From the NCBI GenBank assembly GCA_030835825.1, contig JAURRA010000030.1, forward strand, positions 1-64,000: a stretch of 64,000 bases of DNA. The letters run 5' to 3'. Below the pieces are notes generated by a model. The model searched no databases, was not told where the DNA came from, and worked only from the letters and a program-made list of their open reading frames with translations. This stretch comes from Flavobacteriaceae bacterium. GTDB lineage: Bacteria; Bacteroidota; Bacteroidia; Flavobacteriales; Flavobacteriaceae. This document shows, in pieces, positions 1-64,000 of the stretch (within the stretch, counting starts at the first letter, position 1; every line of letters starts with the position of its first letter). The position numbers and the translations under genes are program-made.

Positions 1-1111
1 TTAGGGGGATTATCGCTTCCTTTGTTCTCAAAAATTTAATCGGCATCCCTACATGAGGCTGACTTTCTGATTGGGCCCAATCGACAGGTTCGGTTATGTG
101 ACGATGCCCAAACAGTGCGTGATTCGGATTAATGTGGGAAATATGGGCATTGAATACGACGGCATCGCGATCCAATTTTTCTTTATAGGTCAAGCCTAAA
201 CGGACTTTCGAGCCATCCTTAATCAAAACCTCATCCAACAAGATGTCGCAATAGCATGGGGTATTTTCGGGTAATCTGTCGTAATACATCCCCGCATTTT
301 CAGTCATACCAGATATTGCAATGGTATTTAAGGCCACCAACAAGGCAAAGGAATAGTACAAGCGCACCTCTGCTCTACTGTAATCGGAATTGTGCTGACC
401 CGCTTCAAATAACATAGCAGCAGCACCTTTGCTTTGAAAGTAATCTCCAAAACAATTCAAGTTGAATGAATCATCAAAACGGGCCATGAAGCCCTCTAAA
501 TCGGAAGATATTGACTTGGCCACAGCGCCCAAAACCATACGCGCTTGAGACCTGCTTGCCGCAAAGGCTCTATGAATATCAGCCGAAGGAGCCAAAAAAC
601 TTAAGGCCGATGGCTTTCCAAGAACACCCGCTCCAAAAATTGGTCTTTGGTCATGCAAATTAAAGCAATAATGCGGTTGCAGCATGTCAAAGACAGAATG
701 TAATAGTTGTGATTCTGGTTGAGATCGCTTCAGAGCGTCTCTATTCAAATCAACACCATTGGCATTCTCGCGTGTATAGCTGTCTGCACCGTCCGGATTG
801 AGCATGGGAATAATGACCAACTGCAGCTTACTCCCTATAGTCTCTTTGTGACTATGCAGCATATGAATTACATCCAACAACGCCTTGGTTGACGTGGTTT
901 CATTCCCATGCATTTGTGACCACATCAACACCTTTATTGACCCCTTGCCAAATCGATAGGAATTAATCACCTGACCCTTGACAGAGATGCCTTCTTTGAC
1001 GGCCGTCAATTGAGGATATTGATCCATAACCAGCCGCAGCTGCCGATAGGATAAATGACGCCCATCAATAGCGCACTTAACGTATTCCGATTTATAAGTT
1101 TCAATATCCAT
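1..1111 (-). CDS. M14-family zinc carboxypeptidase (partial, runs off the left edge)
   Basis: The frame is open from an ATG at 1111 to the window edge, about 370 codons; the TAA visible at 1-3 is out of frame, so the C-terminus lies outside. Peptidase family M14 enzymes remove C-terminal residues using one zinc. Visible ligand candidates are H68 and E71 in QMHGNE and H153 in FNLHDQ, with a candidate catalytic E236 in MLFEAG. No signal peptide is seen, so a cytoplasmic role in peptide or murein-peptide turnover is an inference. The substrate is unknown. It diverges from a small XRE regulator, and a TAnnTTTG box lies only 4 nt before the ATG. Missing residues are probably few, judging from remembered family lengths. 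Confidence 0.85.
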   Translation of the reverse strand, partial: MDIETYKSEYVKCAIDGRHLSYRQLRLVMDQYPQLTAVKEGISVKGQVINSYRFGKGSIKVLMWSQMHGNETTSTKALLDVIHMLHSHKETIGSKLQLVIIPMLNPDGADSYTRENANGVDLNRDALKRSQPESQLLHSVFDMLQPHYCFNLHDQRPIFGAGVLGKPSALSFLAPSADIHRAFAASRSQARMVLGAVAKSISSDLEGFMARFDDSFNLNCFGDYFQSKGAAAMLFEAGQHNSDYSRAEVRLYYSFALLVALNTIAISGMTENAGMYYDRLPENTPCYCDILLDEVLIKDGSKVRLGLTYKEKLDRDAVVFNAHISHINPNHALFGHRHITEPVDWAQSESQPHVGMPIKFLRTKEAIIPL

Positions 1112-1115
1112 GAGC

Positions 1116-1123
1116 CAAAGGTA
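1116..1123 (-). promoter_or_regulatory. -7 box for the M14 peptidase gene
   Basis: Reads TACCTTTG on the minus strand, a full match to the Bacteroidota -7 consensus TAnnTTTG, and ends 4 nt before the ATG at 1111. If used, transcription would begin about at the start codon. No good -33 TTTG is visible at the expected distance, so this is a moderate call. Confidence 0.4.
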
Positions 1124-1136
1124 AAAGATATTTATG

Positions 1137-1148
1137 TTACATTTGTAA
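1137..1148. promoter_or_regulatory. Operator-like near-palindrome, copy 1
   Basis: TTACATTTGTAA, a near-perfect dyad with one central mismatch, lies 26 nt upstream of the M14 start and is repeated identically at 1192-1203, 55 bp away centre to centre (about five helical turns). The position between a peptidase gene and an XRE regulator suggests an operator for that regulator. Caution: the core TACATTTG also matches the TAnnTTTG -7 box on the plus strand. Confidence 0.4.
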
Positions 1149-1191
1149 TTAGATTATCCGCTCTATTTTATGGATATAAGCCAACCATTAG

Positions 1192-1203
1192 TTACATTTG
1201 TAA
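1192..1203. promoter_or_regulatory. Operator-like near-palindrome, copy 2
   Basis: Second exact copy of TTACATTTGTAA. On the plus strand 1193-1200 reads TACATTTG and could serve as a -7 box for the XRE gene 94 nt downstream, so the site may be promoter, operator, or both. A direct repeat TTGTTTACC follows at 1232-1240 and 1243-1251, spaced 11 bp, one helical turn. Confidence 0.4.
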
Positions 1204-1293
1204 ACATCATTAGTTTAATAATTTTAAGTTGTTGTTTACCAATTGTTTACCTTGTATGACATGAACTAAAATTTAAAATAAAAACCTAATTAA

Positions 1294-1629
1294 ATGGTCT
1301 TACGCATCCAAAAATTACTTCAAGATCTTCAACTGAGCCCCTCTGCATTTGCCGATTCTATTGGCGTTCAACGCTCAAGTCTATCGCACATCCTTTCTGG
1401 CAGAAATAGACCAAGTTTGGATTTTGTAATTAAAGTCATCCAAAAATACCCTGAAGTTGATTTGTATTGGCTCATTACAGGAACTGAAGCGACGACTTCT
1501 AAAGCGCCAAAAGCGAGCCCACAAACCACGCCAGATCAACTTAAAACCTCCCCCTCTAAGGGAACTATAGACCGCATTGTAGTTCTTAATGCAGACGGAA
1601 CCTTCCAAACCTACGATAAGTCCGAGTAG
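1294..1629 (+). CDS. Small XRE-type helix-turn-helix regulator
   Basis: The 111-residue protein has an HTH_3/Cro-C1 domain at about residues 4-62. It includes the turn ADSIGVQRSSLSHILSGR, the recognition helix of the XRE fold, and PSLDFVIKVI. A low-complexity Ser/Thr/Pro/Lys linker (about 65-88) and a short tail follow. It should bind DNA as a dimer, and the twin TTACATTTGTAA sites directly upstream are plausible targets, implying autoregulation and control of the divergent M14 gene. That regulatory link is inference from position only. The ATG start leaves no spare N-terminal residues before the HTH. The effector and physiological role are unknown. Confidence 0.85.
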   Translation: MVLRIQKLLQDLQLSPSAFADSIGVQRSSLSHILSGRNRPSLDFVIKVIQKYPEVDLYWLITGTEATTSKAPKASPQTTPDQLKTSPSKGTIDRIVVLNADGTFQTYDKSE

Positions 1630-1646
1630 ATTAATACCTTAGCACT

Positions 1647-2030
1647 ATGAGAAATAAACTGATTTACACTTTAATCTTTAGCTGCATCCTGCTGTTTACC
1701 GCTTGCTACGAGCAAGCTAGAGATTGCGAAACTTTTAAGAATGGTGTGTTCGAAAGCCAAGTAATCATTGACAATGTTGTTTATAAATCTAAATTTAAAC
1801 GTGTAAATAATTTACAAGTGGAAACTTATGAAACAATAACTGACTCTGCCTCTGTTAGATGGATCAACCCCTGTGAGTTTATTCTCAGCACCATTAAACC
1901 TAGAAACAAGAGTGAAGAAAAGCCTGTACACATTAAAATCCTGACGACCTCCGAGGATGCCTACACCTTTGAATTCAATTATGTAGGGGAAACTTTAAAA
2001 CAAACGGGGGTGGCTAAAAAGATAAACTAG
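1647..2030 (+). CDS. Small putative lipoprotein, function unknown
   Basis: 127 residues. The N-terminus is a lipoprotein signal: positive MRNK, a hydrophobic core, then the lipobox LFTAC with the modified Cys at about residue 20. The mature part carries two more cysteines (in RDCETF and NPCEF) that could form a disulfide, and looks beta-rich. It follows the XRE gene by 17 nt and converges on parC with 3 nt between stops. I recall close relatives in Flavobacteriaceae being labelled DNA topoisomerase IV purely because of this neighbourhood; nothing in the sequence supports an enzymatic or DNA role. Likely anchored in the outer membrane or facing the periplasm. Confidence 0.7.
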   Translation: MRNKLIYTLIFSCILLFTACYEQARDCETFKNGVFESQVIIDNVVYKSKFKRVNNLQVETYETITDSASVRWINPCEFILSTIKPRNKSEEKPVHIKILTTSEDAYTFEFNYVGETLKQTGVAKKIN

Positions 2031-2033
2031 GCC

Positions 2034-4640
2034 CTACTCCTTTATACTGAATAAATCAATTTGCCCTGACTTCGCGCTGGGGTATTCAATTTCCACATCA
2101 TCGACCACTTCTATGTCTGCCGCTGCTATTCGTTCCGGCGCCTCAAAGGGCAGCGGATCTAGCCTGTCGATTGATTTAACGCCATAGGTAGTCAACTGAT
2201 TGCCCAAGGCTTTGATTCCTTTGACCGAAATAAAAGACGCGACATCGACCGTCAAATTATCTCTGCGCTCCTTACCTCTTTCTTTGACAAATTCTATATC
2301 GACATTGGGTCTCCAGTCTGTAAGCGCCATTTCTAAATAACTCTTAGGGTGATCGGTAATGACAGATTCGGGTTTATTTTCGTTCTCAACGCAGAAGCGC
2401 TTCAAATAATAGCGTTCTTTTTCGCCGTCAAAATAGATGACTGAAATCGGCTTCTCAGGAACCCACTGTTCCAAGACTATCATGTCTTCGCTAAAATGGG
2501 TTGTTAGATCTGGTGTGATGGTTTTGACGAGACCCGACTGCTCGATAACCAGCAGGCGGTCTTCGCCACTAAAGGCTCCTAACAACTCCCCTCTTTCATA
2601 GGTATTCAAACGGCGAACCACATCGTCGTACCAAATTTTTCTTGGCTTGAGCGTAGAAACGCCTTTTTCCTTAAGCTCTATACGCTTGACGCTATTCTTC
2701 GTGACCAAATTACCCTTTGACACCCGTCCTTTGATCATGACATCTGAAAAATCGATATCCCATTTCAATTTTTTAATCTGACCTACTTGACGCAATAAAA
2801 CAGTAACTACCTCGGCCTCTCCATTGGGATTGGCTGAGAAATACAAGACCTCTGACTGATCATTGCCATTGGTGAGGTCGTACACCTTGTCTCGCGTGAC
2901 AGAAGTTACAGCAAACCGCTTGACGTAGGACGGGCCCGACTTACCGTCGCGATAAATCATGTTGTAAATAGTACGGCTATCCTTCTTTTTAAATACCGCC
3001 ACATGAATGATATCTTTACCAACAAAAGTCTTGCCATCTACTTTGGTCACTACTGCTTGTCCCGATTTGGTGAAAATGATAATATCATCGATATCGCTGC
3101 AGTCACAGACGTACTCATCTCTACGCAATGCCGTACCGACAAAGCCCTCTTCGCGGTTAACGTAAAGTTTGGTATTCCTGTTAACCACCTTGGTAGCATC
3201 AACATCGTCAAACAACCTGAGTTCCGTTTTGCGCTCTTTACTTGTGCCGTAATCGGTTTTTAACTTTTTGAAGTAATCAACAGCATAGGTGACCAGATGG
3301 TTCAAATGGTGGTTTACTTCTGCGATAGCACCTTCAATGGCTTCAATTCTTTGATTGGCCTTATCGGAGTCGAATTTAGAAATGCGCTTGATTTTAATTT
3401 CGGTTAACTTGACAATGTCATCGGTGGTCACCACACGCTTCAGATGGGCAATATGAGGTTTTAGACCAGCATCAATTGCAGCAATAACACCATCCCAAGT
3501 CGATTCTTCTTCGATGTCTCGGTAAATCCTTTCTTCGATAAAAATACGTTCCAAGGATGCAAAATGCCATTGGGTCTCCAATTCGCCCAATTTGATTTCC
3601 AAATCGGCCTTGAGAAGCTCGAGGGTGTGGTCTGTGGACTGGCGCAGCATTTCAGACACACCGACAAAAAGAGGTTTGTTATCCTTGATCACACAACCTA
3701 AGGGTGAAATTGACATTTCGCAATTGGTAAAAGCAAAAAGCGCGTCAATGGTTTTATCAGGTGAAACTCCAGTGGGCAAGTGCACAAGAATCTCAACCTC
3801 CGCTGCCGTATTATCCTCAATTCTCTTAATCTTGATTTTACCCTTCTCATTAGCTTTTAAGATAGAATCAATGAGCGATCCTGTAGTAGTGCCAAATGGC
3901 ACTTCGGTAATCACCAAAGTCGATTTGTCCAATTGGCCCACTTTGGCCCTGACCCTTACCTTACCGCCTCTTTCACCATCATTGTAATTGGAGCAATCGG
4001 CAATACCTCCAGTTGGAAAATCGGGAAGAATGGTAAATCTTTTGCCTTCCAAATGCTTGATGGAAGCGTCGATAAGCTCTAAAAAATTGTGCGGCAGTAT
4101 TTTGGTCGATAGACCTACTGCAATACCCTCGGCACCTTGCGCCAAGAGCAAAGGAAACCTAACAGGAAGGTTGATAGGTTCGTTTCTACGGCCATCATAG
4201 GACGCTTGCCAGTTGGTGATTTTCGGGTTAAAGACAATTTCCAAGGCAAATTTAGACAGTCGGGCTTCGATATATCGAGAAGCAGCAGCACTGTCCCCAG
4301 TTAAAATATTTCCCCAGTTACCCTGGGTATCTATCAATAAGTCTTTTTGGCCAATCTGTACCATGGCATCGGCAATACTGGCATCGCCGTGGGGGTGGTA
4401 TTGCATGGTATGTCCAACGATATTGGCCACTTTGTTGTAACGGCCGTCATCCAAGTCTTTTAGTGACTGCATGATGCGGCGCTGCACAGGCTTAAACCCA
4501 TCCTCAATGGAAGGCACAGCTCGCTCTAAGATGACATAGGAGGCGTAGTCAAGAAACCAGTCTTTATACATGCCAGTAACCTTAGTGATGGTCTCACTAG
4601 CGCTGTGGTTTTCCGGTATGTTGTTCAACTCCTCACTCAT
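2034..4640 (-). CDS. parC: DNA topoisomerase IV subunit A
   Basis: 868 residues, the breakage-reunion subunit of the type IIA topoisomerase that decatenates daughter chromosomes. The winged-helix/tower core begins at once: GFKPVQRRIM at 48-57 and YHPHGDASIAD at 81-91, with the catalytic Tyr123 preceded by Arg122 in AASRYIEAR. The C-terminal half (about 500-868) is the variable beta-rich DNA-wrapping region typical of ParC. The parE gene lies 3 nt upstream, so the two are co-expressed. The position equivalent to the quinolone-contacting Ser of GyrA/ParC is Ala87, while the acidic partner Asp91 is kept. The assignment as ParC rather than GyrA rests on adjacency to the ParE-type subunit and family resemblance. 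Confidence 0.93.
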   Translation of the reverse strand: MSEELNNIPENHSASETITKVTGMYKDWFLDYASYVILERAVPSIEDGFKPVQRRIMQSLKDLDDGRYNKVANIVGHTMQYHPHGDASIADAMVQIGQKDLLIDTQGNWGNILTGDSAAASRYIEARLSKFALEIVFNPKITNWQASYDGRRNEPINLPVRFPLLLAQGAEGIAVGLSTKILPHNFLELIDASIKHLEGKRFTILPDFPTGGIADCSNYNDGERGGKVRVRAKVGQLDKSTLVITEVPFGTTTGSLIDSILKANEKGKIKIKRIEDNTAAEVEILVHLPTGVSPDKTIDALFAFTNCEMSISPLGCVIKDNKPLFVGVSEMLRQSTDHTLELLKADLEIKLGELETQWHFASLERIFIEERIYRDIEEESTWDGVIAAIDAGLKPHIAHLKRVVTTDDIVKLTEIKIKRISKFDSDKANQRIEAIEGAIAEVNHHLNHLVTYAVDYFKKLKTDYGTSKERKTELRLFDDVDATKVVNRNTKLYVNREEGFVGTALRRDEYVCDCSDIDDIIIFTKSGQAVVTKVDGKTFVGKDIIHVAVFKKKDSRTIYNMIYRDGKSGPSYVKRFAVTSVTRDKVYDLTNGNDQSEVLYFSANPNGEAEVVTVLLRQVGQIKKLKWDIDFSDVMIKGRVSKGNLVTKNSVKRIELKEKGVSTLKPRKIWYDDVVRRLNTYERGELLGAFSGEDRLLVIEQSGLVKTITPDLTTHFSEDMIVLEQWVPEKPISVIYFDGEKERYYLKRFCVENENKPESVITDHPKSYLEMALTDWRPNVDIEFVKERGKERRDNLTVDVASFISVKGIKALGNQLTTYGVKSIDRLDPLPFEAPERIAAADIEVVDDVEIEYPSAKSGQIDLFSIKE

Positions 4641-4643
4641 CCT

Positions 4644-6515
4644 TTAAAGACTTTCACTGGTGGATTCTGGTTTGACAATATCCAATTCGACTTTCAAATT
4701 GTCTATAATAAACTCCTGACGGGTCGGGGTGTTTTTACCCATATAAAAGGCCAACATCGATTCAATGGTAGTATCCCGGTCGAGCATAACAGGGTCTAAA
4801 CGAATGTCCTCATCGATAAAATGCTTGAACTCATCGGGACTGATCTCTCCCAATCCTTTGAAGCGCGTAATTTCGGGCTTAGGAGAAAGCTTGGCAATGG
4901 CCGCCTGACGCTCCTCATCCGAATAGCAATAAATCGTCTCCTTTTTGTTTCTTACTCTAAATAGCGGTGTTTGAAGAATATACAAGTGTCCCTCTTTGAT
5001 CAATTCAGGAAAGAACTGCAAGAAAAAAGTGATTAACAACAAGCGAATGTGCATCCCATCAACATCGGCATCGGTGGCGATAACGATATTGTTGTATCTC
5101 AAATCCTCAATGGTTTCCTCGATATTTAAAGCCGCTTGAAGCAAATTGAATTCCTCGTTTTCATAAACGATTTTTTTAGACATGCCATAGGAATTCAAAG
5201 GCTTACCCCTGAGGCTAAACACCGCCTGAGTATTGACATCTCGAGATTTGGTAATACTTCCCGACGCCGAGTCACCCTCGGTAATAAACAGTGTAGACTC
5301 CAACCGACGATCGCTCTTCAGATTGTCAAAATGAATCCGGCAATCTCGTAATTTCTTGTTGTGCAGACTGGCTTTTTTGGCGCGATCTTTGGCCAATTTG
5401 CGGATACCTGACAATTCCTTGCGCTCGTGTTCGGCTTGTAAAATTTTCCTTTGAATTTTCTCGGCCGCCTCAGGATTTTTATGCAAGTAATTATCCAAAT
5501 GCGTTTTAACAAAATCGTTGATATAGGTCCGCACAGTAGGCAAATCGCCACCCATATCTGTAGAGCCCAATTTGGTTTTGGTTTGGCTTTCAAAAACGGG
5601 CTCTATGACCTTAATGGCGATGGCTGCCACCACAGACTTGCGGACATCTGCCGCTTCATAGTTTTTGTTGTAGAATTCACGAATGGTTTTAACCAAACTC
5701 TCGCGAAAAGCCGCTAAATGAGTCCCGCCTTGTGTGGTGTTTTGACCATTGACAAAAGAGTGATACTCTTCACTGTACTGGGTTTTGCTGTGAGTCAGAG
5801 CCACCTCAATATCTTCTCCTTTCAGGTGGATGATGGGATAGAGCAAATCATCGGCATTGGTATTATCCACCAGTAGGTCTTTCAGGCCATTTTCACTAAA
5901 ATACTTTTCTCCGTTGAAGACAATAGTTAGCCCAGGATTGAGATAGACATAATTTTTGAGCATGCGGGCCACATACTCATTGCGGTATTTAAAATTCTTA
6001 AATATACTGCTGTCGGGCACAAATGTAACCGAAGTTCCCCGACGTTTGGTCGATTCGGAAGGCTGAATGTTGGACGTCAGGTTGCCTTGCTCAAATTCTG
6101 CCACTGCCGACAAACCATCGCGAACAGACTCTACTTTGAAATAATTAGACAACGCATTAACTGCTTTGGTCCCTACCCCATTCAAACCGACGGACTTTTT
6201 AAAGGCTCGAGAATCGTACTTGCCCCCAGTATTCATTTTTGACACCACGTCAACAACCTTTCCCAAGGGAATACCACGGCCGTAATCCCTTACAGTAACC
6301 GATTGGTCCCGGATGGCAATTTCAATGGTCTTACCCGCACCCATGACAAACTCGTCTATGGCATTGTCCAAAACTTCTTTGAGCAGAATATAGATGCCAT
6401 CATCGGGTGTGGAGCCGTCACCCAACTTGCCAATATACATCCCAGGGCGCATCCGTATGTGCTCCTTCCAATCGAGGGAGCGGATGTGATCTTCGTTATA
6501 GGCTGTTTGACTCAT
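4644..6515 (-). CDS. parE: DNA topoisomerase IV subunit B
   Basis: 623 residues from the ATG at 6515. An upstream in-frame ATG at 6557 would add 14 hydrophobic residues that do not belong to the family, so I rejected it. The GHKL ATPase has E47 and N51 in [11 protein letters not shown], then DYGRGIP and [14 protein letters not shown]. The TOPRIM domain has [11 protein letters not shown] (Mg-binding Glu) and [10 protein letters not shown]. ParE supplies ATP-driven strand passage to ParC, whose gene follows 3 nt downstream. Length fits ParE-type subunits rather than the longer proteobacterial GyrB with its insert. Confidence 0.93.
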
Positions 6516-6608
6516 AGGTACTGGTGACAGAAAGATGCAAATATATATGAAGCCCACTAAGGACGCAAGATGAGGCAGCTAAAGTAATTAACAATACAAC
6601 TCAATTTG

Positions 6609-6820
6609 TTAAACATACCTTGACTCCAATACCCCCATATTAAACTGACCATACTTGTCGTTGACAGCGTTCCAATTCCATTGATAATTGGTTTTAAAAA
6701 CTTCAATAGCCCTTGTGTCCGGCAAAACATGGAAAAATCTTTTATAAGACCGGGGATTAGAATACTGTCAGAGGGTATCCTTAACAATGATGTGCTTGCC
6801 CTCCAGGGACTGATTAGCGT
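6609..6820 (-). pseudogene. Degraded gene remnant between ggt and parE
   Basis: The 305-bp gap 6516-6820 has no intact gene. One minus-strand frame looks protein-like. From the ggt stop it reads NQSLEGKHIIVKDTL, hits a TGA at 6768-6770, then continues for 52 residues. These include RSYKRFFHVLPDTRAIEVF and NWNAVNDKYGQFNMG, and the frame ends with a TAA at 6609-6611. The amino-acid mix (many aromatic, Asn and charged residues) is unlike random AT-rich translation. I read it as the 3' end of a gene lost to deletion plus a nonsense mutation, but I do not recognise the family. Chance openness or TGA readthrough cannot be excluded. Nothing notable is seen in 6516-6608. Confidence 0.35.
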
Positions 6821-8503
6821 TTAATAACCAATAGCCGCACCGTCGGGACTGGACGAATCCACAGCACCAATGCGCACTTGATCCACCAAAATACCCATCA
6901 ACCGACCCAGTTGATCTCGAGACACGGGCTGATGCCCCATGATTTCGAGCGCCTTGACCAGATCGGGAGACAGCTTGTTTTTTTCATAAATCAATTCATC
7001 GGGAAACCATTGGTGATGAATTTTTACCGCTTCTATAGCCTCATGCAGCGGCATGTCATAGGCTAAAACAGCCAATACCGTTTGAAAAACTGTGCTGATA
7101 ATGGTGCGTCCTCCAGGACTACCGATAATCAAATAGGGTTTACCCTCTTTAGCAACAATGGTGGGCGTCATACTGGACAACATACGCTTGCCGGGTTCAA
7201 TTTTATTAGGCGCAGTACCAATCAACCAACCGCGGTCTGTATAACCGTATTGAGGGTTAAAATCGCCCATTTCATTGTTCAATAAAAATCCCAATTCTGG
7301 ACTGCCCATACCAGAGCCATAGGACTGCTCCAGGGTATAAGTTAGTGAAACAGCATTGCCCTCCACATCAACTACAGAAAGATGGGTTGTGTTTTCCCCA
7401 TCATAAATCTGTCCAAATTTCACTGGATCGCTGACACTAGCTTGATTCCAATCCAAATGTGCCATGCGCTGCTGTGCAAAAGTCTTTGATGTCAATCGGT
7501 CAATAGGCATGGTATCGTTAAAATCGGGATCACCTAAAAACTCGGCCCTATCGGCGAAAGCTCGGCGCATAACCTCAGTGAGTAGATGGAAATAGGCAGT
7601 TGTATTGAACGCTATACTGTCAAGATCAACCAATGCCAACATATTCATCATTTCTACCAAGGCCACCCCACCAGAGCTGGGTGGTGGCATAGAATAGATA
7701 TTATAGGACTTATAGGTTCCTTTAACCGCCTGTCTTTCTTCAGCCTCATACGTTATCAAATCTTGCATTGAAATCAATCCACCGTTGGTTTCCATATAGG
7801 CCACCAATGCGCGCGCTACATCGCCTCTGTAAAAGCCATCAGCACCCTGATCTCTAATAATGGCCAAGGTTTTGGCCAGCGCTGGTTGTTGCCAAACATC
7901 TCCAAAATCTAAAACGGACCCATTTTGGTCGGTATACAGATGTTTTAAGAAGTCTGGGCTATCGGATTGGGCAATGGTTTTGGCATGCGATGCTAAGGTG
8001 TAATTTAGCGGTACGCCTTTTGCGGCCAAATCGACAGCCGGCTGCACCAAATCAGCCCAGGACAACTGGCCATATTTTTGATGTGTTAAATAAAGCCCCG
8101 CTACCGTTCCCGGCACGCCAACAGTTTTCAATCCTTTATGATTGCTACCAGGAATCAATACACCTTCAGCATCCAAAAACATATCTTCAGTGGCTGATAA
8201 AGGTGCCTTTTCACGAAAATCTATGGTTGTTACCTCACCGTCAACGGGCATATAAACCAAAAAACCGCCACCACCAATGTTCCCAGCTTGGGGTAAAGTT
8301 ACCGCCAAGGCTAAAGAAGTAGCTACGGCAGCATCCACAGCATTACCTCCCTTTTTGAGGATAGCAACGCCTACTTGTGACGCATTAGTGTCATCAGACA
8401 CCACCATACCATGAGCGGCATAGGTTTGACTGTAAGTCAATGAAACAAATAACAATGCTAATATTGTACTGATTATAATCTTTTTCATCATCATAAATTT
8501 CAT
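6821..8503 (-). CDS. ggt: Gamma-glutamyltranspeptidase, exported
   Basis: 560 residues. GGT cleaves the gamma-glutamyl bond of glutathione-like compounds and matures by autocleavage. The N-terminus is a signal peptide (KKIIISTILALLFVSLTYS), so it acts in the periplasm or on the surface. Family motifs: GNIGGGGFLVYM near the N-terminus; ENTTHLSVVD, where Thr372 should become the nucleophile and N-terminus of the small subunit; and SMPPPSSGG and SSMTPT. Start codons at 8503, 8494, 8491 and 8488 all fit. A near-consensus -7 box (TACCTTTC, 8507-8514) lies so close that a start at 8494-8488 is the more likely. It stands alone, with about 200 nt before it and the gene remnant after it. Confidence 0.9.
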   Translation of the reverse strand: MKFMMMKKIIISTILALLFVSLTYSQTYAAHGMVVSDDTNASQVGVAILKKGGNAVDAAVATSLALAVTLPQAGNIGGGGFLVYMPVDGEVTTIDFREKAPLSATEDMFLDAEGVLIPGSNHKGLKTVGVPGTVAGLYLTHQKYGQLSWADLVQPAVDLAAKGVPLNYTLASHAKTIAQSDSPDFLKHLYTDQNGSVLDFGDVWQQPALAKTLAIIRDQGADGFYRGDVARALVAYMETNGGLISMQDLITYEAEERQAVKGTYKSYNIYSMPPPSSGGVALVEMMNMLALVDLDSIAFNTTAYFHLLTEVMRRAFADRAEFLGDPDFNDTMPIDRLTSKTFAQQRMAHLDWNQASVSDPVKFGQIYDGENTTHLSVVDVEGNAVSLTYTLEQSYGSGMGSPELGFLLNNEMGDFNPQYGYTDRGWLIGTAPNKIEPGKRMLSSMTPTIVAKEGKPYLIIGSPGGRTIISTVFQTVLAVLAYDMPLHEAIEAVKIHHQWFPDELIYEKNKLSPDLVKALEIMGHQPVSRDQLGRLMGILVDQVRIGAVDSSSPDGAAIGY

Positions 8504-8703
8504 GTAGAAAGGTAATTAATTCGCAGCTTATTATCCCGAAATCCATTCGATTTTTTTAGTGATTGGTGGCCAATAATCGAACCCCTAAAAACGACTTCTG
8601 GAATGGGTTGCGCTCATGCCCAATCATCGGCCAGCGAGTCTTGAGCATTACTTCTCACTATATAGGTTGGGGTGGCGGTAATTAAAATACGAACCAAGTC
8701 AGC

Positions 8704-9798
8704 TTATACATTAAACAAAAAGTGAATCACATCACCATCTTTTACAGTATAGGCCTTGCCTTCTACCCGCATTTTACCAGCCTCTTTTACTTTGGACTCG
8801 CTACCGTATTGGATATAGTCACTGAAACTAATTACCTCTGCACGAATAAAACCATGCTCAAAATCGGTATGAATCACGCCTGCGGCCTGAGGAGCTGAAG
8901 CACCAATAGGCACTGTCCAGGCTCTTACTTCTTTTTTACCTGCTGTGAAATAGGTTTGCTGTTTGAGCAATCGATAAGCCGATCGAATCAACTTCGCAGC
9001 TCCTGCTTCCTCCAAACCAAGATCTTGCAAAAACATTTTGCGTTCTTCGAAGTCCTCTAATTCATTGATGTCGGCTTCGACACCCACAGCCAAGACCAGA
9101 ACTTCTGCGTTTTCGCTTTGCACAGCTACTTTGACTTTGTCAACATAGGCATTTCCGGACACCGCAGACCCCTCATCGACATTACAAACATACATAACTG
9201 GCTTGTCCGTAATTAATTGTAGTGGCTTGACCAATGACATATACTCCTCTTCGCTCCAAGTCATACTTCGAACAGATTCGCCCCGGCTTAAGGTATCATG
9301 AATTTGAGTTAAAATCTCCAACTCTTTTTGAGCCTCTTTGTTACCTGTTTTGGCGGCTCTTTTTACCTTTTCGAGTTTCTTTTCAACTGTCTCTAGATCT
9401 TTCAATTGGAGCTCCATGTCGATGGTTTCCTTATCCCTAATGGGATCAACCCCACCGTCCACATGAACAATATTGTCATTATCAAAACATCTTAACACGT
9501 GTAAAATGGCATCGGTTTCGCGGATATTCGCCAAAAACTGATTGCCCAATCCCTCGCCTTTGCTTGCGCCTTTCACCAAACCAGCGATATCCACAATTTC
9601 CACAGTCGCTGGAACAACGCGTTCAGGGTTAATTAATTCAGACAATTGGGTCAGTCGGGGGTCTGGTACATTGACCACGCCAACATTGGGCTCGATGGTA
9701 CAAAATGGAAAATTTGCACTCTGAGCTTTGGCATTAGACAAACAATTAAACAATGTTGATTTGCCAACGTTTGGAAGGCCAACGATTCCTGCTTTCAT
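8704..9798 (-). CDS. ychF: Redox-regulated ribosome-binding ATPase YchF (Obg family)
   Basis: 364 residues, the normal YchF length. The P-loop GLPNVGKSTLFN is at 7-18. The G3 region DIAGLVKGASKGEGLGNQF shows the family signature. The specificity loop reads CNVDE instead of NKxD, which explains the ATP preference known for YchF. A helical coiled-coil segment (about 125-200) and a C-terminal TGS domain (AYTVKDGDVIHFLFN) complete it. YchF binds ribosomes and modulates stress responses. It lies 22 nt downstream of the ferredoxin gene and is probably transcribed with it. Confidence 0.95.
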   Translation of the reverse strand: MKAGIVGLPNVGKSTLFNCLSNAKAQSANFPFCTIEPNVGVVNVPDPRLTQLSELINPERVVPATVEIVDIAGLVKGASKGEGLGNQFLANIRETDAILHVLRCFDNDNIVHVDGGVDPIRDKETIDMELQLKDLETVEKKLEKVKRAAKTGNKEAQKELEILTQIHDTLSRGESVRSMTWSEEEYMSLVKPLQLITDKPVMYVCNVDEGSAVSGNAYVDKVKVAVQSENAEVLVLAVGVEADINELEDFEERKMFLQDLGLEEAGAAKLIRSAYRLLKQQTYFTAGKKEVRAWTVPIGASAPQAAGVIHTDFEHGFIRAEVISFSDYIQYGSESKVKEAGKMRVEGKAYTVKDGDVIHFLFNV

Positions 9799-9820
9799 AA
9801 ATGAATGGGTTTGTTTTGCA

Positions 9821-10171
9821 TTAATCAGGGTGCATAAAACGTTGTTTCCCTAGCAACACTTCTTCTGTTTCGACCTGGTTTTCGTCGGGCACACAACAAT
9901 CTACAGGACATACCGCAGCGCATTGAGGCTCGTCATGAAAACCTTTACATTCTGTGCATTTGTCAGGAACGATATAATAGAATTCGTTACTGATCGGCTC
10001 CTGAGCATCATCTGCGTTAACCCGCTTGCCGTTGGTAAGTACCAACTCACCCGAAAGACTTGTGCCATCCTTATACCGCCAATCGTCGGCTCCTTCATAA
10101 ATGGCCGTATTGGGGCATTCGGGCTCGCAAGCCCCGCAATTGATGCAATCTTCGGTGATAATGATAGCCAT
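9821..10171 (-). CDS. 2[4Fe-4S] ferredoxin
   Basis: 116 residues. The first cluster ligands are C9, C12, C15 and C19P in EDCINCGACEPECP. The second cluster is CTEC followed after eight residues by C and then CPVDC, the longer-loop arrangement of bacterial 2[4Fe-4S] ferredoxins of the Alvin type. A middle insertion and a C-terminal tail rich in acidic residues are also usual for that type. It is a cytoplasmic low-potential electron carrier; the partner is not revealed by the sequence. The gene diverges from acyl-CoA reductase across a 73-bp gap and leads into ychF. Confidence 0.92.
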   Translation of the reverse strand: MAIIITEDCINCGACEPECPNTAIYEGADDWRYKDGTSLSGELVLTNGKRVNADDAQEPISNEFYYIVPDKCTECKGFHDEPQCAAVCPVDCCVPDENQVETEEVLLGKQRFMHPD

Positions 10172-10193
10172 ACGTCTAATCCGTTTTAATGAT

Positions 10194-10201
10194 TAATTTT
10201 G
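10194..10201 (+). promoter_or_regulatory. -7 box candidate for the acyl-CoA reductase gene
   Basis: TAATTTTG, full TAnnTTTG match, 43 nt before the ATG at 10245. No convincing -33 element is found about 20 nt upstream. It shares a perfect 12-bp palindrome (10198-10209) with the opposing -7 box of the ferredoxin gene. Confidence 0.3.
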
Positions 10202-10205
10202 CATG

Positions 10206-10236
10206 CAAACATACCACCAAACAGAACAATAAACAA
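10206..10236 (-). promoter_or_regulatory. Promoter of the ferredoxin-ychF unit
   Basis: On the minus strand a -33 element CTTG (10234-10237 region) is followed by 20 nt and then TATGTTTG (10206-10213), a full match to the Bacteroidota -7 box. Transcription would start near 10199, giving a leader of about 28 nt before the ATG at 10171. Confidence 0.5.
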
Positions 10237-10244
10237 GAACCTGA

Positions 10245-11270
10245 ATGACATTAGACAGACGCATAGACGCTTTCAGTAAATTGGGCGAAAGACTGAGATA
10301 CGTCCTAGATGCTGAAAACAGCGCTACCGTACCGTCACAAGAATTCGAAGAATTGATCCAAAAAGCAACGGTTCTTAACCCTTGGTTCACACCCAGCAAT
10401 GTCCGCTTTGCCTTAAGCAGCTGGGGGCAGTTGTTATCAACTCCCCAGTTGACCAATTGGGTATCGTCCTATGACATGACAGCCATTGAAGCCAAAACAG
10501 TGGCTATTGTAATGGCTGGCAATATCCCATTGGTAGGTTTTCACGATTTACTCTCTGTCTTGATATCTGGCCATAATGCCCTTGTAAAATTATCATCACA
10601 AGACGCTATTCTTATACCCTATTTGGTTAGTGTATTAGCTCAAACAGATCCAGATTTAGCTAGTCGTGTAGTTTTTACAAAAGAAAAGTTCCAAGGATTT
10701 GATATGGTAATCGCCACTGGCAGCAACAACACAGCACGTTATTTCGACTATTATTTCAGTAAATATCCTCATATCCTCCGAAAAAACAGAAACAGTGTTG
10801 CCGTTCTGACTGGCCAAGAAACAGTTGAAGATTTCACCAAATTAGCCGATGATGTATTTCAATATTTTGGCTTAGGCTGTCGCAATGTGACCAAATTAAT
10901 GGTTCCTGAGCATTACGATTTTCAGGACTTTTTTGGGGGTATTTACGAATATCACGAGGTTATTAATCATCACAAATACGCCAATAATTACGATTATCAT
11001 AAGGCCATAGAGCTCCTCAACGGTACTGATCTACTAGACAATGGGTTTTTATTATTAAAAGAGTCAACTCAATACAGTTCACCTATTGGTGTGTTGCATT
11101 GGGAATCTTACAAAGACGAAGATTTGCTTCGTCAAAAGCTAAACCAAGATCAAGAGTTTATTCAGTGTATTGTAGGACGAAATTATAATGCTTTTGGCAG
11201 TTCCCAACAGCCCGCACTCTCTGATTTTGCTGATGGTGTTGACACTGTTGAATTCTTGTTAAAAACCTAA
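10245..11270 (+). CDS. Acyl-CoA reductase (LuxC-like)
   Basis: 341 residues related to the acyl-CoA reductase family that reduces acyl-thioesters to aldehydes with NADPH. Visible features are AGNIPLVGFHD at 91-101 (nucleotide-binding loop of the aldehyde-dehydrogenase-like fold), the ATGSNNTARYF segment near 157-167, and FGLGCRNVTKL with Cys212 as the candidate nucleophile. It is shorter than LuxC proper (about 480). It sits between the ferredoxin gene and serC, an order I remember as conserved in Flavobacteriaceae, although the physiological substrate there is not established. The next ATG is too far in to be the start. Confidence 0.8.
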   Translation: MTLDRRIDAFSKLGERLRYVLDAENSATVPSQEFEELIQKATVLNPWFTPSNVRFALSSWGQLLSTPQLTNWVSSYDMTAIEAKTVAIVMAGNIPLVGFHDLLSVLISGHNALVKLSSQDAILIPYLVSVLAQTDPDLASRVVFTKEKFQGFDMVIATGSNNTARYFDYYFSKYPHILRKNRNSVAVLTGQETVEDFTKLADDVFQYFGLGCRNVTKLMVPEHYDFQDFFGGIYEYHEVINHHKYANNYDYHKAIELLNGTDLLDNGFLLLKESTQYSSPIGVLHWESYKDEDLLRQKLNQDQEFIQCIVGRNYNAFGSSQQPALSDFADGVDTVEFLLKT

Positions 11271-11298
11271 GACTTTTTTATTCTTTTAGTAGTCGCTT

Positions 11299-11326
11299 AG
11301 TGTAAAGAAATGAAGATATTTACACT
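11299..11326. repeat. Inverted repeat upstream of serC
   Basis: AGTGTAAA (11299-11306) and TTTACACT (11319-11326) are perfect complements separated by 12 nt, ending 16 nt before the serC ATG. It could be a hairpin ending the previous transcript, an operator, or a degenerate promoter. The decamer TTACACTTTA (11320-11329) recurs at 39371-39380 upstream of mutS2. Confidence 0.4.
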
Positions 11327-11342
11327 TTAAAAATTGCCTCCT

Positions 11343-12404
11343 ATGAAAAAACATAATTTTAGTGCAGGACCCAGTATTCTGCCTCAGTCGGTTTTGCATA
11401 AAGCTGCCGAAGGTGTGGTCGATTATAATCAAAGTGGCCTATCATTGATCGAAATTTCTCACCGAAGCGCTGCCTTTGTCGATATTATGGCATCGGCACG
11501 TAATTTGTCTTTAGAGCTTTTAGGCTTGCAAGACAAAGGTTACCAAGCCCTCTTTCTTCAAGGCGGTGCAAGCATGCAATTCATTATGGCTGCTTATAAT
11601 CTATTGGAAAACAAGGCAGGTTATTTGAATACTGGTACTTGGTCGAATAATGCCATTAAAGAAGCTAAAAACTTTGGAACTATTCTCGAATTGGCCTCCT
11701 CAAAAGAAGCTAACTTCAATCATATTCCAAAAAACTATGCCATTCCAGAAGGTTTGGACTACGTTCATGTAACTTCCAATAACACCATTTATGGGACTCA
11801 ACTGCACGATTTTCCAACAGCATCGCCTTTAGTTTGCGACATGAGTAGTGATATATTTTCACGCGCACTCGACTTTTCTAAATTCGATTTGATCTACGCT
11901 GGGGCGCAAAAAAATATGGGACCAGCTGGAACAACTCTTGTTATTGTCAAAGAGGAAGTTCTTGGCAAAGTATCTAGAAATATTCCTTCGATGATGAATT
12001 ATAAAGTCCATATCGACAAGGAGAGTATGTTTAACACACCTCCAGTATTTGCCGTTTACGTCTCCCTACTTACCATGCAATGGCTGATAGATTTGGGAGG
12101 TATTCAAGCTATTGAAAAAGAAAACCAGCGCAAGGCTCAATTGATCTATGATACCATTGACCAATCCGAGCTCTATATTGGCTTTGCAGCCAAAGAAGAT
12201 CGTTCAGCGATGAATGCCACTTTTACATTAGCTGCTGGTGCAGATGCCGAAACTTTTGGTCAAATGGTCAAAGACGCAGGTATCAACGGGCTCAATGGAC
12301 ATCGGGTGGTTGGTGGCTACCGTGCTTCCATGTATAATGCACTGCCCTACGAGAGTGTTCTCGTTTTAGCCGAAGTAATGAATGAATTCAACAGAAAAGG
12401 ATAA
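11343..12404 (+). CDS. serC: Phosphoserine aminotransferase
   Basis: 353 residues from the ATG at 11343 (MKKHNFSAGP, the canonical family N-terminus). An in-frame TTG at 11334 would add three residues and was rejected. SerC is a class V PLP-dependent aminotransferase converting 3-phosphohydroxypyruvate to phosphoserine, also acting in pyridoxal phosphate synthesis. The Schiff-base lysine is K190 in GAQKNMGPAG; VTSNNTIYGTQ carries phosphate- and substrate-binding residues; the C-terminus has GLNGHRVVGGYRASMYNA. It is followed after 4 nt by the serA-like dehydrogenase, so serine synthesis is co-expressed. Confidence 0.95.
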   Translation: MKKHNFSAGPSILPQSVLHKAAEGVVDYNQSGLSLIEISHRSAAFVDIMASARNLSLELLGLQDKGYQALFLQGGASMQFIMAAYNLLENKAGYLNTGTWSNNAIKEAKNFGTILELASSKEANFNHIPKNYAIPEGLDYVHVTSNNTIYGTQLHDFPTASPLVCDMSSDIFSRALDFSKFDLIYAGAQKNMGPAGTTLVIVKEEVLGKVSRNIPSMMNYKVHIDKESMFNTPPVFAVYVSLLTMQWLIDLGGIQAIEKENQRKAQLIYDTIDQSELYIGFAAKEDRSAMNATFTLAAGADAETFGQMVKDAGINGLNGHRVVGGYRASMYNALPYESVLVLAEVMNEFNRKG

Positions 12405-12408
12405 AATT

Positions 12409-13368
12409 ATGATAATATTAGCCAACGATGGCATTTCAAAAAGTGGTCAGAATGCGCTGGAAGCGAATGGATTTAAAGTATTGACAACAAGCGTTGCTCA
12501 AGAACAATTGATGAACTTCATCAATGAAGAGCAGGTAGCCGTGCTTCTTGTTCGCAGTGCTACCACAGTGAGAAAAGATTTGATTGACGCCTGTCCCAAT
12601 TTGAAAATCATCGGTCGTGGTGGTGTAGGTATGGATAATATAGACGTTGATTATGCCCGATCGATGGGCAAGCATGTCATCAATACCCCAGCCGCTTCCT
12701 CCTCTTCTGTAGCTGAGTTGGTTTTTGCTCATCTTTTTGGAGCAGTAAGATTCCTCTTCGATGCCAACCGCAACATGCCTCTAGAAGGCGATAGCGGTTT
12801 TAATAAATTAAAAAAATCCTATGCCAAGGGTCGAGAGCTTCGCGGAAAAACTTTGGGAATTATTGGTTTTGGTCGTATCGGTCACGAGGTAGCTAAAATA
12901 GCTTTGGGCGTGGGCATGAAGGTAATTGTGAGCGACAAATACATTAACGAGTCATCCGTAAAAGTGGAATTCTACAACGGGCAGTTCATCAACGTGGCGA
13001 TTCAGTCTCAATCCGTTGAAAGTATTTTGAAAGAAGCCGATTTCGTCACATTGCATGTGCCAGCTCAAAAAGAATATGTCATTGGAAAGAAAGAAATCGA
13101 TATGATGAAACAGGGATCTGGCATCGTCAACGCCTCCAGAGGTGGGGTCATCGATGAGGTCGCTTTAGTTGAAGCTTTGGACAGTGGCAAACTGGCCTTC
13201 GCCTGTTTGGATACCTTTGAAAACGAACCAATACCGGCAGTTCAAGTGTTGATGCAGCCCAAAACATCCCTTACTCCGCATATTGGTGCGGCCACTCTAG
13301 AAGCCCAAGATAGGATTGGCGTGGAGTTAGCAGAACAAATTGTATCCATCCTTAAATCCAATAGTTAG
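12409..13368 (+). CDS. serA: D-3-phosphoglycerate dehydrogenase, short form without ACT domain
   Basis: 319 residues from ATG 12409 (MIILANDGIS); an earlier in-frame ATG at 12382 lies inside serC and was rejected. D-2-hydroxyacid dehydrogenase fold: GRGGVGMDNIDV, the NAD-binding GIIGFGRIGHEVAK, NASRGGVIDE with the catalytic Arg region, and LTPHIGAATLEAQDRIG with the catalytic His. The C-terminal regulatory ACT domain of E. coli SerA is absent, so serine feedback through that route is not expected. Position 4 nt behind serC strongly supports the first step of serine synthesis over other hydroxyacid dehydrogenases. Confidence 0.88.
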   Translation: MIILANDGISKSGQNALEANGFKVLTTSVAQEQLMNFINEEQVAVLLVRSATTVRKDLIDACPNLKIIGRGGVGMDNIDVDYARSMGKHVINTPAASSSSVAELVFAHLFGAVRFLFDANRNMPLEGDSGFNKLKKSYAKGRELRGKTLGIIGFGRIGHEVAKIALGVGMKVIVSDKYINESSVKVEFYNGQFINVAIQSQSVESILKEADFVTLHVPAQKEYVIGKKEIDMMKQGSGIVNASRGGVIDEVALVEALDSGKLAFACLDTFENEPIPAVQVLMQPKTSLTPHIGAATLEAQDRIGVELAEQIVSILKSNS

Positions 13369-13385
13369 TTCCCCAAAAACCTATT

Positions 13386-13871
13386 ATGAAATCATTTAAA
13401 GCCAAATGGGATATTCAAAACAACTGGCAACTGTTCTGGCCCATTTTTGGAGTATTGCTGCTCATGTTGATGTGCATGAGGCTCAGCTTGAGATTTTTTC
13501 AAGACCTACCCGCTTTGGCCATTATCATCTCAACGGTGGTCATGTTTTTCATTGGGTTGAAAATTTCCGTTTGGATCATCGAAAAACTGGCAGCCAAATG
13601 GGCAGTAAACTACCGATTTGAAATGATTGCCATTTTCATTGTCTTTGCCTTCACGGGTTCCGCTGCAGCGCTGGTGAGCAGACCTTTTATGAGTTTTATA
13701 GGCTTGACCTTAGACAACTTCCCCGCATGGTTATACTGGACCCTTGTTGTTTTGGGTAGTTTTATTTTTTATCAGTTTTTTTTGATGTTTTTCGCCGCTA
13801 TTTTTGGACAGTTTCAATTCTTTTGGAGCTTTCAAAAGAAGATGCTCAAGCGTTTCGGACTGAAACTATAG
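13386..13871 (+). CDS. DUF6787-type integral membrane protein
   Basis: 161 residues with four predicted hydrophobic segments (about 18-36, 41-63, 80-98 and 115-140). The N-terminal KWDIQNNWQLFWP and the central IFIVFAFTGSAAALVSRP match what I remember as DUF6787, a Bacteroidota family of unknown function. It starts 17 nt after the serA stop and so is probably the last gene of the acyl-CoA reductase-serC-serA unit. No catalytic motif is evident. It converges on msrA with 11 nt between stops. Confidence 0.75.
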   Translation: MKSFKAKWDIQNNWQLFWPIFGVLLLMLMCMRLSLRFFQDLPALAIIISTVVMFFIGLKISVWIIEKLAAKWAVNYRFEMIAIFIVFAFTGSAAALVSRPFMSFIGLTLDNFPAWLYWTLVVLGSFIFYQFFLMFFAAIFGQFQFFWSFQKKMLKRFGLKL

Positions 13872-13882
13872 GCCGTTAAGCG

Positions 13883-14413
13883 TTATGATTTAAGCAGATC
13901 TTGGTAAATACTTTCTATTTTTTCCACCTTAGGTTGTATCACAAGTTGGCAGTACATTTGGTCGCGGTGGTCGTTGTAGTAGTTATCGTGCTCCGTCTCG
14001 GCCTCGTAAAAAACATCGAAGGGTGTGACTTCAGTTACAATGGGTTGTTGAAAGACCATTCTAGTGGTCAATGCTGTGATATGGTCTTCAGCTATCGTCT
14101 TTTGTGCCTCAGAAGTATAAAAGATTCCCGATCTGTATTGACTGCCCAAATCATGTCCTTGTCTATTTAGGGTGGTAGGATCATGAGTAGCAAAAAATAG
14201 TTCTAAAAGTTTTTTAAAGGAAATTAAATGGGGATCAAAGGTAATTTTAACCGCTTCGGCATGCCCAGTTCTACCCTGGCAGACCTCGCGATAAGGTGGA
14301 TTCTTGACAAAACCTCCCGTATAACCCGATTTAACCTCAAGAACGCCTTCCAAGCGCTGAAATACTGCCTCTGTACACCAAAAACAACCGTTCGCTAAAA
14401 TGGCTAACTCCAC
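13883..14413 (-). CDS. msrA: Peptide-methionine (S)-S-oxide reductase
   Basis: 176 residues. MsrA reduces methionine-S-sulfoxide in proteins. The catalytic motif GCFWCTEAVFQ places the nucleophile at Cys10, very near the N-terminus; YTGG, RTGHAEAV and the DPTTLNRQGHDLGSQYRSG stretch are the substrate-binding signatures. There is no signal peptide, so it is cytoplasmic. No MsrB domain is fused. It diverges from the PIG-L gene, and a TAAATTTG box sits 24 nt upstream of its start. Confidence 0.95.
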   Translation of the reverse strand: MELAILANGCFWCTEAVFQRLEGVLEVKSGYTGGFVKNPPYREVCQGRTGHAEAVKITFDPHLISFKKLLELFFATHDPTTLNRQGHDLGSQYRSGIFYTSEAQKTIAEDHITALTTRMVFQQPIVTEVTPFDVFYEAETEHDNYYNDHRDQMYCQLVIQPKVEKIESIYQDLLKS

Positions 14414-14437
14414 TATTATTTGTTAAAGTTTACATTA

Positions 14438-14445
14438 CAAATTTA
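14438..14445 (-). promoter_or_regulatory. -7 box for msrA
   Basis: TAAATTTG on the minus strand, a full TAnnTTTG match ending 24 nt before the msrA ATG. A TTTG occurs upstream but only 14 nt away, shorter than the usual spacing, so the -33 element is uncertain. Confidence 0.4.
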
Positions 14446-14502
14446 GGATATTTTATCGTCAAAGTTTCAGATTCCCTATTTTTACGACCTAATCATTACC
14501 AT

Positions 14503-17007
14503 ATGCGGTTTTTCCAATCAGTGTTGTTCACTTTTATCGGTTTGTGCTCTTGTCAATTTATGCAATCTCAAAATCCGACACCCCAAAGTAGCGTGTCGAT
14601 TTACAAGGCACTTCAGAAACTCAACACCTTGGCCAGTGTTCTCTATGTCGCTGCCCATCCCGATGATGAAAATACCAGACTCATTTCGTACTTGTCCAAT
14701 CACAGCAATGCACGCGTAGGCTATCTCTCCCTTACCAGAGGCGATGGCGGGCAAAATCTCATTGGGTCAGAGTTACGCGAACTCCTTGGTGTTATTCGCA
14801 CCCAAGAGTTACTTGCCGCCAGACGCACAGACGGTGGTCAACAGTTTTTTACTAGAGCCAATGATTTTGGATATTCAAAGCATCCTGATGAAGCCTTTGC
14901 TATCTGGAACAAAGAGGCCATCATTAAAGACGTAGTTTGGACCATAAGAAATTTTAAACCCGATGTGATTATCAACAGATTTGACCACCGTACGCCAGGA
15001 AGCACTCATGGCCACCACACTGGATCGGCCATGGCCAGTGTAGAAGCCTTCGATTTGGCCGGGCGCGATGACTTTGCAGTTGAGCAATTGGACCTCACTG
15101 AAGTCTGGACGCCATATCGTCAATTTTTCAACACCTCCTGGTGGTTCTACGGCAGTCAAGAAAATTTCGAAAAGGCTGATAAGTCCAAGTTAGTGATGTT
15201 TGACATTGGAAGTTTTGATCCTAAAACGGGCCTATCAAACAACGAAATCGCCGCACAAGCTAGTAGTCAACACCTGTCTCAAGGCTTTGGGAGACTAAGT
15301 CAGCGTGGGAGTTCTACTGAGTACGTGGAGTTGATCAACGGACCACTACCGCAAAACAACGACTTGTTTGACGGGATTGACACCAGTTGGAATCGGGTTG
15401 AAGGGGGACGAAAAATTGGTAAGATACTCGTGGCGGTACAAGATAATTTCAACTTTCATAACCCCGCCATTCATTTGGCTCAGTTACTTGAAGCCTATCA
15501 GTTGATTTCAAAGCTCAAAGATGAGCATTGGCGTGCCATCAAACTCCACGAGATTACTCAATTGATAAAGGATTGCGCAGGCTTATATATCGACTTTAAA
15601 ACTGATACCGCTGAGGCAGTAGCTGGTGAAAATATTAACATTAACATGGAAGTGATCGCTCGAAACACCGCTGAAATACTTATCGAAGGAGCAAGTATAA
15701 ATGGCATCGGCTTATTTGAGGTTCAAAAACAAAACTTGAATCAGAACGAGGGTCTTTCGGTTAAAAGCACCTTTTCGATCCCACAAAATACACCATATTC
15801 TGTTCCCTATTGGCTCACCACGAGCGGTACTTTAGGATTATATCGAGTGGAGGACCCTACCCTAATTGGCTTACCTCAAACACCGCGGTCTCTTGTCGGC
15901 CAGGTAAATTTAACCCTATTTGGGATTCCGTTTCAGTTAGAATCTGACATCAGGTATCACCACGCTAGGCCAGATGTAGGAGAAATCTATCAGCCCTTTG
16001 AAATAGTTCCCAAAGTTGATGTAACCCTGGACAGTAAAAGCTTTCTCTTTGCGAGTTCAAAACCTCAAGAGTTGAAGCTAAAAGTCACCTCGCATGCCGA
16101 CCACTGCCAAGGTAACGCTGGACTTCGGGTGCCTGAAGGCTGGACCCTATCTCCCAGTTCACAACCTTTTCAAATTGACAATAAAGGCGGGTCTCAAATC
16201 TTAGATTTTGTCCTTTCTCCACCTGCTGAATCGTCAGAAGCCGAATTGATTGCATTTGCAAACATGAATGGGGTTGCCTTTGAGCACGAATTGGTGCGTA
16301 TAGACTATGACCATATTCCTCTTCAAACCGTTCTGAGACCCAGCCGCGCCAAGGCCGTACGATTGAATATCAAGACGGTGCCTTTAAGAATAGCCTATGT
16401 CCAAGGTGCTGGCGATGTCACCGTAGAGAGTTTAGCCAGAATAGGCTTTAATCCGGATGTCATTCAAGCCTCAGATATAACCCCTGAATTGCTTGCCAAT
16501 TACGATGTCGTAATCACTGGGGTAAGAGCTTACAATACCATGGACGCCCTCCGTTTCAAGCAAAATGACCTGTTCGACTTTGTCAAACGAGGCGGGACCA
16601 TGCTAGTTCAGTACAACGTTAGCCGAGGTATAGTTGTAGATCAACTGGCACCTGTTCCAATTGAATTGTCAAGAAATAGAGTCACCGATGAGTTTTCTCC
16701 TGTCTCATTTTTAGATCCCAATAGTCCTCTTTTATCATTCCCTAATCAATTGAGCGGGAAGGACTTCGAAGGCTGGGTACAAGAGCGTGGCTTGTATTTT
16801 CCAAATAACTGGGACGATGCCTTTAAACCCTTATTGCGCATGAATGACCCCAATGAAGCTCCCACCGATGGTAGTGTCCTCGTCAGTCAATATGGCCAAG
16901 GGCATTATATCTATACGGGTTTGAGTTTCTTTCGTCAATTTCCGGAGTCAGTGCCTGGGGCGTATCGCTTTTTCGTTAACCTGATATCCGTGGGGCAAAA
17001 CAATTAA
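14503..17007 (+). CDS. Exported PIG-L family deacetylase with large C-terminal extension
   Basis: 834 residues. A signal peptide covers about 1-23. The PIG-L/LmbE domain (about 44-290) carries the zinc motif AAHPDDEN at 50-57, LTRGDGGQN, and the distal metal-ligand segment GSTHGHHTGSA. PIG-L enzymes remove N-acetyl groups from sugar or sugar-like substrates. A beta-rich middle (about 370-600) is followed by an ThuA/glutamine-amidotransferase-like Rossmann domain (about 625-830) containing GAGDVTVESLARIGFNPD and DVVITGVRAYNT. The architecture is much larger than BshB, so a role in bacillithiol synthesis is unlikely. A membrane peptide and a symporter follow immediately, suggesting periplasmic deacetylation coupled to uptake; the substrate is unknown. 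Confidence 0.85.
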   Translation: MRFFQSVLFTFIGLCSCQFMQSQNPTPQSSVSIYKALQKLNTLASVLYVAAHPDDENTRLISYLSNHSNARVGYLSLTRGDGGQNLIGSELRELLGVIRTQELLAARRTDGGQQFFTRANDFGYSKHPDEAFAIWNKEAIIKDVVWTIRNFKPDVIINRFDHRTPGSTHGHHTGSAMASVEAFDLAGRDDFAVEQLDLTEVWTPYRQFFNTSWWFYGSQENFEKADKSKLVMFDIGSFDPKTGLSNNEIAAQASSQHLSQGFGRLSQRGSSTEYVELINGPLPQNNDLFDGIDTSWNRVEGGRKIGKILVAVQDNFNFHNPAIHLAQLLEAYQLISKLKDEHWRAIKLHEITQLIKDCAGLYIDFKTDTAEAVAGENININMEVIARNTAEILIEGASINGIGLFEVQKQNLNQNEGLSVKSTFSIPQNTPYSVPYWLTTSGTLGLYRVEDPTLIGLPQTPRSLVGQVNLTLFGIPFQLESDIRYHHARPDVGEIYQPFEIVPKVDVTLDSKSFLFASSKPQELKLKVTSHADHCQGNAGLRVPEGWTLSPSSQPFQIDNKGGSQILDFVLSPPAESSEAELIAFANMNGVAFEHELVRIDYDHIPLQTVLRPSRAKAVRLNIKTVPLRIAYVQGAGDVTVESLARIGFNPDVIQASDITPELLANYDVVITGVRAYNTMDALRFKQNDLFDFVKRGGTMLVQYNVSRGIVVDQLAPVPIELSRNRVTDEFSPVSFLDPNSPLLSFPNQLSGKDFEGWVQERGLYFPNNWDDAFKPLLRMNDPNEAPTDGSVLVSQYGQGHYIYTGLSFFRQFPESVPGAYRFFVNLISVGQNN

Positions 17008-17008
17008 T

Positions 17009-17107
17009 ATGAAACTATCACACCAAAATCTCTGGTATCTTCTTGTTCTAGGGGCCAACCTAATTTATGTTTGGATTTTTTATTTAATCTCTAAACCATG
17101 GTATTAG
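17009..17107 (+). CDS. 32-residue single-pass membrane peptide, candidate symporter accessory subunit
   Basis: ATG at 17009 starts one nucleotide after the PIG-L stop; the frame ends with TAG at 17105-17107, overlapping the symporter start by 10 nt in another frame. The peptide begins MKLSHQNLWYLLVLGAN, continues with a hydrophobic aromatic segment and ends LISKPWY: one transmembrane helix with a short positive N-terminus. Tiny subunits of this kind accompany some NSS and SSS transporters (MetS, symporter small accessory proteins). The tight packing on both sides argues for translation. Homology was not checked, so its identity as an accessory subunit is inference. Confidence 0.6.
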   Translation: MKLSHQNLWYLLVLGANLIYVWIFYLISKPWY

Positions 17108-18777
17108 TCGATTGGATAGTACTCGCAGGAACACTTGTCTTTATTGTTTCATATGGCGCTTGGCGGACTCGGAAAACCAGCTCTGTAAAAGACTATATCG
17201 GTGGCGGTCAACAAGCCAGTTGGTGGACTATTGGCCTTTCTGTTATGGCTACCCAAGCCAGTGCCATAACTTTCTTGTCCACTCCCGGGCAAGCTTTTCA
17301 CGATGGCATGGGATTCGTACAGTTCTATTTTGGCTTACCTGTCGCCATGGTTATCATTTGTGCGGTATTTATTCCCATTTACAGCAGATTAAAGGTGTTT
17401 ACTGCCTACGAATTTTTGGAAAAACGATTTGACATTAGAGTCAGAAAGTTGACTGCCTCGCTTTTCTTAATTCAGCGAGGATTGTCGGCTGGGATAACCA
17501 TTTTCGCACCGTCCATTATTTTATCAGCAGTACTCGGCTGGAACCTCACGGCCTTAAATATTTTGATTGGCTGTTTGGTTATCATTTACACCGTTTCGGG
17601 AGGAACAAAAGCAGTGAGCGTCACCCAAAAGCAACAAATGGCAGTTATTTTTACTGGTATGATATTGGCACTATTCTTTATCATTCGAGCCTTACCAGAA
17701 TCCATCAGCTTCTCTGATGCCATTGAAATTGCAAGTGCTAGTGGGAAAATGGAAATATTAAACTTTTCTTTTGACCTGAATAATCGCTACACCGTGTGGA
17801 CTGGCCTTATCGGCGGCACCTTCTTGGCACTGTCTTATTTTGGCACCGATCAAAGCCAGGTGCAACGCTATCTATCAGGAAAGTCTGTTCAGGAAATGCG
17901 CCTGGGAATGCTCTTTAACGGCTTGTTAAAAGTTCCCATGCAATTCTTCATTCTCTTTGTTGGGGTTATGGTCTTTGTGTTTTATCAATTTAACCGAGCA
18001 CCTATGCATTTTAACCCTCTATCTGAGCAACTGATCGAAAACACCCAATACGAATCAGACTATCAGACACTGAAAGAAATCTCGAAACAAAATTTTGAAA
18101 ACCGCATCAATCTTTACAGCGAGTATGAGCAATCGCCATCCGATGATCTTAGAAACAACATTGTTGCAAATCAAACTGCCGACCGAACCAATCGCGATGC
18201 AGCACGAGTGCTATTAGAGCAAGCCGCCGCATCCAAAAACACGAGCTTTGAGAGCAATGATAAAGACTATGTATTTATACATTTTATTCTAAACAACCTT
18301 CCACGCGGATTGATTGGCCTATTGTTGGCCGTAATATTATCTGCTGCCATGTCGTCCACTGCAAGCGAATTGAATGCCCTGGGCGCAACAACCGCCTTGG
18401 ATCTGTATAACACCTCCTACCCTGCGGATTCCGATCGAAAGCTGGTTAAAACCACAAAGTTGTTTACCATTGGCTGGGGCATTTTAGCCATCGGCGTTGC
18501 CTGTATGGCCTATTTAGCAGATAACCTTATTCAGCTTGTCAACATAATCGGATCAATATTCTATGGCAATGTATTGGGGATATTTCTATTGGCTTTCTTC
18601 ATCAAATGGGTCGGTAGCCGATCGGTATTGCTTGCGGCCATCATCACACAACTTATAGTCATCGTTGTATTCCGTATGGATTGGATGCCTTATTTATGGC
18701 TGAATCTACTAGGTTGTGGCTTGGTTATATGCATGGCCTTATTCATTGAGGCAATGCTACCAGACAATAAGGCATAA
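17098..18777 (+). CDS. Sodium:solute symporter (SSS family)
   Basis: 559 residues. It has many hydrophobic helices with SSS hallmarks: DYIGGGQQASWWTIGLSVMA near the N-terminus, SGGTKAVSVTQ at helix 5, the conserved SYFGTDQSQVQRYLSGKS segment, and AAMSSTASELNALGATTALD in the region that forms the Na2 site. A hydrophilic loop of about 70 residues (near 310-385), seen in other Bacteroidota SSS proteins, separates two helices. It imports an organic solute with sodium; which one is unknown. Clustering with an exported PIG-L deacetylase points to an amino sugar or related compound (inference). The terminator at 18784-18805 ends the unit. Confidence 0.9.
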   Translation: MVLVDWIVLAGTLVFIVSYGAWRTRKTSSVKDYIGGGQQASWWTIGLSVMATQASAITFLSTPGQAFHDGMGFVQFYFGLPVAMVIICAVFIPIYSRLKVFTAYEFLEKRFDIRVRKLTASLFLIQRGLSAGITIFAPSIILSAVLGWNLTALNILIGCLVIIYTVSGGTKAVSVTQKQQMAVIFTGMILALFFIIRALPESISFSDAIEIASASGKMEILNFSFDLNNRYTVWTGLIGGTFLALSYFGTDQSQVQRYLSGKSVQEMRLGMLFNGLLKVPMQFFILFVGVMVFVFYQFNRAPMHFNPLSEQLIENTQYESDYQTLKEISKQNFENRINLYSEYEQSPSDDLRNNIVANQTADRTNRDAARVLLEQAAASKNTSFESNDKDYVFIHFILNNLPRGLIGLLLAVILSAAMSSTASELNALGATTALDLYNTSYPADSDRKLVKTTKLFTIGWGILAIGVACMAYLADNLIQLVNIIGSIFYGNVLGIFLLAFFIKWVGSRSVLLAAIITQLIVIVVFRMDWMPYLWLNLLGCGLVICMALFIEAMLPDNKA

Positions 18778-18783
18778 AAAAAA

Positions 18784-18805
18784 CGCAGTTGTCTGCGCTT
18801 TTTTT
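18784..18805. terminator. Bidirectional intrinsic terminator
   Basis: CGCAG (18784-18788), loop TTGT, CTGCG (18793-18797), then C and seven T. A run of A before the left arm makes it work in both directions, serving the symporter unit (plus) and the DUF2911 gene (minus). It is the only clear intrinsic terminator I found in the window. Confidence 0.75.
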
Positions 18806-18821
18806 GTAAACCAAAACACCT

Positions 18822-19670
18822 TTAGTTTTGCCATTCTTTTAAAGAAGCCTCATTCATACGGACATAGTCCATATTACCGGCCTCTTTAGATTTTTCTAAA
18901 GATAACTTTGCCGCCTTGATAGCTCCCTTTTTGTCACCGTTGGCCATGTGTATTAGCGCTTGCTGACGCAACATATAGAATTTTGGATCGTCACCAGACA
19001 TTTCAATAGCTTTGTCAACCCATGCAGTAGCTTGATTCAAATCTTTTCCTGCATTTAAGTAATAAACAGCCGCACTGTAATAGTCGTTTAGAGTTGGTGT
19101 TGCTGATAAAACTTTATCTATACTGGCCATTACTACAGCATCAGTAGGCACATCAAAAGGAACGGCAACCCTTGTATTTTCCCATTCAATAACCAAATGA
19201 GCACCGTCATTAGTAATGTTTTCAAGACCCATATAAAATGATTCTACTGGGTCTTGCATAGCCGTTGGCTTCAATGTCATTGAGGCGGCAACCAAGGCTT
19301 GGTCCAAGGTCTTTGGCGCTCCCCAATTGTCGGTTTTCATATAGAAATAAACTTCCCAAGAGGCAGAGCCAGGCTTGGTAAATATGGAATAAGTACCGGC
19401 TGGGACTTCCTTGCCGTCAAGGGTGAAAGAAGTATCAGAAGTGAAAGTGCTATTGGCATTAGCACCAGTGCGCCAAACTTCTCCAAAAGGAACAAGTCCT
19501 CCAAAAACATTCCTACCTCTCATGGCAGGACGAGAATAAGTCAGCTTAATATTTGACAATCCAACCACCTGCTCTACAGTTGAGGCAGGACTTGGTTGGG
19601 GTGATGTGATTTGGGCGCTGAGTTGACCAGTTAATAATGCCACACAAAAGAGTAAAAGTAATTTTTTCAT
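18822..19670 (-). CDS. Exported DUF2911 protein with TPR-like C-terminus
   Basis: 282 residues. A signal peptide (MKKLLLLFCVALLTGQLSA, cleaved before QI) sends it to the periplasm. The DUF2911 domain spans about 25-185, with KLTYSRPAMRGRNVFGGLVP, GEVWRTGANANSTF and VPAGTYSIFT being characteristic. The remaining 90 residues form helical TPR-like repeats (NDYYSAAVYYLNAGKDLNQA, then FYMLRQQALIHMANGDKKGA). DUF2911 has no established function. It is a single gene with its own upstream region, which holds a perfect 9-bp inverted repeat. Confidence 0.85.
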   Translation of the reverse strand: MKKLLLLFCVALLTGQLSAQITSPQPSPASTVEQVVGLSNIKLTYSRPAMRGRNVFGGLVPFGEVWRTGANANSTFTSDTSFTLDGKEVPAGTYSIFTKPGSASWEVYFYMKTDNWGAPKTLDQALVAASMTLKPTAMQDPVESFYMGLENITNDGAHLVIEWENTRVAVPFDVPTDAVVMASIDKVLSATPTLNDYYSAAVYYLNAGKDLNQATAWVDKAIEMSGDDPKFYMLRQQALIHMANGDKKGAIKAAKLSLEKSKEAGNMDYVRMNEASLKEWQN

Positions 19671-19714
19671 GATATTTGTTTTTTAATTGACGCAAAGGTC
19701 TGAATACTGCCTCT

Positions 19715-19740
19715 ATTTTATGTTAAATTATACATAAAAT
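19715..19740. repeat. Perfect 9-bp inverted repeat in a divergent intergenic region
   Basis: ATTTTATGT (19715-19723) and ACATAAAAT (19732-19740) flank an 8-nt AT-rich spacer. It lies 45 nt upstream of the DUF2911 start and 113 nt before the LolD-like gene. The arms are AT-rich and lack a T tract, so an operator is more likely than a terminator, but no cognate regulator is known. Confidence 0.4.
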
Positions 19741-19852
19741 GATTGAGACCTGCAGGCATTAATTTGGGATTACTATCACAACCCTTTAACTAGAACAAAC
19801 ACAACATGGGTATCAAACCGATAGAAATTTCTATTTTAGCCATTGATTTGAA

Positions 19853-20518
19853 ATGATGATAAAAGCACAGCAGATACACAAACACTTCGGAGCACTGCAT
19901 GTCCTCAAAGGTGTTGATATTGAAGTCACTAAGGGTGAAGTGGTGGCCATTGTCGGACCATCAGGAGCCGGAAAAACTTCTTTATTGCATATATTGGGTA
20001 CGCTGAGCGAAGCCGACCGTGAGCCCATTTCAGATATTATTATTGCGGAAACCAATATTAATGGACTGACAAATCGGGCTATCGCGAAATTCAGAAATAC
20101 TAAAATCGGTTTTATATTTCAATTTCATCAACTCTTACCTGAATTCACTGCATTGGAGAACGTTTGTATTCCAGCGTATATTGCGAAAAAAACAAAACAA
20201 GAAGCAGAATCGAAGGCCAAAGAATTATTAAACTATTTGGGACTTGAAGATCGACACAACCACAAGCCTAGTGAATTATCTGGAGGTGAACAGCAGCGTG
20301 TGGCTGTCGCTAGAGCCTTGGTCAATGATCCCGAGCTCATTTTGGCAGACGAGCCATCGGGTAATTTGGACACCCACGCTGCCCAAAAATTGCATGAATT
20401 ATTTTTCCAATTAAGAGATCAGTTCGGACAAACCTTTGTCATCGTTACCCATAATACTGACTTGGCAGCAATGGCAGATCGGACTCTGATAATGCAAGAT
20501 GGTCGTATTGTTAGCTGA
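19853..20518 (+). CDS. lolD: LolD-like ABC transporter ATPase
   Basis: 221 residues, a stand-alone nucleotide-binding subunit of the MacB/LolD group. Walker [11 protein letters not shown]-loop [18 protein letters not shown], signature [15 protein letters not shown], Walker [13 protein letters not shown] and the H-loop VTHNTDL are all present. The [16 protein letters not shown] segment is typical of LolD. It should power release of lipoproteins from the inner membrane together with a LolC/E-type permease, which is not in the window. An ATG one codon downstream is an equally good start. TIGR02757 follows after 2 nt. Confidence 0.82.
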
Positions 20519-20520
20519 CT

Positions 20521-21285
20521 ATGGACAAACTCTCACCATCTGATTTAAAACTCTTTTTAGACGAAAAGGTCGATCAATACAACAAACCTGAATTTATTAG
20601 TTCAGACCCCTTACAAATTCCTCACAGCTTCCATAAAAGACAGGATATTGAAATAGCAGGTTTTTTAACTGCTACAATCGCATGGGGTAATCGTAAGAGT
20701 ATTTTAAATTCTGCTCACAAAATGATCCAATTAATGGACGAAGCACCATACGATTTTATAAGCAATCACACCCAGCAAGATCTGAAGTCTCTGAATAGCT
20801 TCGTGCATCGCACCTTTAACGGCACCGACCTAATCACTTTTGTTACGGGATTAAAACGTTTATACCAAAGTCACGATAGTTTAGAGTCATTATTTCTAGG
20901 TCAGAAGAATGTACAGTTGGGTATCCATGAGTTTAAAAAGACCTTTTTTGATTTTCCGCATCCAGAGAGATCAGAAAAACACATCAGTGACCCATTGAAA
21001 AAATCTGCTGCAAAACGCCTTAATATGTTTTTGAGATGGATGGTTCGTCCTAGTGATACAGGGGTAGACTTAGGTCTGTGGCAGCGTATCAAACCAGCGC
21101 AGTTGTCATGTCCATTGGATGTACATTCGGGAAGAGTAGCACGCAAGCTTGGTCTGCTCAATCGCAGTCAAAACGACGCAACAGCGGTCAAAGAATTGGA
21201 CGAGGCTCTAAGGCGGATGGACCCAAAGGATCCAGTAAAATATGACTTTGCTCTTTTTGGCTTAGGGGTTTTTGAGAAATTTTAA
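20521..21285 (+). CDS. TIGR02757 family protein, function unknown
   Basis: 254 residues matching the conserved TIGR02757 family. Recognisable are HKRQDIEIAGFLTATIAWGNRKSI near the N-terminus, LNMFLRWMVRPSDTGVDLGLW, the LDVHSGRVARKLGLL segment and a C-terminal DPVKYDFALFGLGV. The helical pattern and the PLDVHSGRVARKLGLL motif resemble helix-hairpin-helix DNA glycosylases, which I note only as a resemblance. It is packed between lolD (2 nt) and a glycosyltransferase (2 nt), so it is co-expressed with them although no functional link is evident. Confidence 0.8.
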   Translation: MDKLSPSDLKLFLDEKVDQYNKPEFISSDPLQIPHSFHKRQDIEIAGFLTATIAWGNRKSILNSAHKMIQLMDEAPYDFISNHTQQDLKSLNSFVHRTFNGTDLITFVTGLKRLYQSHDSLESLFLGQKNVQLGIHEFKKTFFDFPHPERSEKHISDPLKKSAAKRLNMFLRWMVRPSDTGVDLGLWQRIKPAQLSCPLDVHSGRVARKLGLLNRSQNDATAVKELDEALRRMDPKDPVKYDFALFGLGVFEKF

Positions 21286-21287
21286 GC

Positions 21288-22295
21288 ATGCATCAGCCAA
21301 AGATTAGCATAATAACACCATTTAAAAACACGGCTCATTACCTGAGTGAGTGCCTAGATAGTATTGTCGAGCAAAGTTATACCAATTGGGAACTCCTCAT
21401 AGTAGACGACCATTCTACAGATCGAAGTTATAAGGTGGTTGAGAATTATGCACAAAAAGACCAACGTATCCAATTGATGACGAATACTGGCAAGGGTATA
21501 ATACCTGCCTTGCGAAAAGCTTACGAGCATTCTAGTGGTGCACTAATTACCCGAATGGATAGTGACGATATCATGCCTTTAAATAAACTTGAAAGACTGA
21601 CTGATTTGTTGTTAGGCAACGGCAGAGGTCACGTCGCATTGGGGCAAGTAAAATATTTTTCAGCCGATGGTATTAGCGAAGGTTATTCAAAGTATGAAGT
21701 CTGGCTCAACAAATTAACGGCTGACGGGTCAAATTTTAGTGAAATCTATAAAGAATGTCCGATACCATCGCCCTGTTGGATGGTATATCGGGAAGATTTT
21801 GACCGGTGTGGCGGATTCAATCACGACACCTATCCCGAAGATTACGACCTCTGTTTCAGGTTTTTTGAGGCTGGATATCAATGCATTGCATCGAATGAGA
21901 GGCTGCATTTGTGGCGCGATTATCCCACACGCACTTCAAGAACACATGAACACTATGCCCAAAACTACTTTTTAGATTTAAAATTCAAGTATTTCGTGAA
22001 GCTTCACCTCAACAAAAATCGGCCATTGGTAATTTGGGGCGCTGGATTTAAAGGCAAACACTTGGCCAAGTTGTTCATACAAGAAGCCATCCCCTTTGAG
22101 TGGATGTGTGACAATCCCAATAAGATTGGGCGCGAGATTTACAACCAATCAATGCTGCATTTCAGTGACTTAGATCGTTTCAGTCATGCTCAAATCATTG
22201 TAACAGTGGCGAATCCCGAGGCTCAAGTAGTTATCGCTGATTTCATGTCCACGCGATCTTTAAAGCCTATGCAGGATTATTTCTTTTTTTGTTGA
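21288..22295 (+). CDS. Family 2 glycosyltransferase with C-terminal Rossmann-like domain
   Basis: 335 residues. The GT-A domain (about 4-225) shows ISIITPFKNTAHYLSECLDS, LLIVDDHSTD and the metal-binding RMDSDDIMPL, then the acceptor-side YPEDYDLCFRF segment. Family GT2 transfers sugars from nucleotide-sugars, usually to envelope polysaccharides. Residues about 245-335 form an extra domain beginning PLVIWGAGFKGKHLAKLF, a glycine-rich nucleotide-binding motif like that of sugar-modifying or CoA-binding-like domains. There are no transmembrane helices. The acceptor is unknown. It is the third gene of the lolD unit. Confidence 0.85.
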   Translation: MHQPKISIITPFKNTAHYLSECLDSIVEQSYTNWELLIVDDHSTDRSYKVVENYAQKDQRIQLMTNTGKGIIPALRKAYEHSSGALITRMDSDDIMPLNKLERLTDLLLGNGRGHVALGQVKYFSADGISEGYSKYEVWLNKLTADGSNFSEIYKECPIPSPCWMVYREDFDRCGGFNHDTYPEDYDLCFRFFEAGYQCIASNERLHLWRDYPTRTSRTHEHYAQNYFLDLKFKYFVKLHLNKNRPLVIWGAGFKGKHLAKLFIQEAIPFEWMCDNPNKIGREIYNQSMLHFSDLDRFSHAQIIVTVANPEAQVVIADFMSTRSLKPMQDYFFFC

Positions 22296-22306
22296 GATTC
22301 GTGAAT

Positions 22307-22321
22307 TGAGGATTATCCTCA
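22307..22321. repeat. Short hyphenated palindrome between genes
   Basis: TGAGGA-TTA-TCCTCA, a 6-bp stem with a 3-nt loop, 11 nt after the glycosyltransferase stop. There is no T tract after it, so termination is doubtful; the lolD unit and the BatA gene may still be cotranscribed. Confidence 0.3.
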
Positions 22322-22360
22322 TTGAGCTATTTTCATTAAGTTCGCAAACACAGTTGCACC

Positions 22361-24268
22361 ATGGTTTTTGAATATCCCAATTTTCTTTACGCCCTAATCC
22401 TCTTGGCGGTTCCTTTGATGGTTCATCTCTTCCAATTCAGAAAATTTAAGCGCATTCCTTTTTCAAATGTTCAATTTTTACAAAAAATTGAATCCCAAAC
22501 AAGGCGGAGCAAATCCATCAAAAAATGGTTGCTGTTGGCCAGCCGAAGTTTACTTCTGCTTTGCTTAATTCTGGCCTTTGCCCAACCAAAATGGAAAAAG
22601 TACGATCCGGAAATTATTACAGAACACATTATAGTTTTGGATAACTCTTTGAGTATGTCAGTCAAGAATGACGGTACTTCTCTGATGAAAGCAGCCATAC
22701 AAGATTTGATAGCTGTTTTGCCTGAGGATCAAAATATTTCTTTTTACACTATTGATCAAGCCTTTCCTAAAACCAGCCTGAACGCCATTCGGAACGATTT
22801 ATTCGAGATTGGGTACAGTCCTAAAACTTTTGATTTGACTTATGTTGCCTCACAATTCGACATGGATCAAGTCAATGAAAAAGCCACGTCAATAATCATC
22901 ATTTCTGACTTTCAGCAAGGTAACTCCTTCAAAGCGTTAGATAGCACAGAACTGCAACTGAGCTTAGTCAAGCTATCACCTCGATCGACCAAAAATATTA
23001 GTGTAGATAGTCTTTATATCAAAAACCGAACTCTCGAAACCCTGACACTAGGTTGCCGGGTTTCATCAAAAACTAAGGAGAGTAGTACAATTCCAGTTGA
23101 ATTGTATGTCAACGACGCAATTGATGCCAAATCATTTTATAATGGAGGTGAAGAAGAAATTACGTTTGTTCTGGAGGAGCGCGGTGCTTTCAGTGGGTAT
23201 ATTTCCATAAACGAGCCCAACCTATTATTTGATAACAAGTTATACTTTTCAATTCAAGTTTTAGATAAGCCAAAAATATTATCCCTTTCCAATGGTAATT
23301 CAGGTTATTTGAGAAGAATTTTTACAGACGATGAATTTGATTTCGAATCACAATTAGCCAGTCAATTGGACTTTGCTGCTCTCGATGGGGTGGACCTGCT
23401 GATTCTTAATGAGCTTGAGCAAATCAATAGTAATCTTGAAGCACGTCTAAGACGATTTGTCAAGGATGGTGGTCGCATAGCATTGATTCCTCACGCCAAT
23501 GGTGCCATTGATTCTTACAATGCCATTTTAGGCCAACCACTCTATATGGCCAAGACCCCCTCAACTGGTAAACCTTTGGCTATTAGCAAGGTACATACAA
23601 CACACCCCGTTTTTAATGAGGTTTTTGAATCGGAGGTGAAAAACTTTCAATATCCAACCTACATATCAAACTTTACCATTAATCCCATTTTGGGAAGAAT
23701 TTTGAGTGATGCTGAGGGTTTACCTTTTACTGTAGGAACAACTCAATTGATCTGTTTCGCGGGCCCATTGTCTGATGCATACAGCAATTTCACCTCTTCG
23801 CCCCTCATTGTGCCATTGTTTTACAATTTCGGATTTAAGTCGCAAAATCATGAATTACTTTATCAGACGATTGGAAAGCCGATAGGCATTGAAGTCTACA
23901 CTAATGAACAGTCAGAAAATCCGATAGTCATAGAAAATGAATATGACGCTTTTATCCCTTTGCAAAGCCAAAACAGACGTGCCATATCTCTAAATCTGAG
24001 AAATGAAGTTCAAAAGGCAGGAAATTATCAGGTCAGAAAAGATCGAGCCGTACTTAAGAGCCTGAGTTTTAATTTTGACAGAAGGGAAAACCAGTTGATC
24101 TACATGACAGATGAAGAATTATCAGGATATACAGTCTATGAGGAAACCACTGCTGCTTTAGATTCGTTAAAAAAAGAACGAGAAAACGGGGGGCTATGGA
24201 AATGGTTTCTTATTTTTGCTTTGGTTTTTTTAGGATCTGAATGGTTGATTCTCAAGTTTATGAAGTAA
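22361..24268 (+). CDS. BatA-domain membrane protein
   Basis: 635 residues. The N-terminal BatA domain (about 1-80) has two membrane helices flanking the conserved QFRKFKRIPFSNVQFLQ; a third helix lies at the extreme C-terminus (about 612-632). Between them is a soluble periplasmic part with a von Willebrand-like beginning (HIIVLDNSLSMSV, a degenerate MIDAS DxSxS) and a DUF4159/glutamine-amidotransferase-like stretch (LDGVDLLILNELEQ...). Bat proteins are linked to stress tolerance and to MoxR chaperones, but the role of these single-gene forms is unclear. The dihydroorotase homologue follows after 70 nt. Confidence 0.82.
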   Translation: MVFEYPNFLYALILLAVPLMVHLFQFRKFKRIPFSNVQFLQKIESQTRRSKSIKKWLLLASRSLLLLCLILAFAQPKWKKYDPEIITEHIIVLDNSLSMSVKNDGTSLMKAAIQDLIAVLPEDQNISFYTIDQAFPKTSLNAIRNDLFEIGYSPKTFDLTYVASQFDMDQVNEKATSIIIISDFQQGNSFKALDSTELQLSLVKLSPRSTKNISVDSLYIKNRTLETLTLGCRVSSKTKESSTIPVELYVNDAIDAKSFYNGGEEEITFVLEERGAFSGYISINEPNLLFDNKLYFSIQVLDKPKILSLSNGNSGYLRRIFTDDEFDFESQLASQLDFAALDGVDLLILNELEQINSNLEARLRRFVKDGGRIALIPHANGAIDSYNAILGQPLYMAKTPSTGKPLAISKVHTTHPVFNEVFESEVKNFQYPTYISNFTINPILGRILSDAEGLPFTVGTTQLICFAGPLSDAYSNFTSSPLIVPLFYNFGFKSQNHELLYQTIGKPIGIEVYTNEQSENPIVIENEYDAFIPLQSQNRRAISLNLRNEVQKAGNYQVRKDRAVLKSLSFNFDRRENQLIYMTDEELSGYTVYEETTAALDSLKKERENGGLWKWFLIFALVFLGSEWLILKFMK

Positions 24269-24338
24269 AACTAAATGAGCCCATATATTTTTTTGCTATG
24301 CTAGCAGCTGAACATTTTAACAACGAAAAGTCTAACAG

Positions 24339-25595
24339 ATGAAAATACTGATAAAATCAGCCACCATCATAGATGCTTCGAGCCCTTTTCACAAGCAGAC
24401 CAAAGATATTCTTATTCAAAATTCCCAGATTGTCCAAATTGATGACTTTATAGCGACGTCAGGTAGTGAGGAAATAAATTTAAAAGATTTACATGTTTCG
24501 CGGGGTTGGTTCGATAGCAGCGTGTCCTTTGGAGAGCCTGGTTTTGAAGAAAGAGAAACCATTAAAAATGGATTAAAATCCGCGTCCGCTGGAGGATTTA
24601 CAGCAGTAGTCCTGAATTCTAACCCGGTTTCTTTAATCCATTCCGCATCGCAAGTTGACTTTGTCAAAACAAAGGCCGCCAATCAAGCCACTGCATTAAA
24701 ATCCTTAGGCACTGTATCCAAAGAAGGACAGGGAGATCAATTGGCAGAACTATTCGATATGCATCAGCATGGCGCAGTTGGTTTTTACGACTACCAGTGT
24801 GATATGTCAAATGTTGAACTTTTAAAATTAGCGTTACAATACACCTCTGATTTTAATGGATTGGTTATGAGTTTTCCCTTGGATACTAAATTGGCCAAAA
24901 CAGGTGTTATGCACGAAGGCGCCACCAGTACGAGTTTAGGCATGCATGGCATGAGTACTTCATCGGAGATTAGTCGGGTTCAACGAGATTTAGAATTATT
25001 GAGATATACGGGAGGACGCTTGCACATACCTACCATTTCTTGCAAAGAAAGTGTCGCCCTAATTAAGAGCGCTAAAGAAGAGGGTTTAAACGTCACTTGC
25101 AGTGCAGCCGTAAACAATCTGGTATTTACAGACCTTGCATTAATAGAATTTGATACCAATTTCAAGCACAATCCTCCTTTAAGGGCCCAATCAGATCAAA
25201 ACGCATTGCTGTCAGGTTTGAAAGATGGGACTATAGATCTTGTAACAACTGACCACAATCCTCTGGACATTGAATTAAAACAGGTTACCTTCGACCAAGC
25301 CAGTTTTGGTTCTGTTGGATTGGAAACAGCCTTTGGGGCCTTACTCAAGGTGTTTAGTTTAGAAGAGGCTTTAGAAATATTAACCCGCGGAAAAAGTCTG
25401 TTTCAGTTGGTATCCCATCCTATTGAAATTGGAGCCCAGGCCGATCTGAGTTTATTCTCTCCGACAATGGTTCATAACGTCACTCCAGAATCCCTCATTT
25501 CAAAATCCAAAAACAGCTGTTTTATTGGCCATACGTTAATTGGCAAGGCCTATGGAGTGGTTGCTAATGGATGCAATAGTTTGTCTCAACAATGA
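24339..25595 (+). CDS. Dihydroorotase homologue lacking the metal-binding HxH
   Basis: 418 residues of the amidohydrolase superfamily, type I dihydroorotase branch. The signature that should read DxHxHFRDPG reads DSSVSFGEPG (59-68): both zinc-binding histidines are serines (S61, S63), while the following EERETI and later TTDHNPLD are conserved. The carboxylated lysine is also not evident. It is therefore probably catalytically dead, like the non-catalytic PyrC homologues that support aspartate transcarbamoylase in some bacteria; that parallel is inference. I remember this HxH-less form as conserved in Flavobacteriaceae, so it is not a local mutation. It overlaps the next gene by 4 nt. Confidence 0.85.
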   Translation: MKILIKSATIIDASSPFHKQTKDILIQNSQIVQIDDFIATSGSEEINLKDLHVSRGWFDSSVSFGEPGFEERETIKNGLKSASAGGFTAVVLNSNPVSLIHSASQVDFVKTKAANQATALKSLGTVSKEGQGDQLAELFDMHQHGAVGFYDYQCDMSNVELLKLALQYTSDFNGLVMSFPLDTKLAKTGVMHEGATSTSLGMHGMSTSSEISRVQRDLELLRYTGGRLHIPTISCKESVALIKSAKEEGLNVTCSAAVNNLVFTDLALIEFDTNFKHNPPLRAQSDQNALLSGLKDGTIDLVTTDHNPLDIELKQVTFDQASFGSVGLETAFGALLKVFSLEEALEILTRGKSLFQLVSHPIEIGAQADLSLFSPTMVHNVTPESLISKSKNSCFIGHTLIGKAYGVVANGCNSLSQQ

Positions 25596-25903
25596 TTAAA
25601 AAAGACCGCCAATGGGCTATAATTGCCTACTTGACACTCATCGGTTTCATGATAGCTTATTTTGTGCCTAAAGAAAAATCAGACTTTTTAAGAACTCATT
25701 TGAGACAGTCTTTTGGTCTTTGGTTGGTTTACCTTGCCTTTGGACAAGTAGTGAGCAACAGAGATAGTTGGACATATAGCATCGCCTATTGGATTGTATT
25801 TGGTACATTGTTTCTTTACGGATTGGTAAGTGCGGCAAAGGGATCTTCCAAGACCCTACCCTTGATCGGGTCTTATTTTCAAAAAATATTTTCTGTATTT
25901 TGA
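25592..25903 (+). CDS. Small integral membrane protein
   Basis: 103 residues with three or four hydrophobic helices (about 9-25, 42-55, 62-80 and possibly 92-103). Its ATG overlaps the stop of the dihydroorotase homologue in an ATGA, so translation is coupled. The FLRTHLRQSFGLW motif between helices 1 and 2 resembles DUF4870/import-component-like small membrane proteins of Bacteroidota. I do not know its function. The next gene starts on its own stop codon. Confidence 0.7.
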   Translation: MIKKDRQWAIIAYLTLIGFMIAYFVPKEKSDFLRTHLRQSFGLWLVYLAFGQVVSNRDSWTYSIAYWIVFGTLFLYGLVSAAKGSSKTLPLIGSYFQKIFSVF

Positions 25904-26553
25904 CTTGGAACGAATTGACATATCTGGAACGCCCACCAACAGTCACCTCTGAACGTGCTCCACTTCTGCTGCTACTCCATGGGTATGGTAGTAACGAAGC
26001 CGATTTATTTGGTTTCGCAACCTATTTACCTGAACACTATCACGTTATTTCACTTCAAGCACCTTATACCTTGGGACCGCAAAGTTTTGCCTGGTATGCT
26101 ATCCATTTTGATGCTGAAAAAGGGAAATTTAGCGATGAAAAGCAAGCGAGATCGTCACTCGATTTAATCCACCAATTCATCGGTCACATTTGCACCGAAA
26201 AGCATTTGAACCGGTATAACGTTACCCTTTTGGGATTCAGTCAGGGTGCAATTCTCAGTTATGCTATCGCTTTTACCTATCCCAAAACGATTCAACAGGT
26301 TATTGCTTTGAGCGGTTATTGTAATGAATCCCTTATGCCTGAAGATTGGCAACTTCAAAATCTGGATGGTTTAAGCATTTACGCTGCTCATGGCAAAAGC
26401 GACGCAGTAATTCCTATAAATTGGGCCCAGCAATCGGCGGCATTGCTCAGGTCTGTTCCCGATCTAAAATTTGAATTCCAGGAATTTGACATGGGGCACG
26501 CCGTATCACAGGAAAGCTTCGCTGACATGATGCGTTGGATGAACAGCCTATAA
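25900..26553 (+). CDS. Alpha/beta hydrolase, phospholipase/carboxylesterase family
   Basis: 217 residues from a TTG at 25900 that overlaps the previous stop in a TTGA. A TTG at 25915 is the alternative, and the ORF extension to 25789 would lie entirely inside the upstream gene. Fold motifs: LLLLLHGYGSNEADLFG (oxyanion hole), GFSQGAILSYA with the nucleophilic Ser, HGKSDAVIP with the Asp, and FDMGHAVSQE with the His. This family hydrolyses short-chain acyl esters. No signal peptide. It converges on the beta-lactamase-fold hydrolase and the coding ends overlap by 6 nt. Confidence 0.85.
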   Translation: MTWNELTYLERPPTVTSERAPLLLLLHGYGSNEADLFGFATYLPEHYHVISLQAPYTLGPQSFAWYAIHFDAEKGKFSDEKQARSSLDLIHQFIGHICTEKHLNRYNVTLLGFSQGAILSYAIAFTYPKTIQQVIALSGYCNESLMPEDWQLQNLDGLSIYAAHGKSDAVIPINWAQQSAALLRSVPDLKFEFQEFDMGHAVSQESFADMMRWMNSL

Positions 26554-27309
26554 ATTTAGGGTTAAACCGTCGTAAGCCAAATACACCCCCTCAGGCAAGG
26601 TCTGTTGTACCTCTCTGTGAAATCCCATATGATGACTGATGTGCGTGATGTAAGCCCGATTAGGGGCGATCTGTTCAATAAAACTGAGTGCTTCACCAAG
26701 ATTCAGATGAGAAGGATGGTATTCTTGCTTGAGGGCATTAATAACCAAAGTTTTTACGCCCCTGAGTTTCTCAATTGTTGACTCAGGAATACTTTTAGCA
26801 TCTGTGATGTAAGCAAAATCTCCAAATCTGAAACCAACAACAGTCAACTGACCGTGGTTAACCTCCATGGGAACTATTGATAATCCTAAAATCTCAAAAG
26901 GATTGCTGTCAATGATGTGCATCTCAACAGATGGCGATCCAGGGTATTTGTTTTCCGTTTCGAAGATATAAGCAAATCTATATCTCAAATTATCCGCTAC
27001 GCGCTTTATGGTATACATGGGTAGAGGACCCTGTCTAAAGCAAAAAGGCCTAATATCGTCCAATCCAGCTACATGATCGGCGTGTTCATGGGTAATAAAA
27101 AGAGCATCAATAGAATTGATATTTGCCCTCAGCATCTGTTGTCGAAAGTCAGGGCCACAATCAATCACAAAGGACTTTCCCTCCCATTCGACATGAATGG
27201 ATACCCTTAACCTGCGGTCTTTGGAGTCCAAACTGTGACAAACAGGATGATGACTTCCTATTACTGGAATACCTTGAGAAGTTCCGGTACCTAAAAAAGT
27301 GACCCTCAT
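26548..27309 (-). CDS. Metallo-beta-lactamase-fold hydrolase (PhnP-like)
   Basis: 253 residues. It starts with the canonical MRVTFLGTGTSQGIPVIG and carries the metal motif THEHADHVAGLDD, the later VNHGQL, ITDAKS and a final THISHHMG, the ligand set of PhnP-type phosphodiesterases. Two cysteines of the usual structural zinc site are not obvious except HPVC. Cytoplasmic. Likely a cyclic-phosphate or nucleic-acid-related phosphodiesterase; the exact substrate is unknown. It has a strong promoter immediately upstream, with only 4 nt between the -7 box and the ATG. Confidence 0.85.
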   Translation of the reverse strand: MRVTFLGTGTSQGIPVIGSHHPVCHSLDSKDRRLRVSIHVEWEGKSFVIDCGPDFRQQMLRANINSIDALFITHEHADHVAGLDDIRPFCFRQGPLPMYTIKRVADNLRYRFAYIFETENKYPGSPSVEMHIIDSNPFEILGLSIVPMEVNHGQLTVVGFRFGDFAYITDAKSIPESTIEKLRGVKTLVINALKQEYHPSHLNLGEALSFIEQIAPNRAYITHISHHMGFHREVQQTLPEGVYLAYDGLTLNL

Positions 27310-27313
27310 GAAG

Positions 27314-27343
27314 CAAAATTAATCTCTAATAGTGTTGAACAAA
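27314..27343 (-). promoter_or_regulatory. Strong promoter with no room for a leader (MBL-fold gene)
   Basis: On the minus strand TTTG (27340-27343), an 18-nt spacer, then TAATTTTG (27314-27321): full -33 and -7 matches. The ATG at 27309 follows only 4 nt after the box, so the mRNA should start at or within a base or two of the start codon. Confidence 0.6.
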
Positions 27344-27379
27344 ACTATGTATATATTTCTCAATGGAGATTTAAATTGA

Positions 27380-27387
27380 TAATTTTG
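27380..27387 (+). promoter_or_regulatory. -7 box for the 27409 gene
   Basis: TAATTTTG, with TTTC at 27356-27359 as a one-mismatch -33 element 20 nt upstream. It ends 21 nt before the ATG at 27409 and overlaps an in-frame TTG upstream codon, which is therefore not the translation start. Confidence 0.5.
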
Positions 27388-27408
27388 CTAAAGAAACTAA
27401 TCTCTGTC

Positions 27409-28857
27409 ATGGAAATCACTCACAAAGGCGATAAGGAAATCGACCTGACTCCTACCATCAAGCAAAAAGCATTACGGATTAATTTGAACGATGATATTTA
27501 CGGCACTTTTGCCGAGATAGGCGCAGGACAAGAGACGGTGCGACAATTTTTTCGTGCCGGAGGAGCGTCTGGCACCATTGCAAAAGCCATGTCAGCCTAC
27601 GATAAAGATTTTAGCGATGACATTTACGGTGTCGAAAAAGACGGAAGATACGTAACAGAAGATCGTCTCAAGAAAATGCTCGATCACGAAATGGATCTCA
27701 TCGAGAAGCGATTGAGTCGCAAAAAGCATCCTAATAAATTATTTTTCACCTTTGCCAACACCGTAACTACTATAGATTTTGCTAAGCAATTTAAAGGTCA
27801 TGGTTGGGTCGGGATTCGTTTTCAAATTGACCCCAATCAAGGCTACAACGACATTATCCTTCACGTTCGTTTTAAAGAAAACGATGCCAGATTGCAGCAA
27901 GAAACTTTGGGAATTCTTGGCACCAATTTGATCTACGGGGCATTCTATAAATTCAACACCCCTAAAAGTCTGCTGAAATATCTCTACGACCACCTGAGTC
28001 AAGATCAATTGGAAATTGATACCGTGAACTTCTCTGGACCTGTTTTTGAGCATGTGGACAATAGATTAATGAGTCTGCAATTGGTCAAAAATGGGATGAC
28101 CGATGCGGTGATGTTTTCACCCGAAGGTATCAATGTACTTCCAGCTACTCAGTTGTACAAAAAAAATATATTGGCGCTCCGAGGAAGCTTTCGTCCCGTA
28201 ACTAGAGTCAACATTGACCTCTACAAAAATGCTCTTGACATGTTTGCCAACGAAAAGAGAGTGAACCGAGATACCACAGAAGTCATATTTGAAATCACCC
28301 TATCAAATTTAAAATCTGAAGGCGAAATAGATGAAGCCGATTTTCTATCACGAGCAGATTTATTGTGTGCATTAGGCCACAAAGTGCTGATATCTAATTT
28401 TAAAGAATACTACCGACTGGTGGAATATTTTTCTAGTTATACAAAGCAACGGATTGGACTGGCCATGGGAGTCAATAATTTAGTTGAAATTTTTGACGAA
28501 AAGTACTACCGGCATTTGTCAGGTGGCATCCTAGAAGCTTTTGGGAAATTGTTCTTCAAAGACTTAAAGGTTTATTTGTATCCTCTGCTTGCTGAAGACC
28601 ATTCACTTAAAGACAGTAACAACCTCAAGGTTCATCCGCGAATGAAAGAGCTCTATAAATTCTTTAAAGAAAATGGTAGAGTTGTTGATATTAAGTCTTA
28701 CGATCCAGCTCTATTGGGGATTTTTTCAAGAGATATTCTGCAAAAAATCAACAACAACGAAACAGGATGGGAAAATCAAGTGCCAGACGGAATTGCTGAA
28801 CTTATTAAGTCGCATAAGCTTTTTGGCTGGGCTTCTGCAGCACCAGCATCAGTTTAA
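27409..28857 (+). CDS. Conserved Bacteroidota protein of unknown function, about 480 residues
   Basis: 482 residues from ATG 27409 (MEITHKGDKEIDLTPTIK). It is soluble, with no signal peptide or membrane helix. Strongly conserved-looking stretches are FAEIGAGQETVRQFFRAGG, KLFFTFANTVTTIDF, SLQLVKNGMTDAVMF, VTEVIFEITLSNL-like segments and SGGILEAFGKLFFKDLKVY. I recognise the family as widespread in Bacteroidota, where database names such as TonB-dependent receptor or nicotinate adenylyltransferase are plainly inappropriate: there is no plug or barrel and no HxGH nucleotidyltransferase motif. No catalytic motif is clear. Its stop overlaps that of the peroxiredoxin gene. Confidence 0.8.
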   Translation: MEITHKGDKEIDLTPTIKQKALRINLNDDIYGTFAEIGAGQETVRQFFRAGGASGTIAKAMSAYDKDFSDDIYGVEKDGRYVTEDRLKKMLDHEMDLIEKRLSRKKHPNKLFFTFANTVTTIDFAKQFKGHGWVGIRFQIDPNQGYNDIILHVRFKENDARLQQETLGILGTNLIYGAFYKFNTPKSLLKYLYDHLSQDQLEIDTVNFSGPVFEHVDNRLMSLQLVKNGMTDAVMFSPEGINVLPATQLYKKNILALRGSFRPVTRVNIDLYKNALDMFANEKRVNRDTTEVIFEITLSNLKSEGEIDEADFLSRADLLCALGHKVLISNFKEYYRLVEYFSSYTKQRIGLAMGVNNLVEIFDEKYYRHLSGGILEAFGKLFFKDLKVYLYPLLAEDHSLKDSNNLKVHPRMKELYKFFKENGRVVDIKSYDPALLGIFSRDILQKINNNETGWENQVPDGIAELIKSHKLFGWASAAPASV

Positions 28858-29303
28858 GACTCCAAGATTTGTGCAGCGTGCGCTTTGGTCTTTACTTTTG
28901 AGATTACGCGCTCAACCGTGCCTGACTCATTAAAAACGAAGGTTGTTCTATGAATACCGTCGTAGGTTTTACCCATAAATTTCTTTTCGCCCCACACCCC
29001 GAACGCATGAATTACTTGTTTGTCAATGTCTGCTAATAGTGGATAAGGAAAATTGTATTTATTCTTAAAATTTACCTGCGCCTTTTCGCTGTCTGCGCTG
29101 ACACCAATGATGCTGTAACCGGCATCTTGAAGTGCTTTATAATGATCTCTAAGATCGCAAGCTTCCGCCGTGCATCCCGGTGTATTGGCTTTGGGATAGA
29201 AAAAAACTACTAATTTTTTCCCTTTGAAATGAGATAAATGAACCTCATTACCTGCCTCGTCTCTCACCGTTACATCCGGCAATTGGTCTCCTACTTTTAA
29301 CAT
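28854..29303 (-). CDS. bcp: Thioredoxin-dependent peroxiredoxin (BCP/PrxQ type)
   Basis: 149 residues from ATG 29303 (MLKVGDQLPD); ATG 29309 two codons upstream is equally possible, while the much longer upstream extension overlaps nth and was rejected. The peroxidatic Cys44 in ANTPGCTAEAC and the resolving Cys49 five residues later define the atypical two-cysteine PrxQ arrangement of E. coli BCP. It reduces hydrogen peroxide and alkyl hydroperoxides in the cytoplasm. It diverges from nth across about 40 nt. Confidence 0.92.
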   Translation of the reverse strand: MLKVGDQLPDVTVRDEAGNEVHLSHFKGKKLVVFFYPKANTPGCTAEACDLRDHYKALQDAGYSIIGVSADSEKAQVNFKNKYNFPYPLLADIDKQVIHAFGVWGEKKFMGKTYDGIHRTTFVFNESGTVERVISKVKTKAHAAQILES

Positions 29304-29318
29304 ATGCATCAGTTTGTT

Positions 29319-29326
29319 TATTTTTG
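29319..29326 (+). promoter_or_regulatory. -7 box for nth
   Basis: TATTTTTG, full TAnnTTTG match, 16 nt before the ATG at 29343. No clear -33 TTTG at the usual distance. Confidence 0.4.
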
Positions 29327-29342
29327 GTAAAATTAAGCATTG

Positions 29343-30002
29343 ATGACCAAACAAGAAAAAGTTGATTTTACCATAGAAGTGCTTAATGATTTGTATCCCG
29401 AGATACCCATCCCCTTGGATCATAAAGACCCCTATACACTATTAATTGCAGTTTTGTTGTCAGCCCAAAGCACTGACGTAAGAGTCAATCAAATAACGCC
29501 TCTATTGTTTTCACGAGCAGATAATCCTTACGATATGGTTAAATTGACCGTGGAAGACATTAGAGCAATCATCAAGCCAGTGGGTTTATCACCTATGAAA
29601 AGCAAAGGCATTTATGGTTTATCTCATATACTTATTGACAAATACCAAGGCGAAGTACCTCAGAGTTTCGAAGCCTTAGAGTCTTTGCCCGCGGTTGGTC
29701 ACAAAACGGCCAGCGTAGTGATGTCTCAAGCCTTTGGTATTCCAGCTTTCCCTGTTGACACGCATATTCACCGACTCATGTACCGTTGGGGGTTTAGCAA
29801 CGGCAAAAATGTTGTACAAACTGAAAAGGATGCCAAACGCTTGTTTCCACGAGAACTCTGGAACAAATTGCACCTTCAAATGATTTGGTATGGACGCGAA
29901 TATTCCCCAGCTCGTGGTTGGAACTTAGACACAGACATCATCACTAAAACCATTGGCAGAGCAACTGTTATTCAAAACTATCACAAGAGTAAGAGCCGTT
30001 AA
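29343..30002 (+). CDS. nth: Endonuclease III-type DNA glycosylase without Fe-S cluster
   Basis: 219 residues from ATG 29343. It removes oxidised pyrimidines and nicks the abasic site. The helix-hairpin-helix reads LPAVGHKTASVV with catalytic Lys121, and the catalytic Asp139 is in VDTHIHR. The C-terminal four-cysteine loop that binds [4Fe-4S] in E. coli Nth is absent: the aligned region reads IWYGREYSPARGWNL, and the whole protein contains no cysteine. I remember the same replacement in other Flavobacteriaceae, so it is a lineage trait. It diverges from bcp and its stop overlaps a small gene on the other strand. Confidence 0.92.
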   Translation: MTKQEKVDFTIEVLNDLYPEIPIPLDHKDPYTLLIAVLLSAQSTDVRVNQITPLLFSRADNPYDMVKLTVEDIRAIIKPVGLSPMKSKGIYGLSHILIDKYQGEVPQSFEALESLPAVGHKTASVVMSQAFGIPAFPVDTHIHRLMYRWGFSNGKNVVQTEKDAKRLFPRELWNKLHLQMIWYGREYSPARGWNLDTDIITKTIGRATVIQNYHKSKSR

Positions 30003-30133
30003 TTTAAGCAGCATTCAAAGTACAAATTACCTGAGGCGATAACATGCAATGACTGCGCATAAGCCAACAAGAAAGCTGTTGTTTCGAGTTGAATATTGTT
30101 TTGAATAGAAGAATTAGAGTAAAGTTTTGCCAT
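29999..30133 (-). CDS. 44-residue small protein downstream of the ECF sigma gene
   Basis: ATG at 30133 to TAA at 29999, on the same strand as the sigma factor and 49 nt after its stop. The peptide runs from MAKLYSNSSIQNNIQL through a hydrophobic TAFLLAYAQSL to a C-terminus with FECCLN. I recall similar short proteins (N-terminal KxYSN, central FLL-YSKSL, C-terminal FE--LN) in flavobacterial genomes, often beside this sigma gene, which supports it being real. Function unknown. The start codon is embedded in a hairpin (30132-30155), and the stop shares the tetramer TTAA with the nth stop on the opposite strand. Confidence 0.55.
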   Translation of the reverse strand: MAKLYSNSSIQNNIQLETTAFLLAYAQSLHVIASGNLYFECCLN

Positions 30134-30155
30134 AAGACTGTTTATTTGGTCTTAT
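30132..30155 (-). promoter_or_regulatory. Hairpin covering the start codon of the 44-residue gene
   Basis: ATAAGAC and GTCTTAT are perfect 7-bp arms with a 10-nt spacer. In the minus-strand transcript the 3' arm contains the A and U of the AUG at 30133, so the start codon would be partly paired. This could dampen translation or make it depend on the upstream ribosome. Confidence 0.4.
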
Positions 30156-30182
30156 AACGCCTGGCTGAACTTATTATTTTAC

Positions 30183-30767
30183 CTAGTTGTTTAAAACTAC
30201 TCCAAACTTGTCAACAGCCTTTCTTAAATTAATCAAAGCATAGCGCATCCTCCCCAAGGCCGTATTAATACTGACGCCTGTTTGCTCAGAAATTTCTTTA
30301 AAACTCATATCTCTAAAAAGTCTCATTTCCAGCACTTCGCGTTGGTCACTCGGCAAAACATCGAGTAATTTGACAACATCCAATTCTACCTGATCTTTGA
30401 TAATTTGATTTTCAGCATTTAAGCTGCTATCCGAAATGAGTGAAAAAATATCAAACTCACCGTTATTCCTGTGAACTGGGATTCTGTTTTGTTTTCTAAA
30501 ATGATCAATGACCAAATTGTGCGCAATGCGCATAACCCATGGAACAAATTTCCCCTCTTCATTATATCTCTTGGATTTGACTGTCCGAATTACTTTCAAA
30601 AAGGTATCTTGAAAAATATCCTCTGAAATATCCCGACTGTGGACTTTAGAATAAATAAAGTTGAAAATTCTACTGCGATGTCTATCGATAAGTGCTTTAA
30701 GAGCCAAATCGTCGCCTTGAACAAAAGCGGAGACTAAAACAGCATCGGTGGTTTCATTAGTATACAT
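30183..30767 (-). CDS. ECF-type RNA polymerase sigma factor
   Basis: 194 residues. Region 2 (about 20-95) has DISEDIFQDTFLKVIRTV and FVPWVMRIAHNLVIDHFRKQ for core binding and -10 recognition; region 4 (about 130-185) ends in EISEQTGVSINTALGRMRYALINLR, the helix-turn-helix for -35 recognition. No anti-sigma gene is adjacent; the next gene downstream encodes only a 44-residue protein. The family in Flavobacteriaceae is close to the RpoE/SigW type, but its regulon cannot be told from the sequence. It diverges from uvrA. Confidence 0.9.
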   Translation of the reverse strand: MYTNETTDAVLVSAFVQGDDLALKALIDRHRSRIFNFIYSKVHSRDISEDIFQDTFLKVIRTVKSKRYNEEGKFVPWVMRIAHNLVIDHFRKQNRIPVHRNNGEFDIFSLISDSSLNAENQIIKDQVELDVVKLLDVLPSDQREVLEMRLFRDMSFKEISEQTGVSINTALGRMRYALINLRKAVDKFGVVLNN

Positions 30768-30920
30768 AACATCTCTGTTTAAACAGTTAATTCTGCGATT
30801 AGTAAAATAGAGTGTAATGTTTTTCTAAGGCTGCTTTTTAAGAGTGTTATAGGAACAAATATAATGACATTAGACCAATTAATTGTTTACATCAATAAAA
30901 ATAGTCAAGATTCAAATCAG

Positions 30921-30928
30921 TACCTTTG
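30921..30928 (+). promoter_or_regulatory. -7 box for uvrA
   Basis: TACCTTTG, full TAnnTTTG match, 18 nt before the ATG at 30947. It overlaps an in-frame TTG at 30926, which would otherwise be taken as the start. No clear -33 element. Confidence 0.45.
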
Positions 30929-30946
30929 CAAATTCAAACAAAAATA

Positions 30947-33751
30947 ATGCCAAGACCTCTCTCCAGTGCAAAATATAAAGACGCTATTTACATAAAAGGG
31001 GCGCGTTTGCACAATTTGAAGAATATTGACGTCGCCATTCCTAGAAACAAACTTGTAGTTATCACGGGGTTGTCGGGGTCTGGGAAGTCGAGCTTGGCTT
31101 TTGATACGCTTTATGCTGAAGGTCAGCGCAGATATGTTGAAAGTTTATCGAGCTACGCCCGACAATTTCTTGGTCGACTCAACAAACCTCTTGTTGACCA
31201 TATCAAAGGGATATCTCCAGCAGTAGCCATAGAGCAAAAGGTAAATACAACCAACCCTCGATCGACTGTTGGTACCTCGACGGAAATTTATGACTATTTA
31301 AAGTTGCTCTATGCAAGAATCGGACTCACGGTAGCTCCTAAGACCAATAAAGTAGTCAAGAAAGACACGGTTTCCAACGTAATAGATTATGTGAAATCTA
31401 TCAACGAAGGCAGTAAATTATTATTGCTAGCCGAAATAGTTTTGGAAGAAGGAAGACTGCTTTTGGACAAGTTTAAGGTGCTGCAGCAATTGGGTTTCTC
31501 CCGTCTAAAACATGATGAGGACATTGTGAGGATTGAAGATGCGCTCCAGTTAGAGTCGCCTGAAGGGCAATGGTTTATTGTTGTAGATCGCGTGGTCGTT
31601 CGAACAGATGAGGATTTTCTCAATAGATTAGCGGATGCCATAGACATGGCCTTTTACGAAGGCAAGGGTCGTTGTATTATAGAAAACTTGGACCGCCACA
31701 CCACCCAACAATTCAGTAACTTCTTTGAGTCAGACGGGATTGCATTCGTTGAGCCCAATGTTCATTTGTTTAGTTTTAACAATCCATATGGCGCATGCCC
31801 TGCCTGCGAAGGGTATGGAGATGTCATTGGAATAGATGAATCTTTGGTTATTCCCAACACGAGTCTCTCCGTATTTGACGACGCTATTGTGCCTTGGCGC
31901 AGTGATAGCATGAAAAAGTATAAGGAAAAATTAATCCAACAAGCTGCAGTCAACGACTTCCCAATTCACAGGCCCTATTTTGAATTGACCCCCGATCAAA
32001 AGAGATTGTTATGGGAAGGCAATAAGAGTTTTAGGGGAATTCATGCTTTCTTTGAATACTTGGAGTCCAAAGCCTATAAAATTCAGAATCGGGTTATGCT
32101 CAGTCGCTTCCGTGGAAAAACCATTTGTCAAAGTTGTCATGGTACAAGATTGAGATCTGAAGCGAATCATGTCAAAGTAGGCGACAAAAGTTTGTCCGAA
32201 CTTGTAGTCTTACCGGTAGACCAGTTAATGGTGTTTTTTGAGGATCTTCAACTAGAGCCCCAACAATTTGATATCGCCAAACGGCTCTTGCATGAAATCA
32301 AATCAAGACTCAACTTTTTGTCCAAAGTAGGCTTGACTTATTTAACTTTAAATCGAAAATCGAATAGTTTATCGGGAGGGGAAAGTCAACGCATCAATCT
32401 GGCAACTGCACTAGGTAGCAGTTTGGTCGGATCCATGTATATACTTGATGAACCAAGTATCGGTTTGCATCCGAAGGATTCTCAAAAGCTTATTGAAGTT
32501 TTAAAGGAGCTGAGAGATATTGGTAATACCGTTATTGTGGTTGAACACGATGAAGACATTATGCGCCAAGCGGACGCCATCATAGACATTGGACCTGAGG
32601 CTGGTACTTTTGGCGGTGAGGTGGTTTCTCAAGGGAACTTAGACCAATTAATGGCATCAAATTCATTAACTGCTCAATATCTTAATGGAACTAAATCCAT
32701 TGAAGCTAGGCCAGCTCGCCACACTGATGGGGCCCATATTTTAATTCAAGGTGCCAGAGTGCATAATTTGAAAAATATTGATGTTTCATTTCCACTCAAT
32801 TGCCTGACAGTTATTACTGGAGTTTCTGGCTCTGGTAAAAGCACATTGGTTCGAAGAATACTCTACCCAGCCGTGCAAATAGCCTTGGGAGGATATGGCG
32901 AAAAACCGGGAGAGCATTCTGCTATAAAAGGATCTTTTGACCATCTCAAACAGGTTGAATTTGTAAATCAAAATCCTATTGGTCGATCGTCTCGGTCAAA
33001 TCCAGTGACCTATATCAAGGCCTATGATGACATACGTTCTTTATATGCCAAACAACCACTTAGTAAGCAAAGGAAATTTGCAACTAAACATTTCTCTTTC
33101 AATGTTGACGGCGGAAGATGTGATAACTGTAAAGGCGAAGGAAGCGTGACTATAGAAATGCAATTCATGGCAGATGTGGAGCTAGAATGTGAGGTTTGTA
33201 AAGGTCAGCGATTTAAAAAAGAGGTGTTAGAAGTCCAATATAAAGGTCGCTCAATTACAGACGTTTTGGGCATGACTATTGATGACGCGATAGCATTTTT
33301 CGATCAGTATCAAGAAACTAAAATTAAAAGTAAATTGTTACCGCTTCAGGAGGTTGGTTTGGGCTATGTCACTCTAGGACAAAGTTCTTCTACCCTTTCG
33401 GGTGGAGAGGCTCAGCGCATCAAACTCGCTTCGTTTTTAGGCAAAGGACAGCAGTCCGATGCTCATCTGTTCATTTTTGATGAGCCTACCACTGGACTTC
33501 ATTTTCACGATATTCAAAAGCTACTAAAATCTTTTGATGCTCTGATAGATAACGGCCATTCGGTTATAGTTGTTGAACACAATTTGGACTTGATTAAATG
33601 TGCTGATCACATCATAGATTTAGGACCCGAAGGAGGGGAAAAAGGCGGTTATGTTGTTTGCTGTGGCAGTCCAAAGGAGGTTGCTCAACACAGTGAATCG
33701 GCCACAGGCGTCTTTCTAAAAGAAAAAATCAAATCACATATCGCGTTATGA
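30947..33751 (+). CDS. uvrA: Excinuclease ABC subunit A
   Basis: 934 residues from ATG 30947 (MPRPLSSAKY). UvrA is the damage-recognising ATPase of nucleotide excision repair. It contains two ABC modules: Walker A GLSGSGKSSLAF and GVSGSGKSTLV, and signatures SLSGGESQRI and TLSGGEAQRI, followed by DEPS and DEPT Walker B segments. Three CxxC zinc-binding sites are visible: CPACEGYG, CQSCHGTR and CDNCKGEG with CEVCKGQRF. The TTG at 30926 is rejected because it lies inside the -7 box. A small membrane protein gene overlaps its stop by 4 nt. Confidence 0.96.
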   Translation: MPRPLSSAKYKDAIYIKGARLHNLKNIDVAIPRNKLVVITGLSGSGKSSLAFDTLYAEGQRRYVESLSSYARQFLGRLNKPLVDHIKGISPAVAIEQKVNTTNPRSTVGTSTEIYDYLKLLYARIGLTVAPKTNKVVKKDTVSNVIDYVKSINEGSKLLLLAEIVLEEGRLLLDKFKVLQQLGFSRLKHDEDIVRIEDALQLESPEGQWFIVVDRVVVRTDEDFLNRLADAIDMAFYEGKGRCIIENLDRHTTQQFSNFFESDGIAFVEPNVHLFSFNNPYGACPACEGYGDVIGIDESLVIPNTSLSVFDDAIVPWRSDSMKKYKEKLIQQAAVNDFPIHRPYFELTPDQKRLLWEGNKSFRGIHAFFEYLESKAYKIQNRVMLSRFRGKTICQSCHGTRLRSEANHVKVGDKSLSELVVLPVDQLMVFFEDLQLEPQQFDIAKRLLHEIKSRLNFLSKVGLTYLTLNRKSNSLSGGESQRINLATALGSSLVGSMYILDEPSIGLHPKDSQKLIEVLKELRDIGNTVIVVEHDEDIMRQADAIIDIGPEAGTFGGEVVSQGNLDQLMASNSLTAQYLNGTKSIEARPARHTDGAHILIQGARVHNLKNIDVSFPLNCLTVITGVSGSGKSTLVRRILYPAVQIALGGYGEKPGEHSAIKGSFDHLKQVEFVNQNPIGRSSRSNPVTYIKAYDDIRSLYAKQPLSKQRKFATKHFSFNVDGGRCDNCKGEGSVTIEMQFMADVELECEVCKGQRFKKEVLEVQYKGRSITDVLGMTIDDAIAFFDQYQETKIKSKLLPLQEVGLGYVTLGQSSSTLSGGEAQRIKLASFLGKGQQSDAHLFIFDEPTTGLHFHDIQKLLKSFDALIDNGHSVIVVEHNLDLIKCADHIIDLGPEGGEKGGYVVCCGSPKEVAQHSESATGVFLKEKIKSHIAL

Positions 33752-34176
33752 AGTCAACTCACAAACCTACAAAGCTTTTTTGGGTCATCACTATTCTGGC
33801 TCTTTTTTGGAACATATTTGGCCTGTTTCAATTTTTTGTTGAAATGACTTTGACAGAGGAAATGTTAGCCCAGTACCCTCAAGACATTCAAAATTTTATG
33901 CACCACGCTCCTACTTGGTTCATCTGCGCCTTTGGAATAGCTGTTTTTGCTGGGGCTTTAGGAAGTTTGGCGCTTGTTTTACGCAGAAAACTGTCCCAAT
34001 ATTTGCTCCTTCTGTCATGCCTTGCAGTTGTGGCAATGACTTACTATGATTTTATGGTACAAAAAGATGTGGTCATGAACTTAGAATTTGGCACTATGCC
34101 AGTCATCGTATTTGTTATTGCAGTTTTGCTTCTCCTATTTTCCAGAAACGCCAATTCAAAACAATATCTGCGGTAA
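33748..34176 (+). CDS. Four-helix membrane protein, function unknown
   Basis: 142 residues with four hydrophobic segments (about 10-30, 53-75, 84-101 and 115-133). The motif LTEEMLAQYPQDIQNFM between helices 1 and 2 and the WNIFGL in helix 1 are features I associate with a family of sugar-transporter-like small Bacteroidota membrane proteins, without known function. It overlaps the uvrA stop in an ATGA and is translationally coupled to it. One nucleotide separates its stop from that of the converging E1 gene. Confidence 0.75.
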   Translation: MKSTHKPTKLFWVITILALFWNIFGLFQFFVEMTLTEEMLAQYPQDIQNFMHHAPTWFICAFGIAVFAGALGSLALVLRRKLSQYLLLLSCLAVVAMTYYDFMVQKDVVMNLEFGTMPVIVFVIAVLLLLFSRNANSKQYLR

Positions 34177-34177
34177 C

Positions 34178-36184
34178 TCAATAGGACAACAATTCTACTA
34201 ATGCTTGCCCAAATCGCTTTTCAGGCATAAATTGTTCTTCCAATAGAGGGTTAAACGGCACTGGTGTTTCTAGTGAAGCCACTCGCTTGACGGGTGCGTC
34301 CAAGAATTCAAAACAGTTTTCAGTAATCAAAGCTGAAATGTCTGCCCCTATGCCTCCAAACATAGTATCTTCATGGAAAATGACAGCCCTTCCCGTTTTT
34401 TTTACGGAATCAAAAACGGCAGTGGTGTCCAATGGTTGTAGTGTGTTCAAATCTATTAAATCAGCAGACACCTGAGGCATTTCTTTCAGTGTAGCTAAAG
34501 CCCAATGTACTGCTGCCCCATAGGCAACAATAGTCACGTCATTTCCTTTTTGACGCAGCACAGCTTCACCAAATGGAATGGTATAATAGTCCGTTGGTAC
34601 CTCTTGGCGAACACTGCGATACAATGCTTTGTGTTCAAAAAACATGACGGGATTTGGATCATTAATAGCAGTTGCGAGTAATCCTTTGGCATCATAAGGG
34701 AAGGCGGGATATACCACCTTAAGGCCTGGTGTTTTGGTGAACCAAGCTTCATTTGTTTGAGAATGAAAAGGCCCGGCAGCAACGCCCCCACCACAGGGCA
34801 TTCTAACCACCACATCGGCCTCTTGTCCCCAGCGATAATGGACTTTAGCCAAATAATTCACCACAGGATTAAATCCAGAAGTTACAAAATCGGCAAACTG
34901 CATTTCAACCACCGATTTGATACCACCAATGGATAAACCCATCGCTGCTTCAACAATACCCGACTCACAAATTGGTGTATTGCGCACTCTGGCTTTGCCA
35001 AACTGCTCGACATAGCCTTCGGATATTTTGAAAACTCCTCCATACTCTGCAATGTCTTGACCCATTAAAACCAAATCGCTGTGCTTTTCCATTGATTGCC
35101 TCAGACCATCTGAAATAGCATCAATAAAGCGTATTTCTTTTATTGTTTCGGCAGGCAAAACCGGAATGTAATTGAATGGAGCATAGCAGTCCCTAAGTTC
35201 AACCTCGGCATCAGCAGTGATATTATCCGCAGCGAATGCCTCCTGCAGGGCTTGGTCTATTTCCTTTTTAATGTCTTCTGACATCAACTGGATTTCCTCA
35301 GTAGTAATCAGTGATTTATCTATCAAATACTTTTCAAAATTGACCAAAGGATCTTTGGCAGCCCATTCATCCATCAATTCTTGTGGCACGTATTTGGTGC
35401 CGCTAGCCTCTTCATGACCTCGCATGCGGAAGGTCTTAAACTCAATTAAAATGGGCTCTGGATTAATCCTCAGCTCTTCAGACAATTTTTTTATTGCTGT
35501 GTAAACTTCCAAAATATTATTCCCATCGAGAATCAAAGATCTCATCCCGTATCCAATCGCACGATCGGCTATATCCTTACAATTGTATTGCTCATTAGTT
35601 GGTGTTGACAAGCCATAGGCATTGTTTTCTATACAAAACAGCACGGGTAGCTTCCATACTGAGGCCACATTTAGTGCCTCATGGAAGTCTCCCTCACTGG
35701 TTCCACCATCACCAGAAAATACTGCAGTTACTCCCTTATTTTCTTTGAGAATATCTGCCAATGCAATGCCATTGGCTACACCAAGTTGAGGGCCTAAATG
35801 CGAAATCATACCCACTAATTTGTAATCTTGGGTTCCAAAATGAAATGAACGATCCCGGCCTTTTGTAAACCCATCGGGCTTGCCTTGCCACTGACAAAAT
35901 AAACGGTAGAGTGGCACCTCTCTGGTAGTGAATACACCCAAATTGCGATGCATGGGCAAGATATAGTCCGTCGTTTTCAAGGCAGCTGTTACTCCTACCG
36001 AAATAGCTTCTTGTCCAATACCAGAAAACCATTTAGACACCTTGCCCTGACGCAGTAATACTAACATTTTTTCCTCGATCAGTCTTGGAAAAAGTAAACT
36101 GCGATACAAATAAAGTGCATCGGAGTCCGACACAGAATATTTGTTAAAATCTAGCGCATGAAGAGGTTTCGGCTGTTTTGACAT
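34178..36184 (-). CDS. Fused alpha-beta E1 component of a 2-oxo acid dehydrogenase
   Basis: 668 residues from ATG 36184. The alpha half (about 1-330) binds thiamine diphosphate through FSGDGGTSEGDFHEALNVA and ENNAYGLSTP. The beta half (about 345-668) has LMGQDIAEYGGVFKI, MPCGGGVAAGPFHSQ and the C-terminal transketolase-like DTMFGGIGADI domain. E1 decarboxylates pyruvate or branched-chain 2-oxo acids and acylates a lipoyl E2, not encoded here. The alpha/beta order and sequence resemble branched-chain (BCKDH) E1. Upstream in-frame codons to 36364 are rejected because a TAATTTTG promoter box at 36203-36210 lies inside them. A divergent oxygenase gene starts 100 nt away. Confidence 0.88.
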   Translation of the reverse strand: MSKQPKPLHALDFNKYSVSDSDALYLYRSLLFPRLIEEKMLVLLRQGKVSKWFSGIGQEAISVGVTAALKTTDYILPMHRNLGVFTTREVPLYRLFCQWQGKPDGFTKGRDRSFHFGTQDYKLVGMISHLGPQLGVANGIALADILKENKGVTAVFSGDGGTSEGDFHEALNVASVWKLPVLFCIENNAYGLSTPTNEQYNCKDIADRAIGYGMRSLILDGNNILEVYTAIKKLSEELRINPEPILIEFKTFRMRGHEEASGTKYVPQELMDEWAAKDPLVNFEKYLIDKSLITTEEIQLMSEDIKKEIDQALQEAFAADNITADAEVELRDCYAPFNYIPVLPAETIKEIRFIDAISDGLRQSMEKHSDLVLMGQDIAEYGGVFKISEGYVEQFGKARVRNTPICESGIVEAAMGLSIGGIKSVVEMQFADFVTSGFNPVVNYLAKVHYRWGQEADVVVRMPCGGGVAAGPFHSQTNEAWFTKTPGLKVVYPAFPYDAKGLLATAINDPNPVMFFEHKALYRSVRQEVPTDYYTIPFGEAVLRQKGNDVTIVAYGAAVHWALATLKEMPQVSADLIDLNTLQPLDTTAVFDSVKKTGRAVIFHEDTMFGGIGADISALITENCFEFLDAPVKRVASLETPVPFNPLLEEQFMPEKRFGQALVELLSY

Positions 36185-36202
36185 ATCTTTTTGATAACCC
36201 AT

Positions 36203-36210
36203 CAAAATTA
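36203..36210 (-). promoter_or_regulatory. -7 box for the E1 gene
   Basis: TAATTTTG on the minus strand, 18 nt before the ATG at 36184. The alternative start at 36202 would lie upstream of the predicted transcription start, so the box also decides the start codon. Confidence 0.45.
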
Positions 36211-36258
36211 TGAAAAAAGATGGAGTTTCAGCACATATTATCCCAGAGTGAATTTTAG

Positions 36259-36266
36259 TATATTTG
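36259..36266 (+). promoter_or_regulatory. -7 box for the oxygenase gene
   Basis: TATATTTG, full TAnnTTTG match, 18 nt before the ATG at 36285, and overlapping the in-frame TTG at 36264 that would otherwise extend the protein. Confidence 0.45.
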
Positions 36267-36284
36267 AAATCAAAATATCTGAAA

Positions 36285-37235
36285 ATGAACGAAATTCCAA
36301 GTGTAGATTTAAATGATTTTTTGACCGATGACCCTGTTGAGAAACAGGCCTTTGTCAATGCCATCGGTGCTTCTTTCGAAGAAATAGGATTTGTTGCATT
36401 GAGTGGCCATTTTTTAGAAGACCAATTGGTCGAGCAACTCTATGATCAAATTCAAGCTTTTTTCGCCTTACCGCTTGATACCAAAAAGTCATATGAGATT
36501 GAAGGTCTGGCCGGACAACGCGGCTATGTATCATTCGGTAAAGAAAGTGCAAAAGGTCGCAATGTGGGTGATCTTAAAGAATTTTTTCACTTTGGACAGT
36601 ATGTCGAGGACGATCCTGTGCGAGCTAAAGAATATCCTGAAAATGTTTTGGTCAAAGAACTGCCCGAATTCAATGCAGTAGGAAAGGAAGTTTATCAAAA
36701 GCTCGAGTTGACAGCCAAGTATGTATTGAGAGCTCTTGCTTTGTATCTGAAATTAGAAGAGACTTATTTTGATCACTTCATTCACAATGGCAATAGCATA
36801 CTAAGACCAATTCATTATCCACCAATAACTGAGGCTCCCGATAATGCGGTGCGAGCAGCAGCCCACGGAGATATCAATTTGATTACCTTGCTCATGGGAG
36901 CTCATGGTCGTGGTCTTCAAGTTCAAAACAGACAAGGCGATTGGATTGATGCCATTGCCGCTACCGACCAATTGATGATCAATGTAGGAGATATGTTGTC
37001 TAGGCATACGAACAACAAGCTTAAGTCCACCATCCATCGGGTAGTTAATCCTCCTCAGTCCGAATGGGGCAATTCCCGCTATTCAGTGCCATTTTTTATG
37101 CACCCGATCAGCGAAATGCCATTAAATGTTTTAAATCAATGGGTCGATGCCGATCATCCTAAAGGTTTCGAAGACATCACTGCAGGAGAATTTTTAGAAG
37201 AGCGTCTGGTCGAATTGGGGTTAAAGAAAAAATAG
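36285..37235 (+). CDS. Isopenicillin-N-synthase-like Fe(II)/2-oxoglutarate oxygenase
   Basis: 316 residues from ATG 36285 (MNEIPSVDLNDF). The DIOX_N domain (about 4-110) includes FVALSGHFL and GYVSFGKESAKG. The jelly-roll oxygenase domain has iron ligands H194 and D196 in AAHGDINL and H251 in STIHRVVNP, and the co-substrate carboxylate-binding R265-Y-S267. Such enzymes hydroxylate or cyclise small molecules; no neighbouring biosynthetic genes hint at the substrate. Cytoplasmic. The SUI1-like gene follows after 3 nt, so they are cotranscribed. Confidence 0.87.
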   Translation: MNEIPSVDLNDFLTDDPVEKQAFVNAIGASFEEIGFVALSGHFLEDQLVEQLYDQIQAFFALPLDTKKSYEIEGLAGQRGYVSFGKESAKGRNVGDLKEFFHFGQYVEDDPVRAKEYPENVLVKELPEFNAVGKEVYQKLELTAKYVLRALALYLKLEETYFDHFIHNGNSILRPIHYPPITEAPDNAVRAAAHGDINLITLLMGAHGRGLQVQNRQGDWIDAIAATDQLMINVGDMLSRHTNNKLKSTIHRVVNPPQSEWGNSRYSVPFFMHPISEMPLNVLNQWVDADHPKGFEDITAGEFLEERLVELGLKKK

Positions 37236-37238
37236 CGC

Positions 37239-37568
37239 ATGGACATTCAAGATAAGTTGCGCCACCTTTTTCCAGATCATCAATCCGAAGAAAAAAATGA
37301 GGACGATACTCCTGATGCTGACTTTTGGATGCAAGAAGATCCCATTTTATGCAAGTATGAAAAGCGCAAAGGGAAGCCCATAACTTTATTAGAAAACTAT
37401 AATGGCGCTGCTTCCGATTTTAAGAAATTAACTCAAAGGTTACAACAAAAATTTCATGTTGGCGCAAGCGCCAAAGACGATAGAATACTGCTTCAAACAG
37501 CTCATCGGGATAAGGTCATGGATTTTCTTAAGTCATTGGGATTCAATGTAAAAAGAGTTGGGGGATAA
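37239..37568 (+). CDS. SUI1/eIF1-like translation factor (YciH family)
   Basis: 109 residues. The C-terminal SUI1 domain (about 38-109) reads CKYEKRKGKPITLLENY, LTQRLQQKFHVGASAKDDRILLQ and LGFNVKRVGG, the standard YciH fold. YciH-like proteins bind the small ribosomal subunit and influence initiation fidelity. The acidic N-terminal 35 residues are an extension. It lies between the oxygenase (3 nt) and the nucleoside phosphorylase (11 nt), probably in one transcript. Confidence 0.87.
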   Translation: MDIQDKLRHLFPDHQSEEKNEDDTPDADFWMQEDPILCKYEKRKGKPITLLENYNGAASDFKKLTQRLQQKFHVGASAKDDRILLQTAHRDKVMDFLKSLGFNVKRVGG

Positions 37569-37579
37569 ACCTAAATATT

Positions 37580-38443
37580 ATGACAAAAGCCGAGCTTATT
37601 TTAAATCCTGACGGGAGTGTTTATCACCTCAATACACGGCCAGAGCAGGTAGCCTCCAAAATTATTGTTGTTGGCGATCCCGATCGGGTTTCGAGGGTGT
37701 CATCCCATTTTGATAGGATTGACGAGCGTTGCCAAAAAAGAGAATTTATTACCCACACTGGAATTTATAAAAATCAACGAATTAGTGTCATTTCAACAGG
37801 AATTGGCGCAGGAAATATAGACATTGTATTCAATGAGCTCGACGCCCTTTTTAATATCGACCTATCTACAGGAGAAGCTATCGCAACGTTGAGTAAATTG
37901 GACATCATTCGCATTGGAACATCTGGGGCCATTCAACCTGATATTGAAGTTGGCAGCCACCTGATCAGCACTCACGGCTTGCATTTAGGCGGATTATTGA
38001 GGTCCTACGCTGGGATAAAAGGAAATTCAAGATTTGAAGATGCTTTGAAAGCACACCGCCGTCTGCCGATAGGTTTAGCAGATCCTATATTGGTTAAAGG
38101 CAACAGCGATTTGTTAAATGCGTTTAAATCCGAAATGGATATTCAAGGCATATCGGTCACTGCTGATGGGTTTTACGGCCCTCAAGGTCGAGAAATAAGA
38201 CTCAAGAGTCAACTACCACATTTTTACGAGGACCTTCAAAGTTTTGATTTCGAAGGATTGCGTTTGACAAATTTGGAAATGGAAACAGCTGTCATTTATG
38301 GACTTTCAGAACTATTAGGCCATCGGGCCATTTCTTTAAATGCCATTTTAGCCAATCGTGAAAATGGAACGTTTAGCAGCAATCCTGATCAAACTATAGA
38401 CGCTCTAATTGAGAAGACTCTCGGTGTCATTACCAATTTATAG
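37580..38443 (+). CDS. Nucleoside phosphorylase (uridine phosphorylase-like)
   Basis: 287 residues of the PNP/UDP family. IIVVGDPDRVSRV contributes the phosphate-binding Arg; ISTGIGAGNIDIVFNEL and IRIGTSGAIQPDIEVGS line the phosphate and base site; LTNLEMETAVIYGLS gives the ribose-binding Met-Glu pair. It cleaves nucleosides with phosphate for salvage. It is longer than E. coli Udp, with an insertion around 150-200, so the preferred base is uncertain. Its 3' end overlaps ung on the opposite strand by 14 nt. Confidence 0.85.
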   Translation: MTKAELILNPDGSVYHLNTRPEQVASKIIVVGDPDRVSRVSSHFDRIDERCQKREFITHTGIYKNQRISVISTGIGAGNIDIVFNELDALFNIDLSTGEAIATLSKLDIIRIGTSGAIQPDIEVGSHLISTHGLHLGGLLRSYAGIKGNSRFEDALKAHRRLPIGLADPILVKGNSDLLNAFKSEMDIQGISVTADGFYGPQGREIRLKSQLPHFYEDLQSFDFEGLRLTNLEMETAVIYGLSELLGHRAISLNAILANRENGTFSSNPDQTIDALIEKTLGVITNL

Positions 38444-39095
38444 GCGCTTTCCCCTGCTTTTTCAAATGATAATTAACTTGACTGAAATGCTTATTGCCAA
38501 ACCAATAGCCTCTATTGGCACTTAAGGGCGACGGGTGACCGCACTGAAGTACAATGTGCTTAGATTGGTCAATGAATCGGCTTTTATTTTGAGCGTAAGC
38601 ACCCCAAAGTAAAAATACCACCCCTGCTTTTTGTCGACTAATGTGTTCAATCACAGTATCCGTAAATTCTTCCCAACCTTGGTTTTGATGACTCCCAGCC
38701 TTGCCCTGCTCTACCGTTAAAACAGCGTTTAAGAGCAAAACACCTTGCTCTGCCCACGGCCTTAAATCTCCTGACGCTGGATAGGACTTGGACACATCAG
38801 ATTCCAATTCCAAGAAAATATTTCTTAGCGAAGGTGGATGCGAAATTCCCTCATGAACGGAAAAGCATAGCCCGTTTGCTTGACCCTCGCCATGATAGGG
38901 GTCTTGACCTATCACCACAACCTTGAGGTTATCAAAACAACAAAGTGCAAAAGCCTCGAAAATATGTTCCAATGGAGGATGACAGGTCGAAGCATTGTAA
39001 GCCGTAGTCACAAATTGGCAAAGCCCGTTAAAATGAGGCGCTGCCAAAGTGCGACTCAGAAATTCTAACCAATCGTTTTGTGGGTATTGGAACAT
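38430..39095 (-). CDS. ung: Uracil-DNA glycosylase
   Basis: 221 residues from ATG 39095 (MFQYPQNDWLEFL). Upstream in-frame ATGs at 39104 and 39140 exist, but a TATTTTTG box at 39108-39115 sits over them and 39140 overlaps the neighbouring gene. Family 1 motifs: VIGQDPYHGEGQANG with the catalytic Asp, LLLNAVLTVE, LLWGAYAQ and HPSPLSANRG with the catalytic His. It excises uracil from DNA. It converges on the nucleoside phosphorylase, overlapping by 14 nt. Confidence 0.93.
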   Translation of the reverse strand: MFQYPQNDWLEFLSRTLAAPHFNGLCQFVTTAYNASTCHPPLEHIFEAFALCCFDNLKVVVIGQDPYHGEGQANGLCFSVHEGISHPPSLRNIFLELESDVSKSYPASGDLRPWAEQGVLLLNAVLTVEQGKAGSHQNQGWEEFTDTVIEHISRQKAGVVFLLWGAYAQNKSRFIDQSKHIVLQCGHPSPLSANRGYWFGNKHFSQVNYHLKKQGKAPINW

Positions 39096-39107
39096 GCTCG
39101 ACATGCC

Positions 39108-39115
39108 CAAAAATA
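39108..39115 (-). promoter_or_regulatory. -7 box for ung
   Basis: TATTTTTG on the minus strand, 12 nt before the ATG at 39095. It favours that start over the ATGs at 39104 and 39140. Confidence 0.35.
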
Positions 39116-39136
39116 ACAAAACTATCGGCGTTTCGG

Positions 39137-39325
39137 TCAAGATTTTTCTTGAGACAAGAGCATTGGCCCAACAAAGAATCCTTTACCGATGAAATACAAG
39201 CCCACACCAGTCCACAGATGATCTTCTTTAACCAATCCGTTGGAAGCTAATAAAGTGATCAAACCGCCGGCTACACAAAGCACAGTGGCTATAATGGCAA
39301 AAAACTTTAATTGTGAAGTTGACAT
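39137..39325 (-). CDS. Small two-helix membrane protein
   Basis: 62 residues with hydrophobic helices at about 8-27 and 39-57, the second ending in FFVGPMLL. Located between mutS2 (divergent) and ung (same strand, 41 nt downstream). There are no motifs to assign a function; a full-length frame with membrane-protein character and a proper ATG supports it being real. Confidence 0.6.
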   Translation of the reverse strand: MSTSQLKFFAIIATVLCVAGGLITLLASNGLVKEDHLWTGVGLYFIGKGFFVGPMLLSQEKS

Positions 39326-39401
39326 AATAGTAGGTTTTAAGATTTGTTATGTGTAGATATGAATAAAAACTTACACTTTACTAACTCTTTGCAATATTAG
39401 T

Positions 39402-39409
39402 TAACTTTG
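39402..39409 (+). promoter_or_regulatory. -7 box for mutS2
   Basis: TAACTTTG, full TAnnTTTG match, 15 nt before the ATG at 39425 and overlapping an in-frame TTG at 39407. A TTTA at 39377-39380, 21 nt upstream, is a weak -33 candidate. Confidence 0.45.
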
Positions 39410-39424
39410 CCTAAATCCAAGTTT

Positions 39425-41587
39425 ATGGTGCATGTCAGCGCGGGAACCCTTAAAGACTTAGAGTTTGATCAAATCAGGCAACTGTGCGCAGCTTACTGCG
39501 TCACAACCATGGGGCGATCAGCAGTTTTAGAAATTAGTCCAATGGCACTGATTTCGGATGTGTCTCATGCATTGCAAAAAGTCAACGAGTATTTGTCCAG
39601 CTTCCATAACGACAATACCATAACCAATCACGGTTTTGAAGCTATCAACAAGGCATTGAAAATGATGTCTATAGAAAATACCTATTTAGAGATTGCCGAT
39701 TTTAGAAATATTGCCAGTTTGGCTGAAACAGCCAATACATTAATTCTATTTTTTAAAAAATTCAAGGACTACTACCCCACCCTGAATGAAGACGCTTCAC
39801 TTATGGCGCCTAACAAAACCATCGGGCTCGAAGTTTACGCTGTTATCGACAAGTTTGGCACAGTCAAAGACAACGCTAGCGCCTTGTTGTCGCAACTTCG
39901 GCGAGATATCAGATCGGTACAAAGCAAAATCAATACCAGCTTTGCCAAAGCGTTGGACCACTATCAAAAATTAGATTTCTTAGACGACATTAGAGAAACT
40001 GTAGTAGACAATCGGCGCGTACTTGCAGTAAAGGCAATGCATCGCAAAAAGGTTAAAGGAAGTATATTGGGAAACAGTAAGACCGGGAGTATTGTTTATA
40101 TGGAGCCTGAGTCCACCTTTCTCATGCATCGAGAGCTGCAAAATTTGCAGTTTGAGGAACAAGAAGAGGTAATTAGATTATTAAAAACCTTGACTGCAGT
40201 GATGCGTTCTTTTGCGCCAGAACTGCAACAATTTCAGTTTTTCTTAACCGATATAGACTTGGTTTCTGCCAAGGCCAAACTAGCTTTAGCTCTAAAGGCG
40301 GTGTTGCCTCATATCTCAGAAACAAAAGAAGTGGAAATGGTCAACGCCTACCACCCTTTACTCTATTTATCTAACTTAAAAGAAGGCCAACCTACTTACC
40401 CTCAGACTATCAGTCTGAATAAGGAGCATAGGGTGATAGTAATTTCTGGGCCGAATGCCGGAGGCAAAAGCATTACCCTAAAAACATTTGGTTTGTTGCA
40501 ACTCATGTTGCAGAGTGGATTTTTAGTTCCCGTAAAAGAGGGCAGCACCATGTGTTTTTTCGAACGTATTTTAAGTGATATTGGAGACAACCAGTCCATT
40601 GAGAACCACCTGAGCACTTACAGTTACCGATTGAAACAAATGCGACAATTTTTAAACAAATGCAATCCAAAAACCTTATTTCTGATTGATGAATTTGGAA
40701 CAGGCTCGGATCCCGAATTAGGCGGAGCCTTAGCCGAAGCATTTTTGGAGGAGTTCAATGAACGTGAAGCCATGGGAATGATAACCACGCATTATGCTAA
40801 CCTGAAACTCTTAGCCAATGAATTGCCCAATTTGGTGAATGCCAATATGCAATTTGACGAAAACACGCTGGAGCCAAAGTATAAACTGATTATCGGTCAA
40901 GCAGGAAGTTCTTTTACCTTTGAAGTTGCCCAAAAGAACGGCATTCCTTTCAGCTTAATTAATAAGGCTAAAAAGAAAATTGAAAGTGGCAAAATCAGAT
41001 TTGATAAAACCATTGTGAAGTTGCAGAAGGAACGCGAAAAGATGGAAAAGATATCTAAATCCCTAGAAACAGAGCAGCTGAAAAAATCAAAGGAATCCAA
41101 CAAAATGACTGAAACCAACGCTAGAATTCAAAAAAAGCTAGAGAGTTATCAAGAATTGTATGATTATAACCAAAGGCTAATTCATCTCGGCCAGAAAATT
41201 AATCAAATAGGCGAACGCTACGCCAAGCACAACCGCAAGAAGCAATTGATGACAGAGGTGATGCAGTTGGTAGAGACAGAAAATGCAAAAAAGAAAAGTG
41301 CTCCCAAATCGAATCAAAAAGCACCTAAGTCACCCATGACATCCGTTAGCAAAGAAGTTCAAGACAAGATTAAAACCATTAGAGCAAGCAAGCAGAAGCA
41401 GATTAAAAAAATTGTCGAAAAACCCAAGCCAATGTTACATATAGGTGATGAAGTAAGATTATTCGGCGGCAAGGCTGTTGGAACGATTGAGGCATTGGAA
41501 AAAGGTAAGGCGTTGGTCAATTACGGTGCCTTTACCACCAAAGTTTCAGTCGATCAGTTGGAATTAGTTAAAGCGCTGCAAGCGTGA
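39425..41587 (+). CDS. mutS2: MutS2-type ATPase without Smr domain
   Basis: 720 residues from ATG 39425 (MVHVSAGTLKDLEF). The MutS core has the Walker A GPNAGGKSITLK at 342-353, the LFLIDEFGTGSDPELGGALAEA Walker B/signature region and TTHYANLK. A long charged coiled coil (about 510-640) and a KOW-like beta segment (IGDEVRLFGGKAVGTIEAL) follow. The C-terminal Smr endonuclease domain of canonical MutS2 is missing, although the frame ends naturally. MutS2 acts on recombination intermediates and, in some bacteria, on collided ribosomes. The DCC gene overlaps the stop by 4 nt. Confidence 0.9.
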   Translation: MVHVSAGTLKDLEFDQIRQLCAAYCVTTMGRSAVLEISPMALISDVSHALQKVNEYLSSFHNDNTITNHGFEAINKALKMMSIENTYLEIADFRNIASLAETANTLILFFKKFKDYYPTLNEDASLMAPNKTIGLEVYAVIDKFGTVKDNASALLSQLRRDIRSVQSKINTSFAKALDHYQKLDFLDDIRETVVDNRRVLAVKAMHRKKVKGSILGNSKTGSIVYMEPESTFLMHRELQNLQFEEQEEVIRLLKTLTAVMRSFAPELQQFQFFLTDIDLVSAKAKLALALKAVLPHISETKEVEMVNAYHPLLYLSNLKEGQPTYPQTISLNKEHRVIVISGPNAGGKSITLKTFGLLQLMLQSGFLVPVKEGSTMCFFERILSDIGDNQSIENHLSTYSYRLKQMRQFLNKCNPKTLFLIDEFGTGSDPELGGALAEAFLEEFNEREAMGMITTHYANLKLLANELPNLVNANMQFDENTLEPKYKLIIGQAGSSFTFEVAQKNGIPFSLINKAKKKIESGKIRFDKTIVKLQKEREKMEKISKSLETEQLKKSKESNKMTETNARIQKKLESYQELYDYNQRLIHLGQKINQIGERYAKHNRKKQLMTEVMQLVETENAKKKSAPKSNQKAPKSPMTSVSKEVQDKIKTIRASKQKQIKKIVEKPKPMLHIGDEVRLFGGKAVGTIEALEKGKALVNYGAFTTKVSVDQLELVKALQA

Positions 41588-41982
41588 AGTCCTATCTTTT
41601 ATTTTTCGATGGATATTGCCATTTATGCAACCGCAGTGTCGACTTTGTTTTAAAACGCGACAAAAACTGTCAAATCCAATTTTGTTCCATTCAAAGTGCT
41701 CATCTTCACCCTTTGACACCAACACTTCTCGCCACTTTGACCGACGATTCGGTGGTATTGTATTGCCGAGATGACGGAGTTATTTATCAAAAATCAGAGG
41801 CTGTATTCGAAATTATTCGGATAATAGGTGGGGTATGGAAAAGTCTATTGATTTGCGAACTATTGCCAAGACAACTGCGAGACAGATTGTATGAGAGCCT
41901 GGCTGAAAACAGATACAAACTTTTCGGTAAAAAGGACCATTGCCGTATCCCCACTACTGAAGTAAAGGACCGCTTTCTTTAA
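41584..41982 (+). CDS. DCC-family (DUF393) thiol-disulfide oxidoreductase-like protein
   Basis: 132 residues starting with GTG at 41584, which overlaps the mutS2 stop in GTGA. The N-terminal FFDGYCHLCNRSVDF gives the DxxCxxC signature (D9, C12, C15) of the DUF393 family, named for that motif. The fold is thioredoxin-like; activity is largely uncharacterised. There is no signal peptide. One nucleotide separates its stop from that of the converging symporter gene. Confidence 0.85.
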   Translation: MKSYLLFFDGYCHLCNRSVDFVLKRDKNCQIQFCSIQSAHLHPLTPTLLATLTDDSVVLYCRDDGVIYQKSEAVFEIIRIIGGVWKSLLICELLPRQLRDRLYESLAENRYKLFGKKDHCRIPTTEVKDRFL

Positions 41983-41983
41983 A

Positions 41984-43309
41984 CTATTTTACCTCATCAT
42001 AATGATCGTCCCAGTTTTGAGCCTTTGGTTCTCCCAATTTACCAACAGACTTGGCTACGAACATGGAAACGGCAGCATCACCGGTAACATTAATGACAGT
42101 TCTGCACATATCCAATGGACGATCTACAGCGAATATCAAAGCTAATCCTACAGCCAATTTATCTGCTGGGAAGCCAATTGATTCTAGCACAATTACCAGC
42201 ATCACCATACCAGCACCTGGCACAGCGGCACTGCCAATAGATGCCATAAGTGCTGCAACTACTATGGTCAACTGATCGGCAAAAGTCAACTCAAATCCTA
42301 AAGCTTGAGCGATAAAAACGGCCGCAACAGCTTGGTATAAACTTGTACCGTCCATATTGATTGTAGCACCAACGGGTAAAACGAAACTAGACACCTCTTT
42401 ATCAACTCCGAGGTGTTCTTCGACCCGTTCCATAGTTACGGGTAATGTGGCTGCACTACTACTAGTAGAAAATGCTAAGAGTTGAGCAGGACTAATTTTG
42501 GACAAAAACCAAAAGGGACTTTTCTTGGTATATACCATGATGACCAGCGCGTAGAAAACAACCATTAACAATAAGCCAATGAGCACTACAATGGCATATT
42601 TAAACAAGGCTAATAGCAATTCTGGATTGTCACTTGACACCACCACATTGGTGAGTAAAGCGAAAACAGCAAATGGTGCCGAAAGCATAATTAAATCAAC
42701 CATTTTTAGGACTACTGAATTGAGAGAGTCAAAAATCTTTTTGAGAGGTTCGGCTTGCTTTTCGCCAACTAATAGCATCGAAATACCTAGAAAAATAGTA
42801 AAAAAGATGACCTGCAGCATCAATGAATTATTACTCATAGCACCAATGGCATTATCGGGAACCATGTCCTCTATAAATTGCAGAGGACCACTGGATTTTT
42901 GCCTGCCGGCTTCAGAAATTTTAGATTGGACATTAGAATCATTGGCGTATGTGGAGGTAAGCGTGTTAATGGTATCTTGATCAATTCCTTCTCCCGGTTT
43001 AAGCAGATTTACTAACAACAAACCGATGCTAATGGCTATTACGGTTGTGACCACATAGGTAATAATTGTTCTCAGTCCGATATTTCTAAATTTCGAGATA
43101 TTCTTCAAATCTGAAATGCCCTTTATCAATGAGGCCACTATTAACGGAATAGCAATCAGTTTGAGAAGTTTGATAAAAATGGTGCCAAATGGTTTTATAA
43201 ATTTTGATGAAAAATCTACTCCTCCTTCCATTTGGGTTAAAACAATTCCAAATCCAATACCTAGCACCATGCCGAGTAATATTTTCCAATGTAAAGGCCA
43301 TTTTTTCAT
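41984..43309 (-). CDS. Dicarboxylate/amino acid:cation symporter (DAACS)
   Basis: 441 residues with eight transmembrane helices and re-entrant loops of the GltPh type. The serine-rich hairpin reads STSSSAATLPVTM, the substrate-binding segment has VGATINMDGTSLYQ, and the second hairpin region is SIGSAAVPGAGMVM; near the C-terminus the residues DRPLDMCRTVINVTGD form the Asp/Asn ligands, with the Arg of DMCRT suggesting an acidic substrate such as glutamate or aspartate. It is the last gene of the long minus-strand run, 34 nt behind aroC. Confidence 0.9.
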   Translation of the reverse strand: MKKWPLHWKILLGMVLGIGFGIVLTQMEGGVDFSSKFIKPFGTIFIKLLKLIAIPLIVASLIKGISDLKNISKFRNIGLRTIITYVVTTVIAISIGLLLVNLLKPGEGIDQDTINTLTSTYANDSNVQSKISEAGRQKSSGPLQFIEDMVPDNAIGAMSNNSLMLQVIFFTIFLGISMLLVGEKQAEPLKKIFDSLNSVVLKMVDLIMLSAPFAVFALLTNVVVSSDNPELLLALFKYAIVVLIGLLLMVVFYALVIMVYTKKSPFWFLSKISPAQLLAFSTSSSAATLPVTMERVEEHLGVDKEVSSFVLPVGATINMDGTSLYQAVAAVFIAQALGFELTFADQLTIVVAALMASIGSAAVPGAGMVMLVIVLESIGFPADKLAVGLALIFAVDRPLDMCRTVINVTGDAAVSMFVAKSVGKLGEPKAQNWDDHYDEVK

Positions 43310-43343
43310 ATCGATATACTTATTCTTAAAATTATGATAGTCG

Positions 43344-44414
43344 TTAGGGTTGTAACTGTTGAATTTTTTGGAGCAGATAAAAATCGGCTATTACCAATGC
43401 AGCCATAGCCTCTACGATGGGTACGGCCCTCGGAACCACACAAGGATCATGGCGACCTTTGCCTTGGACACTAACACTGGTCCCCGATTGGTCTATTGTA
43501 TCTTGCACTTTCATGATGGTTGCTACTGGCTTGAAGGCAACCCGAAAATAGATGTCCATGCCATTACTTATACCTCCTTGAATACCTCCAGAGTGATTGG
43601 TGGTTGTGCTACCATCAGCTTGAAATGAATCATTGTGCTCAGAACCTAACATTTGTGTTCCATCAAATCCACTACCATACTCAAAACCTTTCACCGCGTT
43701 TATCGACAGCATGGCTTTTCCAAGTTCAGCGTGAAGCTTTTGAAACACCGGTTCTCCCAAACCAATTGGCACATTTGAAATGACACAACTGACCACACCA
43801 CCTATAGTATCTCCACGCTTTTTAACCTCACTTATCCGCGCTATCATTTTTGACGCTGTATTTGAATCAGGGCAACGGACATCGTTAGTTTCGCTCAGTC
43901 TAAAATCTAATTTATCTTGAGGAATTGTCAATACCACATCTCCAACAGCAGAAGTATAAGCGTTAAATGCTATGCTGCGACAAAGCTGTTTGGCAATAGC
44001 TCCTGCTACGACTCGGCAAGCGGTTTCACGCGCAGAACTGCGTCCTCCGCCACGATAATCTCTGATGCCATATTTTTTATCATAGGTCATATCGGCATGG
44101 CTGGGCCTATAGGTCGATTGTATATGACTGTAATCTTTTGATTTTTGGTCTTTATTGAGAATTTGAAAACCTATTGGAGTTCCCGTTGTTTTTCCTTGAA
44201 AAATACCTGAAAGCCAAATCACTTCGTCTTCCTCCTGACGGGCAGTTACAATTTTTGATTGACCAGGTTTCCGCCGATTTAAATCGCGTTGAATGGCTTC
44301 AAAATCCAGTACTAAACCTGCCGGACAGCCATCAATAATGCCTCCTATGGCAGGACCATGGGACTCTCCAAAAGTGGTGAGTTGAAAAATATTTCCGAAC
44401 TTGTTGCCAGCCAT
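43344..44414 (-). CDS. aroC: Chorismate synthase
   Basis: 356 residues. Canonical N-terminus [20 protein letters not shown] with the proton-donating His, then [31 protein letters not shown] with the second His and FMN-binding residues, and the C-terminal [18 protein letters not shown]. It eliminates phosphate from EPSP to make chorismate, using reduced FMN. The other shikimate genes are elsewhere. A TAAATTTG box ends only 5 nt before the ATG, suggesting a transcript without leader, unless it is read through from bshA 44 nt upstream. Confidence 0.95.
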
Positions 44415-44419
44415 AAGGT

Positions 44420-44427
44420 CAAATTTA
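44420..44427 (-). promoter_or_regulatory. -7 box immediately before aroC
   Basis: TAAATTTG on the minus strand, full consensus, 5 nt before the ATG at 44414. TTTG occurs upstream but at the wrong spacing, so support is moderate. Confidence 0.35.
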
Positions 44428-44458
44428 CAAAAAACAAACTGCTTAACCGCGATTGATA

Positions 44459-45586
44459 CTATTGAACAAGTTGAACCGCCTCTTCATAAGCTGCTTCGTA
44501 TAAGGGCATGATGTCATTGATATCATATCGTATAGAGTGGTTTTTAGCGTTGGTCTTAAATTGATTTAAAGTCTTGTCATCCGACAGAATGCGTTTGGCT
44601 TGTTCAGCCATGGCAATTACGTCGCCTACATTGCTGAAGTATCCAGTTTGGCCATTAATGTTCAATTCTGGTAGTCCACCGGTATTACTGGACACTACAG
44701 GAACCCCAAAAGCCATTGCCTCCAAAGCTGCTAGTCCAAAACTTTCGGCTTCAGAGGGTAATAAAAACAAATCGCTATAACACAGTACTTGATTAATTTC
44801 TCGACTCTTGCCGAGAAAAACAACATCGTTAGCCAAACCATAAGCAGATACTTGATCTTCTGCCGCTGCTTTTTCTGGGCCATCGCCAACCATAATCAAC
44901 TTGGAGGGAATCGTCTCTCTAATTAGTTTAAATATGTCAATAACATCTGCAATTCGTTTTACTGGTCTGAAATTACTGATGTGAGAAATGATGCGCTCAT
45001 TGGGCTCTGCCAAGACATGGCGTTCACATTTTTGAGGATCAACATGAGTTGTGAGATCTATAAAATTGGGGATTACTTTAATGTCTTTGTATATTTTAAA
45101 CAATTTTTCTGTGTCTTGTTTAAGACTTTCAGAAACAGTAGTAACCACATCGGATTGATTGATACTAAATGTAACGGCGGCTTTGTAAAACGGGTGGCTT
45201 CCAACTAAGGTAATGTCGGTGCCGTGCAATGTTGTGACGATAGGCAATTTGATTCCCATATCTTCCAGCATTTTTTTGGTCATATAGGCGGCGTAAGCGT
45301 GTGGGATAGCGTAATGAACATGTAAGACATCGATCCCATAGGTCTTGATCACATTGACCAATCGACTTGACAAGGCCAACTCATAGGGCTGATAGTGAAA
45401 CAGGGCATAATCTGGCACATGTACTTCGTGAAAATGCACGTTGGGGCTCAACAAATCCAATCGCACTGGTTGACTGTAAGTGATAAAATGAACCTCATGA
45501 CCTTTTCGGGACATGGCTAATCCCAACTCGGTCGCCACCACGCCACTACCACCAAAAGTGGGATAACAAACAATGCCTATTTTCAT
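44459..45586 (-). CDS. bshA: N-acetyl-alpha-D-glucosaminyl L-malate synthase
   Basis: 375 residues, GT4 fold. [22 protein letters not shown] is the characteristic BshA N-terminus; [14 protein letters not shown] and [15 protein letters not shown] line the acceptor site; [14 protein letters not shown] and [19 protein letters not shown] bind UDP-GlcNAc. It joins GlcNAc to malate, the first step of bacillithiol, the low-molecular-weight thiol of many Bacteroidota. bshB and bshC are not in the window. It follows the GH3/beta-lactamase gene by 17 nt. Confidence 0.93.
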
Positions 45587-45603
45587 ATGATCAAATTACG
45601 GTG

Positions 45604-48531
45604 TTATTCATCAATCAATGCCTCATAAATAACTCTTTGTATTTCAGAACGAATATCGTAAGTGACCAAATCGCTATTCTTGTCATCCGGATAGGTTCTA
45701 TTCGATAAAAATACGTAAATAATTGCCTCTTCTGGGTCGGCCCAAGTAAATGTTCCCGTATACCCCGAATGACCGAAGCTCGTCATTGAAACGCAGTTAC
45801 AAGTAGGGCCCGAATCCTCAAGTTGTGGTTTGTCAAACCCCAAGCCTCTTCGGTTATTTTCTTGACAGAAATAACAATTATTAAAACGATCAAAGGCAGC
45901 TTCGCTAAAAAAACGACGCCCACCATAATAACCCTTCTGAAGGTACATTTGCATCATCTTGGCCACATCGTTGGCATTGGAAAAGAGTCCGGCGTGACCA
46001 CCAATTCCCCCCTGCATGGCAGCTCCAGGATCATGAACAAATCCTTTGAGTTCTCTAAACCTAAAATAAGTGTCAATTTCTGTTGGAACGATAGCATTAG
46101 AGTCATACCACTCAGAAGGCAAATAACCTGTTCGATTGGCTCCAATAGGTTTTAAAAAGTGTCTTTGTATCAGTTCGTCTAGCCCTTGTCCGTAGGCACC
46201 CTCAACAAATTCCTTGAGCAAATAAAAGGTCAGATCACTGTATTTATAATCGGTAGTTTTCAGTAAGGGACTTTCTAAAATCCAGTTTGAAATACTGTCA
46301 TTAAAATCGGTTCTTAAATAAAGATCTCTGGCGACATGAATCTGATGTGTTGCGGTCTTATTATTGGCAAAATATTTTGATATCGGCTGCTTATTGATAG
46401 AGTCCAGGGTTTCGGTGTAAAAAGGTATCCAAGACTGCAGCCCGGCATTATGAGACAATAAGCGACGTAAAACAATAGATTCCTTATTACTACCCTTATA
46501 ACGCGGTAGTATTTCAGCAAGGGTATCATTAAGACTAAAAAAACCTTTGTCCTCCATTTTGATGACTAATGGTAATGTGCTCAATATTTTAGTTATTGAG
46601 GCCAAGTCATAAATGTCAGTTGGGTTGACTTTCTGCCTGTTGTTGTAAGTATGATAGCCAAAAGTTTTTTCATAAACCATTTTACCATTCCTTCCAACTG
46701 CAATTTGAGCCCCTGGGATCATCTTATTGTTGATAGCATGGGTTGCGATAGAATCTATTTTCAATAAAATCTCAGGATCTAAACCAACGTTATGTGGATT
46801 GGTATATCCTAACCGTTTTAATGACTCGGTAGTGAGGCCATCTCCTTGTGCGAACAACCCTTCTATAGTAACAGGAATACGCCCCTTCCCTCGTATAGCA
46901 CCAAACAAAAGTTGGGCCCCCTGAGACTGCGCCGCTTCACTATTTTCATAGGCTAAAATGACAGCTTCTATATTCCTGATCGATTTGAGCTGTTTCAGGA
47001 CATAAGGATTGGCATAAACAGCAAATACCACCTGATGATTGCGGGCGAGCTCCTCAAGCATAACCAACTCGGAATTGGTCATTTTATACGATTGAAACGG
47101 GCTTGAACTGGGCTTGTGAAATCCGATAATCACTTTACTGAATTGCTTCAATTGACGGTTCAATTCATCTAAATTATTATTTACCAACGGCGTGACTTGC
47201 GCGTACTTATTCATGGTTTGGAGAAAAATATCGGAGTCTCCGTTTCCTAATCGCACATACGCCAGACGCTCCAGCTCCAAATCCTGAATTGGCAATACCT
47301 TATCCTCATTGACCAAAACAGTAAGTGCCGCCTCCATTAGCCTTTCATTGAGTGCAGTATTCTTTTGATCATTCAAATCTGCAATAAGATGATCCGTAAC
47401 AATTGGCTTGAAATTGTTTAATCCTGCCTTAAACTTGGCCTTTAAAATTTTCTTGACCGAATGGCTCAAGCGATCTTCGGACAGTCTTCCTGACTCATAG
47501 GCCTTTTTGAACAATTCAATAGCCTTTGGAACATTTTCGGGCATCAGTAAGACGTCGTTGCCAGCTAAAAATGCCTGAAGATCGATTTCACCAGGCTCAT
47601 CATAGTCGGCTACTCCCTTCATACTCAAAGCATCAGAAAATATCAATCCTTGAAAATTCAATTGATTCTTAAGCAAAGAAGTCACTACTTCATGAGATAA
47701 TGAAGATGGGAGTCCTTCAGTAAGAGTAATCGTCGGGACATTGAGATGAGCTACCATTACCCCATTGAGACCTTCATCGATCAAAGCCCGATAGGGTGCC
47801 AATTCAACCCTTTCGATACGCTCCTTTGGAAAGTCAACAGTCGGCAAAGTTTTATGAGAATCTTGGTCGGTATCGCCATGACCAGGAAAGTGCTTGGCCG
47901 AAGTCAGCATATTTTCAGATTGCAGGCCTTTTAAAAAGTATTTGGATTTTTCTATGACCAAATGCTTATCGGATCCAAATGCCCGGGACCCAATTATGGG
48001 ATTATTTGGATTCGTATTGATATCCACGACTGGGGCAAAATTGATGTGTACCCCTAGCCTGCTGCAATGTTTTCCAATCTGCTTTCCGACTTCAAAAATC
48101 AAATCATTATCCTGAATAGCGCCTAAGGTCATATTGAACGGAAAAGCATGTGTTTGATCTAAGCGCATGGCCAATCCCCACTCGGCATCCATGGCTATTA
48201 ATAAGGGCAGGTTGGTCAATGTTTGATACTTATTTGTTAATTCGGCCTGCTTGAGAGGATCCCCCTTTGAAAAAATCACTCCTCCCAGCTGAGTAGATGT
48301 TATCAATTGCTCATTAAATTGGGCATCCTTTTGCGATTGATTTGAAAAAACTTGAACCATAAACAATTGACCCATTTTTTGATCCAAGTTCATGTTGGAG
48401 TAAATGCTATCCACCCACTGAGTTTGAGCCTCCGGATGGCTGTCCAAGAGCGGGTCATTTTGTGCCAACAAAGCCCAGTTGAAGCCCCATAATGTCAGAA
48501 TACAAAAAATACTGATTCGCATAGACCTCAA
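45604..48531 (-). CDS. Fusion of family 3 glycoside hydrolase and serine beta-lactamase-like domain
   Basis: 975 residues with a signal peptide (about 1-23). The NagZ-like GH3 domain (about 40-370) has KHFPGHG at 213-219, DSH at 224-226 (the NagZ catalytic Asp-His pair) and the nucleophile D300 in GLIFSDALSMKGV. A GH3 C-terminal-like domain covers about 390-570. The C-terminal class C beta-lactamase/esterase domain (about 585-975) has S645-I-T-K648 and a later YSDLTF tyrosine. The NagZ motif implies removal of GlcNAc from muropeptides or glycans in the periplasm; the second domain may act on peptide or ester bonds of the same substrate (inference). Its start overlaps the preceding gene by 4 nt. 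Confidence 0.88.
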   Translation of the reverse strand: MRSMRISIFCILTLWGFNWALLAQNDPLLDSHPEAQTQWVDSIYSNMNLDQKMGQLFMVQVFSNQSQKDAQFNEQLITSTQLGGVIFSKGDPLKQAELTNKYQTLTNLPLLIAMDAEWGLAMRLDQTHAFPFNMTLGAIQDNDLIFEVGKQIGKHCSRLGVHINFAPVVDINTNPNNPIIGSRAFGSDKHLVIEKSKYFLKGLQSENMLTSAKHFPGHGDTDQDSHKTLPTVDFPKERIERVELAPYRALIDEGLNGVMVAHLNVPTITLTEGLPSSLSHEVVTSLLKNQLNFQGLIFSDALSMKGVADYDEPGEIDLQAFLAGNDVLLMPENVPKAIELFKKAYESGRLSEDRLSHSVKKILKAKFKAGLNNFKPIVTDHLIADLNDQKNTALNERLMEAALTVLVNEDKVLPIQDLELERLAYVRLGNGDSDIFLQTMNKYAQVTPLVNNNLDELNRQLKQFSKVIIGFHKPSSSPFQSYKMTNSELVMLEELARNHQVVFAVYANPYVLKQLKSIRNIEAVILAYENSEAAQSQGAQLLFGAIRGKGRIPVTIEGLFAQGDGLTTESLKRLGYTNPHNVGLDPEILLKIDSIATHAINNKMIPGAQIAVGRNGKMVYEKTFGYHTYNNRQKVNPTDIYDLASITKILSTLPLVIKMEDKGFFSLNDTLAEILPRYKGSNKESIVLRRLLSHNAGLQSWIPFYTETLDSINKQPISKYFANNKTATHQIHVARDLYLRTDFNDSISNWILESPLLKTTDYKYSDLTFYLLKEFVEGAYGQGLDELIQRHFLKPIGANRTGYLPSEWYDSNAIVPTEIDTYFRFRELKGFVHDPGAAMQGGIGGHAGLFSNANDVAKMMQMYLQKGYYGGRRFFSEAAFDRFNNCYFCQENNRRGLGFDKPQLEDSGPTCNCVSMTSFGHSGYTGTFTWADPEEAIIYVFLSNRTYPDDKNSDLVTYDIRSEIQRVIYEALIDE

Positions 48532-49019
48532 GATTTACTCATAAAACGATTGTGCCAACTTTCTTCAGCCGGAACCTCCCAATTTGATTTATACTCTGCG
48601 ATATTGTTTACCAAATTATTAAACACAATAGTTGATTTCGACACTGCTTTATCTTTGGCCATTTTCTTAAAATCTAACAATGTTTTATATGCTACAAATT
48701 CGCCTTGTTTGTAAGAAACATTCATTTTATCCAATAAATCGACATTAAAGCGTTGCTCCAAATGTTGAATAAAACGGACCGAAGCATCTATAGAACAGCC
48801 ACTTGCTCCAGATTCAGATTGATCTAAGGCCAAGACAATAAAGCGGCTGTAAGGCAAATCGTAACCAGCGTTAAGCTGGGCACCATGAGCGGTCCATTGG
48901 GTCAAAAACGTCTTCAGTTCATCGTTAACAATGCTTATCTCATCGGTTGAAAGTGTTCTGTTGCATTGATAAATCCAAACTCTTGATGCTTCGGGAAGTT
49001 GTTCGAATGGAACTAGCAT
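48528..49019 (-). CDS. Conserved Bacteroidota protein, function unknown
   Basis: 163 residues, soluble. Highly patterned segments are FEQLPEASRVWIYQCNR, TQWTAHGAQLNAGYDL, FIVLALDQSESGASGCSIDASVRFI and the C-terminal WHNRFM. I recognise it as the family carried in databases as ABC transporter ATPase, but it has no Walker A, signature or Walker B motif, so that name is unsupported. The ASGCSIDASVRFIQ stretch with a conserved Cys is the most enzyme-like element. It sits 9 nt after an Fe-S oxidoreductase gene and overlaps the GH3 fusion by 4 nt. Confidence 0.8.
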   Translation of the reverse strand: MLVPFEQLPEASRVWIYQCNRTLSTDEISIVNDELKTFLTQWTAHGAQLNAGYDLPYSRFIVLALDQSESGASGCSIDASVRFIQHLEQRFNVDLLDKMNVSYKQGEFVAYKTLLDFKKMAKDKAVSKSTIVFNNLVNNIAEYKSNWEVPAEESWHNRFMSKS

Positions 49020-49028
49020 ATTTTATAG

Positions 49029-49820
49029 TTATAGATCGGCAGCTTGGGCAATCATTTCGGCAACATCCATGACCTGAACCTGAGCTTCCTTTTCCTTGTT
49101 TTTAACGCCATCTGTCATCATGGTATTGCAAAAGGGGCAGCCAGCTGCAATGATATTGGCCGCAGTGTCCAAGGCTTCTTCGGTTCTTTCGATATTGATT
49201 TCCTTTTGACCACTTTCTGCCTCTTTGAACATCTGAGCGCCACCCGCACCACAGCACAAGCCGTTCTTTCGACTACGCTTCATTTCAACCAATTCGGCAT
49301 CAAGCTTTTCCAATAACAAACGAGGCGCCTCATAGACATTATTAGCACGTCCCAAATAGCATGGATCGTGAAAAGTGATACGTTTACCTTTAAACTGACC
49401 TTTTTCAACCGTAAGGCGTCCTTCTTCCAATAGAGATTTTAAAAATTGGGTGTGATGCATCACCTCATAGTTTCCACCCAATGAAGGGTATTCATTTTTG
49501 AGGGTGTTGAAACAATGCGGACAAGCTGTAACGACCTTTTTGACACTGTAGGCATTCATTACCTCAATATTTGTCATGGCCTGCATTTGGAACAAAAATT
49601 CGTTTCCCGACCGTTTAGCGGGGTCGCCGGTGCAACTTTCTTCAGTTCCTAATACCGCAAACTCAACTCCTGCCTTATTCAGAAGTTTGACAAATGCCTT
49701 AGTAATTTTTTTAGCGCGATCATCGAAACTACCCGCGCATCCGACCCAAAATAAAACCTCAGGCTGTTTGCCCTGTTGCTGAAATTCGGCCATTGTTGGT
49801 ACTTGTAGTGCTTCACTCAT
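49029..49820 (-). CDS. CCG-domain (Fe-S)-binding oxidoreductase subunit
   Basis: 263 residues with two cysteine-rich CCG domains: GCAGSFDDR with CPHCFNTLKNEYP, and FHDPCYLGRANNV with NGLCCGAGGAQMF and AAGCPFCNTMM. CCG domains bind non-cubane iron-sulfur clusters in HdrB and act in GlpC/LldE-type subunits. With the membrane subunit encoded at 50285-51595 it should form a quinone-linked oxidoreductase handling electrons of unknown origin. Separated from that gene by a small HAD-like gene, with 9 nt gaps on both sides, so the three are cotranscribed. Confidence 0.88.
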   Translation of the reverse strand: MSEALQVPTMAEFQQQGKQPEVLFWVGCAGSFDDRAKKITKAFVKLLNKAGVEFAVLGTEESCTGDPAKRSGNEFLFQMQAMTNIEVMNAYSVKKVVTACPHCFNTLKNEYPSLGGNYEVMHHTQFLKSLLEEGRLTVEKGQFKGKRITFHDPCYLGRANNVYEAPRLLLEKLDAELVEMKRSRKNGLCCGAGGAQMFKEAESGQKEINIERTEEALDTAANIIAAGCPFCNTMMTDGVKNKEKEAQVQVMDVAEMIAQAADL

Positions 49821-49829
49821 AGGTCTTTA

Positions 49830-50273
49830 TTATACTTGATCGTCAAATACCTGAATTGTCACTTCTTTAGAAACCAATTCCGTAAACTGGCCATTATATC
49901 TGGTAGCCTTAACCAAATGATTGTCAATCCAATGGTAGTTACCGCCTCTTGGTTTACCCATCAATAAACTGTGATATTTAAACCCATTTTGTTTTAGCCA
50001 AGTTTCCGTTACTTGGCGATGGTTTTCGGTTCTCGAAGTAAAGAAACAAATCAAATGACCCTCTTCATACCAGCGATTAAGTGTGTCAAGAGCATCGGGG
50101 TATAATTGAGCTGTAGCCATACGTTCTGGTTCTTCATTGGGGATATCATCGCAAATAGTACCATCGATATCAATGAGATAGTTTTTAATGTGATCTGGTA
50201 AAACAGGACTGATTTTATCGTCACCTTGTGAGGTCTCTTTTAAAAATTTATCTGCACTAGAAATGTTTGACAT
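49830..50273 (-). CDS. HAD-like phosphatase domain protein
   Basis: 147 residues. LIDIDGTICDD (about 33-43) supplies the HAD nucleophile and acid-base aspartates; CFFTSRTENH carries the motif II Thr/Ser; YHWIDN and a final VFDDQ fall where later motifs belong. I recall relatives being called phosphoheptose isomerase, which the sequence does not support because the SIS fold is absent. Substrate unknown. It is wedged between the two Fe-S subunit genes (9 and 11 nt), an insertion that seems conserved in relatives as far as I remember. Confidence 0.75.
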   Translation of the reverse strand: MSNISSADKFLKETSQGDDKISPVLPDHIKNYLIDIDGTICDDIPNEEPERMATAQLYPDALDTLNRWYEEGHLICFFTSRTENHRQVTETWLKQNGFKYHSLLMGKPRGGNYHWIDNHLVKATRYNGQFTELVSKEVTIQVFDDQV

Positions 50274-50284
50274 AAGTCTTTATT

Positions 50285-51595
50285 TTAATTGTTTTTAGAC
50301 CAATTCAATCGGTCCATTTGATTATACGGCCAGGGGGCACCATTATTTTCGATATTACCCATCATATTATTCAATTCTACTGGAGCGGCCGATTGCTCCA
50401 TGACTAAATACCTTCTCATATCCATGATAATGGACAGCGGATTGATACTTATCGGGCAGGCCTCTACACAGGCATTACATGATGTGCAGGCCCAAAGTTC
50501 TTCTGTACTGATGTAATCTCCTAACAACTGCTTACCGTCGTCCTTAAAGCTTCCATTATTGGCATCTATGTTCGCCCCAATGTCTTGAATACGATCTCTG
50601 GTGTCCATCATGATTTTTCTTGGCGACAAAAGTTTTCCTGTTTGATTAGCAGGACATTCAGATGTACACCGTCCGCATTCTGTGCAAGAATAGGCATTTA
50701 GTAATTGAAGCCAATTTAAGTCTGTGGCATCACTAGCACCAAATTTGTCTGGAATGGCATGAGGGTCCTCTGAAGACGTGGCGTAGGGATTTGCATTGGG
50801 ATCCAACATAAGTTTAACCTCCTTAGTCACGGCATCCATATTATCAAGTTGCCCTTTGGGATTGACTGCACCATAGTAAACATTGGGAAAGGCTAACAAG
50901 ATGTGGAGATGCTTCGAATAGTATAAATAGTTTAAAAAGATAAGAATACCTCCAATATGCACCCACCATGCCACTCTTTCGATCATGTGAAGTGTTGACT
51001 CCGAGAAGCCTGAAAACCAAGTTGCTATAAATTGACTTATAACATTTCCAGAATTCATTTCCTGAAAAGTTACATCCGTGGCATTCATCACTAAAAACAA
51101 AACCATCAAGACGACTTCAAAATATAAAATCAAATTCGCGTCCTGTTTGGGCCACCCTTTCATTTCAGGATTTAAGAAACGAGCGATTCTTTGAACATTT
51201 CTACGCCACCAAAATACCACAACAGCCAACAGAACTAAAACTGCTAATATCTCGAAAGCCCCAATGAGCAAACCATAAGCTTGTCCTATACCCGATAAAA
51301 TCCGATGTGTCCCCAGCAGACCATCAATGATTATTTCTAGTACTTCAATGTTGATGATGATAAAACCAAGATAAACAACAATATGAAGTAAGCCAGAAAC
51401 AGGTCGACTTACCAATTTACTTTGACCTAAGGCAATCATCAGAAGATTCTTTAGGCGTTCTTTTTTTGAGTCGGATATTTCCAGATCTTTTCCTAAGGCG
51501 ATATTTCGCCTTATTTTACCAATATTCCTGGCGAAAAAAAGCACTCCAGAAAGAAGAAGTACAGCAAAAACAATGTTTGGCAAATACTCCATCAT
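50285..51595 (-). CDS. Membrane 4Fe-4S oxidoreductase subunit (HdrC/NarI-like)
   Basis: 436 residues. The N-terminal half has five or six transmembrane helices (about 5-22, 65-85, 105-130, 155-175, 205-230) resembling the NarI-type cytochrome b/quinone subunit. The C-terminal half has two [4Fe-4S] motifs, CTECGRCTSECPANQTGK and CTSCNACVEACPISINPL. Together with the CCG subunit it looks like a membrane heterodisulfide-reductase/GlpC-like complex passing electrons to or from the quinone pool. Partner donor or acceptor unknown. It overlaps the MlaD-like gene by 4 nt. Confidence 0.87.
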   Translation of the reverse strand: MMEYLPNIVFAVLLLSGVLFFARNIGKIRRNIALGKDLEISDSKKERLKNLLMIALGQSKLVSRPVSGLLHIVVYLGFIIINIEVLEIIIDGLLGTHRILSGIGQAYGLLIGAFEILAVLVLLAVVVFWWRRNVQRIARFLNPEMKGWPKQDANLILYFEVVLMVLFLVMNATDVTFQEMNSGNVISQFIATWFSGFSESTLHMIERVAWWVHIGGILIFLNYLYYSKHLHILLAFPNVYYGAVNPKGQLDNMDAVTKEVKLMLDPNANPYATSSEDPHAIPDKFGASDATDLNWLQLLNAYSCTECGRCTSECPANQTGKLLSPRKIMMDTRDRIQDIGANIDANNGSFKDDGKQLLGDYISTEELWACTSCNACVEACPISINPLSIIMDMRRYLVMEQSAAPVELNNMMGNIENNGAPWPYNQMDRLNWSKNN

Positions 51596-52560
51596 TCGTC
51601 TTTATTAAGCTCTAGTGTGTTATTTTTTTTTAAATCGTATGATTTCGGGCGCTTGCCAAAAATTGAAAAATGGACATATCGTTTAGGGTTCAATTTCATG
51701 TCTTGCAACAAAGCTTTTAGTTGAGCGGTCGCGCCATCAATATTTTCATACAGCTGGTCGTCCTTTAAAAGTTTACCTACCGAGCCCTCCCCTTTTTCGA
51801 TATCTTCTAACAAAGCACTGACCGCTTCTAGAGAACTGTTTAGCCTATTTATAGTTCCAGCAAAATCAGCTTGCGTAAGTGTATCTGAAATTGACAACAA
51901 GTTTTTTGAAAATTGCTCAGCATTATCAAACGTTTGGGCCACCTTGGAGGAATTATCCCGTAACATGGATTCAGCGGAGCTCGTTAACATTTGAATACCC
52001 GATAGAGTACTATCTAATTTGGCAACACTGCTTCTTAAATGATTTTTAGTTCTATCGTCAAAAATGTCGTTGACATTCTTCAACAAATTATCGGCACTAA
52101 CCATCATGGCCTCGATTTTCTCTTGAAGAGGCGTTAATCTTTGATTGACCAATTCTGTCAAACCATCCTTGACCTCAGAGGTCAAAGTATCTCCGCTAAC
52201 CGCGGGCCTAGCGCCATCATTTGCAAAGATTATGGCTACAGCTTTTCCACCTATCAAACCAGTCTCGTAGATTTGAGCTTTTGAGTTTTTAGAAAATTCA
52301 ACATCATCTTGAATTAATAATGTGAGTTGCACATTCTGTCCATCTGGTGTTAATTCCATACCCACAACGCTGCCAACATTAAATCCATTGACTGTGATAG
52401 GAGCAGATTTGGTGAGTCCCTCAACACTGGCATAGGTCGCATAAAAGGTCCTTGATCCAATCAAAAGGTTTTGACCATTTAAATAATTAAACAAAAATAT
52501 AAAGAGTAGGATTCCTGTGAGGACAACTACGGCAGTTTTAATTTCTTTGGTAAACTTCAA
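51592..52560 (-). CDS. MlaD-like MCE-domain protein
   Basis: 322 residues. An N-terminal membrane anchor (about 9-27) is followed by the MCE domain (about 35-115), with FYATYASVEGLTKSAPITVNG and VGMELTP typical of MlaD. A long helical region (about 125-300) is rich in Leu/Ser and likely forms the oligomeric tunnel or coiled coil. MCE proteins carry phospholipids between inner and outer membranes; the MlaE and MlaF partners are not encoded here. It follows the amidase by 36 nt. Confidence 0.88.
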   Translation of the reverse strand: MKFTKEIKTAVVVLTGILLFIFLFNYLNGQNLLIGSRTFYATYASVEGLTKSAPITVNGFNVGSVVGMELTPDGQNVQLTLLIQDDVEFSKNSKAQIYETGLIGGKAVAIIFANDGARPAVSGDTLTSEVKDGLTELVNQRLTPLQEKIEAMMVSADNLLKNVNDIFDDRTKNHLRSSVAKLDSTLSGIQMLTSSAESMLRDNSSKVAQTFDNAEQFSKNLLSISDTLTQADFAGTINRLNSSLEAVSALLEDIEKGEGSVGKLLKDDQLYENIDGATAQLKALLQDMKLNPKRYVHFSIFGKRPKSYDLKKNNTLELNKDE

Positions 52561-52596
52561 AAGTACTGATTTTGCTTGCTAAGTTAGGTATAAATT

Positions 52597-53703
52597 TTAA
52601 TTCTTCGAAGCTTCAATAGCCTCCTTAATAGGAATTTTTACGCCCCGATCAAAAGCTACTATAAAAGCCTCGAGATAACCTTTTTGTTGCACCATTTTTT
52701 GCTGATTTACTGCATCTGAATAGGACGATGATGCCCCATAGAAATACCGGTATAATTTATTCGACTCTTCAACCGTAACCCCCTCTAGACCGTTGAAATT
52801 ACGTGCTTTGGTTTTCATTTTCCTTGAACCGGATGCTATCTGCACCTTAAAGACAATATTAGGCTGAATTTTCTTTTGATCTGTCTTATCAACGGCAGCA
52901 ACAATAGGTTCAGAATCAACAAAATAATCCATCTCCGATCTGTAGGTAAGAATGGCGTCAGCTATACTAGATGCCATTTTCATTTGACCAACTTTGCTGT
53001 TTAAGAATGGTCCCTCTTCATTATTGGTCAAAAAGCCCAATTCGACCAGCACACTGGGCATGTAGGTATTGTGCAATACCCAAAAATTACTCTGCTTCAC
53101 GCCACGGCTTTTTCTTTTCACCTTGTTTACAAAGTTTGACTCAATCAACTCAGCTAAACGTATACTCAAATCGATAAAGTCCTCTTGCATTAGTGATAGA
53201 CCAATCAAGGATTCGGGTGAGTTTGGATCGAATCCCTCGTAATTCTTCTCGTAATTTTCCTCTAAGAAAATGACCTCATTTTCTTTTTTAGCTACCTCAA
53301 AATTTCTAGCGTTACTGGCTGGGCCAATGACAAAAGTCTCTGAACCACTGGCTTGAGAGGAATGGGAGTTACAGTGAATAGAAACAAAAAGATCGGCATC
53401 AACACTATTAGCCACTTTTGGACGATAGTATAAATCTACTGCCACGTTGGATTTCCTTGTGTACGACACCTCAATACCACTGTTCTCCTCCAAAATCTTT
53501 CCTACCTCAAGAGCTACACTAAGCGATATTATGGCCTCTTTATAACCATTTCCGATATTCCCTGGATCTTTACCACCATGGCCTGGATCTAATACAACCT
53601 TAAACTTCTCGTTTTGCGAAAACATAGCCGGCGCAAAGAGCAGGCAACAACAACAGATCGTTGTTGGCATTAAAATTGAAGAAAGAAAGGTCTTTAAAGT
53701 CAT
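52597..53703 (-). CDS. N-acetylmuramoyl-L-alanine amidase with SPOR-like tail
   Basis: 368 residues. A signal peptide (about 1-29, ending MFSQ) precedes an Amidase_3 domain: KVVLDPGHGGKDPG, GYKEAIISLSV, FVSIHCNS and SVLVELGFL give the zinc ligands (His, Glu, His) and the catalytic Glu. A linker leads to a SPOR-like C-terminus (about 285-368; FKVQIASGSRKM and YRYFYGASSSYSDA), which would bind denuded glycan at the septum. It cleaves the amide bond between MurNAc and the stem peptide during daughter-cell separation. It diverges from the LptD-like gene and heads the long minus-strand run. Confidence 0.92.
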   Translation of the reverse strand: MTLKTFLSSILMPTTICCCCLLFAPAMFSQNEKFKVVLDPGHGGKDPGNIGNGYKEAIISLSVALEVGKILEENSGIEVSYTRKSNVAVDLYYRPKVANSVDADLFVSIHCNSHSSQASGSETFVIGPASNARNFEVAKKENEVIFLEENYEKNYEGFDPNSPESLIGLSLMQEDFIDLSIRLAELIESNFVNKVKRKSRGVKQSNFWVLHNTYMPSVLVELGFLTNNEEGPFLNSKVGQMKMASSIADAILTYRSEMDYFVDSEPIVAAVDKTDQKKIQPNIVFKVQIASGSRKMKTKARNFNGLEGVTVEESNKLYRYFYGASSSYSDAVNQQKMVQQKGYLEAFIVAFDRGVKIPIKEAIEASKN

Positions 53704-53755
53704 TAATGAAATTTGTTAAAGGTATAGGCCACAAACATTAGAACAAAAATATACG

Positions 53756-53763
53756 TAACTTTG
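53756..53763 (+). promoter_or_regulatory. -7 box for the LptD-like gene
   Basis: TAACTTTG, full TAnnTTTG match, 46 nt before the TTG start at 53810. On the opposite strand a one-mismatch box TACCTTTA (53717-53724) serves the amidase, 13 nt before its ATG. Confidence 0.4.
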
Positions 53764-53809
53764 CGTAGTCAAAAATCAGACCGTTTCTACAAAAATACAG
53801 CAATAAACA

Positions 53810-56467
53810 TTGTCAACAAACGCTACTTACTGCTTTCGTGTACTGATTTTTACAGTTTTTATAAACAGTTTTGCACAAACCTCACCCGATTCAAAACCAC
53901 TTGAAACGGTTCGCGACACCATCCGTCTGGATAGCGTTAGTGTCCCAACAGACTCCATTATCAAAAAGCCAGAAAGCGCCCTGGAAGGCATTTTAACTTA
54001 TAACGCCAAAGACATCACCTCAATTAATACCAAGAAAAAAACCATTTACCTCTACAATCAAGCTGATATGACCTACAAAGACATGTCGATAAAGGCTGGG
54101 GTAATTACGATCAATTACGAAACAAATGAGGTTAACGCTGGAAGAATAAAAGACAGTTTGGGGAATTACTCCCAGGCACCTGTCTTTACTCAGGGTGGTG
54201 ATGTGATAGAACCCGATTCAATTCGATTCAATTTTACTACAAAAAAGGCTTTGATATGGAATTCAAAAACCGAACAAAGCGGTGGGAACATTTTGGCCGA
54301 ACTGACTAAAAAAGTGAATGACTCATTACTTTTTATCAATCGGGGGAAATTCACCACATCGACCGATTCAGAGGATCCTGAGTACTACTTTTTGATGAGA
54401 AAGTTCAAGGCGGTGCCCGGCAAAAAAGTCGTTGCGGGTTGGACGAATATGTATATCTACAATGTGCCGACCCCAATAGGTGTTCCTTTTGCTTTTTTCC
54501 CGCTGACAAATAAACGCAGTTCTGGTGTCATTGTACCCTCCTTTGGAGAGCAAGCAGAACGGGGTTATTTTCTCCAAAATGGCGGCTATTATTTTGCTGT
54601 GAACGATTATTTAGATTTAGCAGTAGTTGGAGATTATTATACTAATGGCAGCTACGGACTGCGTGTGGATAATCAATACAACAAACGTTATAAATTTAAT
54701 GGTAACTTGAGTTTTAGATTTGAAAATTTAATCACAAGTGAAAAAGGCTTTCCTGATTATTCAAAATCAAATATTTACAATCTCCGATGGTCTCACAACA
54801 AGGATTCTAAATCGAATCCCAATTCCCGTTTTTCGGCCTCCGTCAATATTGGTAGCAGTACTTATTTTAGGGAGTCGATCAATCAATTGAATATTTCGAG
54901 TGCCTTAAACAATACTTTGGCCTCGTCGATTTCCTATTCCAAGTCATTTCCTGGTGAGCCTGCGGTGAATGTAAGTTTGACAGCAACCCATTCTCAGAAC
55001 ACCAACACCCAGCAAATCAATTTAACACTACCTACCTTTCAAGGTAGTGTAGGCAGAATGTTTCCTTTTGCCCCTAAAAATGGTGGTAAAAAAGGTATTT
55101 TACAGAATATTCAGTTTCAATATAACGTCAGAGGTGAGCAGCGCATTCAAACCACAGATTCACTATTTCTGAAAAAGGAAATGTTTGACAATGCCAAAAA
55201 AGGCATGCAGCACACCATACCACTATCCACTAACTTTAAAATTCTAAAGCACCTCAGTGTAAGTACCAGTACAAATTTTCAAGAAAATTGGACTTTCGAA
55301 ACCATTTCCAAATCTTTTGACCAAGAGACACAAACCGTGGTGACCACGCCCATTCAAGGTTTTGATGCTTTTAGAACTTACAATTTCAGTACGGGTATTG
55401 GAACTACTGTTTATGGCATGTTCCCCTTCAAGGAGAGTTCTAAGATAGAAGCAATTCGTCATGTGGTTAGACCGTCCATTAGCTACAACATAAATCCTTC
55501 ATTTGACCAATATTACGACACCTATGAAGTCATAGATGCCGATGGCAATACCACTGCCGATGTTGAATATACCCGTTTTGAAGGCTCAATGTTTGGATCG
55601 CCAAGTAACAGATATTCGAGCTCAATAGGATTTTCACTGGGGAATAATATTGAGGCCAAAGTGCGCTCCAAAGATAGTACCGAAGTGGAATCCAAAAAAA
55701 TTGTGATTTTAAACAGTTTGAATTTCAGCACCAATTATAATTTGTCAGCAGATTCTCTCAATCTCAGCCCAGTGAATATGACAGGTAGTACACAGCTGTT
55801 TAATAAAGAGTTGAATTTAAATTTCGGTGCCACCTTCGATCCATATGCCCTCGACCAAAACAACAAGAAAATCAACACCTTCAATATCAGCAATGGTGGT
55901 GGTTTGTTTAGAATGACAAGTGCCAACGTCAGCATGAGTTATAATTTAAAAGGCGGTCAATCCAAAGACTCTGAAGGTACTTCGGGAAGCCGCAGCCAAT
56001 CTGAAACAGTAAGAAATGGCGGAAGAGATGATGATTTATTTGGGCGGGCCGAGGATTTTGCGGACAGGCGATTTTCTGAGGACGACGGAGCTGATAGCGT
56101 CGAAGCATCTGAAGAAAACGATTTGTTTACGTACACCATTCCTTGGAATCTTCGGGTTTCTTATGCCATGAATTATGCTAACAGTATAGGGCAAAGAGAA
56201 ATTTCGTCGCATTCTCTAATGTTTTCAGGCGATATTGAAATATCACCCAGATGGCGCGTAGGCGCTTCGTCAGGATATGACCTAAAAAACACAGGGTTTA
56301 CATTCACCCAACTGCGATTTGAAAGGGATTTATTGTCCTGGCGTATGAACTTTTCGTGGGTACCTTTCAGCACCTATAAACAATGGAATTTTTTCATTGG
56401 CATCAAATCGGGTATATTGAGCGATATTAAATACGACAAACGCCGCCAAAGAGACCAACAGTTATAA
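53810..56467 (+). CDS. lptD: LptD-like outer-membrane LPS assembly protein
   Basis: 885 residues. The start must be the TTG at 53810: a stop lies two codons upstream and no in-frame ATG precedes the signal peptide (VLIFTVFINSFA, cleaved before QT). An OstA/LptA-like jellyroll follows (about 55-130, with LYNQADMTYKDMSIKAGVITINYE). The rest is a large beta-barrel (about 200-885) with alternating aromatic strands and PTPIGVPFAFFPL at the junction. It would insert lipopolysaccharide into the outer membrane. An Asp/Glu/Ser-rich loop near 735-770 is unusual. RidA follows after 11 nt. Confidence 0.88.
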   Translation: MSTNATYCFRVLIFTVFINSFAQTSPDSKPLETVRDTIRLDSVSVPTDSIIKKPESALEGILTYNAKDITSINTKKKTIYLYNQADMTYKDMSIKAGVITINYETNEVNAGRIKDSLGNYSQAPVFTQGGDVIEPDSIRFNFTTKKALIWNSKTEQSGGNILAELTKKVNDSLLFINRGKFTTSTDSEDPEYYFLMRKFKAVPGKKVVAGWTNMYIYNVPTPIGVPFAFFPLTNKRSSGVIVPSFGEQAERGYFLQNGGYYFAVNDYLDLAVVGDYYTNGSYGLRVDNQYNKRYKFNGNLSFRFENLITSEKGFPDYSKSNIYNLRWSHNKDSKSNPNSRFSASVNIGSSTYFRESINQLNISSALNNTLASSISYSKSFPGEPAVNVSLTATHSQNTNTQQINLTLPTFQGSVGRMFPFAPKNGGKKGILQNIQFQYNVRGEQRIQTTDSLFLKKEMFDNAKKGMQHTIPLSTNFKILKHLSVSTSTNFQENWTFETISKSFDQETQTVVTTPIQGFDAFRTYNFSTGIGTTVYGMFPFKESSKIEAIRHVVRPSISYNINPSFDQYYDTYEVIDADGNTTADVEYTRFEGSMFGSPSNRYSSSIGFSLGNNIEAKVRSKDSTEVESKKIVILNSLNFSTNYNLSADSLNLSPVNMTGSTQLFNKELNLNFGATFDPYALDQNNKKINTFNISNGGGLFRMTSANVSMSYNLKGGQSKDSEGTSGSRSQSETVRNGGRDDDLFGRAEDFADRRFSEDDGADSVEASEENDLFTYTIPWNLRVSYAMNYANSIGQREISSHSLMFSGDIEISPRWRVGASSGYDLKNTGFTFTQLRFERDLLSWRMNFSWVPFSTYKQWNFFIGIKSGILSDIKYDKRRQRDQQL

Positions 56468-56478
56468 TAGTTTCAATC

Positions 56479-56859
56479 ATGAAAAAAGCAATCATTTCGA
56501 GCCGTGCACCTCAACCTATCGGACCTTATAATCAGGCTATTCTAAAAGGTGATACCCTTTATATGTCCGGACAAATTGCCATGCATCCTGATACGAACGT
56601 ATTAGTTTTAGATAATATACAGTCTGAAACACATCAAGTGATGACCAATATAAAGGCTGTCCTAGAAGCTGCAGAAATGGGTATGGAGCACATAGTGAAA
56701 ACCACTATATTTCTCAGAACAATGGAAGATTTTGCCGCCGTTAATGAGATCTATGCTACCTACTTTAAAAACAGTGTAGCTCCTGCTCGCGAAACTGTGG
56801 CTGTAGTTGGCTTACCTAAAAACGTCAATATAGAAATCAGCGCCATTGCGGTGCGTTAA
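56479..56859 (+). CDS. ridA: RidA-family 2-iminobutanoate/2-iminopropanoate deaminase
   Basis: 126 residues, the normal length. SSRAPQPIGPYNQAILKGDTLYMSGQI at the N-terminus, NIKAVLEAAEMGMEHIVKTTIFL and the signature PARETVAVVGLPKNVNIEISAIA with the substrate-binding Arg (in ARETVAV). It hydrolyses reactive enamine/imine intermediates from serine and threonine metabolism. Cytoplasmic trimer. Its stop shares TTAA with the stop of the BadF-type kinase on the other strand. Confidence 0.94.
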   Translation: MKKAIISSRAPQPIGPYNQAILKGDTLYMSGQIAMHPDTNVLVLDNIQSETHQVMTNIKAVLEAAEMGMEHIVKTTIFLRTMEDFAAVNEIYATYFKNSVAPARETVAVVGLPKNVNIEISAIAVR

Positions 56860-57731
56860 TCTTTGCTGTTTGCAAGTTTATTGACGTGGTATCTGATGAG
56901 ACCTTCTATAGGTCGTCGCTCAAACACACCCACTTTGAAACCCATTTCCTCACCAACTGCTCGAATTTCTTCTTGAGCGAAAAAGGCTATTGATCCGGCA
57001 AAGTGAACAGGACAATCTTGCAAGTGCTCTTTGAATTGAAAAATCATTGTATTGGCAAACTCACGAATACCCGACTTAATTAATTCCTCAATATATTCAG
57101 ATTCTTTGTTCAAAAACATGAATTCAGCGAAAGACGCTAGGTATGCATTGGGATTAGGTTTTTTGTACAACTTGGCCTTGATAACATCCGAATCAAGGTC
57201 ATAACGCTCTGAAAATGAAATTTTTAGATTTTCGGGCATCAATGAAAAGTAGTAATCTCTTAACAATCTACGGCCAAAATAATTCCCAGAAGCATCGTCC
57301 ATTACCGCATAACCAAGAGATGTTACACGTTGATCCAATGTTTTTCCATCAAAAAAGCTACAATTCGATCCCGTCCCGAGAATGCAAATGACTGCTGGTT
57401 TCATTTCAGCACCTACCGCGGCGTATGCCGCAGCAAAGGTATCCTCTTTAACATCCACAACCGCATTGGGAAAATACTCCTCCAAGACCTCTTTGAGCAT
57501 TCTGGATGGCTTAGCTGTTCCGCAGCCCGCACCATAGAAGTAAACATGAGTTGCCTTTTCACGTTCGGCCGCCATCACTTTGTTTTTAGCAATGGTGGAT
57601 CTTAATTTTGGTCGAACCAAAATGGCTGGGTTTAATCCTTTAGTTCTTTGTTTCTCAAACAAAGGAGTACCCTTGTCATCTACGAGCAACCAATCACACT
57701 TGGTTGAGCCACTATCTGCAACAACTATCAC
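56856..57731 (-). CDS. BadF/BadG-type N-acetylglucosamine kinase-like ATPase
   Basis: 291 residues of the ASKHA superfamily. VVADSGSTKCDWLLVDDKG is the phosphate-1 motif, CILGTGSNCSFFDG the phosphate-2 region, and VHFAGSIAFFAQEEI the adenosine motif. The family includes GlcNAc kinases and 2-hydroxyacyl-CoA dehydratase activators; the absence of Fe-S cysteines favours a sugar kinase. It follows gapA by 10 nt in the pfkA-gapA unit, consistent with feeding amino sugars from cell-wall recycling into glycolysis (inference). Confidence 0.82.
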   Translation of the reverse strand: MIVVADSGSTKCDWLLVDDKGTPLFEKQRTKGLNPAILVRPKLRSTIAKNKVMAAEREKATHVYFYGAGCGTAKPSRMLKEVLEEYFPNAVVDVKEDTFAAAYAAVGAEMKPAVICILGTGSNCSFFDGKTLDQRVTSLGYAVMDDASGNYFGRRLLRDYYFSLMPENLKISFSERYDLDSDVIKAKLYKKPNPNAYLASFAEFMFLNKESEYIEELIKSGIREFANTMIFQFKEHLQDCPVHFAGSIAFFAQEEIRAVGEEMGFKVGVFERRPIEGLIRYHVNKLANSKD

Positions 57732-57741
57732 AGTGCAAAGA

Positions 57742-59750
<2,009 letters not shown>

Positions 59751-59765
59751 ATTTTTATTGAGAAG

Positions 59766-59773
59766 CAAATTTA
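59766..59773 (-). promoter_or_regulatory. -7 box for pfkA
   Basis: TAAATTTG on the minus strand, 15 nt before the ATG at 59750 and overlapping the rejected TTG start. No clear -33. Confidence 0.45.
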
Positions 59774-59828
59774 ATAAACTTAAGCTTTAACGGAATGTAT
59801 AGTGTCATTTATTTTCTAATACGCTGCA

Positions 59829-62800
59829 TTACTGATTTTTAAAACTCATAAATCCCTTGAGTGGTGCGGCATTCTGTTCTTTGGATTCATTTTTCAACTC
59901 CTTTGAATTGGTCTTTTTTGGTTGAAATATCTTTTGAAGCAGGTCTTTCAGATTATCAAATTCCACATCATAGGAGAGTCCTACACCTTGGGTGAAAAAT
60001 ATGGCCTCGCCAAAATTTTGAATATCATTTTCTTTATTGAAAACGTTCAGCGTCAAAGTGCGTTCTTCATTGAGTAGTATTTGGATTTCAAAATCACCCG
60101 CTACCACTGTTTCATTGACCCCACCAAATGGCACTCCAACTTTACCATTGAAAAGAACCCGATCACTAATTTTTCCAGAGAGAGACAATCCCACTCGGTT
60201 TTCTGTAATGTACTCTTGAGTTTTTCTGCCCAATTGATAGTCCAACCCCAACTGAATCGCATCATTATCTCCGGTAATTGCCGAGTTCACAATAGCAGAT
60301 AGTCGCTCAACCAAATTGCCATAGACAGCTTGTTCATCTAATCTAAGTTGATTTGTAAAAGCTCCAGTTGCAAGTAAAGACAGGGCCTGAAACTGTTTGC
60401 TCTCGCTATCATTGAGCCTGTAGCTCAACTCAGAGTTCAGTGCGCTATTGACGCTCGGAAAACGCAAATCAAAGTTCGGTTCTGGACGTTCAAGCTCCCC
60501 GCTTAACTGGATTTCTACTTCCACAGGAATACTTCGATTGATGGGATTATCAAGAAGTATTGAGGGGTTGGCCTGCAATTGACTATAGACAGCGGTTACA
60601 TTTATTTCGGCTTTGGTAGGTTCCCCATTCCAAACCAGAGTGCCACCAGGGCGTACTTTGAATTCTTTTCTAATTATGGGTTCGTAAATGTAATTGTATA
60701 CGCCCTTAGAGACAATAAAATCTCCATACATATTGAATTTACCGTTGGTGTTAATTTGAACCAACAAACCGCCGTTACCCGAACCGCGAATACCACTTTT
60801 GGTCAAGGGATCTAGGATGATCTCAATATCCGCATTTTCGTCAATCTCTAAATCAAAATCAAGTTCTAACCCTCTAAAAGCGTTGTTGTTCCATCGCTCA
60901 ATACCAAGGGTGTTATATTTCTCCTCGGGTGTTATAAAGGTCAGGTAATCGCTGTTACTCAGTACCTCAGTCTCGTTCAAGGGAATAACAAAAGTGGTTC
61001 CTTTTTGAGTCAAAACTTCGGCATTGATGACTAATGCCTCCGCTTGGCCTTTGATTCCAATATTTCCTCCGACAAATGCCGTACCGTAATACAAAGGTTT
61101 TTTGTCGTTGTTGGTTTTCAGTACAAGCATTCTAGGCGAGGTGATGTCCAGATCAAGTATCCAATTTTTATAGTTTGAGTGCCGAATCGATCCTCCCATT
61201 GTTGCCCGTGTCTCAAAAGCAGAATCTACCAAATTCAAATTATTTAACTCAAAAGATTGACCTTCTAATTGAATCTTTGTATCCCCGTCAAAATTATAAT
61301 CCACATTTAAATAAGGGACAGCAATACCTGCGTTATCCAAAATCAATTGGCCCTCATATTGCGGCTCATCGAAACTTCCTGAAATTAACACTACTCCTGA
61401 CGCTTCGCCTCTGATGTCAGTAATAATATCACCACCCACAGGTGTTAAGGGATCTAGTAGAGCCCCATTCAGCTGAAGCAATAGGTTAATGTTTTGAGCA
61501 TTTTCCTCGAAATTCAATCCGCCCTCTATGGATATAGTCTCGATAAAAGCATTGGATAATTTGGCTTTGACATCATATTCTGCAGACGTTTTTCCAGATA
61601 TTTTTGCATCGAAATCACCAATTGCGAAATCATTAAGAACATAATTGTTGATTAAGATATCTGCCGTTGGTTTCAATTGGCTTTCCTGCTGTCTTAATGA
61701 CAATTGACCATTGACAATTCCTGACATTTTGAATTTATCAATAACAGGTAAAATATGCCCTAAGTTTACATCTTTAAACTTGAGATCCAACGCCTCATCT
61801 TGGGCGGAAAACAAGGCGCCACTCATCTGAATCTCTTCGTTCTCGTGAACCAATAAGCTTGGATATACTAGAATATCTTCAAAGCTCTTATCAAACTCCA
61901 TTTTATGATTTGTGTCGCGTTCAGGATTCAATACCCACGGTACGTTTTGATAAATTATATTTGATCGCCTGAATCCTAAGACCGACTTGTTTTGTTCATT
62001 TGTGGCGTAGTACAGGTTCAAATCAAATTTATCTAGACTTCCCTCCACTCCTTTAAAATTCGTCTTTATGAGCAGGGTGTCTTCTCGGGTAAGGTTGATC
62101 AGGTTAAAGTCTCTGGCTTTTATGAAAGGAGTACTGACAGCGCCAATTTCAAGAAATGTATTATAAACAGGATTTCTATTATCAAGTTCTAAAAACATAT
62201 TCTCGATCAGAACATCACGCGTAGCTAAATACGGTGCAGTCACATTGACCTTTAACTTCTCTGAATTACTCTCCATATGTCCATAGAGCCTACCATTGTT
62301 GCCTATGTTCAGGTAAGTTGAAAAAATCTTAGCTATTTTATTGTATACCGTAAAATCGAAATCGACGGACTGATTTGGAGATACCTCATATTTATCACCT
62401 AAGTTATAAATGTGTGTTAAAGAATTTCGCGCCAATTGTTTCAACTCTGTTAATTTAAATTGACCAGAGATTTGACCTGAAATGATCTCTGGAGAATTGA
62501 CTTTTATCAGTCGATTTTTCTCCTCCAAAGTTGCTGTGATATCAAAATTTTCAAAGGTGTAATTCCCATCCTGATTGCGATAAGTAATATCATAGAAAGA
62601 GGCAATACCGAGAGCATTGTCAATATTTGCGCCTTCGGCCTGAATCAGTAAATGCCCAGAAAAAAGGGCCTCTTTTTCAGTAGAAGCTAAATTCATGGCT
62701 TTCAAGTCCGCTTCGAGAATATGTGCAGCAAAATTGAATTGCTTCTGAAGTGTCAAACCTGATACAGAACCATCGAAATTGGCATTCAAAGACTCGTCTC

Positions 62801-64000
62801 TAAACCGAAACTGACCTTCAAATGCATCAGAAACCAACATGCCATTAAACGAAGTGTCTCGGTACCTATAATCTCGAAAAGTCAGTTCCTCGAGATCGCC
62901 CTCTACCTCAACACTAATGTCCTTACGATCCAAATTGGCCAGTGCAAATTTAGCCTGACCGCTAACCAACCCAAGCCCATTGAGATCGAGCAATTTGCCT
63001 AAATGAAATTGTGATAACTGAAATACGCCCGTCAAAGTGTTTTGCTCTATAGCATATGTCATTTTGGGATTTAAGGCTCCCAAGTCAGTCCGAACATCCA
63101 TATTGGCATCAATGGCAGACTGGCTGACTTCAAAGTCCCCTGAAATATCAAAAGAACCCAAATTATCTAAAACTATTCGAGCATTTGAGCTCAGTAGGCT
63201 CGGGAATAGGTTGGACACATTGTAACGATTGACCTTTAGTTGATCTATTTTACCATCAATCCCCAAACCGCTATCTCCATTAAATAAATCTAACAGCTCA
63301 ATATCACCGCTTAAGGTAGCATTTTGATCAAAATTTAAAGTCAAGTCTGTAACTTTCAGTTGATTCAGGGTACCCGAAAGTTCGGTGCTGCCTCTAAAAT
63401 TAATGTTATCACCAAACCCTTGATAAAATAACCCTAGGTCATTGGTTGACAAGTCAATAGTATCAAAAGAAGCATGAATATGAACTCTGTCATTAAAAAA
63501 TTTAAGGTCTTCGCGCTGGTATGCAAACCCTAATTGTCCTTTGATATTGGACGCTGGTGTAGTGATCTGCAAATCATTAAAATCCATAGCGCTCAAGGTG
63601 TATGTAAAATCTGCGGAGAGATTCTTTATTTCTAGGCCGCTGTTATGCAGAAAGCCCAAGTGATCTATAGCCATAGAAACATTGGGTCCGTCAATCAAGA
63701 ACTTTGTGGCGTCAATGGATAATTTTTCAAAATCCAAATGACTATTTTTATTATCGTCGATTATGGCAAACTGAGCATCCTTGATATGAACGGTCTTGGC
63801 CTTCATAAGAAATGGCGACGGTTTCCTCCCAGGCTTTGGAGAAGCTTCAAGTTGCTCAACAAAATAATCGAGATTTGTCTGTAATTCTCCCCGATAGGTG
63901 CGCAATATAAAATGCAAACCGTCTAAATTAATCGCGCCAAAATTTAAATCTCCATCCATCATTCTTCTCACATTCAAAACAGAAGTATTCAAGCGAGAGG
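59829..64000 (-). CDS. tamB: TamB-like translocation and assembly module protein (5' end outside)
   Basis: About 1,390 residues are visible; the frame stays open to the right edge, and the codon at 63992 is an internal TTG (Leu), so the start lies outside. Long tracts of beta-strand repeats form the hydrophobic groove seen in TamB/AsmA-like proteins (for example DIRGEASGVVLISGSFDEPQ, RGSGNGGLLVQINTNGKF). The C-terminal DUF490/TamB domain follows, including PVEVEIQLSGELERPEPNFD and VGLSLSGKISDRVLFNGKVG. TamB bridges inner and outer membranes and helps lipid transport and barrel assembly. The N-terminal anchor is not seen. pfkA begins 78 nt downstream of its stop. Confidence 0.9.
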   Translation of the reverse strand, partial: SRLNTSVLNVRRMMDGDLNFGAINLDGLHFILRTYRGELQTNLDYFVEQLEASPKPGRKPSPFLMKAKTVHIKDAQFAIIDDNKNSHLDFEKLSIDATKFLIDGPNVSMAIDHLGFLHNSGLEIKNLSADFTYTLSAMDFNDLQITTPASNIKGQLGFAYQREDLKFFNDRVHIHASFDTIDLSTNDLGLFYQGFGDNINFRGSTELSGTLNQLKVTDLTLNFDQNATLSGDIELLDLFNGDSGLGIDGKIDQLKVNRYNVSNLFPSLLSSNARIVLDNLGSFDISGDFEVSQSAIDANMDVRTDLGALNPKMTYAIEQNTLTGVFQLSQFHLGKLLDLNGLGLVSGQAKFALANLDRKDISVEVEGDLEELTFRDYRYRDTSFNGMLVSDAFEGQFRFRDESLNANFDGSVSGLTLQKQFNFAAHILEADLKAMNLASTEKEALFSGHLLIQAEGANIDNALGIASFYDITYRNQDGNYTFENFDITATLEEKNRLIKVNSPEIISGQISGQFKLTELKQLARNSLTHIYNLGDKYEVSPNQSVDFDFTVYNKIAKIFSTYLNIGNNGRLYGHMESNSEKLKVNVTAPYLATRDVLIENMFLELDNRNPVYNTFLEIGAVSTPFIKARDFNLINLTREDTLLIKTNFKGVEGSLDKFDLNLYYATNEQNKSVLGFRRSNIIYQNVPWVLNPERDTNHKMEFDKSFEDILVYPSLLVHENEEIQMSGALFSAQDEALDLKFKDVNLGHILPVIDKFKMSGIVNGQLSLRQQESQLKPTADILINNYVLNDFAIGDFDAKISGKTSAEYDVKAKLSNAFIETISIEGGLNFEENAQNINLLLQLNGALLDPLTPVGGDIITDIRGEASGVVLISGSFDEPQYEGQLILDNAGIAVPYLNVDYNFDGDTKIQLEGQSFELNNLNLVDSAFETRATMGGSIRHSNYKNWILDLDITSPRMLVLKTNNDKKPLYYGTAFVGGNIGIKGQAEALVINAEVLTQKGTTFVIPLNETEVLSNSDYLTFITPEEKYNTLGIERWNNNAFRGLELDFDLEIDENADIEIILDPLTKSGIRGSGNGGLLVQINTNGKFNMYGDFIVSKGVYNYIYEPIIRKEFKVRPGGTLVWNGEPTKAEINVTAVYSQLQANPSILLDNPINRSIPVEVEIQLSGELERPEPNFDLRFPSVNSALNSELSYRLNDSESKQFQALSLLATGAFTNQLRLDEQAVYGNLVERLSAIVNSAITGDNDAIQLGLDYQLGRKTQEYITENRVGLSLSGKISDRVLFNGKVGVPFGGVNETVVAGDFEIQILLNEERTLTLNVFNKENDIQNFGEAIFFTQGVGLSYDVEFDNLKDLLQKIFQPKKTNSKELKNESKEQNAAPLKGFMSFKNQ

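Follow-up and report, generated by a model that had tools for sequence, protein, structure and literature searches.

A conserved single-helix microprotein encoded beside an SSS sodium:solute symporter, a probable accessory subunit in Bacteroidota

In a Flavobacteriaceae genome, the gene of an SSS sodium:solute symporter is immediately preceded by an ORF for a membrane peptide of 32 residues, and we put forward comparative genomic evidence that this peptide is probably a dedicated accessory subunit of the adjacent transporter. On this reading, to which we assign a probability of roughly 0.8 from sequence comparison, the peptide would be a single-pass inner-membrane microprotein of N-in orientation. 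We regard it as a new family of an already known type, met here in a context that is new for it, a bacterial SSS transporter with a single-helix subunit; the family was sought within Bacteroidota.

The window, which is the whole stretch of 64,000 nucleotides analysed here, belongs to a 1.62-Mb assembly that is 95% complete. The features that bear on the peptide and its surroundings are the following:

13883 to 14413, strand opposite to PIG-L: MsrA-type PMSR gene, upstream of PIG-L
14503 to 17007, forward strand: PIG-L family protein, 834 aa, whose gene heads the unit in most relatives read
17009 to 17107, forward strand: peptide ORF, 32 aa, ATG at 17009 and stop at 17105-17107, single transmembrane helix
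17098 to 18777, forward strand: SSS sodium:solute symporter, 559 aa, the proposed partner of the peptide
18784 to 18804, forward strand: terminator-like hairpin (stem 18784-18797 plus a T run) directly 3' of the symporter, recognized by consensus match alone
18822 to 19670, reverse strand: DUF2911 protein, converging on the unit, an ordinary neighbour

Translation of 17009-17107 on the forward strand gives MKLSHQNLWYLLVLGANLIYVWIFYLISKPWY. The upstream gene carries a PIG-L domain (PF02585, E 1.6e-13) and the downstream product matches both the Pfam SSF family (PF00474, E 3.6e-36) and NCBIfam TIGR00813 (221.8 bits against a cut-off of 184). Because a hairpin follows the symporter and the PMSR gene upstream lies on the other strand, the PIG-L, peptide and SSS genes look like a single three-gene unit, with the stem at 18784-18797 as its likely end; terminator-like sites numbered 6 against 4.0 expected in shuffles. 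A sequence-only reading of the window had proposed that the small frame opens one nucleotide past the PIG-L stop, overlaps the symporter start and thereby fills an otherwise odd gap of 90 nt, and the coordinates bear this out: the PIG-L ORF ends at 17007, one base before the ATG, and the symporter begins 10 nt before the end of the peptide ORF. The gap (17008-17097) is explained by the peptide, since the spacing between PIG-L and SSS shrinks to about 0-4 nt in three Flavobacteriaceae genomes that lack it.

By every sequence test, the ORF is a real, protein-coding gene. Relatives were obtained by searching public species genomes with the symporter, and the top 80 matches, at 62-88% identity, were retained from a larger set. 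An equivalent ORF is found just 5' of the orthologous SSS gene in all 80 named relatives as well as in the window; in 78 of the relatives it encodes 31-43 aa from an ATG, and in the remaining two (L046, L066) it encodes 36 aa from a GTG. Excluding the two GTG-started sequences, the peptide alignment comprises 79 sequences; N17, Y20 and F24 do not vary in it, and conservation reaches 90% or more in the columns of W9, Y10, L14 and Y25. The W residue directly precedes Y in the window and in L006, the usual family pattern being W-x3-Y, and W9 was therefore aligned to the family W across a three-residue gap. The layout, with a short polar N-terminal tail and a helix at about residues 8-28 of the 32, matches the single hydrophobic helix with short polar ends first proposed for the frame.

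Selection on the peptide acts at the amino-acid level. Between the window and its nearest named relative, L006, there are 14.0 synonymous changes over 20.0 sites and 11.0 nonsynonymous changes over 76.0 sites (pS 0.70, pN 0.14), so that the conservation anticipated for related operons is strong both in the presence of the ORF at 80/80 loci and in a pN far below pS. The same relation holds in 3080 of 3081 peptide pairs (pooled pS 0.795, pN 0.336), with a weaker ratio than that of the window and L006 among the 195 pairs of low pS (<0.6; mean pN 0.32 against pS 0.53). The moment of conservation along the helix is greatest at 100 degrees per residue (p 0.0007, 20,000 permutations), which indicates that one helix face is kept constant. 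Mean net charge amounts to +2.1 on the N-side of the helix and +0.5 on its C-side across the 79 peptides, the N-side being the more positive in 65 of them and equal in 11, and this excess of charge suggests an N-in orientation.

The distribution of the peptide follows that of the symporter. We searched 299 Flavobacteriaceae genomes with the symporter (E<=1e-60) and with the peptide alignment (E<=0.01), scoring the top candidates in each genome. A symporter orthologue was detected in 267 genomes and a peptide match in 253, all of them among the 267; the peptide-alignment search gave no match in the 32 family genomes that lack a symporter orthologue. Of the 14 symporter-positive genomes without a peptide match, three have a symporter cut by a contig edge, eight show a diverged helix ORF at the expected position, and three show no such ORF. 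Five of the eight diverged ORFs score weakly (profile E 0.001-2.1) and one, L179, was recognized by eye only. Counting diverged ORFs, the peptide is present in 261 of the 264 family genomes in which the region upstream of the symporter could be read, and a recognizable peptide upstream of SSS is absent from three (G064, G280, G166). Among the matches listed in both searches, peptide and symporter lie on one contig and strand in 113/113 genomes and within 36 nt of each other in 112 of these (4 nt in G255), the exception being G087 at 379 nt. In the small-genome relatives L175 and L180 (genus g65) and L185 (G166), PIG-L and SSS are kept, the peptide is gone and the gap has closed; these relatives offer a comparison for a symporter working alone.

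Taken as an accessory subunit, the peptide would be made together with the symporter from the PIG-L/peptide/SSS message and would insert in the membrane as one helix. Its conserved face (Y10, L14, N17, Y20, F24 and neighbouring residues) would then pack on the outside of the symporter helix bundle, where the peptide could aid assembly or stability, or tune transport or cycling, in the way that MAP17 acts on SGLT2. That the effect is one of activation or stabilization, and not of inhibition or degradation tagging, is a guess. A peptide with the same partner and the opposite sign, that is, a small inhibitor or a degradation adaptor of the symporter resembling MgtR or SgrT, is the alternative that survives best, although we regard it as unlikely. 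Small proteins of such a kind exist for other transporters, as passages of a published survey attest (PMC10710835), and the genomic evidence gives association without sign; a shared gene unit and co-travel with few exceptions would nonetheless be more typical of a subunit than of an inhibitor that acts conditionally.

Less probable still is a role in cis, in which the small ORF would be a leader or translational coupler whose translation keeps ribosomes passing from PIG-L to the symporter and whose product is itself inert. The tightness of the junctions speaks for it, with a distance of -8 to +5 nt from PIG-L stop to peptide start in 44 of 73 loci and many peptide stops touching the SSS start, and translational coupling may well exist as an additional effect. 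Against an inert product stand the strength of residue-level conservation and its location on one helix face, together with the free variation of both spacing (-10 to 72 nt) and frame relative to SSS, all three relative frames occurring among the named loci. Purifying selection, moreover, persists in four genomes in which the peptide lies about 15 kb away from the symporter.

These four genomes (G417, G357, G372 and G346, genus g307) hold peptide and symporter 14.6-15.3 kb apart. The intervening block was read through in G417 and at its ends only in the other three. In G417 it is a 15-kb glycan-utilisation-like block on the opposite strand (L289:1797-16936), encoding PIG-L, ECF sigma, FecR, SusC-/SusD-like, MFS, ROK and PcRGLX-like proteins and an SLC13-type transporter; an opposite-strand 486-aa gene following the peptide is common to all four genomes. 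WbqC, peptide and SSS genes stand in a row in f38 relatives (L160, L161, L166, L168) and WbqC still adjoins the peptide in the split genomes, and on the basis of this conserved gene order the block was most likely inserted between the peptide and symporter genes. The peptides of the split loci remain intact, and most of the differences among them are synonymous (L269 against L270, Sd 8.0/24.5 and Nd 2.0/86.5), the closest pair showing 1.0 synonymous against 1.0 nonsynonymous change, and a second peptide was not found at the symporter ends of the split loci. Since the distant peptide stays intact under selection, the separated lineages argue for a protein acting in trans, as a subunit would, over a leader acting in cis.

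Beyond the family, the first peptide alignment matched 63 of 395 Bacteroidota genomes. It yielded 27 places outside Flavobacteriaceae, 20 of which were retrieved for reading, and at every one of these 20 an SSS gene (36-56% identity) follows directly downstream. A wider profile (A4) gave 126 matches, spread over 122 of the 395 genomes; for 112 of these matches, a symporter match lies on the same strand at a distance of -4 to 100 nt. The 14 non-adjacent matches consist of the four strong ones of genus g307, one each in G347 and G584, and eight at E 0.002-0.009; the symporter was absent near the four of these eight that were retrieved (G363, G588, G666, G678). In G347 (L273:457-890) the peptide precedes an apparent SSS start that, judged by eye, runs into a frameshift, and tblastn gave no symporter match after the peptide; the symporter is perhaps decaying there while the peptide persists. 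A peptide-like ORF in G584 (L274, L293) lies about 108 kb from the symporter, unlike the other two sampled members of genus g384 (G592, G648), which carry the peptide at the symporter, and this is perhaps a second, independent separation. G603 (L163, L164) holds two PIG-L/peptide/SSS copies with identical peptides, one of the SSS matches having an in-frame TAG.

Viewed from the symporter, 33 places in the phylum lack an adjacent peptide match, and inspection of 21 of them revealed a diverged helix ORF in place in 12, separated cases in 5, uncertain cases in 2 (G442, G517) and none in 2. The 12 diverged ORFs divide evenly between profile E 2e-7 to 1e-5 and profile E 0.0005 to 0.19, values that refer to small ORF sets. 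No recognizable peptide was present in the inspected region upstream of SSS in G474 and G456, both outside Flavobacteriaceae. As these two genomes and G064, G280 and G166 keep SSS without the peptide, the peptide is not absolutely required for the symporter.

The same survey bears on the idea that the true partner is PIG-L, or some envelope component, and that SSS is a neighbour merely through operon membership. PIG-L does lie upstream, within 4 kb, in 73 of the 80 named loci. The remaining seven, however, all from Tenacibaculum, retain peptide and SSS without it, and 11 of the 20 distant loci (ten in family f38, which belongs to another class, and L157) consist of peptide and SSS with no PIG-L match nearby. 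No peptide match occurs in the 32 SSS-less family genomes, and a PIG-L partnership is accordingly very improbable. The coupling to the symporter proposed at the outset is thus upheld over coupling to PIG-L, and the peptide is, as far as these gene neighbourhoods tell, older than Flavobacteriaceae and independent of PIG-L.

The symporter itself has SMCT1, NIS, SMVT, SiaT and SGLT2 as its nearest solved relatives by sequence comparison. A structural model was obtained with AlphaFold2 for the peptide-linker-SSS read-through of L077, using 75 of 87 natural in-frame pairs as rows (pLDDT 81.3, pTM 0.81). The peptide forms a helix at residues 12-35 of the model, with pLDDT of about 87-91 over residues 11-30. 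Foldseek and VIA-align placed the SSS part alone on SiaT, SMCT1 and NIS over its own length, with Z 38.0 over 463 residues at 2.7 A for SiaT (5nva) and Z 25-31 for SGLT1/2 chains; the aligned range runs from model positions 55-62 to 611-618, starting at the symporter's own first helix and leaving the peptide helix outside. Because SSS alone spans the SiaT/SMCT1/NIS fold, the model indicates that the symporter is a complete SSS fold without the peptide and that the peptide is a helix over and above it, supplying no part that the transporter lacks. That the peptide might be the symporter's own first helix, split off or frameshifted, is hence scarcely credible: the peptide frame does continue into the SSS frame across at least one stop in 87 of 215 pairs, but the relative frame differs among genomes and the fold is complete from its first helix. 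Equally remote is a chance ORF or a hydrophobic peptide of type I toxin-like nature, which shares the length and hydrophobicity of the peptide, given a place conserved across classes, mostly one match per genome and 112/126 phylum matches adjoining SSS. Leader peptide, PIG-L partner, split symporter and chance ORF were all rejected on conservation, neighbourhood and fold evidence.

Residue covariation between peptide and symporter is suggestive only. Mean-field DCA on 207 peptide/SSS pairs (Neff 75) ranks peptide position 28 with SSS position 220 as the top inter-protein coupling, outranked by one intra-SSS coupling. In an analysis of independent pairs on the tree, column 220 was the best of 269 (among 11 pairs, about 6 in one direction and 1 in the other; median p 0.07 by sign test), followed by SSS columns 317, 403 and 86; simulated unlinked traits on the same tree attained the column-220 value in 13 out of 45 simulations on the raw measure and in 2 out of 45 on the per-pair measure. 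From SSS topology, positions 220, 317 and 403 would lie on the outer side of the transporter. At residues ~299-395, the symporter of the window (17098-18777) has a polar stretch of about 90 residues before the 'NNLPRGLIG' helix, which is helical in the orthologue model, is highly variable among relatives and may be the source of the extra length over SiaT (559 against 496 aa). The substrate can be guessed from the fold and the PIG-L neighbour to be a sugar or an amino-sugar. The genome has further SSS genes (L002, L003, L005), upstream of which an ORF with the motif was not found; L002 and L003 have hydrophobic, TTG-started ORFs of 25 and 24 aa, respectively, both without the motif and the former located at the SSS start.

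Comparison of 98 family members (79 peptides plus 19 distant ones) with Pfam and NCBIfam gave no match above chance. The most frequent weak matches among the 79 were DUF2976 in Pfam (18 members, best E 0.0036; others in 1-3 members) and TIGR03745, an ICE membrane protein, in NCBIfam (12 members, best E 0.0031; others in 1-4 members). Single members weakly matched an MPN207a-type PTS accessory protein (E 0.027), Collectrin (E 0.081) and OSTbeta (E 0.19). We read all five identities as probable chance matches of transmembrane composition.

Among known systems, MetS/MaAIMP_sms is the small subunit of the MetPS-type NSS importer, a sodium symporter of LeuT fold; it is very short, has one TM helix and is encoded next to its transporter. 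DUF4212, DUF485/YjcH and DUF997/YhdT are small two-TM membrane proteins encoded beside SSS genes. The former (PF16951) is similarly short and single-TM, but its transporter is an NSS and not an SSS protein; the latter are larger than the peptide and have two helices, PF13937 (DUF4212) alone covering 79 positions. PF16951 was not among the families matched by the 79 + 19 peptides at E<=10, nor did it match at the window locus in a search of the source genome, and in a control it matched 7 of 14 control genomes, C. glutamicum among them, with one over the cut-off. DUF4212 likewise matched none of the 98 members and gave no match at the locus. The initial comparison of the peptide to the small accessory subunits of NSS and SSS transporters therefore stands as an analogy and does not extend to family membership, no member matching MaAIMP_sms or DUF4212.

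A closer functional parallel is MAP17 (PDZK1IP1), which is also a single-TM accessory protein on an SSS-fold transporter, human SGLT2/SGLT1. Passages of PMC10803289 report that one MAP17 helix contacts TM13 of SGLT2, that co-expression strongly raises SGLT2 activity and that MAP17 has additional extracellular and intracellular regions, in contrast to the bacterial peptide of 31-43 aa. The gene of the bacterial peptide, unlike that of MAP17, adjoins the transporter gene, and the likeness proposed here is one of function, no sequence link having emerged. Other small proteins that bind and modulate transporters, namely AcrZ, MgtS, MgtU and SgrT, act on classes other than SSS, and the sole case labelled SSS in passages of the survey that describes them is SbtA with the PII protein SbtB (PMC10710835).

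We lean, with somewhat better than even confidence, towards a broader proposal, according to which Bacteroidota possess an ancient, nearly obligate two-subunit SSS made up of a SiaT/SGLT-like transporter and a single helix of 30-40 residues with the core W-x3-Y-x2-V-x10-F-x3-[TM], a bacterial counterpart of SGLT-MAP17 that is absent from the scanned libraries. If this holds, single-helix auxiliary subunits arose at least twice on the SSS fold. A subunit role for the peptide would mean that sodium symporters of a class widespread in bacteria possess a second subunit that has stayed hidden, and that a symporter expressed or solved alone could fail or mislead, as the precedent of SGLT2 and MAP17 illustrates. 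It would also provide a simple bacterial system for the study of single-helix action on SSS, with the split and subunit-less lineages as built-in comparisons.

Among the papers listed by searches of the open-access literature, judged by title and start of abstract, none dealt with such a peptide. The phrase 'symporter small accessory protein', which we take to be an NCBIfam name, likewise finds no paper in that literature. Bulk catalogues may contain members without a name, and RefSeq may list them as 'hypothetical protein' entries; a global small-protein catalogue (PMC11364881) could well hold sequences of the family.
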